Source: Rufibacter glacialis
GTDB lineage: Bacteria > Bacteroidota > Bacteroidia > Cytophagales > Hymenobacteraceae
Direction: 5' to 3'
Length of the DNA stretch: 64,000 nucleotides
Assembly (NCBI RefSeq): GCF_008271745.1
Contig: NZ_VKKZ01000020.1
Coordinates: 124,001 to 188,000 of the forward strand
In this document: positions 1 to 64,000 of the stretch, piece after piece
Position numbering within the stretch: the stretch's first letter is position 1
Layout: the number at the start of each line of letters is the position of its first letter
Translations under genes and position numbers: made by a program
The notes under the pieces: generated by a model
Seen by the model: only the letters and a program-made list of their open reading frames with translations
What the model was told of the DNA's origin: nothing
Databases searched by the model: none

Positions 1-1252
1 GGGAGGTGATGCCTGGTCTTACCCGTTGCAGGTGTTTGTAATGGGGGGCTTGCAGGGTAATCAGATCAATGAAATGTTGCCGCTCTGGCCGGGGGCCCAC
101 CAGGCTCATCTCCCCTATGAGAACGTTGTAGAATTGCGGGAGTTCATCCAGGCGCACTTTCCGCAGGAAGCGGCCCAGTTTGGTCACCCGGGGGTCATAG
201 TCAGAAGACAGGGCGGGACCGGCTTTTTCGGCATCCAGGTACATGGTCCTGAATTTATAGATGTTGAAGGGGCGGCCTAACCAGCCAATCCGCTCCTGCT
301 TGAAAAAAACCGGGCCCGGCGAGGAGGCTTTGACTAAAACGGCTAACAAGAGGTACACCGGCGACAGGAACACCAACACCAGCACCGCGGCCAAAAGGTC
401 TATGACCCGCTTCAGCAGTTGCTGCCAAATGGGCATAAGGTCCCGTTTCACCTCAATCAAGGGAGTCCCAAACAAATGCGATACCTTCACAGAACCTAAC
501 AGAATCTGATAAACATCAGGCAAGATGCTGATGCGCACGTTTTCCCCCTCCAGGGAGCTGAGGATCTGCTCTATGAGACGGTGCTCTGAAGGTTCAATGG
601 CAATGATGACCTCCTGTACGTCATGAGATTTGATCAACGAGGGCAACAGGTGAAAGGCCCCCAATGACGGGATCTGCTCCTGGAAAGAGTGCGGCTGAGA
701 AACCTCGCTTTGCACAAACCCTACAATTCTGAGCCCCAGGTGCCGGTTATTGCTTTCCAGCTCATTATATACCTCCCGGGCATTGCTGCTGGAGCCTACC
801 ACTATGGTCTTAAAGTAGACGTGCCCCCGGTAAACCAGCTTCTTGAGGTGGCTGAGGGTGATCATCTTGAAGGTAGCCGACAGCAGGAAATGCATCAGGA
901 AATACATACCAATGGGCCCAGTGTACCTTTGGAACTTCTCCAGATCTGGCTCTTCCAAGAGAAAGGCCAGGTAAATGGCCATGGCGCCGCCTAAAGAAAT
1001 GCCCATCAGTAGAATAGTTTCTTTTAACCGGGACAGGCGGTAGATGTTCCGGTACCTGCCCAATAAGGCATACAGGATCACCCAGAAGGAGGCAATCACA
1101 AATGGCCTCCCCACAGAGACCGTGGCCAGGGAATGGGTGAGGTCAAAGAAGAGGTAGTTATTGGATAGGTAAAAACCACACCAAGCCCCAAAGGCAGCCA
1201 AGAAATCGCCAAGGATTACTTTGTATAAATGCTGGTTCCGGTGTAACTGCAT
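1..1252 (-). CDS. Undecaprenyl-phosphate sugar phosphotransferase, C-terminus cut by window
   Basis: Polyprenyl glycosylphosphotransferase that would load the first sugar-1-phosphate onto undecaprenyl phosphate for exopolysaccharide synthesis at the inner membrane. The ATG is at 1252 and the frame is open to base 1, giving about 417 visible residues. The N-terminal third is hydrophobic (several membrane segments). A nucleotide-binding-like domain begins near residue 146 (KTIVVGSSS). The bacterial sugar transferase domain follows a further membrane helix and carries KFRTM near residue 332, then RLDELPQ and VGPRPER. The visible part stops at VRPGITS, so only the last 50-70 residues should be missing. 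It is divergent from pcm. The sugar cannot be told from sequence. Confidence 0.9.
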   Translation of the reverse strand, partial: MQLHRNQHLYKVILGDFLAAFGAWCGFYLSNNYLFFDLTHSLATVSVGRPFVIASFWVILYALLGRYRNIYRLSRLKETILLMGISLGGAMAIYLAFLLEEPDLEKFQRYTGPIGMYFLMHFLLSATFKMITLSHLKKLVYRGHVYFKTIVVGSSSNAREVYNELESNNRHLGLRIVGFVQSEVSQPHSFQEQIPSLGAFHLLPSLIKSHDVQEVIIAIEPSEHRLIEQILSSLEGENVRISILPDVYQILLGSVKVSHLFGTPLIEVKRDLMPIWQQLLKRVIDLLAAVLVLVFLSPVYLLLAVLVKASSPGPVFFKQERIGWLGRPFNIYKFRTMYLDAEKAGPALSSDYDPRVTKLGRFLRKVRLDELPQFYNVLIGEMSLVGPRPERQHFIDLITLQAPHYKHLQRVRPGITS

Positions 1253-1435
1253 GGGTTTTCTGAAAAACAGGGCAGGTAGTCAATGCGGGCCCCATTCCTG
1301 CGCAAAGCTACATGCTATTTCCAAAAACTGGGCCTAAATTTTATTTGGGAGCAATGCAGCGCTATTTGTTAAATTAGCGCGCTGAAGCCTTCCCCCTGGC
1401 CCCTTCTTCGTATAAAGATTGTTACCTGACCCATT

Positions 1436-2086
1436 ATGTTGATAGACACTTACCGGCACAAAGGCATGCGCAAAGGCTTGGTGCGTATTGTGGAGAGAAA
1501 AGGCATCAAAGACATAAAGGTGTTAAAGGCGCTGGAACAAGTGCCTCGGCATTTCTTCTTCGAGAAAGCGTTTCTAGAGCAGGCCTATCAAGACAAAGCC
1601 TTTCCCATTGGCGAGGGACAGACCATCTCGCAGCCTTATACTGTAGCCTACCAGACGGAGTTGCTGGAAATTGAACCGCACGACAAAGTGCTGGAGATTG
1701 GCACCGGGTCTGGGTACCAGTGCACGATCTTGCTGCAGTTAACGCCCCACGTGTTCACCATTGAATACAACGAGGTGCTGTACCACAAAGCCAAAAAGCA
1801 GTTCCAGCTCATGGGGCTCACCCCGTTCACCTTTTTGGGAGACGGCTCAGAGGGCCTGCCGGAACACGCCCCGTTCAACAAGATCCTGGTCACGGCGGGG
1901 GCTCCTATTATTCCCAAGACCCTACTCCGGCAATTAACCCTAGGCGGCAAACTGGTGATCCCGGTAGGTGATACCGCCCTGCAGAAAATGTTCCGCATCA
2001 CCCGGGTGGGCGAGGATGACTTCCTCAAAGAGGAGTTCGACAACTTCAAATTTGTTCCTCTTTTAGGAAAACAAGGCTGGAAATAG
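1436..2086 (+). CDS. pcm: Protein-L-isoaspartate O-methyltransferase
   Basis: Cytosolic repair enzyme that methylates L-isoaspartyl residues of aged proteins using S-adenosylmethionine. The 216 residues match the usual family length. The family motif I, VLEIGTGSGYQ, lies near residue 84, and the upstream substrate-side segment FPIGEGQTISQPYTVA is typical of PCMT. A later motif reads KILVTAGAP. The gene has its own start at ATG 1436 and is followed 124 bases downstream by the thioesterase start, so the two may be transcribed separately. Confidence 0.95.
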   Translation: MLIDTYRHKGMRKGLVRIVERKGIKDIKVLKALEQVPRHFFFEKAFLEQAYQDKAFPIGEGQTISQPYTVAYQTELLEIEPHDKVLEIGTGSGYQCTILLQLTPHVFTIEYNEVLYHKAKKQFQLMGLTPFTFLGDGSEGLPEHAPFNKILVTAGAPIIPKTLLRQLTLGGKLVIPVGDTALQKMFRITRVGEDDFLKEEFDNFKFVPLLGKQGWK

Positions 2087-2178
2087 CCTCTCGCGTTTTC
2101 CTTACTTCACTTATAGAAAGCGGGGTCTTTTGCCAGAACTGCGGCAAAAAAAGGAAACTGGCTTTGCCGGAAGTACTG

Positions 2179-2186
2179 TATCTTTG
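2179..2186 (+). promoter_or_regulatory. Bacteroidota -7 promoter element for the thioesterase gene
   Basis: TATCTTTG fits the Bacteroidota -7 consensus TAnnTTTG. It lies 24 bases before ATG 2211 and inside the longer open frame that begins at 2130, which argues for the downstream start. No TTTG sits at the expected 19-21 base spacing upstream. Confidence 0.55.
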
Positions 2187-2210
2187 CTGCCTCAATTTCA
2201 TTTCTTCTTT

Positions 2211-2732
2211 ATGCGAAAGCAAAAATCTGTTAAAGATTCCTACGTCCGAATGACGGAACTTGTCCTGCCCAATGATACCAACACCCTCAACAACTTGATG
2301 GGAGGCAGAATGATGCACTGGATGGACATTGTTTCGGCCATTGCTGCCCAGAAACACTCTAACCGCATTGTAGTAACGGCCTCTGTTGATAACGTTTCTT
2401 TTAAGGAGAGCATCAAACTAGGGAATGTGATCACCCTGGAAGCTCAGGTTACCCGGGCCTTCAGCACCTCCATGGAAGTGCACATCACGGTGTGGGCTGA
2501 GGACATTCCCTCTGGTACCAAAGTGAAGTCAAATGAGGCCTATTTTACCTTTGTGGCACTTGATGAAAACGGAAAAGCAGTGGCGGTTCCAGAGGCCGTT
2601 CCGGAAAACGAGGAGGAAATAGAGAAATTCGCGGGAGCCTTGCGCCGGCGGCAGCTTCGCCTGATTTTAGGAGGGCGCATGCAACCCAATGATGCCAATG
2701 AGTTAAAGGCACTCTTCAATTTGCAGGACTAA
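2211..2732 (+). CDS. Acyl-CoA thioesterase, hotdog fold (YciA/ACOT type)
   Basis: Predicted cytosolic enzyme that hydrolyses acyl-CoA thioesters. The hotdog core begins after a short N-terminus, with GGRMMHWMDIVSAIAA as the central helix carrying the catalytic-type Asp, then TASVDNVSFKESIKLG. The length (173 residues) suits a single hotdog domain with a C-terminal tail. An in-frame start at 2130 exists, but it would place the -7 promoter inside the gene and adds an unrelated leader, so ATG 2211 is preferred. The substrate range cannot be read from sequence. It is not next to the paa genes, so it should not be equated with PaaI. Confidence 0.85.
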   Translation: MRKQKSVKDSYVRMTELVLPNDTNTLNNLMGGRMMHWMDIVSAIAAQKHSNRIVVTASVDNVSFKESIKLGNVITLEAQVTRAFSTSMEVHITVWAEDIPSGTKVKSNEAYFTFVALDENGKAVAVPEAVPENEEEIEKFAGALRRRQLRLILGGRMQPNDANELKALFNLQD

Positions 2733-2760
2733 CCACCGCTATTATTTTAATTTAACCAAC

Positions 2761-3417
2761 ATGCTCCCTTCCACTCCTGACCTCCCCTTCTTGCAGCAGT
2801 TGTTCGGCCAGGATACGCTGTATGTCATTCCTGAACCAGCCGGCCTGGAGAACTTGCCCCTGACCACCACCGCTAAGGCAACACCCTCGCTGCCCAAACC
2901 CGCTAGCGGCCAGGTGGAAAGTCCTTTGGAAGAACCTGCAGTTGCTAAAGAACCCGTGATAGCGGTAAAAGAACCATTGGCCACCCCAATACCCCCCGTT
3001 CCGGCTGTTGCGCCCCAAGCCCCAGCTCCAAATATCCGCTGGCAGGGCGAAGCGGTAAAAGGCACCTATTTGTTATTTGAGGTGCCAGAACCCACCTTCC
3101 TGTCCCTGCCCCAGCATGCGTTCCTGCAGAAGGTATTGGCGGCCGTGGGCTTGAATACGGGTCAGGTGCAGTTTGGTAATCTTTCCAGATCCATAGAACA
3201 TGATGTGAAAACCATTGCCGCGCAGCAACAAGCCAAACACATCCTGCTCTTCGGACAGGGGCTTCCTGTTGCGAATCTCTCCCGCATGGAATTCTACCGG
3301 ATGTATAAGTTTGAGGAATCCAGGTTTGTTTTGGTAGACGCTTTGGAAGACATTGAGAAGAGTGTGGAACTCAAAAAGAAACTCTGGGATGTATTGCAGA
3401 AGATATTTCTGCCGTAG
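2761..3417 (+). CDS. Uncharacterised protein, possible HolD-like DNA polymerase III psi homologue
   Basis: 218 residues. The first 100 are mostly low-complexity Pro/Ala/Lys/Glu, after a short LPFLQQLFG segment. The C-terminal 115 residues are ordered-looking: a beta strand (TYLLFEVPE), an amphipathic helix (LQKVLAAVGL), a QVQFGNLS strand-turn, KHILLFGQG, and a final helix ending LKKKLWDVLQKIF. This order resembles E. coli HolD (psi), whose C-terminus also ends in a helix with an LW dipeptide, but the match is by eye and weak. It starts 28 bases after the thioesterase and ends just before a strong terminator. It is a real gene by length, position and codon use; the function is open. Confidence 0.6.
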   Translation: MLPSTPDLPFLQQLFGQDTLYVIPEPAGLENLPLTTTAKATPSLPKPASGQVESPLEEPAVAKEPVIAVKEPLATPIPPVPAVAPQAPAPNIRWQGEAVKGTYLLFEVPEPTFLSLPQHAFLQKVLAAVGLNTGQVQFGNLSRSIEHDVKTIAAQQQAKHILLFGQGLPVANLSRMEFYRMYKFEESRFVLVDALEDIEKSVELKKKLWDVLQKIFLP

Positions 3418-3430
3418 AATTGACAAAAGG

Positions 3431-3480
3431 ATCAAAAAGAAAGGGCTGCCGTGGTAAAACGGCAGCCCTTTCTTTTTGAT
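3431..3480. terminator. Bidirectional intrinsic terminator
   Basis: Perfect inverted repeat with 22-base arms, 3431-3452 and 3459-3480, and a 6-base loop. The stem core is GGGCTGCCG, with an A-rich left flank and a T-rich right flank, so it can end transcription from both sides. It separates the convergent genes 2761-3417 and 3492-4616. Confidence 0.93.
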
Positions 3481-3491
3481 TTATAGGCAGC

Positions 3492-4616
3492 TTAGTCCAG
3501 CAAGGAGGCTAGTTTTTCCTCCAGGGCCGCCCCACGAAGGTTCTTGGCAATGATCTTTCCTTCTTTGTCTAACAGCACTGTCTGCGGAATGGCGGTAATG
3601 CCGTACAAGGTGGCGGCACTGCTTTCCCAGCCCTTCAGGTCAGAGACATTCGGCCAGGTAAGTTTGTCATTTTCAATCGCTTTCAACCATTTGGTGCGGT
3701 CCTGGTCCAGGCTGACCCCAAAAATCTCAAAGCCTTTGTCTTTGTACTTGTTGTACATGCGCACCACGTTGGGGTTCTCCTGGCGGCAAGGCCCGCACCA
3801 GCTGGCCCAGAAGTCAATCAAGACATACTTGCCGCGCAACGACGTTAAAGCCACCTCTGGTCCGGCCGGCGAAGGCAATTTAATGTCTGGGGCGGCGCTG
3901 CCTAACGCAGTACCGCGCATCTGCGCCAAGCGGGCATCCAGGGACTTCGTGTATTTGGAATTGGGGAGCGTAGATTTAAAGGCTGTGGCCATGCTGTCCA
4001 CAAAAAGGAAATGCTCGTCCAGGTTCAGGATGTTGCCGGCCGTATACACAGACACCACCGACCCCGGGTTCGCCTTGACAAACGCCTTCAGTTGGTTCTG
4101 GTTTTCCTGCTGCATTTTCATGAACTGGTCCTGCAGGCGCTTCATCTCCGCTTGGTTTCCCTCGCTGGAAGCCTGCTGAAACTGCTGGTTCAAGGTAGTC
4201 GCATTCCCCTGCATGCCTTGCATGATGGTGTTGAGTTGCTGGATCAGCTCTGAGTCTTTAGACCCTTTCACGGTGTAGCTTTGCGCCACCTTACCCGAAT
4301 CAGCGGTGATCTCAATGGGCTTGTTCTCCACCACCAACATGATGCCTTCCTGGTTTTCAAACCCCAGCTTATAAATGGCGGGTTCTGCCACGGTGCCTTC
4401 CATGACAAAAGTCCCGTCTTTGTTGATGTGGGCCGTGTCAAAAGGAACAAAGGCTTGCTCTCCCAGCTCATCCAAAAAGACTTTGCCGGTGGTCATGTTG
4501 TTGATTTTGCCGGTGATCCGGTAAGTTTTATTAGAGTCTCCGGTGGCCACCCCTTTTTTCTGGCAGGCGCTGATCGCGAGTAACGAGGCAGCGGCCAAGA
4601 TCATTTGCTTCTTCAT
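3492..4616 (-). CDS. TlpA-like thiol:disulfide lipoprotein with DUF4369 domain
   Basis: Membrane-anchored periplasmic thioredoxin-fold protein, likely to reduce or exchange disulfides. A lipoprotein signal peptide ends at LLAISAC (Cys18). Residues 30-120 match the beta-rich DUF4369 domain common in Bacteroidota. A Gln/Asn-rich helical stretch covers about 125-180. The thioredoxin domain holds WASWCGPC with Cys274 and Cys277, and the cis-proline region reads AIPQTVLLD. It begins 18 bases after the gatB stop, so the two probably share a transcript although the functions are unrelated. The redox partner is unknown. Confidence 0.92.
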   Translation of the reverse strand: MKKQMILAAASLLAISACQKKGVATGDSNKTYRITGKINNMTTGKVFLDELGEQAFVPFDTAHINKDGTFVMEGTVAEPAIYKLGFENQEGIMLVVENKPIEITADSGKVAQSYTVKGSKDSELIQQLNTIMQGMQGNATTLNQQFQQASSEGNQAEMKRLQDQFMKMQQENQNQLKAFVKANPGSVVSVYTAGNILNLDEHFLFVDSMATAFKSTLPNSKYTKSLDARLAQMRGTALGSAAPDIKLPSPAGPEVALTSLRGKYVLIDFWASWCGPCRQENPNVVRMYNKYKDKGFEIFGVSLDQDRTKWLKAIENDKLTWPNVSDLKGWESSAATLYGITAIPQTVLLDKEGKIIAKNLRGAALEEKLASLLD

Positions 4617-4634
4617 GTTTTTCTGGAATTGAGC

Positions 4635-6092
4635 CTATCTATCTAAACTCTCTTTCAATAGTTTATTCGCTATTTTAGGATCGGCCTTTCCTTTCGTCTG
4701 CTTCATGAGATCGCCCATGAACATACCCAACAAAGAGGCCTTACCTGCCTTATACTCGGCTACCTTCTGCGGGTTGGCCGCCAGTACCTGATCAATCAGG
4801 CCTTGGAGGGCGCCCTCATCAGATTCCTGCACCAGGTTCTGCTCCGTAGCCACCTGCTGGGCCGTTTTCTCCGGGTGCTCCAGCAGGAACGGGAAGATCT
4901 GCTTGGCGGCCACACTATGGCTCACCTTGTTGCTGTCTACCAGTTCTATCAACCCGGCAATCTGCTCCGGCTTCAGCGGGAAAGCCTCCATGGAAAGCGT
5001 CAGCTCGTTCAGGTAAGATTTCACCGGACCACTTATCCAGTTGGCGGCTGCTTTGTAGTTCTTGGTTTGCTGGCATAGCGCATCAAAGTATAGGGCAATC
5101 TCTTTGGTGTCGGTTAACACGCCGGCATCATAGTCAGAAAGACCGTACTCCTGGGTAAAGCGGCTGTAGAGAGCCTGCGGTAAGGCAGGCATACTTTCTT
5201 TCACGTTGTTCAGCCATTCCTCAGAAATGAGCACCGGCGGAAGGTCCGGCTCCGGGAAGTACCGGTAATCGTTCATGGTCTCCTTAGAGCGCATGCCGGT
5301 AGTGGTACCGGAGTTGGCGTCAAAGTTACGGGTCTCGGAATCCACCACGCCCCCGTTCTCCAGAATCTCAATCTGACGATCGATCTCGTGTTCAATGGCG
5401 CGCTGCACATTCCGGAAGGAGTTCATGTTCTTCACCTCCACCTTGGTCCCCCACTTGCTGGCGCCTTTCTTCATCACCGAGATGTTGGCATCGCAGCGCA
5501 AAGAACCTTCTTCCATATTCCCGTCGCAGATCTCCAGGTACTGCACCAATTTCTTGATCTGGGTCAGGTAGGCATAAGCTTCCTCTGAATCCCGGATGTC
5601 CGGCTCCGACACAATCTCAATCAACGGCGTACCGGCGCGGTTCAAGTCCACCAAGGTTTCCGTCTCCCCGGCCAAGTGCATAGATTTACCGGCATCCTCT
5701 TCCATGTGGATGCGGGTGATCCCGATGCGTTTTTCGCCCCCATCTTTGGTTTTGATGTCTAAATGCCCTTTGGTGCAGATAGGGGTTTTATCCTGCGTGA
5801 TCTGATACCCTTTGGGAAGATCTGGGTAAAAGTAGTTTTTGCGGGCGTAGTAGTTCGTGCGGGTGATCTGGCAATCGGTAGCCAGACCCATTTTCATGGC
5901 CATTTCTACTACTTTTTTGTTTACACGGGGCAAGGTGCCAGGGTGGCCTAGCGTGATCACGCTCAGGTTCGTATTAGGCAGCATACCATACTCAGTGGAG
6001 TCAGCTGAATACGCCTTGCTCTCGGTCAATAACTGCGCGTGCACCTCAAGCCCAATAATGGCCTGGTACTGGGAACGGGTTTCTTCGTTCAT
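4635..6092 (-). CDS. gatB: Asp-tRNA(Asn)/Glu-tRNA(Gln) amidotransferase subunit B
   Basis: Tail- and acceptor-recognising kinase subunit of the GatCAB complex, which converts misacylated Glu-tRNA(Gln) or Asp-tRNA(Asn) to the correct aminoacyl-tRNA. The 485 residues match the family. The N-terminus has IIGLEVHAQLLTESKAYS, followed by HPGTLPRVN, DLPKGYQITQ and the RAGTPLIEIVSEPD signature. The C-terminal GatB/YqeY tRNA-binding domain ends LLKESLDR. The other subunits are not in the window. The leader directly before the ATG is a short tandem repeat (6098-6127). Confidence 0.97.
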   Translation of the reverse strand: MNEETRSQYQAIIGLEVHAQLLTESKAYSADSTEYGMLPNTNLSVITLGHPGTLPRVNKKVVEMAMKMGLATDCQITRTNYYARKNYFYPDLPKGYQITQDKTPICTKGHLDIKTKDGGEKRIGITRIHMEEDAGKSMHLAGETETLVDLNRAGTPLIEIVSEPDIRDSEEAYAYLTQIKKLVQYLEICDGNMEEGSLRCDANISVMKKGASKWGTKVEVKNMNSFRNVQRAIEHEIDRQIEILENGGVVDSETRNFDANSGTTTGMRSKETMNDYRYFPEPDLPPVLISEEWLNNVKESMPALPQALYSRFTQEYGLSDYDAGVLTDTKEIALYFDALCQQTKNYKAAANWISGPVKSYLNELTLSMEAFPLKPEQIAGLIELVDSNKVSHSVAAKQIFPFLLEHPEKTAQQVATEQNLVQESDEGALQGLIDQVLAANPQKVAEYKAGKASLLGMFMGDLMKQTKGKADPKIANKLLKESLDR

Positions 6093-6434
6093 GTTTTAGT
6101 AGCACGTATCACGTAGCACGTAACACGATTTCTGTTTTTTTGTCTATTCTTTAGAAAACAGCCCTAAATCGGTGCTTGTTTTAATCTTGTTTATTTTCCT
6201 ATCCGCCGCGAGTATTAAGACCCATTCCGGAGGAGGTTTTGAGTCTCCAGACACTCTTTTTCTTCTGCCCATGGTTCCCAGTGATTCTGGAAGCCCCCTA
6301 CATCTATGGTTACGAGTTCTAAAATCTTTCCAAGTGCAATGGTAGAATCAACCTCAACCCAGGGAGGTTACTGAAACCTTACAGAATTCTGAATTTGTGC
6401 TGTTTTCTTAAAAACAATCCCAAATCAGAGATTG
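6093..6434. other. gatB-alaS intergenic gap with repeats
   Basis: No gene is seen. The gap holds a tandem-like repeat next to gatB (6098-6127) and two copies of the dispersed GAAAACA-type motif (6147-6170, and a weaker one at 6400-6425). The rest is unremarkable. Confidence 0.7.
6098..6127 (-). repeat. Tandem-like repeat, TACGTGCTACGTGATACGTG type, in gatB leader
   Basis: About three degenerate units of 10-11 bases built on CACGTA/GCACGT, ending five bases before the gatB start codon. A related block precedes paaD at 30691-30721. Confidence 0.75.
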
Positions 6435-9056
6435 TTATGGCAGCAATCCTTCCGCTTTGGCGAGGGCAGCATCTAAGCCTGCTACTTCTTTTCCGCCGGC
6501 TGAGGCGTAGAACGGTTGTCCGCCGCCACCGCCTTTGATCTCTTTGGCGAGTTCCTTGATCATCTGCACCGCGTTCAGGCCTTTGCCTGACACCACTTCA
6601 TCTGACAGCATAACGGCCAGTTGGGGTTTTCCGTCTACTTCCGCAGCCAGCACCAACACCAGGTTGTTCACCACGCTGCGCAGGTCAAAGGCCAGCTTCT
6701 TCAGGTAGTCAGCCGAACTCACTTCCACGCGGGCAGCCAGGAAATTCAGGCCATTCACCTCCCGAACAGCAGCAGCCAGTTTCTCTTTCTGGGCCGTCAC
6801 CTGCTTCAGTTCAAAGGCTTCCAGTTGCTTGCGCAAGGCGGCGTTCTCGTCCTGGAGTTTCTCAATGGCCTTGCCGAACTCTTTCTGCACACCCAGGAGC
6901 TGCTTTACTTCCTCAAACTGGGTGATTTGCTCGTCCACGAACTGCTCAGCCACATCAGCGGTCACCGCTTCAATGCGGCGTACCCCGGCGGCCACTGAAC
7001 TTTCGCTCACGATCTTGAAGAACCCGATGTTCCCGGTGTTCTGCACGTGGATGCCGCCGCACAATTCAATAGAAAAGTCCCGGTCAAAGGTGATCACGCG
7101 CACAAACTCGCCGTATTTTTCCCCGAACAAAGCGGTGGCGCCTAATTGCTTGGCTTCTTCAATGGGCACGTTGCGGCGTTCATCCTTCTCAATAGATTCA
7201 CGGATGCGGGTATTTACGATCTGTTCTACTTCTTTGATCTGCTCCTCGGTAACTTTGGTGAAGTGGGAGAAGTCAAAACGCAGGAGCTTATCACTCACCA
7301 AAGAGCCTTTTTGGTTCACGTGGTCGCCTAATACTTGTTTCAAGGCGGCGTGCAGCAAGTGCGTGGCCGAATGGTGCTTCTTGATGAGGGCCCGGCGCTG
7401 GCTGTCTATTCTGGCTTTGAGCGGTGCTTCCAGGTCTTTGGGCAGTTCAGCGGTAATGTGCAGGATAAGGTCGTTCTCCTTTTTGGTGTCCAGCACTTTC
7501 ACGCTGCCCCCGGCAGACTCCAGAACGCCGGTGTCACCTACCTGTCCGCCGCTTTCGGCATAGAAAGGAGAGCGGTCCAGCACTACGTGGAATTCTTTTT
7601 TGTTTTTGGCCATCACCTGGCGGTACCGCACCACGCGGGCTTCCACCTCTTCGGCGTCATACGCTACCCACTCCGTCTCCGTGTCGGGTTGCAGCACCAC
7701 CCAGTCGCCCTGCTCGGTTTGGGCGGCGTTGCGGGAACGGTTTTTCTGCTGCTCCATCTCGGCGGTGAAGCCGGCCTCATCCACTTTAAAGCCATTCTCT
7801 TTGGCAATAAGGGCCGTCAGATCCAGCGGGAAGCCGAAGGTGTCATAGAGTTCAAAGGCAGTTTTTCCGTCAATGGAGTTGTTGTTCGCTTTGAAGCTGT
7901 CCTGTAAAGAATCAAGCCGTTTCAAGCCATTCTCCAGCGTGCGCAGGAAAGCGTTCTCCTCTTCCTCAATCACGCGCTGCACAAAGGCCTGCTGGGCTTT
8001 GAGCTCCGGAAACACATTCGCCAATTGATCCGCCAGCACGGGCACAATAGAGTTCAGAAACGGCTTCTTGAAGTTGAGGTACGTAAACGAATACCGGACC
8101 GCGCGGCGCAGGATCCGGCGGATCACGTAACCAGCTTTGTTGTTGCTGGGCAACTGCCCATCAGCGATAGTAAAGGAAATGGCCCGTATATGGTCTGCGA
8201 TCACGCGGATGGCGATGTCGGTTTTCTCGTTCTCGCCGTAGGTCACGCCTGCTTCCTTGGCAATGAACTGGATCATCGGCTGAAAGACGTCGGTGTCATA
8301 GTTGGACTGCTTGCCCTGGATGGCCATGCACAAACGCTCGAAGCCCATGCCTGTATCTACGTGTTGCGCAGGGAGTTTCACCAAAGAGCCATCGGCCTGA
8401 CGGTTGAACTCCATGAACACGTTGTTCCAGATCTCCACCACTTGCGGGTGGTCATTGTTTACCAGCGTCTTTCCGTCCACCTGCGCGCGCTCTTCTTCAG
8501 AACGAAGGTCCACGTGGATTTCAGAGCAAGGACCGCAAGGACCGGTTTCGCCCATTTCCCAGAAGTTGTCCTTCTTGTTGCCCATCAAGATGCGGTCTTC
8601 GGCTATCATGGTCTTCCAGATATCAAAGGCCTCCTGGTCCATTTGCAAGTTCTCAGAAGCGTCTCCCTGGAAGACAGAAACGTACAGCCTGTCTTTGGGT
8701 AGCTTATACACCTCCGTGAGCAGTTCCCAGGACCATACCAGCGCATCATGCTTAAAGTAATCGCCAAAGCTCCAGTTGCCCAGCATCTCAAACATGGTGT
8801 GGTGGTAGGTGTCATAGCCTACTTCCTCCAGGTCATTGTGCTTGCCAGACACGCGCAGACACTTCTGCGTATCTGCCACGCGGGGCGAAGGCGCGGGTTT
8901 GTTGCCTAGGAAATAGTCCTTGAAAGGAGCCATGCCCGAGTTGATGAACATGAGGGTGGGATCGTCTTTCACCACAATGGGCGCCGACGGCACAATCTGG
9001 TGGCCTTTGGAGGCGAAGAAATCGAGGAACTGCTGGCGTATCTCGGCGGAGGTCAT
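6435..9056 (-). CDS. alaS: Alanyl-tRNA synthetase
   Basis: Charges tRNA(Ala) in the cytosol and clears mischarged Ser/Gly. The 873 residues match full-length AlaRS. The class II catalytic core is at the N-terminus (INSGMAPFKDYFLG, HHTMFEMLGNWSFGDYF). The editing domain has the zinc-binding HSATHLLHAAL and CGGIHVQNTG motifs. The coiled region and C-Ala domain follow, with the glycine-rich KGGGGGQPFYASAGG near the end. A -7-type promoter element lies at 9154-9161, leaving a leader of about 90 bases. The gene stands alone. Confidence 0.98.
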   Translation of the reverse strand: MTSAEIRQQFLDFFASKGHQIVPSAPIVVKDDPTLMFINSGMAPFKDYFLGNKPAPSPRVADTQKCLRVSGKHNDLEEVGYDTYHHTMFEMLGNWSFGDYFKHDALVWSWELLTEVYKLPKDRLYVSVFQGDASENLQMDQEAFDIWKTMIAEDRILMGNKKDNFWEMGETGPCGPCSEIHVDLRSEEERAQVDGKTLVNNDHPQVVEIWNNVFMEFNRQADGSLVKLPAQHVDTGMGFERLCMAIQGKQSNYDTDVFQPMIQFIAKEAGVTYGENEKTDIAIRVIADHIRAISFTIADGQLPSNNKAGYVIRRILRRAVRYSFTYLNFKKPFLNSIVPVLADQLANVFPELKAQQAFVQRVIEEEENAFLRTLENGLKRLDSLQDSFKANNNSIDGKTAFELYDTFGFPLDLTALIAKENGFKVDEAGFTAEMEQQKNRSRNAAQTEQGDWVVLQPDTETEWVAYDAEEVEARVVRYRQVMAKNKKEFHVVLDRSPFYAESGGQVGDTGVLESAGGSVKVLDTKKENDLILHITAELPKDLEAPLKARIDSQRRALIKKHHSATHLLHAALKQVLGDHVNQKGSLVSDKLLRFDFSHFTKVTEEQIKEVEQIVNTRIRESIEKDERRNVPIEEAKQLGATALFGEKYGEFVRVITFDRDFSIELCGGIHVQNTGNIGFFKIVSESSVAAGVRRIEAVTADVAEQFVDEQITQFEEVKQLLGVQKEFGKAIEKLQDENAALRKQLEAFELKQVTAQKEKLAAAVREVNGLNFLAARVEVSSADYLKKLAFDLRSVVNNLVLVLAAEVDGKPQLAVMLSDEVVSGKGLNAVQMIKELAKEIKGGGGGQPFYASAGGKEVAGLDAALAKAEGLLP

Positions 9057-9153
9057 GTATTTAAATAATAGCTTCTAAATAGGAGGCACAAGGTCTTGTA
9101 AATGCGAAAGAAAAAGCGAATTTTTGCCTTTTCAGCGCGCACCTCGCCTAACG

Positions 9154-9161
9154 CAAAAGTA
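9154..9161 (-). promoter_or_regulatory. Bacteroidota -7 promoter element for alaS
   Basis: On the minus strand this reads TACTTTTG, a full match to TAnnTTTG, about 100 bases upstream of the alaS start. A TTTG at the consensus spacing was not found. Confidence 0.5.
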
Positions 9162-9240
9162 AGATTTTTTACCAAAATGCGGCGGAAAGGCCTAGGTTTT
9201 CGTGCTGTTTTTCAGAAAACAAGGCGAAAATGAGTTCTGA

Positions 9241-9312
9241 GTTCTGAGTCTTGAGTCCTGAGTCAGTTCAAGAAATCGCCAGACTCAGAACTCTGAACTC
9301 AAGACTCAGAAC
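9241..9312. repeat. Inverted repeat element, left of merR
   Basis: GTTCTGAGTCTTGAGT at 9241-9256 is repeated as its exact reverse complement at 9297-9312. The material between and around it is made of the same GAGTCYTGAG-type units. It ends nine bases before the merR start codon. The same 16-mer pair occurs again on the other side of merR. Confidence 0.9.
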
Positions 9313-9321
9313 TTTACAGCA

Positions 9322-9660
9322 GTGCCCTACAAAGAACGAGACATAGAAAAACAGTACTACAGCATAGGCGAAGTTGCCGCCATGTTTGAAGTAGCCCCTT
9401 CCCTGATCAGGTTCTGGGAAACCGAATTTGACATCCTCAAGCCCAAGAAAAACAAAAAGGGGAACCGTCTCTTTTCGCCAAAGGACATTGAAAACCTGCG
9501 CTTTGTGTATCATCTGGTAAAGGAACGTGGGTATACCATTCAAGGCGCCCGCGAGATGCTCAAGACGCGGGGCGTGCAGGCCAAAGAAAAGTTTGAGATG
9601 ATCCAGTCCTTAGAGAAGGTGAAGGAATTCTTGATCAGCATTAAAGGGCAGCTTCCTTAG
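9322..9660 (+). CDS. MerR-family transcriptional regulator (short)
   Basis: 112 residues with an N-terminal MerR winged helix-turn-helix: YYSIGEVAAMF, then SLIRFWETEF, and NRLFSPKDIENL as the wing. The short helical tail (REMLKTRGVQAKEKFEMI) could dimerise. No Cys-based metal site is seen, so a metal sensor role is unlikely. The start is GTG at 9322: the frame is closed by a TGA at 9259 with no ATG between. Proteins of this short type are common in Bacteroidota and are usually annotated only as MerR. The gene lies between two inverted-repeat elements, which is unusual. Confidence 0.9.
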   Translation: MPYKERDIEKQYYSIGEVAAMFEVAPSLIRFWETEFDILKPKKNKKGNRLFSPKDIENLRFVYHLVKERGYTIQGAREMLKTRGVQAKEKFEMIQSLEKVKEFLISIKGQLP

Positions 9661-9677
9661 CAGGAAGCTAGTCCTGA

Positions 9678-9790
9678 GTTCTGAGTCTTGAGTACTGACT
9701 TAAATCAGTACTTCAAGTACTGGAAATAGCATTGCAAGAATCAGAACTCAAATCCAAAAAACTCAGGACTCAGAACTCAAGACTCAGAAC
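9678..9790. repeat. Inverted repeat element, right of merR
   Basis: The same 16-mer as at 9241 occurs at 9678-9693, and its reverse complement at 9775-9790, so merR is bracketed by two copies of the element. The right arm reaches almost to the dprA start. Confidence 0.9.
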
Positions 9791-9800
9791 TCACCCCACA

Positions 9801-10925
9801 GTGTCCAACGAACTCCTTTACCAAGTGGCCTTGCCCCTGATTCCCCACGTGGGAGGCGGCACGGCACGTACGCTGGTAAAGCATTTCGGCTCTGCCGAGG
9901 CTGTTTTCGCTGCCGCCCCGGAAAAACTGAGGAAAACGCCCCGCATTGGCGAAGTCATCACCAAGAGTATTCTTCAGAGCAGGATTAACGCCTTACGGCA
10001 GGCGGAGGAAGTTATGCAACGGGCTGAGAAAGAAGAAGTACAGCTGCTGCCTTTCACGCATGCCGATTACCCGCAACGGTTGCAGCACGTGCCAGATGCC
10101 CCGCTCCTGCTGTATTACAAAGGCACCGCTGACCTGAATGCCCTTAAAGTGGTGAGCATTGTGGGTACCCGCAAAAGCACCGACTATGGCCGCCAGGTAA
10201 CGGAACAGATCGTGCAGGGTTTGGTGCAGCATGAGGTACTGGTGGTAAGCGGCCTGGCCTTCGGGATTGACATTCTGGCCCATAAAGCGGCTTTGAAACA
10301 TGGTTTGCCCACCGTTGGCGTCATGGCCAATAGCGTGGAGACGGTGTACCCGACTGCCCACCAGCGCGACGCGGAGAACATGCTCCGGCACGGTGGCTTA
10401 CTATCGGAGTTTCCTTTCGGCACCAAGCCAGATGCCCCGCGTTTCCCTTCCAGGAACAGAATCATTGCCGGCATGGCGGATTGTACCATTGTGGTGGAGT
10501 CTACGAGCAAAGGCGGTTCGCTCATCTCCGCGGATATTGCCCATAGCTATGACCGGGAAGTCATGGCGGTGCCCGGGCCTATCACCTCAGAAACTTCTCA
10601 GGGTTGTAACCAACTCATCAGAAGCCTAAAAGCCGTACCCTATACCAAGCCCAAAGACCTGGAAGAGCTGCTGAACTGGGACAAAGCCCTCGCGCCTCGG
10701 TCCCTTTCTAAACCCGTACAGGCAGCACCTACCCTATCATTGAGTTCTTTTCCGGAGGAGGAGCAGATAATTCTTCGGGCGCTGCAACAAGCTGGCCCAT
10801 TGCACATTGATGTCCTTTGCCGGCATACCAGGTTTAACATCAGCCAAGTCTCCTCCCTCTTGTTTACTTTAGAAATGAGCGGTTGGGTGAAGGCGCTTCC
10901 GGGCAAGCAGTATTTACTGGTCTAA
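9801..10925 (+). CDS. dprA: DNA-processing protein DprA
   Basis: Binds incoming single-stranded DNA and loads RecA in natural transformation; it acts in the cytosol. The N-terminal helical region is followed by the Rossmann-like SMF domain: VSIVGTRKSTDYGRQV, VVSGLAFGIDILAH, FPSRNRIIAGMAD and a Ser-Lys-Gly-Gly-Ser segment (STSKGGSLISA). The C-terminal winged helix (DML1-like) covers the last 60 residues. I chose GTG 9801 (374 residues). The frame is open back to a TTG at 9732, but those 23 codons lie in the repeat (NSRLRTH-like peptide) and are not family sequence. No other competence gene is nearby. Confidence 0.93.
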   Translation: MSNELLYQVALPLIPHVGGGTARTLVKHFGSAEAVFAAAPEKLRKTPRIGEVITKSILQSRINALRQAEEVMQRAEKEEVQLLPFTHADYPQRLQHVPDAPLLLYYKGTADLNALKVVSIVGTRKSTDYGRQVTEQIVQGLVQHEVLVVSGLAFGIDILAHKAALKHGLPTVGVMANSVETVYPTAHQRDAENMLRHGGLLSEFPFGTKPDAPRFPSRNRIIAGMADCTIVVESTSKGGSLISADIAHSYDREVMAVPGPITSETSQGCNQLIRSLKAVPYTKPKDLEELLNWDKALAPRSLSKPVQAAPTLSLSSFPEEEQIILRALQQAGPLHIDVLCRHTRFNISQVSSLLFTLEMSGWVKALPGKQYLLV

Positions 10926-10979
10926 AACGGTTTATCCAGCAATTTCTTCAAAATCCTCTTCACCTAATTCTTTCTTCTT

Positions 10980-11798
10980 TTGTATCTCCTCTACAACGGC
11001 CAACTACTTCAAGAAGCAGACCTGGTACTCCCCCTTACCAACCGGGCCTTTCAATACAATGACGGGTTCTTTGAGACCATGGTGCTGGACAAAGGCTTGT
11101 TAAGGTTTTGGGACCATCATCAGGAAAGGATGCAGGAAGCGGCCTCCACTTTGCAGATACTCTTGCCTGAAGCGTTAAAAGGTGATACTTTTTTGAAGCT
11201 GGTAGAGGATTTGGCCGCCAACAATGCAACGGGATTTTTGGCCAGAGTTAAATTGAAGGTATGGCGGGCCGGAGAAGGTTTGTATACACCCCAAACCCAT
11301 TCCGCGGATTGGCTTTTAACCGTTCAGGCTATGCCAGCTCCTGCCTCGCAACCCCTGCAGGTAGGAATTTGCCAAACGGTAAAGACTCTGCCTTCGCCGT
11401 TTTCATCTTTCAAAGGATTCAACTCCTTGCTGTACGTCTTGGCAAGTCAAGAAAGAGCTAGGAGACAACTGGATGACCTAGTGTTGCTGGACCCTGCAGG
11501 GCATGTGGCGGAATTGACTGCCTCCAACCTATTCTGGATCAAGGACCAGCAGCTTTTCACGCCCGCCTTAGAAACCGGCTGCCTGAACGGGGTCTTGCGC
11601 CGTGCCCTCTTTGAATGGGCTTCTAAAAGCAACTATCAGATGCACGAAGGCCTTTATGAACCAGCGGCAGTATACGCTTCCGACTTTGCCTTTGCCGGGA
11701 ATGTTACCGGCCTGAAGCCCATCAAGGATCTGCAAGGGCAGGCTTTGTCAACCAACCCCGATTTCCTCTCCCAATTAGAGAAAGAGCTTTTCCATTAA
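10980..11798 (+). CDS. Aminotransferase class IV, 4-amino-4-deoxychorismate lyase-like
   Basis: PLP enzyme of fold type IV; by length (272 residues) and sequence closest to PabC, which makes 4-aminobenzoate for folate, but a branched-chain or D-amino-acid aminotransferase cannot be excluded. The N-terminus has NRAFQYNDGFFETM. The likely PLP lysine lies in FSSFKGFNSLLYVLA, and AELTASNLFW is the conserved Glu-x-x-x-x-Asn segment. GCLNGVLRR follows. The start codon is TTG at 10980 by frame; no upstream ATG fits. It is 54 bases after dprA. No pabA or pabB is in the window. Confidence 0.82.
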   Translation: MYLLYNGQLLQEADLVLPLTNRAFQYNDGFFETMVLDKGLLRFWDHHQERMQEAASTLQILLPEALKGDTFLKLVEDLAANNATGFLARVKLKVWRAGEGLYTPQTHSADWLLTVQAMPAPASQPLQVGICQTVKTLPSPFSSFKGFNSLLYVLASQERARRQLDDLVLLDPAGHVAELTASNLFWIKDQQLFTPALETGCLNGVLRRALFEWASKSNYQMHEGLYEPAAVYASDFAFAGNVTGLKPIKDLQGQALSTNPDFLSQLEKELFH

Positions 11799-11854
11799 GG
11801 GCCAGATAGGCTTCTGGTATGTTTTCCTAAAAAGTGCTCAAAAACCTCAGAGGC

Positions 11855-13054
11855 TTATTTTTTGGCTACAGGCTTGGGTTCGTTTGCTTCCCAGACTCTA
11901 ATAAAATTTCCTCCTAGGATTTTCTCGATGTCTTTTTTCTTGTACCCCCGCTCTAACAGGGCCTTGGTGATCAAGGGATAGGTGCTTACGTCTTCCAGAC
12001 CGGCGGGAGCCGAGCTGATGCCGTCATAGTCCGATCCCAGCCCTACATGGTCTACCCCTGCTAGTTTCACCACATGGTCTATATGGTCAATGAGTAGGGA
12101 AATGGGTGGGTTAACGTTTTTAGACTCCTCCGGGTATTTTTTGAAAAGCGCCTCCCGAATGGCCATTCCACCCATGCCTTTTTTCTGGAGTTCAGAAATC
12201 TCTGCCTCATGCTTGCTGATGAATCCTTTGATGCGCTGTGAATAGCCCGGGTCCAGGAACTCAGAGAAGAAATTCAGGTGTAGTACGCCGCCGTTCTTGC
12301 CCAAAGCTTTGATCTGGTCATCTTTGAGGTTGCGTGGGTGCGGGCACAAAGCGGCGGCACAACTGTGCGACACTAAAACGGGTTTGGTGGTGGTAGCCAG
12401 TACATCCCAAAACGTCTGCTCCCCCACGTGGGACAAATCCACCAGCATGCCTATGTCATTCATGCGGCGTACCACCTGTTTCCCGAAATCATTCAAGCCT
12501 TTCTTTTGGGTGAATCCGGAAGTCTTGGTTTCATCTGCGGCCGAAGAGGCCCAGGAGGTACTGTTGTTCCAGGTGAGGGTGAGGTAACGCACGCCCCGTC
12601 CGTACAGGTGGTTCAGGTTGTCCAGGTTGTCTTCAATCATGTGGCCTCCCTCAACTCCCGTCAAAGAAGCAATCTTCTTGGCTTTCACAGCTTCCCGCAT
12701 TTGGGCGGGGGAATACACCATCTGCAGCTTGTCTGGGTTGCGGCGCGCCAAAGCTTCCAGGGAATCTATCTGCTGGTTCGCGAATTTGAAGGCCCGGCCC
12801 GGGCCATAGGTCTCATCACTGAACACGGCGAATACCTGCACGTCCAGCCCTCCTTCTTTCATCCGCTGGAGGTCGGTGTGCGCTTTTCCAGTCAGATCCT
12901 GCTCCACCGAAAGGCCTTCAAAAATCACCTGAGACAACACATCATTGTGGGTGTCTACCAGAACCGCCTTCTGGTGAATGGTTTGGTAAGAACTGCTACA
13001 GGAAAAAAGGAAACCGAAAGAAAGGGCCGCTACGGGAAAGAAAGGAGCTTTCAT
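11855..13054 (-). CDS. Membrane dipeptidase, peptidase family M19 (lipoprotein)
   Basis: Zinc dipeptidase, expected in the periplasm on a lipid anchor. A lipoprotein signal ends FGFLFSC. The M19 metal sites are visible: VDTHNDVL near the N-terminus, TGVEGGHMI (bridging Glu), LVSHSCAAALCPHPRN, and GSDYDGI near the C-terminus. The 399 residues fit the family. The gene is convergent with the pabC-like gene and stands alone. Its substrates (cell-wall dipeptides, exogenous peptides) are not known from sequence. Confidence 0.95.
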   Translation of the reverse strand: MKAPFFPVAALSFGFLFSCSSSYQTIHQKAVLVDTHNDVLSQVIFEGLSVEQDLTGKAHTDLQRMKEGGLDVQVFAVFSDETYGPGRAFKFANQQIDSLEALARRNPDKLQMVYSPAQMREAVKAKKIASLTGVEGGHMIEDNLDNLNHLYGRGVRYLTLTWNNSTSWASSAADETKTSGFTQKKGLNDFGKQVVRRMNDIGMLVDLSHVGEQTFWDVLATTTKPVLVSHSCAAALCPHPRNLKDDQIKALGKNGGVLHLNFFSEFLDPGYSQRIKGFISKHEAEISELQKKGMGGMAIREALFKKYPEESKNVNPPISLLIDHIDHVVKLAGVDHVGLGSDYDGISSAPAGLEDVSTYPLITKALLERGYKKKDIEKILGGNFIRVWEANEPKPVAKK

Positions 13055-13752
13055 GAAAAGAGCTAAATCGAGGAAATGGGTTTAAGCGTCCAGTTTACAC
13101 AAAAACCAGGACTTCCCCAAGGAAGGTTTTTCGGGTTATTTTGAAGGAAAGGGAGAAAAGAGGAAGAGCCGCTGGGAGGGTAAAGCCTTTAACCAGTCTC
13201 AGCTGCGGATCACTTCAGGAAATGGAGGGGCTCTTTATGTTATGAATCACCAGAACATAAATCTGCCAAAACCTGACTTTCCATTACCTTTGCTTTGAAA
13301 GAGTCAGCAGGAAGATTATACATTCTTTGCCAAGGGCTACTGACCGCAAAGGCAGTGTGAAACATGAGAGACAAGGCGATGCCATTGTCTCTACGAAGGT
13401 TATCCCCTCCTTCCCACGCATTGCCCTGTTCCAGTCTTTCCTTCGCGCGCCTCGCTTTTGGCCCTGGATAGACGATGTCTAAGAGAGCAGAACGGTACAG
13501 GCCGAAAGGGCAGTGCGAGAGGGGAAGACGGGGCCTCGCGGCCGTGAGCGCACGGAGGGCCGCTATGGAACAACCCAGCATAAGGGCCTCGCTATAGGTA
13601 GTCGCTACGCCAGCAACGGCAAAAGGCATGCACTAGGTTATCTAAAGCAAAAGAAGTAAGGAGGCGTAGTTTTGGTTTTGGGCCCCTGTTAACACCAATA
13701 ACGGCGAAAAATGGCGCCCTCCACAAAAGGACTCAAGACTCTAAACTCCCTC
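13055..13752. other. Long gap with GC-rich, potentially structured block
   Basis: No convincing gene. From about 13370 to 13640 the base use shifts to GC-rich with several nested inverted repeats, for example GCGGCCGTG/CACGG..GGCCGC near 13537-13564 and a repeated GGGCCTCGC. A 129-codon open frame on the minus strand (13240-13629) has a Leu/Ala/Arg composition unlike neighbouring proteins and is not called. Next to thrC, at 13731-13746, is a two-mismatch copy of the 16-mer found around merR. The block may be a structured RNA or a dispersed element. Confidence 0.45.
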
Positions 13753-14949
13753 TTAATATCTTCCTTCTATATTGTCCAGGTACTTTTGGCCGGAGCCGGT
13801 ATTAAGCAGAAGAACCCGTTCATGGGCCTGAAGCCATCCCTTTTTCAGGAGGTGGCGGGCAGCCATCCAGACGGCGGCACCTTCCGGGGCTACAAACAGG
13901 CCTTCCTTTCTGCTCAATTCCCGCACCCCTTCCACCATTTCTTCTTCGGTAATGGAAATGGCTGTGCCGCCCGATTGTTCCAGCACCTCTAACATCAAAG
14001 GTTCGCCTAAAGGCCGGGGAACGGCCAAGCCATTGGCCAAGGTGGGCAGACCATTGTACTGCTGTGAATTCTTTTGAAGACCAAGGAAGGTATCTACTAC
14101 CGGACGGCAATTATGGGCTTGAACCGCTACCATACGGGGTAATTTAATGTCTTTGGGCAACCAACCCAAAGCAGTCATTTCCTGAAAGGCTTTCCAGATG
14201 CCTATGAGCCCGGTCCCGCCACCGGCCGGATAAAGGATCACGTCGGGTAACTGCCATTCCAGTTGCTCCGCTATTTCATAGCCCATGGTTTTTTTGCCCT
14301 CTAGCCGGTAAGGTTCTTTGAGCGTAGACACATCCAGTAGAGCTTCACCTTGGTTTAACCGACGAACCTCGGCGGCACAGTCGTTGATGAGCCCATCCAG
14401 CAGGTGCACCTGGGCGCCATACCAATAACATTCTTCTTTGAAGGCTTTGGGGGTGTGGCGGGGCATGACCACCACGGCCGGGAGATTGGCTTTGGCGCAG
14501 TAGGCGGCCATGGCTACTCCGGCATTGCCGGCTGTGGGAATGATACACCCTTCCACTCCTACTTCCAGCGCCTTTGAAATGGCCATGCTCAGACCCCGGG
14601 CCTTGAAGGAGCCCGTGGGATTCTGGCCTTCATCTTTCAGGATAAGGTTTTCAAACCCATAAGCCGCTCCCAAATTCTGCAACTCCATGAGGGGGGTAAG
14701 ACCTTCGCCCAAAGAAACTTTGTTTGATTCGTCAAGCAAGGGCAACACCTCCTGGTAGCGCCACATGGTGCCTTCCCTTCCTTTCAAGGCAGTTTTTGAA
14801 AAACTCCCGTTTAAGGCGTACCGGGCCAGCAGTGGCATGTTACAGCAAGGCGACACGCGTTGCAGCACATCATGCGCATATTCCTGCCCACAGGTAGAAC
14901 ATGCTAAATGCGTAATGGTACTTAGGCTGGTGGCTATCTGCGCTTGCAT
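13753..14949 (-). CDS. thrC: Threonine synthase
   Basis: PLP enzyme that converts O-phosphohomoserine to threonine. It has an N-terminal zinc-ribbon-like segment (CSTCGQEY, then SPCCNMPL), as in archaeal-type threonine synthases. The PLP lysine is in NPTGSFKARG, near residue 117, and the phosphate-binding segment is TAGNAGVAMA. The C-terminus has LNTGSGQKYLD. The 398 residues suit this class. A related PLP lyase cannot be wholly excluded because only the fold-type II core is diagnostic, but the zinc ribbon favours ThrC. The lysR gene lies 70 bases upstream on the same strand. Confidence 0.87.
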   Translation of the reverse strand: MQAQIATSLSTITHLACSTCGQEYAHDVLQRVSPCCNMPLLARYALNGSFSKTALKGREGTMWRYQEVLPLLDESNKVSLGEGLTPLMELQNLGAAYGFENLILKDEGQNPTGSFKARGLSMAISKALEVGVEGCIIPTAGNAGVAMAAYCAKANLPAVVVMPRHTPKAFKEECYWYGAQVHLLDGLINDCAAEVRRLNQGEALLDVSTLKEPYRLEGKKTMGYEIAEQLEWQLPDVILYPAGGGTGLIGIWKAFQEMTALGWLPKDIKLPRMVAVQAHNCRPVVDTFLGLQKNSQQYNGLPTLANGLAVPRPLGEPLMLEVLEQSGGTAISITEEEMVEGVRELSRKEGLFVAPEGAAVWMAARHLLKKGWLQAHERVLLLNTGSGQKYLDNIEGRY

Positions 14950-15019
14950 ATCTGGTCAAGGTTTACCCTGGCAAATAGGGAAAGTGCCATGAGCAAATCA
15001 AATACCCTTTTGGTATAGC

Positions 15020-15925
15020 CTATTCCGTTTGGAAATACTGGCGGCGCATGAACTGGATGAAGTTTTTGTAAGGGGCATTGTTTTCTGTGCCTTTCCTTTG
15101 AATGAAGTTAAACGTTCGGTGCACCTCAAACCCATTGATTTTCACCTCTACCAATTCGCCGGAGGCTAACTCTTTGACCACCGCCTGCCGGGGAAGAAAA
15201 GCCAGACAGGTGTCTACCCGCACAAAATTTTTTAAGGCTTCCGTGCCCCCTAACCTTACCCGTACCGGCAATTGGGCCAGCTTCACCCCGTGCTGCACCA
15301 AGGCATCCTCCAGCACCGCCAAAGTGCCGGAACCCGTCTCGCGCAAAGCCAACGGAATTTGGTACAGGTCTTTCAGGTCCAGGTCGTGCTTGACCAGAGG
15401 GTTGCGGGGCGAACACACCGCCACCACCTCATCGGTGAGGAAGGGTGTATAGGTCACCTGGCTGATCTTGTTGATTCCCTCAATGATGCCCAGGTCAATG
15501 TCATGGTCCAGCAGCGCTTTGAGGATGTTTTCACTGTTCCGGTTGCGCAGGCTCAGCTCTACCCGGGGGTTCTGGGTCAGGTACGCAGAGAGCACCGGGG
15601 GCAGGATATAAAGGGAAATAGTGGTGCTGGCCCCCAAAATGAGCGTGACCTTGGGCTGGAAATCCTGGCTCAGCAAAGGAAGTTCCTGGTGCAGGTCATT
15701 CTGGATCTGCTGCACCGCCTCAAGTTTATGGAAAAGCAGCTGGCCGGCGGGCGTCAGACTAATGGTATTGCCATGTCGCTCAAACAGCCCCGTCTTGTAA
15801 TACTCCTCCAAGGCCTTTATCTGCTTACTGATGGCCGATTGGCTAATGTACAGGAGCTGGCTGGCTTTGGTGAAGCTGAGTTGGCGGGCAACTTCCAGGA
15901 AAACGGCGTGTTTATGAGAAATCAC
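15020..15925 (-). CDS. LysR-family transcriptional regulator
   Basis: 301 residues. The N-terminal winged helix has FLEVARQLSFTKASQLLYIS and QSAISKQIKALEE, then a linker helix. The C-terminal periplasmic-binding-like effector domain starts near residue 90 (VTLILGAST), with a LRETGSG element typical of CysB-type members. It sits between a cupin gene (35 bases upstream) and thrC (70 bases downstream), all on one strand. Most LysR genes are divergent from their target; here no divergent target is seen, so the regulated gene is unknown. Confidence 0.93.
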   Translation of the reverse strand: MISHKHAVFLEVARQLSFTKASQLLYISQSAISKQIKALEEYYKTGLFERHGNTISLTPAGQLLFHKLEAVQQIQNDLHQELPLLSQDFQPKVTLILGASTTISLYILPPVLSAYLTQNPRVELSLRNRNSENILKALLDHDIDLGIIEGINKISQVTYTPFLTDEVVAVCSPRNPLVKHDLDLKDLYQIPLALRETGSGTLAVLEDALVQHGVKLAQLPVRVRLGGTEALKNFVRVDTCLAFLPRQAVVKELASGELVEVKINGFEVHRTFNFIQRKGTENNAPYKNFIQFMRRQYFQTE

Positions 15926-15960
15926 GGAGAAAAGTAGTTAGAGGATCCTTAACTATAGGT

Positions 15961-16323
15961 TCAAAGCCAATCCAAGGTAGGCTTGGTGTACTCGCTTTCT
16001 GACTGGTTACCGGTGTTTACGGTGGCAGCCGGTTCAAACAGGAGCACGCTTACCTCCTCTTCGGCCACGGGCCTATGCTCTACCCCTTTGGGCACCACCA
16101 GGAACTCCCCTTCCCGCAACTCAATGGTTTTATCCCTGAATTCAAGCTTGAGGTGCCCTTTCACCACCAGGAACAATTCATCTTCGTGTTCGTGGTGGTG
16201 CCAGACAAAGGTTCCTTTCAACTTGGCCAGTTTGACGTGCTGCCCATTCAATTCGCCCACCACCCGGGGGTTCCAGTGGTCAGAGAAAAGCTGCAGTTTT
16301 TCAGAGATATTTACTTTTTGCAT
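15961..16323 (-). CDS. Single-domain cupin protein
   Basis: 120-residue cupin of the kind that binds a metal and small ligands; no substrate can be named. The first cupin motif is visible as FVWHHHEHEDELFLVVKG (metal-type His/His/Glu), and the second as GVEHRPVAEEEV. The length is just one beta barrel. The gene is 35 bases upstream of lysR and may be its co-transcribed partner. Confidence 0.88.
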   Translation of the reverse strand: MQKVNISEKLQLFSDHWNPRVVGELNGQHVKLAKLKGTFVWHHHEHEDELFLVVKGHLKLEFRDKTIELREGEFLVVPKGVEHRPVAEEEVSVLLFEPAATVNTGNQSESEYTKPTLDWL

Positions 16324-16633
16324 GGCACAAATAGAAATTAGGTAGTGAAGGTAAACGATAGAAAGCGATTCTACTTGGCCTTTTTGGTGGGAAACTGAAA
16401 ACCTGTTCTAAAAACTGTTTAAAGAAAGGATGGTAAAACCGGAAGCAGCTCTTGTTTCTGCCCCTACTGCTGCTTAAGTACCTTTCTCTTAAGCTATCTA
16501 TGGCCTGTCCATGCATTTTGTCCCTACTTTTTAGAATAAGTTTAAAAACAAGGAAGCCCCACCATTTAGACAGGGCTTCCAGGTAAAAAACGAAATGTAG
16601 TTTTATTTCATACGCAAGGCAGTTAAGGTGGAA
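16324..16633. other. Cupin-membrane protein gap
   Basis: No gene; a 71-codon open frame (16301-16516) overlaps the cupin start and is rejected. The terminator of the membrane-protein gene lies at 16541-16580. Confidence 0.6.
16541..16580 (-). terminator. Intrinsic terminator for the small membrane protein gene
   Basis: On the minus strand GGAAGCCC (16580-16573) pairs with GGGCTTCC (16559-16552) and is followed by TTGTTTTT. It lies 54 bases past the stop codon of 16634-16960. Confidence 0.75.
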
Positions 16634-16960
16634 TTAGATGGGGCTTCCGGTCACGGAAGTGTCATCGTGTAGCGTCCGTTGGTTTTTCCTGGAATCAGGC
16701 GATACATACATGTCATTGAACCTGGCAGTGAAGCTTTCGGCTTCTTTGTTGGAGGCACTAGGTGTGGCAGGGGGTTTGCTTTCTGAGGAACCTATGATTC
16801 TGTCCCAGAAGATAGCAACGAGGGAGAGTAAACAACCAATGGCTAAGTAGGCCAAAACCCGCATAGCCGCAGTGTCACTGTCATTGGAAGTGAACGCTAT
16901 TACAAACGTACCAGCGAAGAATCCAACGGCAATCAGGGTAGATAACTGGTCTTTCTTCAT
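16634..16960 (-). CDS. Small membrane protein, unknown function
   Basis: 108 residues, not recognised. Two predicted membrane helices are clear: LIAVGFFAGTFVIAF (about 8-22) and VLAYLAIGCLLSLVAIFW (about 34-51). The remaining 55 residues are polar, rich in Ser/Lys/Asp, and probably cytosolic or periplasmic. The gene has its own terminator downstream. Nothing in the neighbourhood suggests a role. Confidence 0.7.
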   Translation of the reverse strand: MKKDQLSTLIAVGFFAGTFVIAFTSNDSDTAAMRVLAYLAIGCLLSLVAIFWDRIIGSSESKPPATPSASNKEAESFTARFNDMYVSPDSRKNQRTLHDDTSVTGSPI

Positions 16961-17181
16961 GATGTCCTGTTTTTTTAAGGGTCCCTATTGCACTACATGG
17001 AAAACCCGCACTACCGGTTGTAGTGCGTAACTATTATACGATTCTTATATAGTAAAGGTATATTTTTTCTTGATAAGTTTCAATACCATTTCCATATTTC
17101 TTGACCGTTGATAAAAGAATCCATTCGGCTTTTCATGCCTCCGTAGAACCAATCAGTTCCACTAGGAAATTGGCCGGTTTC

Positions 17182-17213
17182 TTTGCGGCGGCCCGGAAAG
17201 GGTTTTACTTTTG
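17182..17213 (+). promoter_or_regulatory. Full Bacteroidota promoter of pncB
   Basis: TTTG at 17182-17185, a 20-base spacer, then TACTTTTG at 17206-17213: an exact match to TTTG-N(19-21)-TAnnTTTG. Transcription should start near 17220, which fixes ATG 17249 as the pncB start and rules out the in-frame start at 17183. Confidence 0.85.
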
Positions 17214-17248
17214 CCCTTCCTCTAAAGACCCCTAAATTCAAATGCCTC

Positions 17249-18730
17249 ATGACCATCAGCCAACGCTACCAGCTCTCCCTTACCCTGCTCACGGACATGT
17301 ACCAGCTTACCATGGCCCAAGGCTACTGGAAAAAAGGCCTGGCCGAACAGGAAGCGGTCTTTCACCTGTATTTCCGGAAAAACCCTTTCAAAGGAGGCTA
17401 TACCGTGTGCGCCGGCCTGGCAGATGCGCTGGACCTGCTCCAGAATTTCAAGTTCACCGAAGGGGACCTAACCTACCTTAAAGCCCTGACCGGAAGCCAG
17501 GGACAACCCCTCTTTGAGGAAGGTTTCCTGCAGCATTTGCGGGACCTCACTTTCACCTGTGATGTAGACGCCATTCCAGAAGGAACCGTGGTCTTCCCCA
17601 ATGAGCCCCTCCTCCGCATCAAAGGCCCTATCCTGCAGTGCCAGTTACTGGAAACACCGCTGCTGACCATCCTCAATTTCCAAACCCTGGTGGCCACCAA
17701 GGCTGCCCGGGTGGTAGAGGCCGCCCAGGGTGATCCTGTCCTGGAATTTGGAATGCGTCGGGCCCAGGGTCCAGACGGGGCCTTATCAGCGGCCCGGGCG
17801 GCCTTTATTGGAGGCGTAGCCGCCACCTCCAACGTGTTGGCCGGCCAGTTATTCAATATCCCGGTCAAAGGCACCCACGCCCATAGTTGGGTAATGTCGT
17901 TTGAGGAGGAGCAGGAATCGTTTGCGGCGTACGCCGAGGTTTTCCCGCACGATTCTGTGTTTCTGGTAGACACCTACCATACTTTAGAGGGCATTCAGAA
18001 GGCAATTGAGGTGGCCAGGGAAATGCGCAAAAATGGGGCTGAGCTAAAGGGGATCCGGCTTGATTCAGGAGACTTGGCTTACCTGAGCATTGAAGGCCGC
18101 CGGATGCTGGACGAAGCGGGTTTCTCCCAAGTGGCCATTCTGGCCAGTAATGACCTGGACGAATACCTCATTGAAAGCCTTAAGCTGCAAGGGGCCAAAA
18201 TTGATACCTGGGGCATTGGCACCAAACTAGTAACGGCCTATGACCAGCCCGCCCTGGGCGGGGTTTATAAGTTGGCCGCCCTGCGCCAGCCAAACGGGGA
18301 ATGGGAGTATAAAGTGAAGCTTTCTGAACAGCTGGCAAAGATCTCTACCCCAGGAATCTTGCAGGTACGGCGGTTTTCCAAGGAGGGCGCCTTGGTGGGA
18401 GACATGATTTACTCTGAGCCTTTAGGCATTAGCCCGGCGGTTACCATGGTGCACCCCAATGACCCTACCCAGCGGAAGAACTTCACGCAGGAGTGTGTTC
18501 ACGAAGACTTGCTGGTGCCGGTTTTCAAAGCCGGGGAGCAGGTATACACTTCCCCGGATCTGCGGGCTATCCAGCAACGAACGAAGGAACAATTGCAACT
18601 CCTGCATGGCACCTACCGCCGTTTCCTCAACCCCCATCTCTACAAGGTAGGCCTGGAGGAACAACTGCACGAGAAAAAATTAGCCTTAATTGTTCAGTTA
18701 AGGACTACCGCGCAAACCAAAGGAGCGTAA
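17249..18730 (+). CDS. pncB: Nicotinate phosphoribosyltransferase
   Basis: Salvages nicotinate to nicotinate mononucleotide, with ATP and PRPP, in the NAD pathway. Family marks: LLTDMYQLTMAQGYW at the start, EFGMRRAQGPDG in the middle, the KGTHAHSWVMSF segment (the conserved histidine lies here), and GIRLDSGDLAYLS. The product is 493 residues, normal for bacterial PncB. It converges with pncA, whose product nicotinate it uses, so the pair forms a complete nicotinamide-to-NaMN route. Its promoter matches the Bacteroidota consensus exactly. Confidence 0.96.
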   Translation: MTISQRYQLSLTLLTDMYQLTMAQGYWKKGLAEQEAVFHLYFRKNPFKGGYTVCAGLADALDLLQNFKFTEGDLTYLKALTGSQGQPLFEEGFLQHLRDLTFTCDVDAIPEGTVVFPNEPLLRIKGPILQCQLLETPLLTILNFQTLVATKAARVVEAAQGDPVLEFGMRRAQGPDGALSAARAAFIGGVAATSNVLAGQLFNIPVKGTHAHSWVMSFEEEQESFAAYAEVFPHDSVFLVDTYHTLEGIQKAIEVAREMRKNGAELKGIRLDSGDLAYLSIEGRRMLDEAGFSQVAILASNDLDEYLIESLKLQGAKIDTWGIGTKLVTAYDQPALGGVYKLAALRQPNGEWEYKVKLSEQLAKISTPGILQVRRFSKEGALVGDMIYSEPLGISPAVTMVHPNDPTQRKNFTQECVHEDLLVPVFKAGEQVYTSPDLRAIQQRTKEQLQLLHGTYRRFLNPHLYKVGLEEQLHEKKLALIVQLRTTAQTKGA

Positions 18731-18741
18731 TCCCTATTCCC

Positions 18742-18777
18742 GTTCCGGGCCTGCTTTAAGAAAAACAGGCCTGGAAC
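18742..18777. repeat. Inverted repeat between pncB and pncA
   Basis: GTTCCGGGCCTG (18742-18753) and CAGGCCTGGAAC (18766-18777) form a 12-base stem with one G-T pair. No T-tract follows, so it may be a weak terminator or the dispersed motif. Confidence 0.5.
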
Positions 18778-18785
18778 AGGCTATA

Positions 18786-19397
18786 TCAGGATAATAGCTC
18801 CTGACTTGAAATCACTTTCCCGCCCTTAGCCAGTAGGTCTGCTTTGGCCCGCTCAAAACCTGTAGGGTCAATGGCGCGGGTGGCATCCTGGACAAGAAAT
18901 ACCTGGAAATCCTCTTGCAAGGCATCTAAAGCCGAAAAATACACGCAGTAATCTGCGGCCAGACCAACCAGATAGACCTCCTGGGTGCCTTTCGCTTTCA
19001 GGTATTCGGCCAAGGCCGTGGACTTGCGGTGCCCATTGTCATAAAACCCGCTATAAGAATCAATTTCAGGGTCCATGCCTTTTCGGAAGACGGCCTCCAC
19101 TTTATTCAGGTTCAGGTCCGGGGAGAACGCTGCTCCCCAGGTGCCTTGCACGCAATGGTCTGGCCACAGGACCTGGGGAAGCCCCTGGAGTACGGTTTTG
19201 GCAAACACGTGTTGGCCAGGGTGTTGCGAGGCGAAGCTTTTATGCCCCAGTGGGTGCCAATCCTGCGTGGCCACCACCAGGTCAAATTGCGGTTGCAAGG
19301 CGTTGACCACCCCAAGAATGGCATCTCCCTCTGGCACCGCCAAAGCACCACCCGGCAGGAAGTCATTCTGGATATCAATAAGAAGCAGCGTTTTCAT
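18786..19397 (-). CDS. pncA: Nicotinamidase
   Basis: Hydrolyses nicotinamide to nicotinate, feeding the convergent pncB product. Isochorismatase-fold motifs are clear: LLIDIQNDFLPGGAL (catalytic Asp), TQDWHPLGHKSFAS (metal site), and VGLAADYCVYFSALDA (catalytic Cys). The 203 residues match PncA. It ends about 55 bases past pncB. The reaction and partner are established family knowledge; the coupling to pncB is inferred from adjacency. Confidence 0.96.
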   Translation of the reverse strand: MKTLLLIDIQNDFLPGGALAVPEGDAILGVVNALQPQFDLVVATQDWHPLGHKSFASQHPGQHVFAKTVLQGLPQVLWPDHCVQGTWGAAFSPDLNLNKVEAVFRKGMDPEIDSYSGFYDNGHRKSTALAEYLKAKGTQEVYLVGLAADYCVYFSALDALQEDFQVFLVQDATRAIDPTGFERAKADLLAKGGKVISSQELLS

Positions 19398-19426
19398 AAG
19401 AAGAAGTCTGATTTCTGGGTATTTCC

Positions 19427-20053
19427 TTAGCGGGAAGACGAAACCAAAGTACGTAACTGGGGCAACATATGGTAGAGGTCAGCCCCGGGGCAGGCGGTAG
19501 AGGCGTTGTCTTTATGGCCGGAGATGTGGTCTTGGGTGATGTTCCAGCGCTTGGCCAAGGCGACCATCAGCCTCTCCAGACTTTGCCGCTGGGCCGCACT
19601 TACTTTCTCCACCTCAAAATTCCCTTCCAACACAATTAACGCGTGGCCCGTGGGGTCATAAGGCGTGTTGGAGTCGCCCACGTACTGGAGCGGGCGCCCC
19701 TCGCCTATTTCCCCGTGCACATCAATGTAGAAATGGTAGGGTATGTCGGCCCAGGGTTCTTTCATGCGCCCACCTGAAAGTTGGCTTCGCTCCATGGAGA
19801 ATTTCTGCAGGGCCTGGAGTTTCGCGGCCAGGGTCCGGTCAGGGTTCTGTTTGACGGCCGTGTGGTGCAAAGTGATTTTCTTAGGGACATGCGTTTTCAT
19901 GGGCAGCACCGACGGCGCCGCCCCCCATTGCGCCCGGGTCACGATGGGTACCCCTTTAGGCAAGGAAACGGTTTGGGAGGACCGGCAGGCCATAGCCAGG
20001 AAAATCAAAACGAGAAGAGGCAGGATTTTAGGGGTGTTTTTCAAAAAAGACAT
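19427..20053 (-). CDS. N-acetylmuramoyl-L-alanine amidase, Amidase_2 lipoprotein
   Basis: Cell-wall hydrolase that cuts the MurNAc-L-Ala bond, probably in the periplasm. The start ATG at 20053 gives a lipoprotein signal: KNTPKILPLLVLIFLAMAC. Zinc ligands of the amidase_2 (PGRP) fold are seen in KITLHHTAV and SGHKDNASTACPG; the substrate cleft has PYHFYIDVHG. The total is 208 residues. An earlier in-frame start at 20086 would precede the signal peptide by 11 residues and is rejected. It may act in muropeptide recycling. Confidence 0.93.
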   Translation of the reverse strand: MSFLKNTPKILPLLVLIFLAMACRSSQTVSLPKGVPIVTRAQWGAAPSVLPMKTHVPKKITLHHTAVKQNPDRTLAAKLQALQKFSMERSQLSGGRMKEPWADIPYHFYIDVHGEIGEGRPLQYVGDSNTPYDPTGHALIVLEGNFEVEKVSAAQRQSLERLMVALAKRWNITQDHISGHKDNASTACPGADLYHMLPQLRTLVSSSR

Positions 20054-20143
20054 CGAAAAATGGCGTTTGCCAAGGAAAGGGTACAAGAAGACAATGATAC
20101 CCTTTTCCGCTTGAATTTCAAATAATCGCCCTTAAACGAGGGG

Positions 20144-21391
20144 TTAAGAACGGGTTTGGCCGTTTCCGCGCACGATCCATTTGTAGCTGGTCAGTTCTTC
20201 CAAGCCCATTGGCCCCCGGGCATGCAGCTTTTGGGTACTGATGCCAATCTCGGCACCCAAGCCGAATTGAGCTCCATCTGTAAAGGCAGTGGATGCGTTG
20301 GCGTAGACAGCAGCGGCATCAACGCTGTTCAAAAAGGTTTCAATGGCTAAAGGGTCTTCGGCCAGAATGGCTTCACTGTGTTTAGAGCTGTGGAGGGAAA
20401 TATGGTCCAGGGCGGCCGGTAGATCGGCTACGGTCTTGATGGCAATTTTGAGGGCCAGAAACTCGGTGCCGAAGTGTTCCTCCGTAGCCGGATGCAACAA
20501 GGCCGCGGGGTATTCGCCCTGTAAAGCGGCAAAGGCGGGCGCATCGGCAAAAACCTCCACCCCTGCTTCCGCTAAGGGCGCTGCCAGAAGAGGAAGATCA
20601 ATCACCCGGTGTTCGTGCACCAACAGGCAATCCAGGGCGTTGCAGACACTCACCCGCCGGGTTTTGGCGTTTAAAATCACCTGGCGGCCCATTTCCAGAT
20701 CAGCGGAAACATCAAAATACGTATGCACAATGCCCGCCCCGGTTTCAATAACCGGCACCTTGGCCTGCTGACGCACATAGTCAATCAACCCCTGGCTTCC
20801 CCTGGGAATCAGCACATCTACGTACCCTACCGCCTGCAAGAGGGCTTGCGTTGCTTCCCGTTCCGGGGGCAGTAAGGTAACTAACCCCGCGTCCAGCCCC
20901 TGCCGCTCCAGCACCTGGTGCAGAAGCGACACAATGGCCTGGTTAGAAAAATGGGCGTTACTACCTCCTTTCAGAAGGCACGCGTTCCCGGTTTTCAGGC
21001 AAAGCGAGAACACATCAAAGGTCACGTTGGGGCGGGCCTCATAAATCACCCCTACTACTCCCAAGGGAACCCGCACCTTGGAGAGGGAAAGACCATTAGG
21101 CAAAGATTTCTGCAGCAAGACCTGGCCCAGGGGCGAAGTCAGGGAAGCCACTTTCTCCAGATCCTGGGCCAGGTCCTGCAATCGGGCGGGTGTGAGTTTG
21201 AGGCGGTCGTAGGCCGGGTCTGCTGCCTCCATTCGGGCTAAATCCTGGGCATTGGCCTCCAGCAGGAAATCCGTTTTCTCCCGGGCCTGCGCCGCCACCT
21301 CGCGAAGAACCGCGTTTACCTGGTCTGGTGACAGGACGGCTGCTGCGCGGCTAGCCGCCAAAGCTTTTTTGAAAAAGTGGGTGTACTCCAT
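20144..21391 (-). CDS. proA: Gamma-glutamyl phosphate reductase (glutamate-5-semialdehyde dehydrogenase)
   Basis: Second step of proline synthesis: reduces gamma-glutamyl phosphate to glutamate semialdehyde with NADPH. Family marks are [22 protein letters not shown] and [11 protein letters not shown] (catalytic Cys). ATG 21391 gives 415 residues, the normal length. A GTG at 21460 overlaps the proB stop (TAGTG) and would add 23 residues of no family similarity; coupled initiation there is possible but less likely. The stop is followed by a short gap to the amidase. Confidence 0.93.
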
Positions 21392-21459
21392 GGGAATAAG
21401 GGCCTGGGGTGAGGTAAAGGGTGCCCCTCCGTTTTCAGGGGCTTTTTGAAAATTACTCA

Positions 21460-22557
21460 CTAAACGCCAGCGGGGGAAGGACTAAGGAACAGGTAGTCAT
21501 AATGCACGAGCGGCTTCTGTTTTTGCTGGCCCAAGCGCTCCAGGGCTTTTTCTGACCCATACTCTGCAATCCCGTACCCCAATTCGTGGTGCTGCTCATC
21601 AACCAGTTTCACGATGTCCCCTTTCTGGAAGGTGCCCTGGATCTGGACCACCCCTACCGGCAATAGGCTCACCGCTTTGGCAGTAGAACTAAGGGCCGTC
21701 TTGGCTCCCTCATTGACCTGCACCACCCCTTTGGCGAAAGTGCCCGAATGCGCCACCCACTTCTTTTTACCGGACCGTGATTTATCTGGGCTGAACCGCG
21801 AATGTTCCAGCTCCCCGTTTAACAGAAGGCGCAGGACATGTTCGGTTTTACCATTGGCGATGTGCACGGGTATGCCCAATTGCGCCACCTTGCGGGCCAT
21901 AGAACATTTGGTGAGCATGCCCCCGCGCCCAAACTGTGACCGTTGCGCCGTCACAAACGGGACAAAACTAGCCGACGAGGCATTTATTTCCTGAATCACC
22001 TGGCTACTGGGGTCTTTGGGGTCACCGTTGTATATGCCGTTCACGTTGCTCAAGATCAGCAAGGCGTCGGCGTTGAGCATAGAGGCGATGAGGCCCGCCA
22101 GTTCGTCGTTATCGGTGAACATCAGTTCGGTGACCGAGACCACATCGTTTTCATTCACCACCGGGATAACGCTGTTCTGGAGCAACACCTGAAAGCAGTT
22201 CTTCATGTTCAGGTAATGCCCCCGGTCCCGGAAGTCTTCTTTGGTCACCAGCACCTGGGCGCAGGTAAGGTGGTGCTGGCCGAAGAGCTGGGCGTACGTA
22301 TTAATCAACTTCACCTGCCCCACAGAGGCCAGCAACTGCCGCGAACTAACGGCATCGGTTTTCTCTGGGGTACCTAAAAGGCTTCGGCCGGCAGCTACGG
22401 CCCCGGAAGAAACCAGAATCACCTCCTTGCCTTCCTTTTTCAAGGCAGCGATTTGGTCCACCAGATGCTGCATGCGGGCTTCATCTGGCAGGCCATTCCC
22501 CTGGGTGAGCACGTTGGAACCGATTTTGACGATGATTCTTTTATAGGCGAAGGCCAT
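21460..22557 (-). CDS. proB: Glutamate 5-kinase with C-terminal PUA domain
   Basis: First step of proline synthesis: phosphorylates glutamate with ATP and is the usual feedback point. The amino-acid kinase fold is seen in [15 protein letters not shown] at the N-terminus, [11 protein letters not shown], and [13 protein letters not shown]. The PUA domain covers roughly residues 275-350 ([18 protein letters not shown]). The 365 residues are typical. proA follows directly, as a proBA operon. Confidence 0.96.
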
Positions 22558-22645
22558 GTTACTTTTCCTCTCTAGAAAAAGTAATTTTAAGGAAATATCA
22601 TCAAAAGACCTAAAGCCTTATCAAGTTTATGCCTTGATTAGCAGT

Positions 22646-23416
22646 TTATCTGCTACTTTTCTTAAAACCCTGGATAAACGACCGGGTAAATTCAGATAAC
22701 ACCAAGGTACCACTGATGCCGGCGCGTTCCACCAGCAACTGTTCCCAATGCTCTGTCCCCTGCCAGAAAACTTTTTTTAAGGCAGACAGGGCCTCTGGGT
22801 TATAGCTGGCTAGTTTCTGCGCGAAGGCCAACACGGCGGCATCCAGTTCCTCTACCGTCTCATACACCTCGGCGTACAAGCTTTTTTCCTTCGCCCAGGC
22901 GGCACTTCTGAATTCAGTGGCATCCAAGGCCAATTGAGAGAAAGCCGATACCCCTATCTTGCGTTCTACCGCCGGCCCCACCACAAACGGACCAATGCCC
23001 ACGGCAATCTCACTCAACTTCACCGCCGCGTGCTGGGTGGCAAAGCAATAGTCGGTGGCAGCGGCCACGCCTACCCCGCCGCCAATGGCCTTGCCCTGCA
23101 CCCGGCCCAGGATAATTTTAGGGGAAGTGCGGCATGCATTGATCACTTTCGCAAAACCAGAGAAAAAGGCAAACCCCTGTTCCTTGTCTTCAATGAAAAT
23201 GAGTTCATCAAAAGAGGCCCCGGCGCAGAAGGTCCTTTCCCCTTCGCTTTTCAAAACCACCACCTTCACCCGCTCCTCTTGCCCAGCTTGGGTAATAGTT
23301 TGAGCTAACTGTTGTAAAAGGGCTCCGGGCAAGGAGTTATGGGAAGGATGAAAGAACGTGATAGTACCTATTCCTGCTTCGTCAATGGCAAGGGTTACGT
23401 GGCCGGCTTCTGTCAT
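22646..23416 (-). CDS. Enoyl-CoA hydratase/isomerase, terminal gene of the paa cluster
   Basis: Crotonase-fold enzyme. The oxyanion-hole segments are RTFCAGASFDEL and GKAIGGGVGVAAATDYCFA, and the active-site Glu lies in LSEIAVGIGP. 256 residues. It lies 335 bases beyond paaZ on the same strand; given the pathway, it is a candidate PaaF (2,3-dehydroadipyl-CoA hydratase), since paaF is otherwise absent here. The assignment is inferred from context; the sequence alone shows only the superfamily. Confidence 0.8.
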   Translation of the reverse strand: MTEAGHVTLAIDEAGIGTITFFHPSHNSLPGALLQQLAQTITQAGQEERVKVVVLKSEGERTFCAGASFDELIFIEDKEQGFAFFSGFAKVINACRTSPKIILGRVQGKAIGGGVGVAAATDYCFATQHAAVKLSEIAVGIGPFVVGPAVERKIGVSAFSQLALDATEFRSAAWAKEKSLYAEVYETVEELDAAVLAFAQKLASYNPEALSALKKVFWQGTEHWEQLLVERAGISGTLVLSEFTRSFIQGFKKSSR

Positions 23417-23751
23417 TTTAGGGTGTATTTTTTTACTTTTTATCCTTAAGTTTTACTAGTGCGAGTCTGAAGATTCGCGCCTGGGGATGATGGGTCGTCT
23501 ATGACTACCCTCGCTGCATCAGCAGCGACATTACGTTTAGTGGATCTGAAGGATGCGAAGGTAGCTTTCGCCGTTTCTGGAGGATCGCCCCAACCTCAGT
23601 CACGAAACCAGAGTCTCGCGCCAAAGAAAGAGGATCCCGTTTTAGAACTGATTTCACCAAAACAGGTCAAAATCGAAATTTTACCTTGGAAAGGAGGCAT
23701 CTTCACATCTTCCAATCTCCAAACCTTCAAATTTCCTCATCTCCAAATCTA
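23417..23751. other. paaZ-hydratase gap with two repeat blocks
   Basis: No gene; a short open frame at 23501-23761 is rejected. From 23462 to 23622 the DNA forms an element bounded by a GCGAGTCTG..ATTCGCGCC hairpin on the left and AGTCTCGCGCC on the right. From about 23698 to 23756 it is a low-complexity run of TCTCCAAATC-type units that crosses the paaZ stop codon. Confidence 0.6.
23462..23622. repeat. 161-bp element with CGAGTCT/CGCGCC ends
   Basis: GCGAGTCTG and ATTCGCGCC open it; GTCACGA and AGTCTCGCGCC close it. The same end sequences (CGAGTCTGGAGACT, AGTCACGAGACT, CGCGCC) recur in a 53-base version at 30779-30831, so this is likely a dispersed element. Confidence 0.55.
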
Positions 23752-25803
23752 TCACCCCTGATCCCGCTTCTTCACCATGGTCATGATGGTGGCAATGGCC
23801 ACAGTTTCGCCGGTTTCATCGGTGACGTCTACAAGCCACTTCACAATGCCTTTAGCTACGTCTTCCTCATTGCGTTTCTCCTGGGCCACTTTTTCTTTTA
23901 CCGTCAGTTTTACCCCAATGGTCATGCCTGGATAAACGGGTTTGGTGAAGCGGCAATTCTCCAGGCCATAGTTCAGCAGTACCGGACCTTTTTTGGGGTC
24001 CACGAACATACCGGCGGCTTTGGATAGGATGTAGTAACCGTGGGCTACCCGACCGGTGAACAAAGTGCCTTCCAACGAGGTGGCGTCAACGTGCGCATAG
24101 AAGTGGTCGCCCGAAACGTTGGCGAAGTTGGTGATGTCAGCTTCGGTAACGGTATGGCGGTGGGTCACCCAGGTCTCCGAGATCTCCAGTTCCTCAAAAT
24201 GCTTCCGGAACGGGTGGACGTCTTTCTCTATCTGCTTCGCCCCTGGCTGGTACACCCCCGTAATGGCCGTGATCATGGTGGGCGATCCCTGGATGGCGGT
24301 GCGCTGCATGAAGTGCTTCACGCCCCGGATACCGCCCATTTCCTCGCCACCCCCGGCCCTCCCCGGCCCCCCGTGGATGAGCATAGGCATGGGAGACCCG
24401 TGCCCAGTACTTTCCTTCGCGCAGGAACTGTCCAGTACCAGAATACGCCCGTGGTGAGAGGCTGCGCCGATGGCGAATTCCTGGGCAACGGCGGGATCAG
24501 CGGTGGCGATGGAGGCCACCAGAGAGCCTTTGCCCAGTTTGGTCAGTTCAATGGCTTCCCCCAGGTCTTTATAGGGCATCAGCGTGGCCACCGGCCCGAA
24601 GGCTTCTACGTCATGGGTTGCCGTAAAACGGAACGGCTCTGGGTTCAGCATCACAATGGGGGAGATAAAAGCGCCTTTCTCCTGGTCCGCCCCAATGAGG
24701 TTCACCTTGTCCAGGTCGCCATAGACGATGGGCGTTTGTTTGGCCAGTTCCTTCACCTGCTCACGCAGCTTCTTGAGTTGCTCACGGCCCACCAAAGCGC
24801 CCATCCGCACTCCTTCGGCCTGCGGATCACCAATGGCGGTTTTGGCTAATTCCCTGCCCAAGGCGATCTGCACGTCCTCTACCAGATTCTCCGGCACAAT
24901 AGCGCGCCGGATGGCCGTACATTTCTGTCCGGCCTTGCCGGTGATCTCCTTGCGGATCTCCTTGATAAACAAATCAAACTCTACCGTACCGGGTACGGCG
25001 TCTTCACCTAACACCGAGCTGTTTAGGGAATCCGCTTCCATGGTGAAGGGGACGGCTTCCTGGATGAGCCGTGGGTGGGCCTTCAGTAACCTGCCCGTAT
25101 GGGCTGAACCGGTAAACGTGACCACATCCTGGTAGGTGAGGTGGTCCAGGATGCCTTCGCCAGAACCGGTTACCAGTTGCAAGGCTCCTTCGGGCAAAAG
25201 CTTGGAATGGATGATCTCGCGTACCACTGCCTCGGTAAGGAAAGCGGTAATGGGTGCAGGCTTCACAATGGCCGGCATGCCTGCCAGTAGGTTCACGGCA
25301 ATCTTCTCCAGCATACCCCAAACCGGAAAATTATACGCGTTGATGTGCACCGCCACGCCTTCTTTGGGAACCAGGATGTGGTGCCCCATGAACGTGCCAC
25401 CTTTTGACAGGCCAATGGGTTCATCCTCCACGTAATACGGCTTATCAGGGAATTGCCGACGCAAAGAGGCATAGGCGAACAGGTTCCCGATGCCGCCTTC
25501 AATGTCCACCCAACTATCAGCGCGGGTGGCCCCGGTGCGGAAACTGAGATGGTAGAAATCTTCTTTGCGGTCCAGGAGGTGCAGCGCCAAAGCCTTGAGC
25601 ATGCGGCCCCGCTCTTGGAACGTCATTTTACGGAGGGCTTTGTTTCCTTTTGCGCGGCCGTATTCCAGCATAGCTTCAAAATCAACCCCGCCGCTGAAGG
25701 CTGTGTAAATATGCTCGCCAGTGACGGCGTCCAAGATCTCGCTTTCTTTGCCAGAACCGGGCATCCATTGCCCCATGGCATAATTCTGCACTACTGCGGT
25801 CAT
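23752..25803 (-). CDS. paaZ: Bifunctional oxepin-CoA hydrolase/aldehyde dehydrogenase PaaZ
   Basis: Opens the oxepin-CoA ring with its C-terminal MaoC-type hydratase domain and oxidises the resulting aldehyde with its N-terminal aldehyde dehydrogenase domain. The 683 residues match PaaZ. ALDH marks: the Glu-bearing TMEADSLNSSVL and the catalytic Cys in GKAGQKCTAIRR. The hotdog domain starts near residue 540, with SGDHFYAHVDATS and TGRVAHGYYILS. It is the signature enzyme of the aerobic-hybrid phenylacetate route. The ATG is directly preceded by a TTAGTT-type tandem repeat. Confidence 0.97.
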   Translation of the reverse strand: MTAVVQNYAMGQWMPGSGKESEILDAVTGEHIYTAFSGGVDFEAMLEYGRAKGNKALRKMTFQERGRMLKALALHLLDRKEDFYHLSFRTGATRADSWVDIEGGIGNLFAYASLRRQFPDKPYYVEDEPIGLSKGGTFMGHHILVPKEGVAVHINAYNFPVWGMLEKIAVNLLAGMPAIVKPAPITAFLTEAVVREIIHSKLLPEGALQLVTGSGEGILDHLTYQDVVTFTGSAHTGRLLKAHPRLIQEAVPFTMEADSLNSSVLGEDAVPGTVEFDLFIKEIRKEITGKAGQKCTAIRRAIVPENLVEDVQIALGRELAKTAIGDPQAEGVRMGALVGREQLKKLREQVKELAKQTPIVYGDLDKVNLIGADQEKGAFISPIVMLNPEPFRFTATHDVEAFGPVATLMPYKDLGEAIELTKLGKGSLVASIATADPAVAQEFAIGAASHHGRILVLDSSCAKESTGHGSPMPMLIHGGPGRAGGGEEMGGIRGVKHFMQRTAIQGSPTMITAITGVYQPGAKQIEKDVHPFRKHFEELEISETWVTHRHTVTEADITNFANVSGDHFYAHVDATSLEGTLFTGRVAHGYYILSKAAGMFVDPKKGPVLLNYGLENCRFTKPVYPGMTIGVKLTVKEKVAQEKRNEEDVAKGIVKWLVDVTDETGETVAIATIMTMVKKRDQG

Positions 25804-25804
25804 A

Positions 25805-25846
25805 TTGGTAGTTGTTAGTTGCTTGTTGTTAGTTATTAGTAATTAG
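25805..25846 (-). repeat. GTTGTTAGTT-type tandem repeat in paaZ leader
   Basis: Degenerate units of 7-8 bases (TTAGTTG, TTGTTAG, TTATTAG) abut the paaZ start codon. Low complexity; related in placement, not in sequence, to the blocks before gatB, paaB and paaD. Confidence 0.7.
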
Positions 25847-25889
25847 TCTCTTTCACCATCCTTCATCCGCTTAAGCTCACTCTTTAACT

Positions 25890-25975
25890 GTCATCCTGAA
25901 AGGATTTTGTGGCAAATGGTAAAGGCACAAAATCAAAGTTATTCTAGTACGCCCACAAGATCCTTCCAGGATGAC
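25890..25975. mobile_element. MITE-like element, copy 1
   Basis: 86 bases bounded by GTCATCCTGAAAGGAT and, as the reverse complement with two mismatches, ATCCTTCCAGGATGAC. The inner parts TGGCAAATGGTAA and TCTAGTACGCCCACAAGATC match copy 2 at 28075-28161. It sits between paaY and paaZ. No transposase is encoded; it may be mobilised in trans or be a REP-like sequence. Confidence 0.8.
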
Positions 25976-26121
25976 AAAGGGAGGGCTTGGCCAGGAGGTG
26001 CATTTTAAACCTGATTGTGCGAAAAAGGCCAAAAAATATCCTGCTTCCAGAGAATAGCTGCTCTACTATGCGACTATCTTCAGGTTCGCCCACCTCAAGC
26101 AGGTGGCTTTAACCTCTCTTG

Positions 26122-26718
26122 TTACTCCCCTTTCCGCTCGTTCCAGGTCTGGTAATGGGAGGCCTGCTTCTTCCGGTTCTCAGGTGCTTCGCGCAAAGGC
26201 TCACAAGGTTTCAGGGAGGCATGGCAATCAGCCGGGAGCTGCATGTAAATCTGGGTACCTTCGGTTTTCCAGGCCAGCATCTCGTCGGTTACCTGCTTCA
26301 CTATTTTATGCGGATTGCCCACCACCACACTGCGCGGCGGGATCTTTTCATCGGCCCGTACAAAACACAGCGCCCCCACTACGCATTCATCTCCAATTTC
26401 TACCCGGTCCATCACCACCGCGTTCATGCCCACCAGCACGTTCCGACCAATGGTGGCCCCGTGGATGATGGCGCCGTGCCCAATGTGCGCCATTTCTTTC
26501 AGGTGCACGGTGGTGCCGGGGAACATATGAAGGGTGCAGTTTTCCTGCACGTTACAATTGTCTTCAATGATGATCTCGCCCCAGTCGCCCCTGATGGCTG
26601 CGCCCGGACCCACGTACACGTTTTTCCCAATGGTCACATTACCCGTTACTGTGGCCTGCGGATGCAGGAAGGCACTCTCGTGCACTACCGGGATATAGCC
26701 GTTAAATTCGTAAATCAT
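26122..26718 (-). CDS. paaY: Hexapeptide-repeat thioesterase PaaY (gamma-carbonic-anhydrase-like)
   Basis: Left-handed beta-helix protein of the gamma-carbonic anhydrase family; PaaY is known to hydrolyse dead-end CoA esters such as 2-hydroxycyclohepta-1,4,6-triene-1-formyl-CoA. Metal-type histidines are seen in NCTLHMFPG, HIGHGAIIHG. Hexapeptide repeats run over about residues 20-150, with a Lys/Glu-rich C-terminal tail. 198 residues. Its start overlaps the paaJ stop by four bases (ATGA), so the two are co-translated. Confidence 0.93.
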   Translation of the reverse strand: MIYEFNGYIPVVHESAFLHPQATVTGNVTIGKNVYVGPGAAIRGDWGEIIIEDNCNVQENCTLHMFPGTTVHLKEMAHIGHGAIIHGATIGRNVLVGMNAVVMDRVEIGDECVVGALCFVRADEKIPPRSVVVGNPHKIVKQVTDEMLAWKTEGTQIYMQLPADCHASLKPCEPLREAPENRKKQASHYQTWNERKGE

Positions 26719-27920
26719 ACCCGTTCAATGATGGCGGCGTACCCTTGCCCCACGCCCACGCACATGGTCACCAGCGCGAAGCGTTTCTGCTGCCGATGCA
26801 GTTCCAGCGCCGCCGCGTTCAAGATTCGGGCGCCGCTCATGCCCAGCGGATGCCCTAGGGCAATTGCGCCGCCGTTCGGGTTGATGCGCGGATCATGGTC
26901 GTCAAGGCCCAAGCCGCGGGTACAAGCCAATACCTGTGAGGCGAAGGCTTCGTTGATCTCAATCAAATCCATGTCTTTCATGGTGAGGCCGGCTCTTTTG
27001 AGCGCCATTTCGGTGGAAGGCACTGGTCCGAAGCCCATGTACCTGGGTTCCACCCCGGCCGCGCCCATCGATACAAAACGGGCTTTAGGGGTGAGGTTGA
27101 ATTGCTTCAAGCCTTCCTCAGAGGCGAACAGCAAGGCCGCGGCCCCGTCGTTCAACCCGGAGGCATTGCCGGCGGTGACGGTGCCTTCTTTATGGAAGGC
27201 TGGTTTCAGCTTAGCCAGCACCTCCAGGGTGGTGGTGGGTTTCAGGAATTCATCCTGGGCAAACAGCTTGGGCTCTCCCTTCTTCTGCGGAATGCTGACT
27301 GGTACTATCTCCTCAGCAAAAATACCGACTTCCTGGGCTTTGGCCGCTTTCTGCTGCGACCAGACTGCAAACGCATCCTGGTCTTCGCGGGTGATGCCTT
27401 CGCGGCGGGCCAGGTTCTCGGCTGTCTCGCCCATGCCATCGGTACCAAAGACCTCGTGGATTTTAGGGTTCACGAACCGCCACCCGAAGCTGGAGTCAAA
27501 CATCTGGGCATCGCGGCCGAAAGGCGTGCTGGTTTTGGAGATCACCCAAGGCCCCCGGGTCATGTTCTCCAGGCCGCCGGCCACGTACAAATCCCCGTCG
27601 CCGCACTGGATGCCCCTGGCCGCCGCCACCGCCGCCGACAGGCCCGAGGCGCAGAGGCGGTTCACGGTTTCACCGGGCACAGAAAACGGCAACCCCGCCA
27701 ATAGCAAGGACATGCGCGCTACGTTGCGGTTGTCTTCGCCAGCCTGGTTCGCGCAGCCCAAGACCACCTCGGCAATGGCGGTAGGGTCAGCAGTTGGGTT
27801 GCGTTTCATCAGTTCCTGGATAACCAAGGCTCCAAGGTCATCGGGCCGCACAGTGGCCAAAGACCCGCCAAAATTCCCGATGGGGGTCCGGATGCCGTCT
27901 ACTAGATATGCTTGCTTCAT
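26715..27920 (-). CDS. paaJ: Acetyl-CoA acyltransferase PaaJ (3-oxoadipyl-CoA thiolase)
   Basis: Thiolase that cleaves 3-oxo-5,6-dehydrosuberyl-CoA and 3-oxoadipyl-CoA to acetyl-CoA. The nucleophilic Cys is in RLCASGLSAAVAA, the His in AIALGHPLGMSGAR, and the second Cys in VTMCVGVGQG. 401 residues. It lies after a 328-base gap from paaH that holds a MITE-like element and overlaps paaY by four bases. A general beta-oxidation thiolase could look the same; context decides. Confidence 0.95.
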   Translation of the reverse strand: MKQAYLVDGIRTPIGNFGGSLATVRPDDLGALVIQELMKRNPTADPTAIAEVVLGCANQAGEDNRNVARMSLLLAGLPFSVPGETVNRLCASGLSAAVAAARGIQCGDGDLYVAGGLENMTRGPWVISKTSTPFGRDAQMFDSSFGWRFVNPKIHEVFGTDGMGETAENLARREGITREDQDAFAVWSQQKAAKAQEVGIFAEEIVPVSIPQKKGEPKLFAQDEFLKPTTTLEVLAKLKPAFHKEGTVTAGNASGLNDGAAALLFASEEGLKQFNLTPKARFVSMGAAGVEPRYMGFGPVPSTEMALKRAGLTMKDMDLIEINEAFASQVLACTRGLGLDDHDPRINPNGGAIALGHPLGMSGARILNAAALELHRQQKRFALVTMCVGVGQGYAAIIERV

Positions 27921-28074
27921 TTGGATTCGGTTTCTGTGATTGCTGCTTTAAGCCTACTTTTCTAAAAGCAGGCATCAATCAGTTTCAAGTCAAATTCTTT
28001 CTATTTGGTACTACGGCCTTATATGGTCTCCCATTGTTGCCGAAGTCTTTATCTATTGTTGCCTCCTCCCTTTT

Positions 28075-28161
28075 GTCATCCTGAAAGGATCTTGGTGGCG
28101 AACGGTAATAGAGGCTAGTAAACGTCTTTCTAGTTCGCCCACAAGATCTTTTTAAGATGAC
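28075..28161. mobile_element. MITE-like element, copy 2
   Basis: 87 bases, GTCATCCTGAAAGGATCTTG at the left and CAAGATCTTTTTAAGATGAC at the right. Inner matches to copy 1 include GGCRAAYGGTAA and TCTAGTWCGCCCACAAGATC. It lies between paaH and paaJ, about 2.1 kb from copy 1 at 25890-25975. Confidence 0.8.
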
Positions 28162-28248
28162 AGGAGAAGGGATGGCCTTTTTATGCTCTTTCCTTTCTTT
28201 ATTTCCTTAATAGAGCGAGAGTTACCTCCGCCCCTTCCAAGAAAAGAA

Positions 28249-29406
28249 TTATTCCAAAAACCTCCTGTTCTCCCGCACCATCTTCCTCAGTAGCGGGCTG
28301 GCGCGGTAGCGGTCTTCGTGGTACTCGTGGTACAGATTGTCCAAAGTTTCCAGCACCTTTTCCAGGCCCAGTTCATCGGCCCAGGCCAACAGACCTTTTG
28401 GGTAGTTCACTCCTTTTATCATGGCCAGTTCCAGGTCTTGGGCAGAGGCTACATTTAGGGCCAAAGCGTCTATGGCCTCGTTGATAAGCATGACCAGGAT
28501 GCGGTGCAGGATGGTTTGCCCCAAAGCCTCGTCCTTAAGTGGTTCTGGCGTAATTGCTCCTTCACGGTAATCATAGAAGCCCCGGCCCGCTTTCTGTCCG
28601 AAGTAGCCGGCTTCAAACAACCGTTTCTGGGTGAAGGAAGGCTTATACCGTGGATCAAAGAAAAAGGAGGCGAAAACGGACTCGGTGACGCGGTAGTTCA
28701 CGTCATGACCAATGAAGTCCATGAGCGTGAACGGGCCCATCTTGAAGCCGCCAAATTGGGTTAAGGCCCAGTCAATAGTGGCGATGTCCGCAGTTCCTTC
28801 CTCCAGAAGACGAAGAGCTTCGCCGTAGTACGGACGGGCTACCCGGTTCACAATAAAGCCGGGGGTGTCTTTGGCCAGCACCGGTGTTTTGCCCCAGGAC
28901 TGCACCAGTTGCTTCATTTCCTCGCCCAGGCCTTCCCGCGTCTGAACCGCCGGAATCACCTCCACCAGCGGCATAAGGGGCGCCGGGTTAAAGAAATGAA
29001 GACCAATGAACCGCTCAGGCTTTTCACAGGCCGAAGCAATGGAGGCAATGGACAAGGAAGAAGTGTTGGTGGCCAGAATACAATCCTGAGGGACAATCAT
29101 TTCTACCTCTCTGAATAGATTCTGCTTTACCTGAAGGTCCTCTACCACGGCTTCCACCACCAGGTCACAATCCCCGAAATCCTGGTAAGACTCCGTGAAG
29201 TGCAGGCGGTCTGAGATGTCCATCACGTCAATTTCAGAGATACGGCCTTTGGAGGACATCTTGCCCAGGGCCTTTCTGATTTGTTGCTGTGCCCGCTCCA
29301 GGGCCTGTGCGTTCTTGTCCAGCAAATGGACTTTGTGGCCTGCCGTGGCGATGACCTGGGCAATGCCGGCGCCCATGGCCCCGCTTCCTATGATGCCTAC
29401 TATCAT
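28249..29406 (-). CDS. paaH: 3-hydroxyacyl-CoA dehydrogenase PaaH
   Basis: Oxidises 3-hydroxyadipyl-CoA to 3-oxoadipyl-CoA with NAD+. The N-terminal Rossmann motif reads GSGAMGAGIAQVIATAGH; the catalytic segment is LHFFNPAPLMPLVEVI, followed by KTPVLAKDTPGFIVNR. The C-terminal half is helical with a duplicated domain feature (PKGLLAWADELG). 385 residues. Its start overlaps the paaG stop by four bases, so PaaG-PaaH are translationally coupled. Confidence 0.95.
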   Translation of the reverse strand: MIVGIIGSGAMGAGIAQVIATAGHKVHLLDKNAQALERAQQQIRKALGKMSSKGRISEIDVMDISDRLHFTESYQDFGDCDLVVEAVVEDLQVKQNLFREVEMIVPQDCILATNTSSLSIASIASACEKPERFIGLHFFNPAPLMPLVEVIPAVQTREGLGEEMKQLVQSWGKTPVLAKDTPGFIVNRVARPYYGEALRLLEEGTADIATIDWALTQFGGFKMGPFTLMDFIGHDVNYRVTESVFASFFFDPRYKPSFTQKRLFEAGYFGQKAGRGFYDYREGAITPEPLKDEALGQTILHRILVMLINEAIDALALNVASAQDLELAMIKGVNYPKGLLAWADELGLEKVLETLDNLYHEYHEDRYRASPLLRKMVRENRRFLE

Positions 29407-30188
29407 TGTCCGGTGAAATTAGGGGTGCGTTTCTGGATAAAGGCTTCTACCCCTTCCTGGAAATCCTGGGTCTTACCGGCTTTCTGCTGGTAGACTGCCT
29501 CCTGGTGCAGTTGTTCTTCCAGGTTGTTCTCAAAGGTCTGGTTCAGGAGTTGCTTGGTATAGGCCAATCCTTTGGTGGGCATTTGGGCCAATTTCAGCAC
29601 CAGCGTTTTGGCTTCGTTTTCAAAAATATCGTCGGGAAACGCCTGGTAGATCATGCCCATCTGCACTGCCTGCTGCGCAGACACTTTCTCGCCGGTCATC
29701 ATCAGGGCTGAGGCCCGCTGCAGACCCACCAGGCGGGGCAGGAAAAACGTGCCGGCGCTGTCTGGAATAAGGCCGATTTTACTGAAAGCTTGGATAAACA
29801 AGGCGGATTCCTTGGCTACGACCAGGTCACAGGCCAGGGCCAGGTTAGCCCCGGCGCCGGCGGCCACCCCGTTCACGGCGGCCACCACGGGCTTGGGGAG
29901 GGCGCGCAGCAGCAGAATGATGGGGTTGTAATGCTGTACCACAATCTCAGAGATTTCCATGCTTCCGGCTCCGGTGGCCTCGGCCAGATCCTGCCCGGCG
30001 CAGAAGGCTTTGCCCTCTCCGGTCAGCACTACCGCCCGTACGGCCTCATCCTCGGCGCATTGGCGCAGGCGCTCCTGTAAGGCCAGGGCCATTTCGCGGT
30101 TGAAGCTGTTGAAGACGTGGGGCCGGTTAAGGGTAAGCGTGGCTACGCCGTTTTCAAGGGAATATTTGATGAAGTCAGTTTGGTTCAT
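29403..30188 (-). CDS. paaG: 2-(1,2-epoxy-1,2-dihydrophenyl)acetyl-CoA isomerase PaaG
   Basis: Crotonase-fold isomerase that turns the ring epoxide made by PaaABCDE into oxepin-CoA. Oxyanion-hole segments AFCAGQDLAEAT and GVAAGAGANLALACD; the catalytic Asp in GLIPDSAGTF, as in known PaaG. Start ATG 30188 gives 261 residues and lies four bases past the paaD stop; the longer open frame to 30272 overlaps paaD and is rejected. Confidence 0.93.
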   Translation of the reverse strand: MNQTDFIKYSLENGVATLTLNRPHVFNSFNREMALALQERLRQCAEDEAVRAVVLTGEGKAFCAGQDLAEATGAGSMEISEIVVQHYNPIILLLRALPKPVVAAVNGVAAGAGANLALACDLVVAKESALFIQAFSKIGLIPDSAGTFFLPRLVGLQRASALMMTGEKVSAQQAVQMGMIYQAFPDDIFENEAKTLVLKLAQMPTKGLAYTKQLLNQTFENNLEEQLHQEAVYQQKAGKTQDFQEGVEAFIQKRTPNFTGQ

Positions 30189-30192
30189 AGGG

Positions 30193-30684
30193 TTATTTGA
30201 GGCACTTGAAGTAGTCAAAGGGTTCCAGGCAGTCCTGGCACTGGTAGTGGGCTTTGCAGGAGGTGGAGCCAAACTGGCTGACCAGTCTGGTGCTTTTTGA
30301 TTGACAGAGGGGGCACCTCACCACCGGGTCCCGCCCGAAGAGGGCATGGATGTCGCCGTCTGGTTCTACGGGAGGCGCAATGCCATAGGCCTCCAGTTTC
30401 CGCTTTCCTTCCAGCGTGAGCCAGTCGGTGGTCCAGGCGGGACTGAGTTGGAGATCCACGGCCACGTCTTTATATCCTTCTGACAGCAGCTTCAGCTTCA
30501 CATCAGTGGCAATGGTGTTCATGGCTGGGCACCCGGAATAGGTGGGCGTGATGGTCACCTGCACCTTGCCGTCTTCCCGCACCTGCACCTGCCTCAGCAC
30601 TCCCAGGTCAAGAATACTCAGGACCGGGATCTCAGGATCTGAGACCTCTTCCAGCAGTTGCCATATTTTCTCTTCAGGAGTCAT
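30193..30684 (-). CDS. paaD: Phenylacetyl-CoA epoxidase subunit PaaD
   Basis: MIP18-family protein needed for PaaABCE activity, probably in maturation of the iron centre. N-terminal MIP18 domain (EEVSDPEIPVLSILDLGVL, then CPAMNTIA), and a C-terminal Cys-rich zinc-ribbon-like tail (CPLCQ, then CQDC) of PaaD type. 163 residues. It lies after a 260-base gap from paaC filled with repeats, and its leader carries a CACGTA-type tandem block. Confidence 0.93.
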   Translation of the reverse strand: MTPEEKIWQLLEEVSDPEIPVLSILDLGVLRQVQVREDGKVQVTITPTYSGCPAMNTIATDVKLKLLSEGYKDVAVDLQLSPAWTTDWLTLEGKRKLEAYGIAPPVEPDGDIHALFGRDPVVRCPLCQSKSTRLVSQFGSTSCKAHYQCQDCLEPFDYFKCLK

Positions 30685-30690
30685 TTTGGG

Positions 30691-30721
30691 ATATCAAGTA
30701 GCACGTATCAGGTAACAAGTA
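30691..30721 (-). repeat. Tandem-like repeat in paaD leader
   Basis: On the minus strand ACTTGTTACCTGATACGTGCTACTTGA-type units end seven bases before the paaD ATG. Same family as 6098-6127 in front of gatB. Confidence 0.7.
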
Positions 30722-30778
30722 AATGAGGTACTTTTATAAGGCTTTTTTTGGTTTTATGGCTTCATGCGGGTGGTTCAC

Positions 30779-30831
30779 GGCGAGTCTGGAGACTTGATTC
30801 ATCCCAAGTCACGAGACTTTATTCACGCGCC
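30779..30831. repeat. 53-bp CGAGTCT..CGCGCC element
   Basis: GGCGAGTCT opens it and CGCGCC closes it, with AGTCTGGAGACT and AGTCACGAGACT hairpins inside. A shortened relative of 23462-23622, placed between paaC and paaD. Confidence 0.55.
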
Positions 30832-30856
30832 AGCAGGTTCTATCAACAGATTCAGG

Positions 30857-30872
30857 ACTCAAGACTCAGAAC
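30857..30872. repeat. Copy of the merR-flanking 16-mer
   Basis: ACTCAAGACTCAGAAC, identical to 9297-9312 and 9775-9790, again within a run of GAGTC/GACTC-type units. Confidence 0.8.
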
Positions 30873-30944
30873 TTGTGATTCTGGAGTCAAGTCTTAACCT
30901 GACCTCGTAGTGTGCGCAGCTCCTCCGGATGGCTTTCCGCAGTT

Positions 30945-31748
30945 TTACCATTCCAACCCAGGATATGCCCGTTGCAGGTATTGCAGTTCCGTGAGGATAT
31001 AGCCCAGGTGCTCTGAGTGCCGACCGATTTTGCCGCCTTTCTGCATGAACACGTTCTGCGGTACCTCCAGCGTGGCCTCCGCGAAAACCTTGGCTACGTG
31101 AGCCTCCCACTGCGGAAGCAGGGACGCAGAATCTGGGATGATGCCTGCCTGGGCTAATTGCTGCTCCGTTTCCGTCATCAGGAACAGTTCACCTGAGAAC
31201 ATCCAGAGATGGTCCATAGCTTTCAGGAGGCGGGCTTTGCTTTCCTCGGTGCCATCGCCCAGGCGGATCACCCACTCTGAGCTCCATTTGAGGTGGTAGC
31301 TGGCTTCTTTGAACGACTTGGCCGCGATGGCTGCCAGCCGTTGGTCGGGGCTGTTTTGCAATTGCTGCAGCAGTAGGAAGTGGTATCCGTCAAAGAGGAA
31401 CTGCCGCAAAATGGTGTGGGCGAAATCGCCATTGGGCTGTTCCACCAGAAGCGGGTTCTTGTAGTGCACGGCCTCGCGCAGGTACGCCAGGTCATCCTCG
31501 GTGCGGCTCTGGCCTTCCAGTTCGGCGGCGTATTGGTAAAGACTTCGCGTCTCACCTATCAAATCCAGGGCAATGTTGGCCATGGCCAGGTCCTGCTCCA
31601 GAATAGGGCCGTGGCCGCACCACTCCGATAACCGGTGCCCCAAGATGAGGCTAGTATCTGCGAGTTGCAGCGTGTAGTCCAGCAGCAGCGCCCGCTTTTC
31701 CGGCAGATACTCCTGCCCCGCAGGGGTTGGGGTATGGTGAAGATCCAT
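30945..31748 (-). CDS. paaC: Phenylacetyl-CoA epoxidase subunit PaaC
   Basis: Structural subunit that pairs with PaaA in the epoxidase core. All-helical ferritin-like protein: LLLDYTLQLADTSLILGHRLSEW, MANIALDLIGETRSLY, HTILRQFLFDGYHFLLL and SYHLKWSSEWVIRLGDG are the recognised segments. 267 residues. PaaC keeps the fold but lacks the full iron ligand set of PaaA. It begins six bases downstream of paaB. Confidence 0.95.
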   Translation of the reverse strand: MDLHHTPTPAGQEYLPEKRALLLDYTLQLADTSLILGHRLSEWCGHGPILEQDLAMANIALDLIGETRSLYQYAAELEGQSRTEDDLAYLREAVHYKNPLLVEQPNGDFAHTILRQFLFDGYHFLLLQQLQNSPDQRLAAIAAKSFKEASYHLKWSSEWVIRLGDGTEESKARLLKAMDHLWMFSGELFLMTETEQQLAQAGIIPDSASLLPQWEAHVAKVFAEATLEVPQNVFMQKGGKIGRHSEHLGYILTELQYLQRAYPGLEW

Positions 31749-31753
31749 AGGGC

Positions 31754-32044
31754 TTACATGTTTTTGATTTCCGCAGGCACCTCATAGAACGTGGGGTGGC
31801 GGTACACTTTGTCGTTGGCCGGGTCAAAGAAGGCGGCGGCCTCGTCTGGGTTGGACGCGTGGATGTGCTTTGACTCCACCACCCAAATGCTTACCCCTTC
31901 CATGCGGCGGGTGTAGACATCACGGGCGTTCTGGATGGCCATCTCCGCATCCGCGGCGTGCAGGCTGCCTACGTGTTTATGGTCAAGACCCTGTTTGCTT
32001 CGGATGAAGACTTCCCACAGGGGCCAATCTTTTTGCTGGCTCAT
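31754..32044 (-). CDS. paaB: Phenylacetyl-CoA epoxidase subunit PaaB
   Basis: Small bridging subunit of the PaaABCE epoxidase. The family segments LWEVFIRSKQGLDHKHVGS and NARDVYTRRMEGVSIWVV are clear, and the ending DPANDKVYRHPTFYEVP is characteristic. 96 residues. It is five bases before paaC and about 50 bases after paaA; its leader is a GATTGAATGA-type repeat. Confidence 0.96.
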   Translation of the reverse strand: MSQQKDWPLWEVFIRSKQGLDHKHVGSLHAADAEMAIQNARDVYTRRMEGVSIWVVESKHIHASNPDEAAAFFDPANDKVYRHPTFYEVPAEIKNM

Positions 32045-32087
32045 GGAATGATTGAATGAATGTGAGATTGAGTGATTGAAGGAATGA
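32045..32087 (-). repeat. ATTGAATGA-type tandem repeat in paaB leader
   Basis: Degenerate units GGAATGATT, GAATGAATG, GAGATTGAGTGATTG fill the gap between the paaA stop and the paaB ATG, directly abutting the start codon. Confidence 0.7.
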
Positions 32088-32095
32088 AAACAGAA

Positions 32096-33046
32096 TTAAG
32101 CCTGTGCTTCGCGCTGGGCGCGTTTCTGGGCATGGGCCAAAGCAGCTTCTCTTACCCAGGCGCCTTCCTCGTGGGCTTTCACGCGGGCGCTAAGGCGGTC
32201 TTTGTTGCAGGGGCCGTTGCCTTTCACCACGTTCCAGAACTCCTCCCAATCCACGTCACCAAAGTCATAGCCGTTTTTGGTTTCGTTCCACTTCAGGTCC
32301 TTGTCCGGGACGGTCAGCCCCAGGAACTCCGCCTGCGGCACCATCATGTCCACGAAGCGCTGGCGCAGCTCATCATTGGTGAACCGTTTGATTTTCCAAC
32401 GCATGGATTGCTCGGTGTTGGGCGATTCAGAATCTTTAGGTCCGAACATCATGAGGGTAGGCCACCACCAACGGTTGAAGGCTTCCTGGGCCATCTGTTT
32501 CTGGGCGGGAGCCCCGTTGCACAGGGTCATCATGATCTCGAACCCCTGGCGTTGGTGGAAGCTTTCTTCCTTGCACACCCGCACCATGGCCCGGGCGTAA
32601 GGTCCGTACGATGTCCGGATCAGGGGCACCTGGTTCATGATGGCGGCCCCGTCTACGAGCCAACCGATCGCCCCAATGTCGGCCCAGGACAAGGTGGGGT
32701 AGTTGAAGATACTGGAGTATTTGGCTTTGCCGGAGTGCAGATCAGCGATCATCTGGTCGCGGGTGGTACCCAGCGTTTCGGCGGCGCTGTAGAGGTACAA
32801 GCCGTGGCCGGCCTCGTCCTGCACTTTGGAAAGCAGGATGGCTTTGCGCTTGAGCGATGGGGCGCGGGTGATCCAGTTGCCTTCGGGCAGCATGCCTACA
32901 ATCTCAGAGTGGGCGTGCTGCGAGATCTGGCGCACCAGCGTCTTGCGGTACTGCTCAGGCATCCAGTCTTTAGGTTCTATCCGGATGTCATTGGCGATCT
33001 TCTCCTCAAAAACTTCTTCCAGTGATTTCTCTATGATCGTTTCCAT
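32096..33046 (-). CDS. paaA: Phenylacetyl-CoA epoxidase catalytic subunit PaaA
   Basis: Di-iron subunit that inserts one oxygen atom of O2 into the ring of phenylacetyl-CoA. The iron ligand motifs are [17 protein letters not shown] and [14 protein letters not shown] (two ExxH-type sites). 316 residues from ATG 33046, normal for PaaA; the extra 47 codons of the longer frame (to 33187) are not family sequence. It follows paaE after 167 bases and is in the same operon direction. The gap also carries a minus-strand copy of the dispersed motif (33111-33141). Confidence 0.97.
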
Positions 33047-33213
33047 ACCTCTCTTAACAGTTGTTCTGATACTTACGTTTCTTAATCGCCTTCCAGCCGG
33101 TGGTTTCTTTTGGCCTGTTTTTCTCAAATTAGCCGTAAAACGGAACCTGCAGGAACCATCCTTTTGGTCTCTCACAGCAAAGGGCAACCACCTAGGAATA
33201 CCCCTTCATTACC

Positions 33214-34290
33214 TTACTGGTCAAAATCCACCACTACCCTTTCAGTCAGGGGCCGGGCCTGGCAAGTGAGAATATAGCCGGCGGCTACTTCTTCGGGTTC
33301 CAGGGAATAGTTTACGTCCATTTCCACCTCTCCTTCCAACACTTTGGCGCGGCAGGTGCTGCAGACGCCTCCTTTGCAGGAATAAGGTACATCGGCCCCG
33401 GTCTCAGCGGCGGCGTCTAATATGGTGTTGCCGTAGTACGACATCTCCAGGTTCAGGTAGTTGCCGTCCAACTTTACCTGCACCCGGCTTTTCTTGTCTT
33501 CCTCGCCGGCTGGGCGCGTCCGTTTCTCAGCGGCTTTCTGCCCCCCGTCGGCGGTGGTGAACAGCTCAAAGTGAATTTTTTCTTTGGGTACGCCCGCTTC
33601 TTCCAAGGCCTCCTTCGCCCCGAAGATCATTTCTTCAGGTCCGCACAGGAAGCACTCATCTATGTCATCTGCTTTGATGATCTTTTGCAAAAACTGCTGG
33701 GTTTTGGGCTTGTCTATGCGCCCAAACAAAAGCTCTGTGTCGCCGTGCTCGCGGCTGAGCACGTGGTAGAGGCTGAAGCGGTCCAGGAATTTATTCTTGA
33801 GGCCTTCTATCTCCTCCTTGAACATGATGGAGTTGCGCCCCCGGTTGCCGTAAAGCAGAAGCACCTGGCTTTTAGGTTCGCAGAGCAGCACCGTTTTGAT
33901 GATGGACAGGATGGGCGTGATGCCGCTGCCGGCCGCTACCATCACGTAGCTTTTCTGCTGCTCGGGGTGCAGTTCGGTGTAGAATTTACCCATGGGCGGC
34001 ATCACCTCCAGCTCCTCGCCTGGTTGCAGCGCCTCATTGGCGAAAGAGGAGAACCGGCCTTCCGGTACTTTCTTGATGGCCACTTTCCAGATGTTCTCCA
34101 GCGGGCTGGAGCAGATGGAGTATGACCGCCGAAGCTCTTCGCCATTGTGGTGCCGCCGGAACGTGAGGTATTGTCCCTGCGTGTAGCGGAAGGTGTCTTT
34201 CAGTTCCTCGGGCACGTCCAGGGTCACGGTTACGCTGTCGTGCGTCTCGCGGTGCACCTGCTTTATCTTTACTTTATGGAATCTGCTCAT
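33214..34290 (-). CDS. paaE: Phenylacetyl-CoA epoxidase reductase subunit PaaE
   Basis: Passes electrons from NADPH to PaaA. The N-terminal FAD domain has RRSYSICSSPL; the NAD domain has VMVAAGSGITPILSI; the C-terminal 2Fe-2S ferredoxin domain has YSCKGGVCSTCRAKV and a final Cys in YILTCQARP. 358 residues from ATG 34290, which overlaps the regulator stop (ATGA). The longer frame to 34392 lies inside tetR and is rejected. paaE is first among the enzymes here, unlike the usual paaABCDE order. Confidence 0.96.
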   Translation of the reverse strand: MSRFHKVKIKQVHRETHDSVTVTLDVPEELKDTFRYTQGQYLTFRRHHNGEELRRSYSICSSPLENIWKVAIKKVPEGRFSSFANEALQPGEELEVMPPMGKFYTELHPEQQKSYVMVAAGSGITPILSIIKTVLLCEPKSQVLLLYGNRGRNSIMFKEEIEGLKNKFLDRFSLYHVLSREHGDTELLFGRIDKPKTQQFLQKIIKADDIDECFLCGPEEMIFGAKEALEEAGVPKEKIHFELFTTADGGQKAAEKRTRPAGEEDKKSRVQVKLDGNYLNLEMSYYGNTILDAAAETGADVPYSCKGGVCSTCRAKVLEGEVEMDVNYSLEPEEVAAGYILTCQARPLTERVVVDFDQ

Positions 34291-34877
34291 GGTTTTGTAT
34301 TCTCTAGCCCGCTGAATAAAATAGCCAGGATGGAATCTTCCAGTTCCTGGGTAGTGACCCCGCGGTCTGGTTTCCACCACAATTCTACCCATCGCACCGC
34401 CGACAATAAGGTAAACAAGGCCACCGAGGGGTGCACATCTTTCAGTTCCCCAGCCTTGATTCCTTGCTCTATAATCGAGGCCAGGCTTCTCTCATACTGG
34501 TTACGAAGCCCCTTGAATTCCTGCAGCGCCTCCTCAGACAGAAACTTCCAGTCATTGTTCGCTACGGAAACTTCGGCCCCTTTGGAGGTCATCAGGTGGA
34601 TATGCAAACGTACCAGGGCCTTCAGCTTTTGGGTATAGGAAAAAGGCGACGCTTCCATCTCTGCTAACTGGGTCACATAGGTATGTGCAATATCAAAGCA
34701 GATGGTCTTCAGGATCTCGTCTTTCGACTTTATATAATGATACATGGTGGCGGCGTCCATCCCCACTTGCTCGGCCAAGTCTCGCATAGAGGTTCCGCCG
34801 AAGCCTTTCTGTTTAAACAGTTTGGCCGCTTCCTCCATGATGCCTTCGCGGCGTATGTCTCTCTTTTTTTTGGCCAT
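34287..34877 (-). CDS. TetR-family regulator, PaaR-like
   Basis: 196 residues. N-terminal helix-turn-helix: REGIMEEAAKLFKQKGFGGTSMRDLAEQ, then MDAATMYHYIKSKDEILKTI. The C-terminal ligand domain is helical. Its stop overlaps the paaE start, making it the first gene of the paa operon. A palindrome close to the Thermus PaaR site overlaps its own promoter, so it is predicted to repress the operon and be relieved by phenylacetyl-CoA. The ligand is inferred from known PaaR proteins, not from the sequence. Confidence 0.88.
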   Translation of the reverse strand: MAKKKRDIRREGIMEEAAKLFKQKGFGGTSMRDLAEQVGMDAATMYHYIKSKDEILKTICFDIAHTYVTQLAEMEASPFSYTQKLKALVRLHIHLMTSKGAEVSVANNDWKFLSEEALQEFKGLRNQYERSLASIIEQGIKAGELKDVHPSVALFTLLSAVRWVELWWKPDRGVTTQELEDSILAILFSGLENTKP

Positions 34878-34953
34878 TTTTATAAAACCAAGGAAAATTC
34901 AAGGTTGCCTCAACTTCGGGAAGGCATCAAGGCAAGCCTCATGGTTTATATAA

Positions 34954-34998
34954 CAAGGGTACGAGATTTTTAATAATTAGTCAAATGTTCGTTTGACT
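34954..34998 (-). promoter_or_regulatory. paa operon promoter with overlapping PaaR-type operator
   Basis: On the minus strand TTTG (34985-34982), 20 bases, then TACCCTTG (34961-34954) match the Bacteroidota promoter with one mismatch. The palindrome AGTCAAATGTTCGTTTGACT (34979-34998) covers the -33 TTTG. Its core CAAATGTTCGTTTG differs at a single fixed position from CNAACGNNCGTTNG, recalled as the Thermus PaaR site. Confidence 0.75.
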
Positions 34999-35612
34999 TT
35001 TTTTTATCACTGGCCCTCCTCCTTTCTAGTTTTAAGGAATTGCAAGTCTGATTTTAGGGCATTTTTTTGGAAAATAAGCTAAAAATGTGTCTGCCTTAGA
35101 GGTCACGAAATAAAACCCATTGAGCTTTTCAGCTTGTCATTAGGCGGTCTTTGTCAGTCACCCCTCCCTTGGAAGCTGTTTTTTTATAATGTAGTACTTC
35201 CCTTTACTAATCCCAAGGAGGTTCCAACGATTTCCTTTCCATCCAAAATTAAACTTTATCGTGTTTTGAATAGAATACAAGGATGGTTTTAGTTCCCTTT
35301 TAAGACTTATACATAAGGATAAGATCCTCTTCCTACGCTTATTATACCATTTATATATTAGTATTTTCATAGTTACCTGACGGTTAAACCTTTCCGAAAC
35401 TTTGGTCTCGTACTCGCAGTAGAGAGGGAAAATCATAAATCCCTTTTTCCTTACCCCTTCCTGTTCCCGCTTAGATCCTCATAGAAAGGTGGGTACTCCT
35501 TTCACCTTGGATCAACCTGGAAACCATGGGTGCCCTAGCGCCCGAGGTCTCTTCTCAAGTACCTCCATTTTTCACCAAACCTTTATCTATGTCCCACCTT
35601 TACGTCTGTAAC
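34999..35612. other. AT-rich gap between the paa regulator and the subtilase gene
   Basis: No gene is supported. A 92-codon Lys/Arg-rich open frame at 35158-35436 (minus) looks like chance in AT-rich DNA. A partial dispersed-motif copy lies at 35060-35086. The subtilase promoter is not recognised. Confidence 0.55.
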
Positions 35613-38339
35613 ATGAAGAACCTAGTATGTGTCTTTGCCCTTTCCTTTCTGATGGCGACCAGATTATTTGGTCAGGCGGTGGTAGACCCGCAACTGGTGC
35701 AGGAACTACAGAAATCCCTGACGCCCGTTCAGGTAGTGGTTACCTTTACCGGTGAGGGAGCCCCTACCCCGGCCCACCTGCAACTCCTCCAGTCTTTGGG
35801 CCTTTCCAAAGGTGTTACCTTTAAGAGCCTTCCAATAGCCGGTTTATTGGCCACCCCCGCCCAGGTAGATGCCCTGGCGAAAAGCCCCTACGTACGCTCT
35901 GTGTACCTCAACAAGAGACTCCGGTATTTCAATAGCAACGGCACCCACCTGACCGGGGTGCAGCGTCTGCGTACCGATCCTGCTATTATCTCTAAAAACA
36001 AAGGTGTGCCGGTTTCTGGCAAGGGTGTAGGGGTAATGATCAACGACAGCGGCGTGGACGGTACCCATGAGGACATCAAGCTGGGCACCCACCTGGTACA
36101 GAACGTGATGGGAAGCACCAACCTGAACTCTCTTTCTACCCTGCTGCCAATCACCTACCTGGAGAACGTCGCTAACACCGACACCAACTCCGGCCATGGC
36201 ACCCATTGCGCCGGAACGGTGGGCGGAAACGGGGCTAAGTCTGGCGGGGAATTCGCTGGGGCGGCCCCAGGTGCTACTTTGGTAGGTTACGGGTCTGGTG
36301 CGGCCCTTTTTATTCTGGACGCTATTGGCGGGTATGACTATGCCCTCACGCACCAGTACCTGTACGGGATCAGGGTTATCAGTAACTCCTGGGGCACCAG
36401 CGGCGATTTTGACCCCGCAGACCCAGTAAACATCGTTTCAAAGAAAGCCTATGATTTGGGCATAGTTTCTGTTTTTGCGGCCGGAAATGATGGTCCCAGT
36501 TCTGATACCCACAACCCCTATGCCATTGCTCCATGGGTGATCTCAGTAGGTGCCGGCGACAAATACGGCAAATTAGCTGATTTCTCGTCGCGCGGCGTGA
36601 AAGGGGAAGGCGGCTCTTTTACGGTAGGTAATCAAACCTGGCATTATGAGAACCGGCCAACGTTAGTTGCCCCGGGCGTAGACATTGTCTCCACCAGAGC
36701 AGTAGCTCCGGTTTCTTCTTTATCGGCGCAGATGGACGCTGAACTGCTGCAGCCGGCCCATCTCCCCTTCTACACCCACATGAGCGGCACCTCCATGGCT
36801 ACTCCGCACGTGGCAGGCGTAGTGGCCTTGATGCTGGAGGCCAATCCATCGCTTACGCCGGCCCAGGTAAAAGAAATCCTGCAGAAAACCGCCACTAACA
36901 TGCCCGGCCATGCGTCCTGGGAGGTGGGTGCCGGGTACCTGAACGCCTATGCGGCCATAGACCATATTTACCGCAACACTACCTTCGGGACTTTCCTGAA
37001 CTATACCAGAACCTTTAACAGCGCAGTCAATACTTCTTCTGAGACAAAAGCCTTCAGCCTGAACTTCAACCCCATTGTCACTGCGGGCAACCAACTGACC
37101 TTTCAGGTAGCCTCAGGGACCAACAGCCTGGAGGCTAAACTCAACGCTACCGGACTTCTGGGACAAACCGGCAACCCGGTGAACCTGATCCTGATTTCGC
37201 CCAGCGGGCAGCAGTTTAGATCAGGTATACCGGTGGCGTTTGCCTTGTACTCTGACCGTGGCATGGCGGTCGCCTCTCCGGAAGCGGGCACCTGGACCCT
37301 GAAAGCCGAAGGGTTGAACGGCCTGGCTTTACCAGAGACCATCAACGGCACCCTGCACCTGACCCAGACCACCGGAACCTCAGGTTTGGCAGACATTGCC
37401 GGCCATCCGGCCGAAGCCTCTATCAAAATGGCTGTGGCGGCTAAACTGGTAGACGCCTTGCCCACTGGCTTCAAACCAAATGAGGTCCTCAAGCGCATTC
37501 AGTTAGCTGATTATTTGGTGATGGGACAGGCCATCCGGCAGTTCATGCCTACCTCTGGGGCTGCCACGGTGAGCGACGTGACCGGGGCACCGTTGCTGTT
37601 GGCTGAATCTGTCCTGGCCAAAGGGGCTGCTCTAAGAGACCGTACCCATGCCTTAAAAGGCGTGATGACCCTGGTCTCGGCTGGCAAATTCAACCCCAAC
37701 GGCAATGTAAACCGGGCAGCCCTGGCTTATTCGCTGGTACAAGCGCTCGGGTTCCAGGAGTATGCCTTGCAACGGAACGGCAAGCCTGTTACGGTGACAG
37801 TCAACGGACAATCCTATCCGGTGGAAGACGCCTCCTCTATTCCGGCCGGTCTGGAAGGGTACGTAAGCCTGGCCCTGGACCTGAACCTCATCAACGCCTT
37901 CTATGGTGTGACCCAGGGCCCGTTTGATTTGTTCCCTAAGCTGCACGCCACCTTCAAACCCCTGCAGGACGTGACCAGAGCTGAGTTTGCGGTGATCATT
38001 ACCCGTACCCACGCCAGCTGGAACGCCGCTACCGACCCGGTGGCCACCAGTGCCGCCGTGTTAGGAGTCCCTGCGGCGGAGAAAGCCAAAAACTACTCAT
38101 ACCCGAACCCGTTCACCGGCAGCACCACCATTTCCTACTCTGTGGAAGAAGCCGGTTTTGTGACCGTGGAAGTCTATAACCTACATGGGCGCAAGGTGCG
38201 CACGCTGGTAACGGAGGAAAAACCGGCTGGTACCTATACCGTTCCTTTCCAGGCAGATAATTTACCTACAGGTACCTATCTGTACAAGGTGAGCACCCCG
38301 GGCAAAGAGATCAGCAACAAAATGGTCTTGACTAAATAG
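35613..38339 (+). CDS. Secreted subtilisin-like protease (S8) with SLH-like repeats and T9SS sorting domain
   Basis: 908-residue exported serine protease. Signal peptide (KNLVCVFALSFLMATRLFGQA) at 1-21, then an inhibitor-like propeptide to about 100. Catalytic Asp145 (NDSGVDGTHED), His195 (GHGTHCAGT), oxyanion Asn292 (AAGNDG), Ser394 (MSGTSMATPH). A beta-sandwich region follows to about 586. Three SLH-like repeats lie at about 593-641, 661-713 and 739-803, each with an FxP or FxPN turn followed by a helix (VTRAEFAVIIT in the third). The last 80 residues are a T9SS type A sorting domain (SYPNPFTGSTTISY ... GTYLYKV). ATG 35613 gives the signal peptide; the longer frame does not. Confidence 0.95.
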   Translation: MKNLVCVFALSFLMATRLFGQAVVDPQLVQELQKSLTPVQVVVTFTGEGAPTPAHLQLLQSLGLSKGVTFKSLPIAGLLATPAQVDALAKSPYVRSVYLNKRLRYFNSNGTHLTGVQRLRTDPAIISKNKGVPVSGKGVGVMINDSGVDGTHEDIKLGTHLVQNVMGSTNLNSLSTLLPITYLENVANTDTNSGHGTHCAGTVGGNGAKSGGEFAGAAPGATLVGYGSGAALFILDAIGGYDYALTHQYLYGIRVISNSWGTSGDFDPADPVNIVSKKAYDLGIVSVFAAGNDGPSSDTHNPYAIAPWVISVGAGDKYGKLADFSSRGVKGEGGSFTVGNQTWHYENRPTLVAPGVDIVSTRAVAPVSSLSAQMDAELLQPAHLPFYTHMSGTSMATPHVAGVVALMLEANPSLTPAQVKEILQKTATNMPGHASWEVGAGYLNAYAAIDHIYRNTTFGTFLNYTRTFNSAVNTSSETKAFSLNFNPIVTAGNQLTFQVASGTNSLEAKLNATGLLGQTGNPVNLILISPSGQQFRSGIPVAFALYSDRGMAVASPEAGTWTLKAEGLNGLALPETINGTLHLTQTTGTSGLADIAGHPAEASIKMAVAAKLVDALPTGFKPNEVLKRIQLADYLVMGQAIRQFMPTSGAATVSDVTGAPLLLAESVLAKGAALRDRTHALKGVMTLVSAGKFNPNGNVNRAALAYSLVQALGFQEYALQRNGKPVTVTVNGQSYPVEDASSIPAGLEGYVSLALDLNLINAFYGVTQGPFDLFPKLHATFKPLQDVTRAEFAVIITRTHASWNAATDPVATSAAVLGVPAAEKAKNYSYPNPFTGSTTISYSVEEAGFVTVEVYNLHGRKVRTLVTEEKPAGTYTVPFQADNLPTGTYLYKVSTPGKEISNKMVLTK

Positions 38340-38361
38340 ACCTTCCTTCTGAAGCACACCA

Positions 38362-38393
38362 AAGAGGCTTTTCCCCCTAAGGAAAAGCCTCTT
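38362..38393 (+). terminator. Intrinsic terminator after the subtilase gene
   Basis: Perfect 13-base stem, AAGAGGCTTTTCC (38362-38374) with GGAAAAGCCTCTT (38381-38393), 6-base loop, moderate T content after. Confidence 0.85.
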
Positions 38394-38528
38394 CTTGTTC
38401 AGGCTCAATGCCCAAACTGGTCACTGGAGAGGAAATCTGCCGCTTGGCTGAAAAAAAAATTACTTTCTAAAGATACTATTGAACGTTTTTTTTACTTACT
38501 TGGTACTACCTGTATAATTAAAAACAAT

Positions 38529-38720
38529 ATGAACAACGGTAAAGTAAAATTCTTTAACTCCGAAAAAGGCTTCGGTTTCATTAAAGACGACAATTCAAAT
38601 CAAGAGTATTTCGTACACGTTTCTGGTCTTGTTGACGAAATCAGAGAGAACGACGAGGTTACCTTTGAACTGAAAGAAGGCAAAAAAGGGCTAAACGCAG
38701 TAAACGTTAGACTCGCTTAG
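38529..38720 (+). CDS. Cold-shock protein, CspA family
   Basis: 63-residue single-stranded nucleic acid-binding beta barrel. RNP1 is KGFGFIKDD and RNP2 is EYFVHVSGL; the protein starts NNGKVKFFNSEKG. Cold-shock proteins act as RNA chaperones; whether this copy is cold-induced is not known. The leader upstream is AT-rich with long A/T runs. A hairpin covers the stop codon (38719-38737) and a terminator follows it. Confidence 0.97.
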   Translation: MNNGKVKFFNSEKGFGFIKDDNSNQEYFVHVSGLVDEIRENDEVTFELKEGKKGLNAVNVRLA

Positions 38721-38738
38721 TCTTTGCTATAAAGACTT

Positions 38739-38776
38739 TAAAAAAAAGTCTTGCCCTTTGGCAAGGCTTTTTTTTT
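38739..38776. terminator. Terminator after csp, A-tract and T-tract
   Basis: CTTGCC (38750-38755) pairs with GGCAAG (38760-38765); a run of eleven A bases lies before and nine T after, so it works in either direction. A second small hairpin (AGTCTTT/AAAGACT, 38719-38737) precedes it. Confidence 0.9.
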
Positions 38777-38799
38777 GCCCTTATTTTTCCGCGTTTAAA

Positions 38800-38911
38800 C
38801 TGCTTTTCCAGGAAAACAGGGTCAAAAGGAAAGTGCTCCAAATAGAACGCCCTTCCTTCTCCTGGCCACTGTTGCATTTAGCCGGCTTTCTTTGAAAAAC
38901 AGGGCTTAAAT
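38800..38911. repeat. Two copies of a dispersed intergenic motif
   Basis: 38800-38829 has CTTTTCCAGGAAAACAGGG and 38884-38911 has CTTTGAAAAACAGGGCTTAAAT. Similar sequences with a TTTTC..GAAAACAGGGC..TAAA pattern occur in many other gaps of this window. Confidence 0.6.
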
Positions 38912-39013
38912 AGAAGTTCCTTGTATAGGGTGGCCTTACTCCTGCTGGCCCTTGGCTGGTTCTATTCTAGATTGGAAAGTAGGTGAAGTGCTGACTCCCT
39001 AGCCTTTCTGCCG

Positions 39014-39021
39014 TATCTTTG
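39014..39021 (+). promoter_or_regulatory. -7 element before 39081
   Basis: TATCTTTG, full match to TAnnTTTG, about 60 bases before the GTG start. No -33 TTTG found. Confidence 0.5.
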
Positions 39022-39080
39022 AGAGCCGAGGAAACATCTTTCTTTTTTCCTTCGGCTGTTTTACCTAAAAAAGAGAAAAA

Positions 39081-39527
39081 GTGGACCATAAAAGAGACAA
39101 AGAAGCCGTTCTGCACCTATACAACAAGATTTTACCTCCTCTCGCCGAGAAGATCTACCAGAACCTGACCGAAGTCACCCCGCTGTTTGATGACTTCCAT
39201 CTGGAAAAAGTAGTAGACACCTGGACCAAAGACCGGAACACTACCTCAGAGAAAGAAATCAGCCTGGAGAATGGGAATGTGCAGCAGATGGGCCTCCGGT
39301 TACGGCTCAATGGCTTCCAGGCGGCGGGTGCCCAAACCTTTGACCTCAGCAAAGACCTGGTGTTCCTCTTGGAGTACTCCACCTACACCGTGGGGCCAGA
39401 CAAAAATACCCGTTGGTTAGAAAAGCCTTACCTGGAAAGTTGGACTTCAAAGGAAATGGAGGAAACCGCCTCCCGCTGGTGCGAAGAGATAATAGATGAA
39501 ATCACCCAAAAACTGCAAACCTTATAA
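39081..39527 (+). CDS. Hypothetical cytosolic protein
   Basis: 148 residues, not recognised. It is polar and mixed alpha/beta, with an N-terminal helix (KEAVLHLYNKILPPLAEKIY), a middle strand-rich part (LVFLLEYSTYTVG) and a C-terminal acidic helix (CEEIIDEITQKL). Start GTG 39081 is preferred because no ATG precedes it in frame. A -7 promoter supports transcription here. The gene lies in a stretch with two other unassigned genes. Confidence 0.6.
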   Translation: MDHKRDKEAVLHLYNKILPPLAEKIYQNLTEVTPLFDDFHLEKVVDTWTKDRNTTSEKEISLENGNVQQMGLRLRLNGFQAAGAQTFDLSKDLVFLLEYSTYTVGPDKNTRWLEKPYLESWTSKEMEETASRWCEEIIDEITQKLQTL

Positions 39528-39815
39528 GTGGCGCAGCATCAGACCCTTCTAGCTTCAACTTCCTCCATTTATTTAGCATCTTAAGCTCTTAGCTAAATAA
39601 AAGAAAACAAAGAAAAGGGCTTAAATGATAAAACTAAAATATTTAGCTATTGTTATTTATTTTAGTTTTTAAAAGGGCTTTTTCTTTTTGGCCCGATTTA
39701 AATAAAATAAGCCTTAAATAAGTTTATTCCTTGTGGTGCTTCTTGTGGGAATTACTTATATTTCGATCTGTAAGGAGAAAACAAGCCTCCTTAGATAGGA
39801 TAGTATCTAACACCC

Positions 39816-40064
39816 ATGGAGCATCAATACGGAAGCCGATTAAAAGCGCACCAGTATGCTGGTCCCACTGAGCAAATGTCAGTGGCGAACCTGGTATTGG
39901 CCCTGCGTTTGTTGAGAATGGGGCATTCCCAGGATTATATCGCAGAATTCGTCACCGGCTCCTGGAGTCCCATTCCCGGTAGCGCACTCATGCAAGAACC
40001 CTGCCCGGAACTTACCCTGCCAACCAAAAAGAATCAGTTACCAGCAAAAAACAAAACGGTTTAA
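39816..40064 (+). CDS. Small hypothetical protein
   Basis: 82 residues, not recognised. A helical middle (MSVANLVLALRLLRMGHSQDYI) could be a short DNA- or protein-binding helix pair; the C-terminus is Pro/Lys-rich. Start ATG 39816. The flanks are AT-rich, with a perfect 12-base inverted repeat upstream (39630-39641 with 39658-39669). A TATATTTCG sequence at about 39756-39764 resembles a -7 element. Its status as a gene is moderately sure. Confidence 0.5.
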   Translation: MEHQYGSRLKAHQYAGPTEQMSVANLVLALRLLRMGHSQDYIAEFVTGSWSPIPGSALMQEPCPELTLPTKKNQLPAKNKTV

Positions 40065-40430
40065 TTCGTCTTTCTATTTCTGGTTTTATTACCACCAATT
40101 AACGCTAATCTTTTTTGCAATTCATCCATTCTAAGGCTTTTAAGAGTGTGAGTAAAGGACTAATAAATAAAAAGGTTTTCCTGTATTTGGTTGTTTCTAT
40201 TACTACCCACAATTTGAATTTTTTCTTCTTTGGAATCGGGCAGAAGAAGTAAAATAATGGTAAACAACCAATTACCTCCCTTCTGAAAAAAAATTACCGC
40301 CTTTGAATTTCTCCTCCAATTCCACTTTTATTTAAAGGGAAAGAATCTTTTGCTTCCGGGCAGTAGTTTACCTATGGGAATGGCTACGCTTCCCGTAATC
40401 TTTGGTAAATTTACTTAAAACCCATTGCCC
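40065..40430. other. AT-rich gap
   Basis: No gene. AT-rich with homopolymer runs and no clear repeat; TAATCTTTG near 40396 is one base longer than the -7 consensus and may serve the next gene. Confidence 0.5.
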
Positions 40431-40895
40431 ATGCTCCCTCCTGAAGATGACGAAGGCTTCACTGTGCCAGAACAGCTTCCTCTTTACCAAAAGGGCAGGG
40501 AAATCTACAGCCTTACCAAAAAAATTGCCGGATTGATAGAAGAGGAGGACGAGGTGCTTTCCTCTTTGAAAGAGTGCATGCTATTTGATGCTTCCCTGCT
40601 GACCGTAAAAGTGGCAGGAGCCGAGGCGGCCGACCTGTATGACCTCAGGATGGAAAACGCCACTTTCATTAGAAAGGCCGCCTTAGACCTGCTCTCCCAC
40701 TGCACCAGCCTGGAGATGTTCGGCTACCGCGATACCCACTACCTCCCGCTTCTCCGGGAAGCCCTGGAAGAATACCGGTTCCTGTTCATTGACTGGGTGC
40801 AGGGTTTTGATCCTTGGAACTACGTGAACGACCGTTGGGGGCTTTTCAATCCGCCCGGGGTACAGGCCCAGGACCCAGACGATGATTCCTTTTAA
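40431..40895 (+). CDS. Hypothetical acidic helical protein
   Basis: 154 residues, not recognised. Mostly helical, rich in Glu and Leu: REIYSLTKKIAGLIEEEDEVL, then LYDLRMENATFIRKAALDLLSH, with an aromatic C-terminus (FIDWVQGFDPWNYVNDRW). No signal peptide or membrane segment. ATG 40431 is preferred over TTG 40425. It converges with the adenylate cyclase gene. Confidence 0.65.
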   Translation: MLPPEDDEGFTVPEQLPLYQKGREIYSLTKKIAGLIEEEDEVLSSLKECMLFDASLLTVKVAGAEAADLYDLRMENATFIRKAALDLLSHCTSLEMFGYRDTHYLPLLREALEEYRFLFIDWVQGFDPWNYVNDRWGLFNPPGVQAQDPDDDSF

Positions 40896-40946
40896 GCTTC
40901 TTTTCTGCAAAAAAGGCCCTAAACAAGGGAGCTTGACCAGCTAATC

Positions 40947-41990
40947 TTACTCCATCACCTCATAGATGACCACGGGTTTGGTTTTATTTTTAAGCGGGAA
41001 TTCCCCTACTTTCTGACAATGGAAAGATACTTTCACCTTCTCATACAATTCCTCTGAGATGGTGATTTGGTTAGGTTGGGCTTTGGATTGCAGCCGTTGG
41101 GCCAGGTTCACCGCATCTCCTATCACCGTGTAATCCAGGCGCTTCAAAGAGGCGGAACCTATGTTGCCAGAAATCATTTCCCCTGAATTGATGCCAATAG
41201 ACACTTGTGGGGTATAGTCGGTCTCGCCGGGAATTAAAAGGTTGGCATTTTTTATTTTCTCCCGCACGGCCAGACTGGCCTCTATGGCGCGGTCGCGGTG
41301 GAAGTCTCCCTTGAAGACGGCCATCACGGCATCACCCATGAATTTGTCTACGTGGCCGCCGTGCCCAATGATCTCCTGCACCATCAGGTCAAAGATGCCG
41401 TTGATCAGGGTCACCACCTTGTTGGCGGAGACATGTTCTGTGATGGCGGTGAACCCACAGATATCAATGAACACCACGGTGGCCTCTATGGTCTCATTCT
41501 GCAGCAGGCTCTGCTCAAACTCCTGGTGGGTCATGAAATGGAGCACGTTCTCGTCTACGTACATCTTCAGGATGTTATTCTCCTTGATGGCTTTCACCGT
41601 CTCGCGCAACTGCTCCACGTGCTGCACGGTTTTCTCCATGGTCACTTCCAGGTCCTCAAAGTTGACGGGTTTGCAGACAAAGTCAAACGCGCCGCGGTTC
41701 ATGGCCATTCTGATATTGGCCATGTCGCCGTAGGCAGAGACAATGACGGCCTTGAGAATGGGGTTCACGTCGGGCAGCTTGCTCAGCAAGGTAAGCCCGT
41801 CCATTACGGGCATGTTGATGTCTGACAGGATAATGTCCAGGTCGGGGTGCTGGTGCACCATTTCCAGGGCTTGGGCGCCGTTCTGGGCAAACACGAATTC
41901 ATAGCGTTTCTCCCTGATCTTCCGCCGGAACTTCTGCTTGATCAGCAGCTCCAGATCCGCCTCATCATCTACTACTAATATCTTGGCCAT
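40947..41990 (-). CDS. Receiver-domain class III adenylate cyclase
   Basis: Predicted response regulator whose output makes cyclic AMP. Residues 1-120 are a receiver with phospho-acceptor Asp57 (LSDINMP) and VSAYGD. A coiled linker (EQLRETVKAIKENN) joins it to a class III cyclase domain. Metal Asp residues are in VVFIDICGFT and FMGDAVMAVF; the purine-specifying segment LDYTVIGDAVNLAQRLQ favours ATP. 347 residues. Its ATG overlaps the stop of the upstream receiver gene (TAATG). Confidence 0.92.
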   Translation of the reverse strand: MAKILVVDDEADLELLIKQKFRRKIREKRYEFVFAQNGAQALEMVHQHPDLDIILSDINMPVMDGLTLLSKLPDVNPILKAVIVSAYGDMANIRMAMNRGAFDFVCKPVNFEDLEVTMEKTVQHVEQLRETVKAIKENNILKMYVDENVLHFMTHQEFEQSLLQNETIEATVVFIDICGFTAITEHVSANKVVTLINGIFDLMVQEIIGHGGHVDKFMGDAVMAVFKGDFHRDRAIEASLAVREKIKNANLLIPGETDYTPQVSIGINSGEMISGNIGSASLKRLDYTVIGDAVNLAQRLQSKAQPNQITISEELYEKVKVSFHCQKVGEFPLKNKTKPVVIYEVME

Positions 41991-42367
41991 TACTCAGCTA
42001 CGGTTTTGAGTTTCTCTTTGAGCGCGGTGAAATCAAGGGGTTTGGTGAGAAAATCATTCGCCCCCTCCTTCATGGCCTGCTCATAGTTCTCCTGGTCATT
42101 GTAGGCGGTCACCATCATGACCACCGGAGGCGGGGAGTTGTATTCCTGCCGGATGATGTGCAACAATTCAATCCCGCTCATGCCGGGCATGTTGATGTCT
42201 GACAAGATCAGCACCACTTTAGAGGGATTCTGGGCCAGGTAGCCTAAAGCTTCCTCGCCGGAAAGGGCGAAGGAAAAGACCACTTGCCCGTTCCTGATCT
42301 CTTTCCTGAACCGTTGCTGAAACAACGGTTGAACGTCTGCCTCATCATCTACCACAAGAACATGCAT
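41990..42367 (-). CDS. Single-domain response regulator
   Basis: 125-residue receiver with Asp57 (LSDINMPGMSG), the N-terminal acidic pair (VVDDEAD), MVTAYND and the switch Lys in FLTKPLD. No output domain, so it should pass or compete for phosphate. It lies between the kinase and the cyclase, with overlapping and short spacings, and the receivers of the two proteins are alike. Confidence 0.94.
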   Translation of the reverse strand: MHVLVVDDEADVQPLFQQRFRKEIRNGQVVFSFALSGEEALGYLAQNPSKVVLILSDINMPGMSGIELLHIIRQEYNSPPPVVMMVTAYNDQENYEQAMKEGANDFLTKPLDFTALKEKLKTVAE

Positions 42368-42404
42368 GGCCTTCTGTTTTTAGCTTTCAATAAGATATAG
42401 GTTT

Positions 42405-43772
42405 TCAGCTGTTTTCTAAAGGAATCGTGAAGACAAATTCGGCAAACTCGCCTTCCTCAGAGCTGACCTTCATTTCGCCGTTATGGCCTTTGGTGATGAT
42501 CTCATAGCTCAAGGAAAGGCCTAAGCCTGTTCCCTCACCAGTGGGTTTGGTGGTGAAGAAAGGCTGGTAGATCTTATCCAGAACCTGTTGCGGAACCCCC
42601 ACCCCATTGTCTTTAACGGCGATCTCAATATGGTCCTCGGTTTTTTTGGTTCGCACCTGCACCATGGGTTCAAACGACCCGTTCAGGTTCTTCTTTTTTT
42701 GGGCCACCGAGTAAAAAGCGTTGTTGAACATATTAAGGAACACCCGCCCAATGTCTTGCTGAATGACGGGCACCTGCCCCACGGCCGGGTCAAATTCGGT
42801 TTGCAGGGAGGCGTTAAAGCTTTTGTCTTTGGCCCTTAGCCCGTGGTAGGAAAGCCGCAGGTATTCATCTGCCAGGGCGTTGAGGTCAGTGGGTTCTTTT
42901 TGCCCGGTGCTGGCGCGGGAATGCTGCAGCATGCCTTTCACAATGGAGTCGGCCCGTTTGCCATGGTGGGTGATCTTCTCCAGGTTCTGGGACAAGTCTT
43001 GGAGAATCTCGGTCGCATGCTCCTGCTCTTCTGGCGGAAGGTGCTGCAAAGGACCCTCTTTTAACTCCTCCAGCAACTCTATGCTCACCTCTGAGAAATT
43101 GTTCACGAAGTTGAGCGGGTTCTGAATCTCATGGGCGATACCGGCGGTAAGTTCCCCCAATGAGGCCAGTTTTTCCTGCTGGATCAGTTGGGTTTGGGTA
43201 GCCTGTAGTTCTTTGATGGTTTTCTTCAGTTCCTCTTTCTGCACAATGAGCTCCGCGGTGCGGGAGGCCACAATGATTTCCAGCTCCGTTTTCTTAATGG
43301 AGATGAATTTCTTCTGTTCTTCCTCATACAGGCGTTTCTGGCGCTCTTTTTCCAGTTCCTTCTGGCCTTTGCGGTAGCTGGCCCAGGAGGCGAAAATATA
43401 CACGAAGGCGGCTATCATGGCCATCCCGAAGTAATTGTCCCATTCCCCGTAAAACTCCCGGGCAAAAAGCTGCACCAAGATGGAAACCGCAATCACTGAG
43501 GCATAGGGGAAAAAAGCCTGCAACACCGGGAAGGTGGGCTTGAAGTCGGGGTTCTTGGTGAAGAAGGCCAGCAGAGCGATCAGGTAAATAGCGCCCATCA
43601 CATCGGCCATGCCATCCTGGAAAAGGGTGGTAGCCACCAGAAAAACCCCCACCGTTGCCCAGCTGGCCTTGTTCAAAATGGTTTCCCAACCAGGCGCCAG
43701 GGAGGTTCCTTTCACGAACCTGAGCAAATGCCGTAAAAGCAGGAAAGCGGCGATGAAGGAAAAGACATGCAT
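42405..43772 (-). CDS. Membrane sensor histidine kinase
   Basis: 455 residues. About five hydrophobic segments in the first 135 residues, a coiled-coil (140-200), then the HisKA helix with His214 (GIAHEIQNPLNFVNNF) and the ATPase domain (MFNNAFYSVAQ, VKDNGVGVP, GTGLGLSLSYEI). No recognised ligand domain; the sensor may be the membrane part itself. The downstream receiver and cyclase genes follow closely, so a three-gene phosphorelay leading to cAMP is likely. Confidence 0.93.
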   Translation of the reverse strand: MHVFSFIAAFLLLRHLLRFVKGTSLAPGWETILNKASWATVGVFLVATTLFQDGMADVMGAIYLIALLAFFTKNPDFKPTFPVLQAFFPYASVIAVSILVQLFAREFYGEWDNYFGMAMIAAFVYIFASWASYRKGQKELEKERQKRLYEEEQKKFISIKKTELEIIVASRTAELIVQKEELKKTIKELQATQTQLIQQEKLASLGELTAGIAHEIQNPLNFVNNFSEVSIELLEELKEGPLQHLPPEEQEHATEILQDLSQNLEKITHHGKRADSIVKGMLQHSRASTGQKEPTDLNALADEYLRLSYHGLRAKDKSFNASLQTEFDPAVGQVPVIQQDIGRVFLNMFNNAFYSVAQKKKNLNGSFEPMVQVRTKKTEDHIEIAVKDNGVGVPQQVLDKIYQPFFTTKPTGEGTGLGLSLSYEIITKGHNGEMKVSSEEGEFAEFVFTIPLENS

Positions 43773-44560
43773 GGGCCAAAACAGGTTTATCTGGTCTTAC
43801 AGGACAACACACAGAACGAAAGCAGACGGAAGCGCACTCTTTTGTCCCAAACCTGAGGCGGCAATAGCCTCATTGCATTGGAAGAAAAGAAAAAAGAATG
43901 TTAAAAGCAGGTTCTTTTTCATCAGAGAAAAATAGAGGTGATCAAGCTGACCTTCTTCCTTGGCACCTTTCCCATTCTATAGAATAGGGAAATTCAGGTA
44001 AGTAAATTCGCTGGCTGGGGTACCAAGCTTTGTAGCTCCTGAGCAAACCGTTCCTTATCAGTTAGACTTCTGCCGAGTGTTGCTTTTAGGAGACCCTTTA
44101 TCCTTTCAATTGATGACCTAAACTTTACTAAATTTCACCTACTTCCTTAAAACCACTCATCCCGCAGCGCTTGTAGAAGAACTTGCCTTTTATTAGAAAG
44201 GGTCTTTCAGCAGGATGACTTCCCTTCTCTTGGGGTTTGCCATTGGGGGAGGCCGGGTATGCCTATTATTTTTTTCCTTTTAACCACGTTCGTGAGATGT
44301 ATTGAAAATGTAACAAAAAATATTCAATTTATTTAATGTTATAAAGTAAAATATTTCGTTTCCCCTCTGTATTAAATAGCGATATAACCAAGCAGGTTAC
44401 AGCCCTGTGATTCCACTGTCCATCTTGTTTTTGGACCCATTTTTCAAAAGGAAGGTTAAATGAGGAAACTTTACTTTTAGGTTTTGTTACAGAAAACTAC
44501 CCAGAAACTAAAATCAGCCTCTTTAGTACAAAGACCAAGACGTAAAAAGCACCTTTCTAC
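43773..44560. other. 788-bp divergent gap between the kinase and Moco operons
   Basis: No gene or recognised riboswitch. A near-perfect palindrome around ATTCTATAGAAT lies at 43968-43992. The part next to xdhC is AT-rich; a TACTTTTA (about 44472-44479) is one base from the -7 consensus. Confidence 0.5.
43968..43992. promoter_or_regulatory. 25-base palindrome, possible operator
   Basis: TTTCCC, perfect ATTCTATAGAAT, one extra A, then GGGAAA. Symmetry suggests a dimeric regulator site, but the partner is unknown. Confidence 0.4.
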
Positions 44561-45703
44561 ATGAAGGAATTACAAGACATTGTCGCGGCCTACCAGCGCC
44601 ACCAAAACCTGGGGCAGAAAACCGCCCTGGCCACGGTAGTGCACGTGGAAGGGTCTTCTTACCGCAGGCCCGGGGCCCGCATGTTGGTGGCTGAAACCGG
44701 GGAGTTGACTGGGGCCATCAGCGGGGGCTGCCTGGAGGGTGATGCCCTGCGCAAAGCCCGTTTGGCCATGAGCCAGGGAAAACCCGCTTTGGTCACCTAT
44801 GATACCATGGATGAGGAGGATGCCACCTTGGGGGTTGGCCTGGGGTGCAACGGCATTATCCATATCCTGATAGAACCTATTCTCCCTGGTTCCGAGAATC
44901 ACCCGCTGATGTTTCTGCAGATGGTAACTTCTAAACGGGAGGCGGCCGTGCTAGTGACGTTCTTTTCTCTGGAAGACCGCCAGGCGGAGCAACCAGGTTC
45001 CACCATCCTTTACCTAGGGAAGGAATGGTTCTTTAGCCAACCCGTACCGGAAGAAGTGTGGCTACGGGTGCAACAAGACGCGCCTCAAGCCCTTCGCCAA
45101 CGGACTTCCCTCCTTACTTCCTACTCTTTAGCGGGCGCTTCACTTTCCGCTTTTGTAGAGGTGCTGCAACCGGGTCCCTCCCTGGTGATCTGCGGGGCGG
45201 GCAATGACGTGATGCCCTTGGTGAACATGGCGGCTCTGCTGGGTTGGCCCACCACGGTATTTGACGGAAGGGCCAATTATGCCATCGCAGAACGGTTTCC
45301 AAAGGCTACTAAGGTGTTGGTGGCCAAGCCAGAGCACGTGTTGGAACAGGTACCCCTTGAGGAGCAGACGGTATTTCTGTTGCTCACCCACAACTACAAC
45401 TATGACCTGGCCATGCTTCGGCAACTGCTGCCTCTTCCCGTGCCATACATAGGCGTACTGGGCCCTAAAAAGAAATTGAACCGCCTATTACAGGAACTGC
45501 AGGAGGAAGGAATGTCTCTTCCCGAAGAACAGTTGCAGCGGGTGTATGGACCCACAGGTTTAGACTTGGGCGCTGAGACCGCCGAAGAAATCGCGCTTTC
45601 CATTCTGGCGGAAATAAAGACCGTCTTCAGCCACGGCACCGGAGGATCTTTGCGGGAGAAAAAGCAGCCCATTCATTCCTCCACCCAACCGGCGGAGGCG
45701 TAA
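44561..45703 (+). CDS. xdhC: XdhC-family molybdenum-cofactor insertion protein
   Basis: Proteins of this family bind molybdenum cofactor and help insert it into xanthine dehydrogenase-type enzymes. N-terminal XdhC/CoxI segment: TVVHVEGSSYRRPGARM and GAISGGCLEGD. The C-terminal Rossmann domain has LVICGAGNDVMPLVNMAALL. 380 residues. First gene of the Moco cluster, 21 bases before mocA. No xanthine dehydrogenase is in the window, so its client is elsewhere. Confidence 0.92.
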   Translation: MKELQDIVAAYQRHQNLGQKTALATVVHVEGSSYRRPGARMLVAETGELTGAISGGCLEGDALRKARLAMSQGKPALVTYDTMDEEDATLGVGLGCNGIIHILIEPILPGSENHPLMFLQMVTSKREAAVLVTFFSLEDRQAEQPGSTILYLGKEWFFSQPVPEEVWLRVQQDAPQALRQRTSLLTSYSLAGASLSAFVEVLQPGPSLVICGAGNDVMPLVNMAALLGWPTTVFDGRANYAIAERFPKATKVLVAKPEHVLEQVPLEEQTVFLLLTHNYNYDLAMLRQLLPLPVPYIGVLGPKKKLNRLLQELQEEGMSLPEEQLQRVYGPTGLDLGAETAEEIALSILAEIKTVFSHGTGGSLREKKQPIHSSTQPAEA

Positions 45704-45724
45704 ACTTCCTTTTCGTAACTTGTC

Positions 45725-46321
45725 ATGGTAGGAATCATCATCTTAGCAGCCGGTGCCTCTTCCCGTCTGGGACAGGCCAAGCAACTGCTATGTTTTCAAG
45801 GCAAAACCTTGCTGCACCGGACCATACAAGCGGCTCTTGATTCCCATTTAGGACCTGTTTTGGTAGTTTTAGGCGCCAACGCAGACACGATCCTGGACCA
45901 AGGCATTTCCCCGGAAATCCAACAGGTGCACAATCCTCAATGGGAAGAAGGCATGGCCTCCTCCATACGGGCGGGCATTGCTTCTCTGCAACAACAGCAC
46001 CCAACCACCACAGGGGCCTTGCTCCTGCTCTGCGACCAACCCTTCGTTTCACCTTGGCTCCTCCAGCAGATGGTTCAGGAAAAAAAGGAGCGCCAAAAAC
46101 GGATAGTGGCCTGCGCCTACCAAGACACCCTTGGGGCTCCTGTTTTGTTTGACCGCAGCCTCTTTGCCAGCCTGCTCCTGCTTAAGGGCCAGGAAGGCGC
46201 CAAGAAGTTACTTTCCCTCTACCCTGCAGAGACAACCTCTATCGCCTTTCCTCAGGGAGGTATTGACATTGACACCCAGGCAGACTATGCCGCCCTGATG
46301 AGCCAGGATAACCCCTCCTGA
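45725..46321 (+). CDS. mocA: MobA-like nucleotidyltransferase, MocA-type
   Basis: Predicted CTP:molybdopterin cytidylyltransferase that would finish MCD cofactor for xanthine dehydrogenase-type enzymes. The nucleotide-binding loop is IILAAGASSRLGQAKQLL; LLLCDQPFVS is the metal-Asp segment. 198 residues. Position next to xdhC supports MocA over MobA, but GTP use cannot be excluded; a second MobA-like gene is at 48869. Confidence 0.85.
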   Translation: MVGIIILAAGASSRLGQAKQLLCFQGKTLLHRTIQAALDSHLGPVLVVLGANADTILDQGISPEIQQVHNPQWEEGMASSIRAGIASLQQQHPTTTGALLLLCDQPFVSPWLLQQMVQEKKERQKRIVACAYQDTLGAPVLFDRSLFASLLLLKGQEGAKKLLSLYPAETTSIAFPQGGIDIDTQADYAALMSQDNPS

Positions 46322-46505
46322 ACTTCTTGTTTTAGAGAAGTGGGGCTACTGAGGGAATAAGGCCAGTACCATTTTCTTTCCTCTAAAAAAGATAAACCTG
46401 GGTTCTTTTAAACATTTGCGGTTTGCGGGCGTTTTGGCATAAACAGCCCAAATACCGGTTAAAAAGAATTCCTGTCTTGTCCTACCTTAAAAAGAGCGGT
46501 AGATT

Positions 46506-46513
46506 TAACTTTG
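46506..46513 (+). promoter_or_regulatory. -7 element before moaD
   Basis: TAACTTTG, full match to TAnnTTTG, 50 bases before the moaD ATG. Suggests that moaD onward has its own promoter, separate from xdhC-mocA. Confidence 0.5.
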
Positions 46514-46562
46514 GTTTTGGCTTGGTTCACCAGCTTCACCGTAAAAGAAAGAAAACAACCCT

Positions 46563-46802
46563 ATGGAAATACTGCTGTTCGGGATAACAAGGGAAATAGT
46601 GGGCCGCAATTCGCTGGAAGTGCCTTCAAAAGAAACCATTCAAACGGTAGGACAATTGAAGGCTTGGTTGGGCGCGCAATACCCGGCCCTGAATAAGCTG
46701 AGCTCGCTGGCGGTGGCCGTAGACAGTGAATACGCCCATGATCATCAAACTTTGTCCCCTGGTCAGGAAGTGGCCCTTATTCCCCCGGTGAGCGGGGGCT
46801 GA
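46563..46802 (+). CDS. moaD: Molybdopterin synthase small subunit
   Basis: 79-residue ubiquitin-like sulfur carrier with the essential C-terminal Gly-Gly (PPVSGG). It receives sulfur as a thiocarboxylate after adenylation by MoeB and gives it to precursor Z in the MoaE complex. Its stop is one base before the moaE start, so the subunits are made together. Confidence 0.96.
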   Translation: MEILLFGITREIVGRNSLEVPSKETIQTVGQLKAWLGAQYPALNKLSSLAVAVDSEYAHDHQTLSPGQEVALIPPVSGG

Positions 46803-46803
46803 T

Positions 46804-47223
46804 ATGGAACGCATGCTGATAAAGATTGTAGAAGACATAGACCTTCAGGAAGCTTACCAATTCCTTCTCTCCCCTAAAGCGGGCGGGATTGATTTATTTG
46901 TGGGCACCGTGCGGGACCATGCGCAGGGCAAGGAAGTGGTAAAACTGGTGTTTGAAGCCTATGCTCCCATGGCCCTGAAGGAAATGGAAAAGCTGGCCGC
47001 CGCCGCGCAGCAACAATGGCCTATTGAAAAGCTGGTGATGCTGCACGCCGTGGGCGAGAAACTGGTAGGGGAACCGGTTGTGTTGATTGGGGTGGCCTCG
47101 GCCCACCGCGATGCCGCGTTCACGGCCTGTCGGTTTCTCATTGACGAACTGAAGAAAACCGTGCCTATCTGGAAGAAAGAATTTTACCAAGACAACAGCG
47201 TATGGGTCAACGCCCACCCTTAA
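46804..47223 (+). CDS. moaE: Molybdopterin synthase large subunit
   Basis: 139 residues. Catalytic subunit that converts precursor Z (cPMP) to molybdopterin using MoaD thiocarboxylate. Family segments GGIDLFVGTVRDHAQGK, FEAYAPMALKEME, HAVGEKLVGEPVV, and the Lys-bearing PIWKKEFYQD. Moderately short but complete. Confidence 0.96.
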   Translation: MERMLIKIVEDIDLQEAYQFLLSPKAGGIDLFVGTVRDHAQGKEVVKLVFEAYAPMALKEMEKLAAAAQQQWPIEKLVMLHAVGEKLVGEPVVLIGVASAHRDAAFTACRFLIDELKKTVPIWKKEFYQDNSVWVNAHP

Positions 47224-47231
47224 TCTCCTCC

Positions 47232-48224
47232 ATGAGCCAACCCATCTTGCTTGATTCCCACGGCCGGCAACTCACGTACCTGCGCCTTTCGGTCACCGAC
47301 CGGTGCAACTTCCGGTGCTACTACTGCATGCCAGAGGAAGGAATGGATTTTGCCGCCCGCCAGGAACTGCTCTCCTTTGAGGAAATGCTCCAACTGGCCA
47401 CGGTATTCTGCCGCCTGGGCGTGAACAAAATACGGATCACGGGCGGCGAGCCGTTCGTGCGCGCCGGCATAACTCCCTTTCTTCGGAAATTAAGCGAGGT
47501 ACCAGGCCTGCAGGAGATCACCGTCACCAGCAACGGTTCCCTGTCCCAGAAACAGATCCTGGCCCTCCAGGAAATCGGCATCCGGAAGATCAATATCAGC
47601 CTTGACTCGCTGGACCGGCAACGCTTCTTCCAGATCACCCGCCGCGACACTTTTGATACCGTTTTCGGCTCTATCCAGCAGTTACTGACGGCTGGGTTTG
47701 AAGTAAAGCTTAATTGCGTGGTGGCGGAGAACAAGAACACCCAAGACCTTATCCCCTTTGTGGAACTGACCAAAACCTATCCATTGACGGTGCGGTTTCT
47801 GGAGGAGATGCCCTTCAACGGCAGCAACTCTTTTCAGGTACCACAATGGAGTTACCGGGAGATATACGCGCACATTTCGGCCCATTATCCGCTCCTGCAA
47901 AAGCTGGAAAGCGAGCCTTCCTCCACTTCCGTTAATTACCGGGTGCCGGGGTACGCAGGGTCTTTCGGGATTATCCCTTCGTTCAGCCGGACCTTCTGTG
48001 GCACCTGCAACCGCATCAGATTAGGGGCCACGGGCGAGTTGCGCACCTGCCTGTATGGCCCACCCGCCACCAACCTGCGCGACTTTTTACGCCAGGGCGC
48101 TTCATCCGCCCTGCTGGAAGAGGAAATTCTAAGGGCAGTGAGCAAACGGGAGAAAGACGGCTTCGCCGCGGAGGCCAGCCATGGGACTGCAGTCCATGAA
48201 TCCATGTCGGTATTAGGGGGATAG
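47232..48224 (+). CDS. moaA: GTP 3',8-cyclase (radical SAM)
   Basis: First step of Moco synthesis: rearranges GTP with MoaC to cPMP. N-terminal radical SAM cluster CNFRCYYCMP, and a second 4Fe-4S site in FCGTCNRIRLGATGELRTCL. The C-terminus ends in Gly-Gly, as in active MoaA. ATG 47232, eight bases past moaE; the longer frame overlaps moaE and is rejected. 330 residues. Confidence 0.97.
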   Translation: MSQPILLDSHGRQLTYLRLSVTDRCNFRCYYCMPEEGMDFAARQELLSFEEMLQLATVFCRLGVNKIRITGGEPFVRAGITPFLRKLSEVPGLQEITVTSNGSLSQKQILALQEIGIRKINISLDSLDRQRFFQITRRDTFDTVFGSIQQLLTAGFEVKLNCVVAENKNTQDLIPFVELTKTYPLTVRFLEEMPFNGSNSFQVPQWSYREIYAHISAHYPLLQKLESEPSSTSVNYRVPGYAGSFGIIPSFSRTFCGTCNRIRLGATGELRTCLYGPPATNLRDFLRQGASSALLEEEILRAVSKREKDGFAAEASHGTAVHESMSVLGG

Positions 48225-48402
48225 GCAGGAAAATAAGGTCAGCTGGTAGAAACGCTTTCAGGCCTTTTCAGTGAAAACGGGGCAAAAACAAGCTTCGTAT
48301 TTTACGATTTCCCTTGCTTCCTTTTCTGCCTGAAAATGAAAATCCTGTTTTGAAGCTATTTCTCTAAAACAGGCCATAAATCACATTACAGTAGTTTGTT
48401 AT

Positions 48403-48882
48403 ATGACCGCACTTTCCCATATAGATGAACAAGGGTTGCCCTCTATGGTAGATGTATCCTCCAAGAAGGTTACCACCCGAACGGCCCTGGCTGAAGCAAC
48501 GGTTGTGTTTCCAGCCGCTGTCTTTGAGCAACTGGCGGGGCAGCATTTCCTTACCAAGAAAGGCGCTGTGTTCCAGACCGCGATTATTGCTGGCGTGATG
48601 GCCGCGAAGAAAACCTCAGACATTATTCCCTTGTGCCATCCGTTGGCCCTCTCTACCTGCCAGATAGACATAGCCCCTACCCAGGAATCTTCGCTGAAGG
48701 TGACGTGCCTGGTGCGGTGCGAAGGGAAGACCGGCGTGGAGATGGAGGCCTTGACCGGCGCGAGTGCGGCGGCGCTCTGCATCTATGACATGTGCAAGGC
48801 CCTGACCCATGACATCACGATCCAAGAGGTGAAACTGCTGCAGAAAACCGGTGGCAAATCAGACGTCCATGCCGGCAGATAA
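48403..48882 (+). CDS. moaC: Cyclic pyranopterin monophosphate synthase
   Basis: Converts 3',8-cH2GTP to cPMP. 159 residues. Marks: MVDVSSKKVTTRTALAEA, SDIIPLCHPLALS, and the active-site KTGGKSD near the C-terminus, all at usual positions. It lies 178 bases past moaA, in a gap with two copies of the dispersed motif, and overlaps mobA by 14 bases. Confidence 0.97.
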   Translation: MTALSHIDEQGLPSMVDVSSKKVTTRTALAEATVVFPAAVFEQLAGQHFLTKKGAVFQTAIIAGVMAAKKTSDIIPLCHPLALSTCQIDIAPTQESSLKVTCLVRCEGKTGVEMEALTGASAAALCIYDMCKALTHDITIQEVKLLQKTGGKSDVHAGR

Positions 48883-49471
48883 AGAACTTTATGGGTTGGT
48901 GTTGAGCGGCGGGCAAAGCTCCCGCATGGGCCAGGACAAAGGGCTATTAAGGTACCACGGAGTACCCCAGCGGGAGTACCTCTACCAACTCCTGCAAATG
49001 GTCTGCGACCGGGTATTCCTGAGCTTGCGGCCAGGCCAGGAGGAAGGCCTGACTAGCGGTGTAAACTTCCTGCTGGACAATCACGACGTCCGTGGACCAT
49101 TGAACGGTATTTTGAGTGCCCTGCACCAGCACCCACAAAAGGCTTGGCTCGTGGTGGCCTGTGATTTACCGCTGGTTTCTGAAAAAACGCTGCAAAAACT
49201 GGTAGCAGAAAGAGACAATACCAAAATAGCCACTGCCTATGCCGCCGCGGGTTCGCCCCTGCCAGAGCCTCTGTTGGCAATATGGGAACCGGCCGCCTAT
49301 GCTCCTGCCCTGGCCTTTTCCGACACAGGCAAAACTTGTCCGCGCAAGTTCCTGCTCCAGGAAGACATCAAATTGATTCATCCGGATTCGGACGAGGAAC
49401 TGTTCAACGCCAACCACCCCGAGGAATTTGCTTTTATCACCCAGAAACTGAGCCATGGAAAACCGTTATAG
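48869..49471 (+). CDS. mobA: Molybdenum cofactor guanylyltransferase
   Basis: Predicted to attach GMP to Mo-molybdopterin. Loop LVLSGGQSSRMGQDKGLL, the VACDLPLVS metal-Asp segment, and the ENxx-type NANHPEEF end are family marks. 200 residues from ATG 48869, which overlaps moaC by 14 bases; a GTG at 48851 is possible. It overlaps moeB by 17 bases. Together with mocA this gives two nucleotidyltransferases in one cluster. Confidence 0.9.
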   Translation: MPADKELYGLVLSGGQSSRMGQDKGLLRYHGVPQREYLYQLLQMVCDRVFLSLRPGQEEGLTSGVNFLLDNHDVRGPLNGILSALHQHPQKAWLVVACDLPLVSEKTLQKLVAERDNTKIATAYAAAGSPLPEPLLAIWEPAAYAPALAFSDTGKTCPRKFLLQEDIKLIHPDSDEELFNANHPEEFAFITQKLSHGKPL

Positions 49472-50543
49472 CCGCCAATTGCAGCTGCCGGGCTTCGGGC
49501 CAGAGGCGCAGCAGAAACTAGAGAAAGCCAAGGTGCTGGTTATTGGGGCCGGAGGCTTGGGGGTTCCGGTACTGCAATATTTGGCCGGCATGGGCGTGGG
49601 TACCCTGGGTCTGGTAGACGGGGACCACATCAGCCTGAGCAACCTGCACCGGCAGGTGCTGTACAGCACGGCGGAGGTAGGTCAGTTGAAGGTGGAGGTG
49701 GCTGCGCGCAAACTACGCCAGTTGAACCCTGACATCCGCCTGGTTCCGTACTCCTTTCACCTCAACCCAGAAAACGCCCTTCCCACCCTGGCAGATTATG
49801 ACCTGGTCATTGATGCCACTGATAATTTTGAGGCCCGTTACCTCATCAATGACGCCTGTGTCTTGTTGGGCAAGCCCTTTGTGTACGGTGCCTTACACCA
49901 GTTTGAAGGACAGGTAAGCGTCTTTAACTTTAACGGAGGCCCTACCTACCGCTGCCTCTACCCTACGCCGCCCTCGGCCGCCGAGATCCCCGATTGCAAT
50001 ACGGCAGGGGTGTTAGGCGTGGTGCCAGGTTTGATTGGCCTGCAACAAGCCCTGGAAGCGGTGAAGGTGCTCACGGGAGTGGGAAAAACCATTTCAGGTT
50101 ATCTGCTTTTGCTGGACTTCCTGAACCAGACCCAACATAAGATTAAACTGAAAGCAAATCCGGCCAACCAGCACCTACCGGGCCTGCAAAACTCTTATGC
50201 CGTAGCTGCCCCGTGCAGTACCGTTCCTGAGTTAACGGTGCAGGAAGTGCACGAATGGTTTACCCAAGGCAAGCGGTTCCTGCTGCTGGATGTGCGGGAA
50301 CAGGAGGAATATGCGCAATCGCACCTGCAGAAAGCCCTGCTCACGCCTTTGGCTGTGCTACCTACCCAAATAGACCAGTTGCCCCTGCACCTTCCCGTGG
50401 TGACCGTTTGCCAGAAAGGAGGCCGCAGCCGCAAAGCCGCCGAGTTATTGACCGATAAAGAACCTGGTATGGAAGTCTTTAGCCTTGCGGGCGGCATGGA
50501 CGAATGGCTCCGGATTTTCCCCCAGGCATACGTGGTGAAGTGA
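49455..50543 (+). CDS. moeB: MoeB/ThiF-type adenylyltransferase fused to rhodanese
   Basis: Activates the MoaD C-terminus with ATP and probably passes sulfur from its rhodanese domain. 362 residues. N-terminal E1-like fold: VLVIGAGGLGVPVLQYLAGMG, and IDATDNFEARYLIND; the catalytic-type Cys is in IPDCNTAGVLG. The rhodanese domain (last 100 residues) has VVTVCQKGGRSRKAAELL. The usual zinc CxxC pairs are altered: the first site reads TYRC and the later NPxCxxC is missing (NPANQHL). Overlaps mobA. Confidence 0.93.
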   Translation: MENRYSRQLQLPGFGPEAQQKLEKAKVLVIGAGGLGVPVLQYLAGMGVGTLGLVDGDHISLSNLHRQVLYSTAEVGQLKVEVAARKLRQLNPDIRLVPYSFHLNPENALPTLADYDLVIDATDNFEARYLINDACVLLGKPFVYGALHQFEGQVSVFNFNGGPTYRCLYPTPPSAAEIPDCNTAGVLGVVPGLIGLQQALEAVKVLTGVGKTISGYLLLLDFLNQTQHKIKLKANPANQHLPGLQNSYAVAAPCSTVPELTVQEVHEWFTQGKRFLLLDVREQEEYAQSHLQKALLTPLAVLPTQIDQLPLHLPVVTVCQKGGRSRKAAELLTDKEPGMEVFSLAGGMDEWLRIFPQAYVVK

Positions 50544-51307
50544 TGGCGGTAGACCTTCCTTTTATAGGCTTGGTGCTAGGGTTCCTGGTTATTGCCACCC
50601 TTTATTCCTCGGTAGGTTTTGGGGGCGGTTCCAGTTACCTGGCCTTGCTGGCGTTGTTTCTGCCCAATTTTTTGGAAATCAAATCCACGGCGCTGCTTTG
50701 CAACCTGGTGGTGGTGATGGGCAGCACCTACCTATTTTGCAAGGAAGGCCTTTTTGACGGACGCAAGTTTCTGCCCCTGGTGCTATGCAGCGTGCCGGCG
50801 GCCTTTCTGGGTGCCACTTTTTCGCTATCGCAACCGGTTTTCTTTGTTTGCCTAGGCCTGGTGCTGGCGTTCTCAGGGGCCTTGCTCATGCTGCAATTCT
50901 TTACCTTACCCCTGGCCCGGCAAATGACTTACGCCCCTGCCTCTAAAATCCTGAACCCTTTTCTGGGTGCCGGCGCGGGTTTTGTTTCAGGGTTGGTGGG
51001 CATTGGGGGTGGCATTCTGGTGTCGCCGGTGCTGCACTTGCTTAAGTGGGGACCTCCCAAATCCATTGCGGCCCTGGCTTCCTTTTTCATTCTGGTCAAC
51101 TCCCTGGCCGGTTTGGCCGGACAACTGGCCGGAAATAATTTCAAGGTAGACCCTGCCATTCTGTTCCCTTTGCTGCTGGCGGTGCTGGTGGGCGGACAAC
51201 TGGGAACCCGCCTCAGTTTGCACCGTATTCCGCCCCAGGCGGTGAAAGGGTTAACCGGACTTTTTGTTTTAGGCATTGGGCTCAAGCTGGTTTTCACGTA
51301 TGTTTGA
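50543..51307 (+). CDS. TSUP-family permease (TauE/SafE)
   Basis: 254 residues with about eight predicted membrane helices; the two halves begin YSSVGFGGGSSYLAL and SGLVGIGGGILVSP, the GGG repeats typical of TauE/SafE. Members move sulfite or sulfonates, but the substrate here is not known. ATG 50543 overlaps the moeB stop (TGATG); an earlier start lies inside moeB. Placement inside a Moco operon suggests a link to sulfur or molybdate chemistry. Confidence 0.9.
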   Translation: MAVDLPFIGLVLGFLVIATLYSSVGFGGGSSYLALLALFLPNFLEIKSTALLCNLVVVMGSTYLFCKEGLFDGRKFLPLVLCSVPAAFLGATFSLSQPVFFVCLGLVLAFSGALLMLQFFTLPLARQMTYAPASKILNPFLGAGAGFVSGLVGIGGGILVSPVLHLLKWGPPKSIAALASFFILVNSLAGLAGQLAGNNFKVDPAILFPLLLAVLVGGQLGTRLSLHRIPPQAVKGLTGLFVLGIGLKLVFTYV

Positions 51308-51325
51308 ATTTCCCTGTTTTACCCT

Positions 51326-52513
51326 ATGATTTCTGTTGAAGAAGCCTTGCACTTGGTGCTGCAGCACAAAGCCACGTTAGCTCCTGAAGAAGTACCTCTT
51401 TCCCAGGCCTTGGACCGGGTGCTGGCGCAGGAGGTGCTGGCCGACCGGGATTTTCCTCCTTTTGATCGGGTCACCATGGATGGGATTGCCCTTCGGGCCG
51501 AAGAGGTGCAGGCGGGCACCACTACCTTTCATGTGACTGGCGTTCAGGCGGCGGGTGCCCCAGGTATGGCCTTAGGGGAACCGGGAACTTGTCTGGAAGT
51601 CATGACGGGAGCCATGTTGCCTCAAGGAGCCACGGCGGTGGTGCCGTATGAATCCTGTTCCTTCCTGGGCCATGAGGCCTATATTCTCGCGGAACAGGTT
51701 CTGCCGGGGCAAAACATCCATAAGCAAGGCTCAGACAGTAAGGCGGGTGAGGTAGTGGTAACCCGCGGGACAAGGATCACGTCGGCCGTGGTGAGCGCCC
51801 TGGCCACGGAAGGCAGGGCGCAGGTGCAGGTGCTGTCTTTGCCCCGGGTGGCTATTTGCTCTACCGGCGATGAACTGGTTCCTATAGCTCAACACCCCCT
51901 GCCGCACCAAATTCGGCAGTCGAACGGTTTTATGCTGGCCGCCGCTTTGCAGGAAGAAAACATCACTGCCTCTCTTTACCATCTACCAGATTCCGCAGCA
52001 GAAATGAAGGAAAGCCTGGTTTCTATCTTGCAGGAGCATGAGGTGGTGTTGCTTTCCGGGGCGGTGTCTAAAGGCAAATTCGATTTCCTGCCCCAGGTAC
52101 TGGAGGAGTTGGGTTTACAACTCGTTTTCCATAAAATAGCCCAAAAACCCGGCAAGCCCATGTTGTTTGGCACCATGCCGGGCCAACGGGTGGTGTTCGG
52201 ATTTCCGGGGAATCCCGTCTCTACCTTCGTCTGCTACCATCTCTACTTCAAGCCCTGGCTACAGGCGTCTTTAGGCTTGCCCACGGCACAGGCTTGGGCC
52301 CAATTAGACCAGGACGTTTCTTTCAAGCCCGCGCTCACGTACCACCTCCCCGTGGTCTTGCACAACCAAAGCGGCTGTTTACGGGCCACCCCCGTTACCT
52401 CCACCGGCTCTGGTGACCTGACCAGCCTTTTGAAAGCGACCGCTTACCTCAGTTTGCCGGCCCACCAAACCACGTTTCGGGAAGGCGAGGTTTTCCCCGT
52501 CACGCTTATCTGA
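51326..52513 (+). CDS. moeA: Molybdopterin molybdenumtransferase
   Basis: Inserts molybdate into adenylated molybdopterin. 395 residues: N-terminal FPPFDRVTMDGIAL, the catalytic-type STGDELVP segment, GFPGNPVSTFVCYHL, and a C-terminal beta-barrel. Last gene of the cluster. The MogA (molybdopterin adenylyltransferase) gene is not in the window, so the route needs one elsewhere or a substitute. Confidence 0.95.
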   Translation: MISVEEALHLVLQHKATLAPEEVPLSQALDRVLAQEVLADRDFPPFDRVTMDGIALRAEEVQAGTTTFHVTGVQAAGAPGMALGEPGTCLEVMTGAMLPQGATAVVPYESCSFLGHEAYILAEQVLPGQNIHKQGSDSKAGEVVVTRGTRITSAVVSALATEGRAQVQVLSLPRVAICSTGDELVPIAQHPLPHQIRQSNGFMLAAALQEENITASLYHLPDSAAEMKESLVSILQEHEVVLLSGAVSKGKFDFLPQVLEELGLQLVFHKIAQKPGKPMLFGTMPGQRVVFGFPGNPVSTFVCYHLYFKPWLQASLGLPTAQAWAQLDQDVSFKPALTYHLPVVLHNQSGCLRATPVTSTGSGDLTSLLKATAYLSLPAHQTTFREGEVFPVTLI

Positions 52514-52675
52514 AGGCCTTGCACTAGTTTCATGAACAGTACGTTTGTCCCTGCTCCCATTTAAGGATTGATTTTATAAAATCGGGGCAAAAGAGGAAGA
52601 CCAAAGACCCCAAAAATCATTACTATCGGCTCTTATTTTGCGTAAAAAGCAGGAAATAGACTAAAAGAAGAAACA

Positions 52676-52999
52676 ATGGAAAATACACCCTGGGACGCCG
52701 ACCGGTACAAAGAACTGAACATCTATTTCAGAGAAAAAATCCAGCACTTGCTCTCCACCGACCCGCATCTGCAAAAGCAGGTTTCAGCGGGCAAAAGTGT
52801 TCAGTTGGAAGAGCTGGTGGAAAGCATGACCTTGAACGACCAGCTCCTTTGGGAAGAGTTCCTCCAGTTAGACCAGCAGAAAATGCACCAGGACCTGCAA
52901 AACCACCTGGAAGGAAAAGGCGATCCTTTGCACGACCAATCTGGGTTTTACCGGCATGCCAAAAACGACCAGGAAGACGACGAAAACCATCTTTGGTAA
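52676..52999 (+). CDS. Hypothetical helical protein
   Basis: 107 residues, not recognised. Polar, helix-forming, rich in Gln/Glu/Asp/Leu; no membrane segment. It starts about 160 bases past moeA and ends in a run of acidic residues. A dispersed-motif copy lies upstream (52570-52595). Nothing links it to Moco. Confidence 0.6.
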   Translation: MENTPWDADRYKELNIYFREKIQHLLSTDPHLQKQVSAGKSVQLEELVESMTLNDQLLWEEFLQLDQQKMHQDLQNHLEGKGDPLHDQSGFYRHAKNDQEDDENHLW

Positions 53000-53128
53000 C
53001 CTAACCCAAAGGGATCACCTGGTGGCGAAATGATTGGTTCTTTACTTAAGGTGAGATGTCTTAGCTTTTGGGGTTAATTTTTATAAAACAGCCTGTTAAA
53101 CCTCTGTTTCCATATTAGGGAGCGGGTG

Positions 53129-53590
53129 CTACTTGAGGGCGTCAAAGCTGTATTGGGCATCACTCCAGAATTCATCCAGGGCAATGATGCGGGGCTTAAA
53201 GAATGAAATGAGGGCCGGCCAATCTTCTTTGTTGAAAACATTCACGGGGGAAATCTCCTTGTAGATGCGTGAAACCGTCTCCCCAAACTCATTGGCGCCA
53301 TGCAGTTCCCATTCCCACTCCTCTCCCAGTGTCTCATGCAGATACCCTCTTAGCTCCAGGAACTGCTCAAAGAACAACTCTTGAATACCCGCATCTGGGT
53401 GGGTTATCTCAATGCCAATAGAGGCTGATTTTGACTCCGCCCGCATTCTGAAATACAGGTGTTTGATTCCCGTTTTATAGTTAGACCAATTGATCTTCAA
53501 CCCTTCGGCCGAAGGATGGGGCGCAATGTATTGCCCAAAGGCGGTCCAGAAGGCTTGTCTGAGTTGGGAGGCTTGTTCTTTGGTATACAT
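53129..53590 (-). CDS. DUF4268 domain protein
   Basis: 153 residues. Matches by eye the DUF4268 pattern: QLRQAFWTAFGQYIA, then KINWSNYKTGIKHLYFRM, and a WEWELHGANEFGETVSRIYKE segment. No biochemical function is known to me. It lies convergent with 52676-52999. Confidence is in the family name, not the role. Confidence 0.82.
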   Translation of the reverse strand: MYTKEQASQLRQAFWTAFGQYIAPHPSAEGLKINWSNYKTGIKHLYFRMRAESKSASIGIEITHPDAGIQELFFEQFLELRGYLHETLGEEWEWELHGANEFGETVSRIYKEISPVNVFNKEDWPALISFFKPRIIALDEFWSDAQYSFDALK

Positions 53591-53972
53591 GAAATGAAAT
53601 CTGATTCTAAGGGGAAACAGCCTGAAAAGCGGCTTTACCTGGAGTAGACCTATTGGTTGCTATGGCCTGTTTTCCCTTTACTTTATTGATTCTATGGGTA
53701 AAACTACTCCAGAAGCTTAAAAAATACTTAATTATAAGTATTTTTTCTACCTGCAAAACCCCAGTTATTTGTTAGCAGATGGAGGATTTGCAGCGCATTT
53801 TCAGGCACGGCAATCTCTATTACAGGGTTTTTTAGAAAAGGGGGCATCGGGGGACGCCCCCTTTTTGTTTTACCGGGTGCAGCATCAAAATCGGTGACCG
53901 TGCGGTCCCACCTTTGTCTTTTCTACCTTTCTCCTACCCTTTGTTATGGTAAACCCTAACACTGGTCACCAG
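53591..53972. other. Gap with two terminator-like hairpins
   Basis: No gene. AAAAAATACTT (53719-53729) pairs with AAGTATTTTTT (53736-53746). A strong GC hairpin lies at 53836-53866. Confidence 0.6.
53836..53866. terminator. Strong intrinsic terminator
   Basis: AAAAGGGGGC (53836-53845) pairs with GCCCCCTTTT (53856-53865), 10-base stem and 10-base loop, with T-tracts both ways. On the minus strand it ends the aldo/keto reductase gene at 53973; on the plus strand no annotated gene feeds it. Confidence 0.85.
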
Positions 53973-54959
53973 CTACCATTGCTGGTGCACCTCTGGTTTC
54001 AGGTACTGCTCATACACGGCCTTCACGCCTTCCATCTGGGCCGCAGACAAGGCTGGTAATTCCGCAGCATGCAGGTTACTGGCAATTTGTTCGGGCCTTG
54101 AGGCGCCCGGGATCACGGTGCTCACCTCAGGGAACATCAGAATCCAACGCAAGGCCCAGGCGGCCAAGGGTTCTTGTCCTGGAAAGAGGGTTTTCAGTTT
54201 CTCCACGGCCTCCAGACCTACCTCAAAATCAACGCCGGAGAAAGTCTCACCTTTGTCAAAGGCTTCTCCCTGACGGTTAAAAGCGCGGTGGTCCTGGGGG
54301 TTAAAGGTGGTGTCAGGCGACATTTTTCCGGTGAGCAGACCACTGGCCAGCGGCACCCGCACAATCAGGCCGACGTTATTTTCCCGGGCCACCTGAAACA
54401 GCTGTTCGCTGGGCTTCAGCCGAAACATGTTGAAGATAACCTGCACTGTGGTCACGTTGGGGTACTTCATGGCCAGCAAGGCCTCGTCTACCAATTCCAC
54501 GCTCACCCCCAAGTTCCTGATCTTCCCTTGCTCCTTCAGGCGATCAAAGGTCTCAAAGATCTCGGGCCGGGTATACACCTCCGTGGGCGGACAATGCAAC
54601 TGAATGAGGTCCAGGGTTTCCAGGTTCATGTTGCGGAGGCTTTCCTCCACGAAGTGCGTGAGGCGTTCTGGCGTGTACCCTTCGCTGGTATGGGGCTGAA
54701 TCTGGCGGCCGCATTTGGTGGCCAGAATAACCTCTTCTGAGCGCTCCTTGACCACCCGCGCCACGGCAGCTTCACTTTGGCCGTCACTGTACACATCAGC
54801 GGTGTCAATGAAATTCACGCCCGCGTCTATGGCCGAATGCACAATTTCTTCGGCGGTCTTCTCATTGAATGGTTCTCCCCAGCGGCCCCCTACCTGCCAG
54901 GTGCCCAAGGAGATCTCAGAGACGTTGAATCCGGTTTTCCCTAATTTTCTATACTTCAT
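53973..54959 (-). CDS. Aldo/keto reductase
   Basis: 328 residues, NADPH-dependent TIM-barrel oxidoreductase of unknown substrate. Catalytic tetrad: Asp and Tyr in NFIDTADVYSDG, Lys in ILATKCG, His in IQLHCPP. Cofactor segment WALRWILMFPEVSTVIPGA. Close in type to the neighbours at 55174 and 60623. Confidence 0.94.
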   Translation of the reverse strand: MKYRKLGKTGFNVSEISLGTWQVGGRWGEPFNEKTAEEIVHSAIDAGVNFIDTADVYSDGQSEAAVARVVKERSEEVILATKCGRQIQPHTSEGYTPERLTHFVEESLRNMNLETLDLIQLHCPPTEVYTRPEIFETFDRLKEQGKIRNLGVSVELVDEALLAMKYPNVTTVQVIFNMFRLKPSEQLFQVARENNVGLIVRVPLASGLLTGKMSPDTTFNPQDHRAFNRQGEAFDKGETFSGVDFEVGLEAVEKLKTLFPGQEPLAAWALRWILMFPEVSTVIPGASRPEQIASNLHAAELPALSAAQMEGVKAVYEQYLKPEVHQQW

Positions 54960-55173
54960 ATCATCTATTCTAGTGGTTTATCTGTTGCGGATGTACGGGT
55001 AAAAGCGGCCCGAGGTAAAAATTTGTTATTTGTGCTAATGCCAAAGAAGGTTAAAACAGGGAAGGGCTTTTAAGTTGATTTCCTTAAATCAATCCCTAAA
55101 AACGCTTGAGATAAACCATTAAGGTTAAATAGCTTATTATTTTTACTTTCATACTTTTCCAGCGGAATATGCG

Positions 55174-56070
55174 CTAATTCCGGTGTTGTTCGTAAACCTC
55201 TTTCGGGATTTGTCGCTGGAGCGAGAGCAGGATATTAGGATCTAAACCTGCCGCCTGGGCTGCGGAAAAGGCCTGCTGTAAATGCGTATCCGTTCTGATG
55301 CCTAGCACGGCTGTGGTGATGGCCGGGTGTTGCAGCACGTACCTTACGGCAGTTTCCATGACTTGCGCTTCGCCGGCAATGGCTTTGAGGGCCTCGGCAG
55401 CCTGGCCTACTTCTTCCACGGTGTGATTCAGGTACAGTTTTGGAGGTTTCCCCAATAGAAGCCCCTGGGCCAGGCTGCCCCGGGCCAGCACCCCCACCTG
55501 GTGGTGCTGCAACAATTCCAGCATCTGCTCTTCGGGACGGCGGTCTAGCAGGCTGTACTGCATCATAACGCTCACCAGGTTAGACTTGTCTACATACGCC
55601 CTGATCACGTTAGGTCTGATAGAGGAAATGCCGTATTCCCTGATTTTGCCTTGTTCTTTCAGGAGTTCAAAAGCTTCAATTGTCTCATCTATAGGATCTT
55701 CTATGGTGCCGCCGTGCAATTGGTAGAGGTCCAGGTAATCAGTTTGAAGGCGCTGCAGGCTTTGCTCTATGGCTTTCAGAATATAGGCCTTTGTAGGATT
55801 CCAATCCCAGCCGCTGCCGTCGGGCCTCCATTGGTTGCCCACTTTGCTGGCCAACACCACCTGGTCTCTTTTATCTTTGAACGCCTTGCCCACCAGTTTT
55901 TCGTTTTCCCCTTTGGCGTAGAGATCGGCGGTGTCAAAGAAATTGATACCGCCCTCCAATGCCTGGTGCAGCAAGCGGATGTTTTCCTCTTCCTCTCCGG
56001 CCAATGACATGCAGCCAAAACTTACTTCGCTCACCTTCAAGGCGGAGGTGCCTAGTTGTTTATATTCCAT
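55174..56070 (-). CDS. Aldo/keto reductase
   Basis: 298 residues. Tetrad in NFFDTADLYAKGEN, LASKVG and YQLHGGTIED. The cofactor segment is YVLQHPAITTAVLGIRT. It is the second of two same-strand aldo/keto reductases, 214 bases apart, so perhaps a related pair but not an obvious operon. Substrate unknown. Confidence 0.93.
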   Translation of the reverse strand: MEYKQLGTSALKVSEVSFGCMSLAGEEEENIRLLHQALEGGINFFDTADLYAKGENEKLVGKAFKDKRDQVVLASKVGNQWRPDGSGWDWNPTKAYILKAIEQSLQRLQTDYLDLYQLHGGTIEDPIDETIEAFELLKEQGKIREYGISSIRPNVIRAYVDKSNLVSVMMQYSLLDRRPEEQMLELLQHHQVGVLARGSLAQGLLLGKPPKLYLNHTVEEVGQAAEALKAIAGEAQVMETAVRYVLQHPAITTAVLGIRTDTHLQQAFSAAQAAGLDPNILLSLQRQIPKEVYEQHRN

Positions 56071-56326
56071 TGTTCATGTGCTAGGTTAACAGGAGAGTTA
56101 CCTCCCAAGCCAAAGGTACCAGGAAAGCTGTTTAGGAGCTGGTTTCCATAAAGTAACCTAAAAAAGAAGGAAAGAGGCCTTCCTTTCTACAACGGAGATC
56201 ACCGGAAGAAGATGTACCTCCTGCCCTACCTATTGGCCCTTTTTTACCGCCTTTAAATCCTGCAGTCGGGCTTCCCATCTTCTCCCTTGGGGCATGACTT
56301 CTCTACAGGCCATCCTTTCCAGGCAC

Positions 56327-56998
56327 TTATACCTTTCGCCAGGGCGATAGGCCTTCCAGTTTCATTCTGTGGTACAGAAGCAGGAAATACACCAGGTCCA
56401 GGATAAAGATGCCGATGAAAAGGAGCAGCAACAGGAAAGAGTCGGGGAAATAAAGGTAAAACAGCACCGACGGGAACATGGTACCCACCATTTTGCTCAA
56501 GGCGATGTACACCGACTGGCCCGCCGATGAACCGCGTTTCAGCAGCATCCGCACAAATAGCACCGACATCATCAGGTTTTGGGCAAAGGCTGCGTAGATA
56601 CCAATGAAGTCCTTGAACTCCTGGGCCATGGCGGTGATGAGGAGGCCACTGAACACCAGGGTAAAGCCAAAGGTGAGGTAGAACAGGTTCCTAGGAAGGT
56701 TCTGCGGAAACTCCTGCCGACCATAATACAGGTACTGGACCATGATGCCCAGATCAAACAACAGCCACAGGTAATCAATGTATAACTGTGGCAGCGGATG
56801 CGGGTACACAAAGGAAAAGATAAACTCCCAGGCCAGATTCGCGCAGAGAGCCACCATGGGCATGCCGTAAAGTTTGTCCTGGTAGCCCCGGCGCAGGATC
56901 AGGAGATAGGTAATGGTCCAGAACAGGCCACTGCAGATTTGCAGAAAGGCGCTTAGGGTGGCATCAAGGTGAACCGGATTTTGCAACATACTTTTCAC
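56327..56998 (-). CDS. Seven-helix membrane protein resembling Pyr4/PaxB-type terpene cyclases
   Basis: 223 residues, seven predicted membrane helices. Marks shared with fungal transmembrane terpene cyclases: YGMPMVALCANLAWEFIF with Glu58, and FILDLVYFLLLY with Asp201, at positions like the catalytic Glu63 and Asp218 of Pyr4. If real it would cyclise an isoprenoid epoxide or polyprenyl compound at the membrane. The match is by eye; no prenyl synthase or epoxidase is beside it. A membrane protein of another family is the alternative. Confidence 0.7.
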   Translation of the reverse strand: MKSMLQNPVHLDATLSAFLQICSGLFWTITYLLILRRGYQDKLYGMPMVALCANLAWEFIFSFVYPHPLPQLYIDYLWLLFDLGIMVQYLYYGRQEFPQNLPRNLFYLTFGFTLVFSGLLITAMAQEFKDFIGIYAAFAQNLMMSVLFVRMLLKRGSSAGQSVYIALSKMVGTMFPSVLFYLYFPDSFLLLLLFIGIFILDLVYFLLLYHRMKLEGLSPWRKV

Positions 56999-57129
56999 TA
57001 ACCAAAAAGCCCCCTTTAGGTTAAGACGATAATTATTTTTCTTGCCGCCTTCCTCTTAAGGAGAACAAAGGACTTCCCTTGGTTTTCCTAAGAAGCCAGG
57101 TGCCGTATGTACCATTAAGAAAAAAAGGA

Positions 57130-57636
57130 ATGGAAGAAAAACCGCTTATAGTGGCGCTCACCCTGAACCAGGAGGCATTTGACTTCTTTACGGCCCTGCG
57201 CACCCAGCATTTTCCGCCGGACCGCAATTACCTGAGCGCCCACCTGACCTTGTTCCACCACCTGCCGCCCAACCAGCCTGAGATCCTGGAGCATTTAAGT
57301 CTAATTTGCCAAAAACAAGCCACCATCCCCCTGCAGGTTACGGGTTTGATGCGTCTGGGACAAGGAGTGGCCTATCAGGTTGCCGGTGAACAATTACAGC
57401 AATTGCACCTGGCCCTGCAAAAGGAATGGGAGCCCTTTCTTACCCCGCAGGACCGCCAGAAACTACGTCCGCACATCACGGTGCAAAACAAAGTAACACC
57501 TGCCCAGGCGCAGGAATTGGAACGCCAACTAACAGCTACTTTCTCTCCTTTTGCCATCACCGGCACGGGGCTGACGGTCTGGGAATACGCGGGAGGGCCC
57601 TGGGACTTTTACCGCCAGTTCGATTTTCAGCCATAG
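57130..57636 (+). CDS. 2'-5' RNA ligase family (2H phosphoesterase)
   Basis: 168 residues, two HxT motifs: AHLTLFHHL near residue 37 and RPHITVQNK near residue 113, the two halves of the 2H fold. Members act on 2',3'-cyclic or 2'-5' phosphate linkages in RNA or small molecules. ATG 57130; the 57079 start adds 17 unrelated residues. A stand-alone gene. Confidence 0.9.
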   Translation: MEEKPLIVALTLNQEAFDFFTALRTQHFPPDRNYLSAHLTLFHHLPPNQPEILEHLSLICQKQATIPLQVTGLMRLGQGVAYQVAGEQLQQLHLALQKEWEPFLTPQDRQKLRPHITVQNKVTPAQAQELERQLTATFSPFAITGTGLTVWEYAGGPWDFYRQFDFQP

Positions 57637-57873
57637 CCCCAGCCTTTTTGGTTTAGACTAGTTTATAATATAAGGGGCTCTAAACTACTGTAGGACAAGA
57701 ATCTATTGGCTCCTAAAGTAATTTAGCTGCAGGTATTGCCTATTTTACTGCTCCTTTCTGGGCAAGCAGAACATTTGGCCTCCAGCCTTGTTCTTGGGAA
57801 GGAATTTGTTGGCAGGGTGTTTTCCAGAAAAGGCCCCTGAAACCCTATCTTAGCTTTAAGTACTGGTTTGCGT

Positions 57874-59292
57874 ATGAAAATTTTACTCACGGGTACCACC
57901 GGGTACATTGGCCAGAGCCTGCTTCCGGCTTTGTTAAAAGACGGGCATGAAGTGGTCTGCTGCGTGAGAGACAAAAGCCGGTTTGATGCCGCTAAGTACG
58001 GCACCCACAATTTACAGGTCATAGAGGTGGATTTCCTGGACCGGGCTTCGCTTCGGCACATCCCCCAGGACATCCAGGCGGCCTATTACCTCATCCATTC
58101 CATGTCCGCGGAAAAGGAAGACTTTGAAGCGCTGGAAAAAACCACCGCCCAGAATTTCCGGGATCGGCTGGCCGAAACCCAGGCCCAGCAGGTAGTGTAC
58201 CTGGGGGGCATCACCAATGACCAGAACCTGTCTAAGCACCTTCAATCCCGTAAGGTGGTGGAAGAAATCCTGCGAGAAGGCACCTTCCACCTCACCACCT
58301 TGCGGGCGGGCATTATTTTAGGGTCTGGCAGCGCCTCCTTTGAGATCATGCGGGATCTGGTGGAGAAGCTGCCCGTTATGATTGCTCCTAAATGGCTGAA
58401 TACCCGGTCGCAGCCCATCGCCATCAGGAACGTGATAGAATACCTGAAGGGGGTGTTGCTGCAGGAAGCCTTCTATGACCAGAGCTATGACATTGGCGGC
58501 CCAGACGTGCTCACCTACAAAGAGATGCTGCAAGGGTTTGCCAAGGTACGCCATCTGAAAAGAACCATTCTTACCGTGCCGGTCATGACGCCTAAGCTCT
58601 CGTCTTACTGGCTGTATTTTGTCACCTCCATTTCCTATACGCTGGCTTCTAACCTGGTGCAGAGCATGCGGGTGGAAGTCATTTGCCGCGAGAATAACCT
58701 CCGGGAGCAGTTAGGAATCCACTTGCTTCCGTATGACACGGCCATCAAACTCGCTTTTGATCGGATCCAGAACGAAGGGGTGATCGCCAGTTGGAAAGAT
58801 GCGCAGTCCAGCCAGGTGCTGCACGGGGGCATCTCCAGGTTATTGACAGTGCCCACTTTTGGGTGCTTCACAGATAAACGGCAGGCGCAGGTAACGCAGG
58901 TAGACCGGGCCGTCCAACGGATTTGGGCCATAGGAGGAGAAACCGGTTGGTACTACGCTGATTGGCTCTGGAAACTGAGAGGCTTTTTGGACAAGTTGGT
59001 GGGGGGCGTGGGTTTGCGCCGGGGCCGGAAGAACAGTACCCGCATCCACGCCGGGGAATCCCTGGATTTTTGGCGCGTGTTGTACGCGAACAAGGAGGAA
59101 AAGCGCTTGCTGCTCTACGCAGAGATGAAACTTCCTGGCGAAGCCTGGCTTGAATTCCGGTTGGAAGGCCATACCTTGTACCAGACGGCCACCTTCCGTC
59201 CTTTGGGGGTTTGGGGCCGGCTTTATTGGTACTCGGTACTGCCCTTTCACGCCTTCATTTTCAAAAACATGCTGCAACGCATTGCTACTTGA
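57874..59292 (+). CDS. SDR-family protein with DUF2867 domain
   Basis: 472 residues. NAD-binding Rossmann domain (ILLTGTTGYIGQSLLPALL) typical of atypical SDR (YbjT-like) covers the first 300. The C-terminal 170 residues are DUF2867-like, starting near ETGWYYADWLW. The catalytic Tyr of classical SDRs is not obvious. ATG 57874 is preferred to TTG 57868. A TATCTTAG sequence upstream is one base from the -7 consensus. Function unknown. Confidence 0.85.
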   Translation: MKILLTGTTGYIGQSLLPALLKDGHEVVCCVRDKSRFDAAKYGTHNLQVIEVDFLDRASLRHIPQDIQAAYYLIHSMSAEKEDFEALEKTTAQNFRDRLAETQAQQVVYLGGITNDQNLSKHLQSRKVVEEILREGTFHLTTLRAGIILGSGSASFEIMRDLVEKLPVMIAPKWLNTRSQPIAIRNVIEYLKGVLLQEAFYDQSYDIGGPDVLTYKEMLQGFAKVRHLKRTILTVPVMTPKLSSYWLYFVTSISYTLASNLVQSMRVEVICRENNLREQLGIHLLPYDTAIKLAFDRIQNEGVIASWKDAQSSQVLHGGISRLLTVPTFGCFTDKRQAQVTQVDRAVQRIWAIGGETGWYYADWLWKLRGFLDKLVGGVGLRRGRKNSTRIHAGESLDFWRVLYANKEEKRLLLYAEMKLPGEAWLEFRLEGHTLYQTATFRPLGVWGRLYWYSVLPFHAFIFKNMLQRIAT

Positions 59293-59395
59293 ATAGCCTT
59301 GCCGCACCCTTGGCTCCTTCTGCTGGCTTGCTTTTAAAAACCGAGGTTTCCATATGGTTCCTGGTAATGCACCAGGTTTCCGGCCCTTGACTGCC

Positions 59396-60148
59396 TTAAG
59401 GTGAGACTTTGGCGGAAATACGATGTAAAAACCTTTGCATGCGCTCAAAATGGGATCCTTGCCAATACACCCGCTGACATTGGACGCATTGGTAAAAGGA
59501 TTGGAAAAAGAGAGCGGTTTTGGGCTCTAGAAATGGTACTACTGCTTCTTTGGCTACCTCTTGGATAGGCCCGTTGCAGGCCATGCACCGGGTGAAGGGC
59601 TTAAGATGATGCGCTAAGCTAAACCGGTACAATACCTCCTGCAATTGTTCTTCTCCCTGCTGTGACCGCAGCCAATAGCCCCATTTCACCCGCTTCAGTT
59701 TCAGCAAACCCACGTCCCGGGTCAAGATAATGCGCTCCTGCTGTTCGGCTAATTGGGCAATGGTGGCATCATCATAGTTTTTGTCATAGTGGGTATCAAA
59801 CCCTAACAAACGCAGGTAGCGTGCTAGTTTGCCCAGGTGCACATCCAGGATAAACCGGGCAGGGACCGGTGCTGGATGCTGCCAAAGCGGCAAAGCTTCT
59901 CCTACTCTTTCGGCCACCGCCGGAAATACTTCTACTTTCCCGTGAGGGAGCAGAGCATCTCCACTTGCCTTGTCCCGGCCGTTCAGGTGCAGGCTGCCTA
60001 CTTCGGGGTGCGGCACGTTGAAGGCCTCCACCGCATCTTTCAGCGCCGGTGCACCCTCAAAAGAATAGGTCAGCCATTTGCCGCGCCGGGCTTTGGGCAG
60101 GAAATCGTTGAGCGCGCCATGAAACAGGAAATAGGCCAGGTTTGCCAT
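59396..60148 (-). CDS. Mut7-C RNase-like protein with ubiquitin-like N-domain
   Basis: 250 residues. N-terminal ubiquitin-like Mut7-C domain (about 1-85), then the PIN-like Mut7-C domain: FILDVHLGKLARYLRLLGFDT and IILTRDVGLL (acidic residues of a nuclease-like centre). C-terminal Cys pairs (CMACNG, CVQCQR) form a zinc ribbon. Likely an RNA nuclease, but no target is known. It stands alone. Confidence 0.9.
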   Translation of the reverse strand: MANLAYFLFHGALNDFLPKARRGKWLTYSFEGAPALKDAVEAFNVPHPEVGSLHLNGRDKASGDALLPHGKVEVFPAVAERVGEALPLWQHPAPVPARFILDVHLGKLARYLRLLGFDTHYDKNYDDATIAQLAEQQERIILTRDVGLLKLKRVKWGYWLRSQQGEEQLQEVLYRFSLAHHLKPFTRCMACNGPIQEVAKEAVVPFLEPKTALFFQSFYQCVQCQRVYWQGSHFERMQRFLHRISAKVSP

Positions 60149-60622
60149 GGTGAAGATGGGGTGTATTCACGCGTACTACCAAAAAGGCAGAAGGTTTTGA
60201 GCATCTGGTGCAGGGTTAAAAAAGCGCCTCTTAAGAAGGAGGAGCCCAAATGGACAAGAGGACGGAATCAAGTTGTTTAAAGAAAGGTAAGGTAGCGTAA
60301 GGAGCTATACCTTAGCCATTTCAGGCGTGTCTTCTCCCCTTCTAGTTTCGGGGCCCGACCTTCTCGCCTGGTTGCCTTTTGCCCTGCCCTATTACTCATT
60401 TCCTTTAGGGACTAAAAGCCTTGGCCTAAATAAGTAACCCATTAAATCCTGATGGTAGGTTTAGCTGCCCTTTTATAGAAACAGGGCTTACATAATCAAT
60501 GGGTAAACCTGCTATAAAACGGGGAGCGGAAACCTTCCTTTCCTGGTGAAGCACCTTATCCTCACAACTTCCTGGAGAGAAACCGGTACACTTAGAGACG
60601 TGAAACGATATTTTAAAGACTT
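60149..60622. other. Gap upstream of the aldo/keto reductase
   Basis: No gene. It has dispersed-motif copies at 60467-60493 and a weaker one at 60510-60530, and a short AAGGTA..TACCTT inverted repeat near 60279-60305. Confidence 0.6.
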
Positions 60623-61498
60623 ATGGCTGAGACACCACCCACCTTTTCACTTGACTTCTCTTTAGGCGGCGACCTGCCCGTGAACCGGATGGGTTTCGGG
60701 GCCATGCGCATCACCGGCGATGGCATCTGGGGACCGCCCAAAGATCGGGCGGAAGCCCTTAGGGTATTGCAGCGCTCGGTAGAATTAGGCATCACCTTCA
60801 TTGACACCGCCGATTCTTATGGTCCCAACGTGTCTGAGGAACTCATTGCCGAAGCCCTCTATCCGTACCCCAAGAATTTAGTCATCGGAACCAAGGGCGG
60901 ATTGCTGCGCACCGGGCCCAACCAGTGGCCCATCAATGCCAAACCGGACCACCTGAAGGAAGCGCTGGAAGGCAGTCTGCAACGTCTTAAATTAGACCGC
61001 ATTGATCTGTACCAGTTGCACCGTGTAGACCCCACCGTTCCCTTTGAACAGACCCTGGAGTTTCTACAGGATGCCCAGGAAGAAGGCCTGATCCGGCACA
61101 TAGGTTTGTCTGAGGTGACCATAGACCAGATTCAGCAGGCGCAGAAATACGTGGAGATCGTGTCGGTGCAGAACATGTACAGCTTTGACAACCGTAAGTG
61201 GGAAGCAGAGCTTATGTACTGTGAAGACAATGCCATGGCCTTCATTCCGTGGTATCCTTTGGGCGGCGGCAACCTGAAAGCGCAAGAAACCTTGGCGCAG
61301 ATAAGCGAGAAATACGGCGCCTCTCCCCACCAGGTGGCCCTGAGTTGGCTACTGCACCGCTCGGCCAACATCCTCCTGATCCCGGGTACTTCCAAGGTAA
61401 AACACTTGGAAGAAAATTACCAGGCAGCTTCTATCCGGCTCTCAGAGGAAGACTATGAAACCCTGAACCAGGCCGGCGCACAGACCTTTACCGGCTAA
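60623..61498 (+). CDS. Aldo/keto reductase
   Basis: 291 residues. Tetrad: FIDTADSYGPN, VIGTKGG, YQLHRVDP. Lower part has LSWLLHRSANILLIPGTSK. Similar to E. coli YdbC-type reductases. Third aldo/keto reductase in 8 kb. Substrate unknown. It converges with msrA across a strong terminator. Confidence 0.93.
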   Translation: MAETPPTFSLDFSLGGDLPVNRMGFGAMRITGDGIWGPPKDRAEALRVLQRSVELGITFIDTADSYGPNVSEELIAEALYPYPKNLVIGTKGGLLRTGPNQWPINAKPDHLKEALEGSLQRLKLDRIDLYQLHRVDPTVPFEQTLEFLQDAQEEGLIRHIGLSEVTIDQIQQAQKYVEIVSVQNMYSFDNRKWEAELMYCEDNAMAFIPWYPLGGGNLKAQETLAQISEKYGASPHQVALSWLLHRSANILLIPGTSKVKHLEENYQAASIRLSEEDYETLNQAGAQTFTG

Positions 61499-61641
61499 CG
61501 TCCGCTGACCAGGAAAGGAAGGAATCCCTTTTCAAGGTTAAGTATAAACAGAAGTTGGGTCGGTGGTAATGATTTTGGCCCTTTTCCTGAAAAACAGCTC
61601 CTAAAAGGCGATTGAGGCAGATCCTTTACTTCTGAAATAAC

Positions 61642-61690
61642 CTGAACAAAAAAAGAGGGACCCTGTGTGGGGTTCCTCTTTTTTGTTCAG
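61642..61690. terminator. Bidirectional terminator
   Basis: CTGAACAAAAAAAGAGG (61642-61658) pairs with CCTCTTTTTTGTTCAG (61675-61690), with GGACCC/GGGGTTCC near the loop; A- and T-tracts flank both sides. Lies between the convergent aldo/keto reductase and msrA. Confidence 0.93.
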
Positions 61691-61736
61691 TTGAAGGTCG
61701 CTACTACTTTCAACCACTTATTAAGATTTTCCTGTC

Positions 61737-62291
61737 TTAGCTTTGCCCCCAGTTGCGTTCCAGAAATCCTGCCCGGCCAGATCCTACAAAATAGCGGCCG
61801 TAATGGCCTGGGTTTTTCTTGTAGTAATCCTGGTGGTAGTCCTCGGCGGGATAAAAGGTGACGGCCGGCAATATTGGCGTCACAATAGGCGTCTCAAAAG
61901 GACCCTCTTTCTGGATTTTCTCTTTGGAGGCCTGCGCCTGCTCCTTCTGCTGTTCTGAATGGTAGAAGATGGCCGTCTTATAAGAAGATCCCCGGTCCCC
62001 GAACTGGCCCCCGGCATCTGTGGGATCAATGGATTGCCAGAAGATCTCCAGCACCTGGGGGTAAGAGATCACCGCGGGGTCAAAAAGTACCTGCACGGCT
62101 TCGTAATGTCCGGTAGTTTCTGAGCAAACCTGTTCATAGGTGGGGTTGGGCACGTGCCCTCCGGTGTACCCCGACACCACTTCCAGCACCCCTTCATATT
62201 TATGGAAAGGTTTTACCATGCACCAAAAGCATCCGCCCGCGAAGGTGGCGGTTTCGTACTTCTTTTCTTTATGATCAGTTGTTTCTTCCAT
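61737..62291 (-). CDS. msrA: Peptide-methionine (S)-S-oxide reductase
   Basis: Repairs methionine-S-sulfoxide in proteins. 184 residues; catalytic Cys21 in [13 protein letters not shown], and the conserved [15 protein letters not shown] and [11 protein letters not shown] 62291 is preferred; the longer frame starts at a TTG (62333). No msrB is seen nearby. Confidence 0.96.
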
Positions 62292-62376
62292 GGCGGTTGG
62301 TTGTATATCCGTATTAAACTCCTGTGCGGCCAATAAGTTTTAGCCGGGGGTTGTCCCCGCTTGTGCTTACCCGGAC

Positions 62377-64000
62377 TTATTTCCCCACGGTAGGCGTCAC
62401 AATGGCATCTGGCAGAGCGGTGTAGATGGCGTCTAAGATACGTTGCCGGGTTTTGAGGGAGATGAGCTTGTTAGACACCTTCGGGTGCACCCGGTTAGAC
62501 AGGAACACATACACCAATTGGTTTTTAGGGTCTACCCACACACAGGTGCCGGTGTAACCTGTGTGCCCGTAGGTGGCCGGCGAGGCAAGTTTAGAAGGGT
62601 ACCCCTGCGTACTGTCTGGGTCCCAGCGGTCAAACCCAAGCCCGCGGCGGCTCAGGGAAGAATACTTCTGGGTGAACAATTGGACCGTTTCCGGCTGCAG
62701 GTAGCGTTTGCCCCCGTAGGTGCCGCCGTTGAGCATCATCTGGAAAAGGATGGCCAAATCATTGGCGGTGGCAAACAAACCCGCGTGGCCAGAGATCCCG
62801 CCTAACCGGGCGGCACCCCCATCGTGCACATACCCTCTCAGCAAGGCCTTCCTCAAGGAGGCATCCACCTCGGTGGGGACTATGCGGCTCTGCGGAAAGC
62901 GGTCTAAGGGAAGATAACCGGCGGTTTGCATGCCCAGGGGCTGGTAAAACCTGGAGGCCACAAAAGAGTCAATACGCATATGGGCCTGCCGCTCCACGGC
63001 TTCCTTCAGATAATACATGCCTACATCGGCGTACACGTATTTGCCAGGGATTCCCATTTTGGCGTTGAGCATGCGGGGCCAGACCACCTCCTGGAAATAC
63101 TCTTTCCTGATGAAGGCGCTATCCCCGGCCTTCACCGGGTAGTTGGTGCTAAAGGTGGAAGCCACATCCTTTGGCCCCAACGGCAAATGCACCCCCGCCG
63201 GCAATCCCGACTGGTGCAGCAGCAGGTCCTTCAGTAAGATACCGGCTTTGTCAGTGTTTCTGGCGGATGGCACATAAAACCCATAGGTAGAGTCAAGTAC
63301 CAGCTTCTGTTGGTCATACAGGTTCATGACGGCCATGGTGGTGGCAGACACTTTGGTGATAGAGGCCACATCAAAGATATCTGAGATCTGGGTGGCCTGG
63401 GTACGGTCATAGGTATGGGCCCCGTAAGCCTTCTGGAAAATGACTTTGCCCTCCTTGGCGACCAACACCACCGCCCCTGGGGTGGCCTGCTCCCGAATGG
63501 CCTCGGCCACCAGCGCATCTATGGATGCCTGCAAATCTCCGCTCCTGATCCCTACTTCCTCGGGTACGCTGTACTTCAACCGGATGGCCTTGGTCTTGAA
63601 GCCTTGACCTTTCGCGAACTTGGGCGAGAAGGTGTCATCAAGGGTAGCCAAAGCCGGAACCCCTCCAAATACCAGCTGGGCCGCATAGTTGGCCGTGGCC
63701 GCGGAGGCTTTCTCAGACCAGATGATGGGGGCCGTTAAAGAGGCGGTGGCCGCCAGGGCAGATCCTTTGCCAAACACCGCCACCACCAGTTGCTGACGGT
63801 TTTCCAGCGTTTTCAGGAAAGTAAGCGTTTTTTCGTCAGTCAGGGAAGAGGCGCCCAGCTGCACAATCACGGTCTGGTACGGGGCCAGCTCCTGCAGCAG
63901 CGGCTGGAAAGAACCGCCTTGCACATAAGGTGCTGCCGGGAACGCTGTTACGGCGGAGTACTTGTTCAGGAGGCTGTCAAAGGTGGCGGCATGGGGCATT
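62377..64000 (-). CDS. Serine hydrolase (class C beta-lactamase-like), N-terminal part cut by window
   Basis: 541 codons are visible; the frame runs off the right edge, so the start is outside. Residues from about 165 carry a serine beta-lactamase/DD-peptidase fold: SITK catalytic motif (FDVASITKVSATT), Tyr motif region YADVGMYYL, and the HTG triad (YGHTGYTGT). The first 140 residues resemble the C-terminal domain of a glycoside hydrolase family 3 protein, and Bacteroidota proteins of about 1000 residues with GH3 plus beta-lactamase are known, so this is probably such a fusion. Role in cell-wall recycling is inference. Confidence 0.82.
   Translation of the reverse strand, partial: MPHAATFDSLLNKYSAVTAFPAAPYVQGGSFQPLLQELAPYQTVIVQLGASSLTDEKTLTFLKTLENRQQLVVAVFGKGSALAATASLTAPIIWSEKASAATANYAAQLVFGGVPALATLDDTFSPKFAKGQGFKTKAIRLKYSVPEEVGIRSGDLQASIDALVAEAIREQATPGAVVLVAKEGKVIFQKAYGAHTYDRTQATQISDIFDVASITKVSATTMAVMNLYDQQKLVLDSTYGFYVPSARNTDKAGILLKDLLLHQSGLPAGVHLPLGPKDVASTFSTNYPVKAGDSAFIRKEYFQEVVWPRMLNAKMGIPGKYVYADVGMYYLKEAVERQAHMRIDSFVASRFYQPLGMQTAGYLPLDRFPQSRIVPTEVDASLRKALLRGYVHDGGAARLGGISGHAGLFATANDLAILFQMMLNGGTYGGKRYLQPETVQLFTQKYSSLSRRGLGFDRWDPDSTQGYPSKLASPATYGHTGYTGTCVWVDPKNQLVYVFLSNRVHPKVSNKLISLKTRQRILDAIYTALPDAIVTPTVGK

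Follow-up and report, generated by a model that had tools for sequence, protein, structure and literature searches.

A clusterless Pyr4-family membrane protein of Rufibacter glacialis, a likely terpene cyclase with relatives in bacteria and archaea

The closest described systems to the gene reported here are the Pyr4-type membrane terpene cyclases (PF25129), whose characterised fungal members act inside biosynthetic gene clusters. DmtA1, the drimentine cyclase of Streptomyces youssoufiensis, is encoded beside cyclodipeptide synthase and prenyltransferase genes; it loses its function when W29, Y33, W59 or E60 is substituted, and changes at N56, D214 or Y217 leave poorly or partly active variants (PMC6173783). 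The bacterial proteins XiaH, TylF, GroF and ZigF belong to the same family, share its proposed Brønsted-acid mechanism and also sit in clusters (PMC13307353). A survey by Kakumu and Helfrich (2026), which covered bacteria and not archaea, listed 1107 bacterial Pyr4-like candidates and kept 264 for their terpenoid-biosynthesis neighbours (PMC13307353); because only candidates with such neighbours were kept, a lone gene like that of Rufibacter would fall outside the kept set. Bacterial Pyr4-like cyclases are already known as a class (PMC13307353), and the lone group of bacterial and archaeal genes is the unexplained remainder.

We describe one such gene, from a 64,000-nucleotide stretch of the Rufibacter glacialis genome (the window). 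Unlike its characterised fungal and bacterial counterparts it stands alone, and unlike dmtA1 it adjoins neither a cyclodipeptide synthase nor a prenyltransferase gene. An earlier note, made from the bare sequence, had proposed a Pyr4-like membrane cyclase here, with seven helices, an NxxWE segment containing Glu58 and a DxxY segment containing Asp201. The features are as follows (residues counted from the GTG codon).

56327..56998, minus strand: open reading frame of the Pyr4-like transmembrane terpene cyclase, 223 codons from GTG
56327-56989, minus strand: probable coding sequence, ATG start at 56989, 220 amino acids
56906..56920, minus strand: W27-x-x-x-Y31, helix 1, marked by near-set conservation and DmtA1 counterparts
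56825..56839, minus strand: N54-L-A-W57-E58 motif, helix 2; the E58 codon (56825-56827) encodes the proposed proton donor
56753..56755, minus strand: D82, helix 3, the same in every row of a 31-row alignment of the wider family
56387..56398, minus strand: D201-L-V-Y204 motif, helix 7; D201 codon at 56396-56398
56999..57023, minus strand: inverted-repeat motif TAACC..GGTTA, a near-palindrome directly upstream of the cyclase start

Orthologues are present in 13 of 15 congeners (68-78% identity), and their first codon aligns with Met4 (MLQN/MLQD/MLKD), making the ATG at 56989 a likelier start than the GTG. The true protein probably begins there and has 220 residues, in which case Glu58 and Asp201 become Glu55 and Asp198. 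Estimates of dN/dS are about 0.09-0.14 against five congeners and 0.20 against a sixth, with dS above 1 in every pair and synonymous sites near saturation; these low values point to purifying selection and, together with the congener orthologues, argue that the frame is not a chance one. Upstream of several congener orthologues lie sequences similar to this motif (CTAACC..GTTAG). Elsewhere in the genome a stricter form of it is found a single time, a count not above that of its control. A 5' hairpin at this site was considered and rejected: its stem exceeded the majority of shuffled sequences in just a few species, so we report a motif only, which may be incidental.

A Pfam search of the protein, read up to E 10, gives a single match, to PF25129 (Pyr4-TMTC; E 4.6e-30, 105.4 bits against a cut-off of 27), spanning nearly the full length of the profile (model positions 15-223 of 227). 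The sequence supports the product of 56327-56998 as an integral-membrane protein of the Pyr4 family, a known family to which it adds a member, and the family call of the earlier note holds far over the cut-off. Likeness to the fungal Pyr4-type enzymes (near-full-length match, seven helices, Glu on helix 2 and Asp on helix 7) is drawn from the profile and the structural model and not from direct alignment to a fungal sequence. NCBIfam and PADLOC searches of the protein returned no match.

Both motifs lie where the note had placed them, and their acidic residues are conserved in homologues. Neither result that the note had named as refuting its call, a missing profile match or acidic residues that vary among homologues, was obtained. 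Among the rows covering each column of an 81-row set of near relatives, W27, N54, W57, E58 and Y204 are each found in 80 of 80, Y31 and D201 in 79 of 80 and D82 in 80 of 81. W27, Y31, N54, W57, E58, D201 and Y204 correspond to DmtA1 W29, Y33, N56, W59, E60, D214 and Y217, that is, to all seven of the tested residues, a correspondence that rests on published residue numbers (PMC6173783) and not on sequence alignment. The offset is 2 throughout the N-terminal half and 13 in the C-terminal part, and its constancy implies identical local spacing of the key residues. Asp82 is a possible counterpart of DmtA1 D94. Four proteins of a single other Bacteroidota genus in the wider set (g71, family f30, phylum sample; L026, L029, L030 and L032) have Ala in place of Glu58; they also carry Trp78 to Arg and, in three of the four, Trp27 to Gly, and they retain Asp82 and Asp201. 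These Pyr4-like proteins have naturally lost the proposed proton donor.

An AlphaFold2 model (31-row alignment; mean pLDDT 91.6) predicts the seven helices that the note had described, with W27 and Y31 on helix 1, N54, W57 and E58 on helix 2, D82 on helix 3 and D201 and Y204 on helix 7. Structure searches with the model place the KDEL receptor first (6i6b, Z 13.7, RMSD 3.4 Å over 173 residues), together with cystinosin (Z 13.2, 4.2 Å over 190 residues) and SWEET (Z 11.5, 4.2 Å over 184 residues); matches to the SWEET/PQ-loop/KDEL-receptor superfamily extend to Z 9.3 and the next unrelated match is at 6.4. Helical bundles as a class can yield Z values near 13. The model of a distant, P450-associated family member (L015; pLDDT 91.9), built from an alignment that includes the Rufibacter protein, also matches the KDEL receptor (Z 15.0, 3.9 Å over 187 residues), with unrelated matches beginning at Z 6.6. 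One structure-prediction alignment leaves out a plasmid-derived row. The predicted overall fold is therefore that of the SWEET/PQ-loop/KDEL-receptor superfamily, which supplies all leading matches of both models. No sequence relation to these proteins was detected: Pfam, read up to E 10, gives no match to the PQ-loop, MtN3 or KDELR profiles, a PDB search with the single protein finds nothing, and one with a profile finds CRAC-channel matches only (E at least 0.3) and no PQ-loop-type chain. The literature that we searched, mostly outside subscription journals, held no paper linking terpene cyclases to this fold.

Within Rufibacter the gene lies in a conserved syntenic block and in most loci adjoins two aldo/keto reductase genes. 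Its neighbours in the window encode aldo/keto reductases, a 2H phosphoesterase-like protein (2'-5' RNA ligase superfamily), NmrA/DUF2867, Mut7-C, DUF4268, MsrA, TauE and beta-lactamase-family proteins. As the note had remarked, no prenyl partner is adjacent; none of the profiled window neighbours is a prenyltransferase, epoxidase, oxidase or other terpenoid gene, and contextual support for an epoxy-prenyl, meroterpenoid-type role is absent at this clusterless locus. Among 104 near neighbours of the kin, no Pfam family recurs in more than four proteins. A span of 8 kb in the window carries three genes for aldo/keto reductases (53973-54959, 55174-56070 and 60623-61498). Two of these lie just downstream of the cyclase gene, share its strand and are syntenic in most of the congeners sampled.

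Relatives are patchily distributed. Within the Hymenobacteraceae, where orthologues also occur in Pontibacter, Botryobacter and Adhaeribacter, 33 of 200 genomes have a match, two of them (G357, G443) to a distant member only. A contig scan with a single-protein query found nothing, and an alignment-based query recovered relatives. Matches occur in 20 of 296 genomes of the window's phylum sample (counted over the cut-off), in 6 of 246 for the phylum of a Rubrobacter genome, in 9 of 150 for the class of a Nitrosopumilus genome (that genome included) and in 1 of 146 for the phylum of a Nostocaceae genome, the one being that genome itself. The best kin outside the family share 36-55% identity, mostly 43-55%, and come from Nitrosopumilus, Nitrososphaera, Methanoperedens, Anaerolineae, Ktedonobacteria, Nostoc, Syntrophomonas, Lysinibacillus and others; those at 43-55% fall in ammonia-oxidising archaea, Methanoperedens, Chloroflexota, Nostoc and Bacillota. 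Many derive from metagenome-assembled genomes, and complete or isolate genomes are also represented (for example, L097, L098, L099, L103, L118 and L127). All six outside kin that were checked match PF25129, at 92-117 bits. In a quick tree with SH-aLRT support only, the window protein falls in a 24-row Hymenobacteraceae clade (99) within a 100-row group, and a separate 7-row group holds the P450-associated L015. The patchiness and the high identity across phyla and domains suggest horizontal spread of the near group, with differential loss as the alternative. Nostoc sp. C052 carries one close relative, annotated as hypothetical, on a plasmid of conjugative type (L149 6983-7627).

More distant PF25129 members in Bacteroidota and Verrucomicrobiota adjoin UbiA, flavin monooxygenase or P450 genes. 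L051 shows the order UbiA, cyclase, flavin monooxygenase; in L050 a UbiA gene overlaps the cyclase gene; L047 has the order P450, cyclase, FAD amine oxidase; and in L135 (Verrucomicrobiaceae), whose protein is 36% identical to that of the window, a weak UbiA match overlaps the cyclase. These four loci are possible meroterpenoid-type cassettes outside Actinomycetota.

By analogy with the characterised enzymes, acid-initiated terpene cyclisation by the 56327-56998 product is likely. The explanation that we favour, and consider probable, is a Pyr4-family membrane cyclase in which Glu58 would initiate cyclisation of a host prenyl compound. On helix 2, Glu58 would donate a proton to an alkene or epoxide and so start cyclisation of a polyprenyl chain dissolved in the membrane. 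Asn54, Tyr31 and the aromatic Trp27 and Trp57 would tune this proton transfer, and Asp201 and Tyr204 on helix 7 would assist it. We infer this reaction from the family; the results behind it are family membership, the predicted seven-helix fold and the conservation of the seven residues. The residue set supports a Brønsted-acid mechanism acting on a prenyl chain within the membrane. The lack of an epoxidase next door would be in keeping with a reaction that starts at an alkene, the order proposed for DmtA1. As the gene stands alone, and its kin stand alone in unrelated lineages, the substrate would be a prenyl compound already made by the host and not the product of a dedicated cluster; respiratory quinones or polyprenols are guesses at such a compound. 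The biosynthetic neighbours of the distant family members speak for a cyclase, as does purifying selection. Against it stand the lack of an adjacent prenyltransferase or oxidase, a genome in which no P450 was found, and a predicted fold otherwise seen in transporters and a receptor; nor do we know of a near-clade member that has been assayed.

The missing partners could instead be encoded elsewhere: a UbiA protein and a flavin monooxygenase would prenylate and epoxidise an acceptor, and the cyclase would close the epoxide. The genome has seven UbiA hits and three long FAD_binding_3 matches, and distant Bacteroidota members do show the order UbiA, cyclase, monooxygenase. UbiA and FAD_binding_3 are, however, common housekeeping families, and their counts do not separate carriers from the non-carrier congener G003, which has the same number of UbiA hits; such neighbours are likewise missing beside the close archaeal and Chloroflexota kin. 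Four of the UbiA loci of the genome were inspected and gave no obvious cyclase-linked cluster. We regard this arrangement as unlikely. One UbiA gene lies in a compact operon (L159 4332-8318, G000 contig C20), which we take to resemble an ebo-type cluster.

The near clade might alternatively comprise transporters of small molecules or lipids, or receptors, in which proton coupling would fall to Glu58 and Asp201. Known SWEET, cystinosin and KDEL-receptor proteins are transporters or a receptor, intramembrane acidic residues in this fold can serve such coupling, all matches above the unrelated ones (Z of 6.4 or less) belong to it, and occurrence as a single gene fits. Yet the protein keeps every one of the seven residues that matter for DmtA1 cyclisation and has no PQ-loop or related profile match in Pfam, and the P450-associated L015 has the same predicted fold, which thus does not separate cyclase from transporter function. 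The shared fold of the models by itself would show no function and leaves this reading standing, at a probability that we judge to be low. Decay to a non-functional remnant is very improbable: the gene is missing from two of 15 congeners, in one of which (G003) the interval holds an unrelated 222-aa ORF and no cyclase remnant was seen at the syntenic site, and the g71 proteins show a decay-like change elsewhere in the family, but all motif residues are intact here, dN/dS is about 0.09-0.20 and the syntenic place is kept in most sampled congeners.

Returning to the membrane cyclase that we favour, its wider form would have a clusterless, horizontally spread group of Pyr4-like cyclases in bacteria and archaea modifying a common host isoprenoid, such as a quinone side chain or a polyprenol, by Glu-initiated cyclisation. 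We offer this as a tentative proposal with the chances against it; if true, it would be an undescribed membrane-lipid modification whose enzyme has a transporter/receptor fold. Natural-product clusters are the source of the characterised Pyr4-like cyclases, and the Rufibacter gene stands for a remainder hidden by the neighbour filter: its catalytic residues are intact, it lacks a cluster, and its relatives include proteins of ammonia-oxidising archaea, Methanoperedens, Chloroflexota and cyanobacteria. Its predicted fold ties a terpene-cyclase family to the SWEET/KDEL-receptor architecture and, if the protein is active, its lone occurrence suggests one-enzyme modification of a common isoprenoid.
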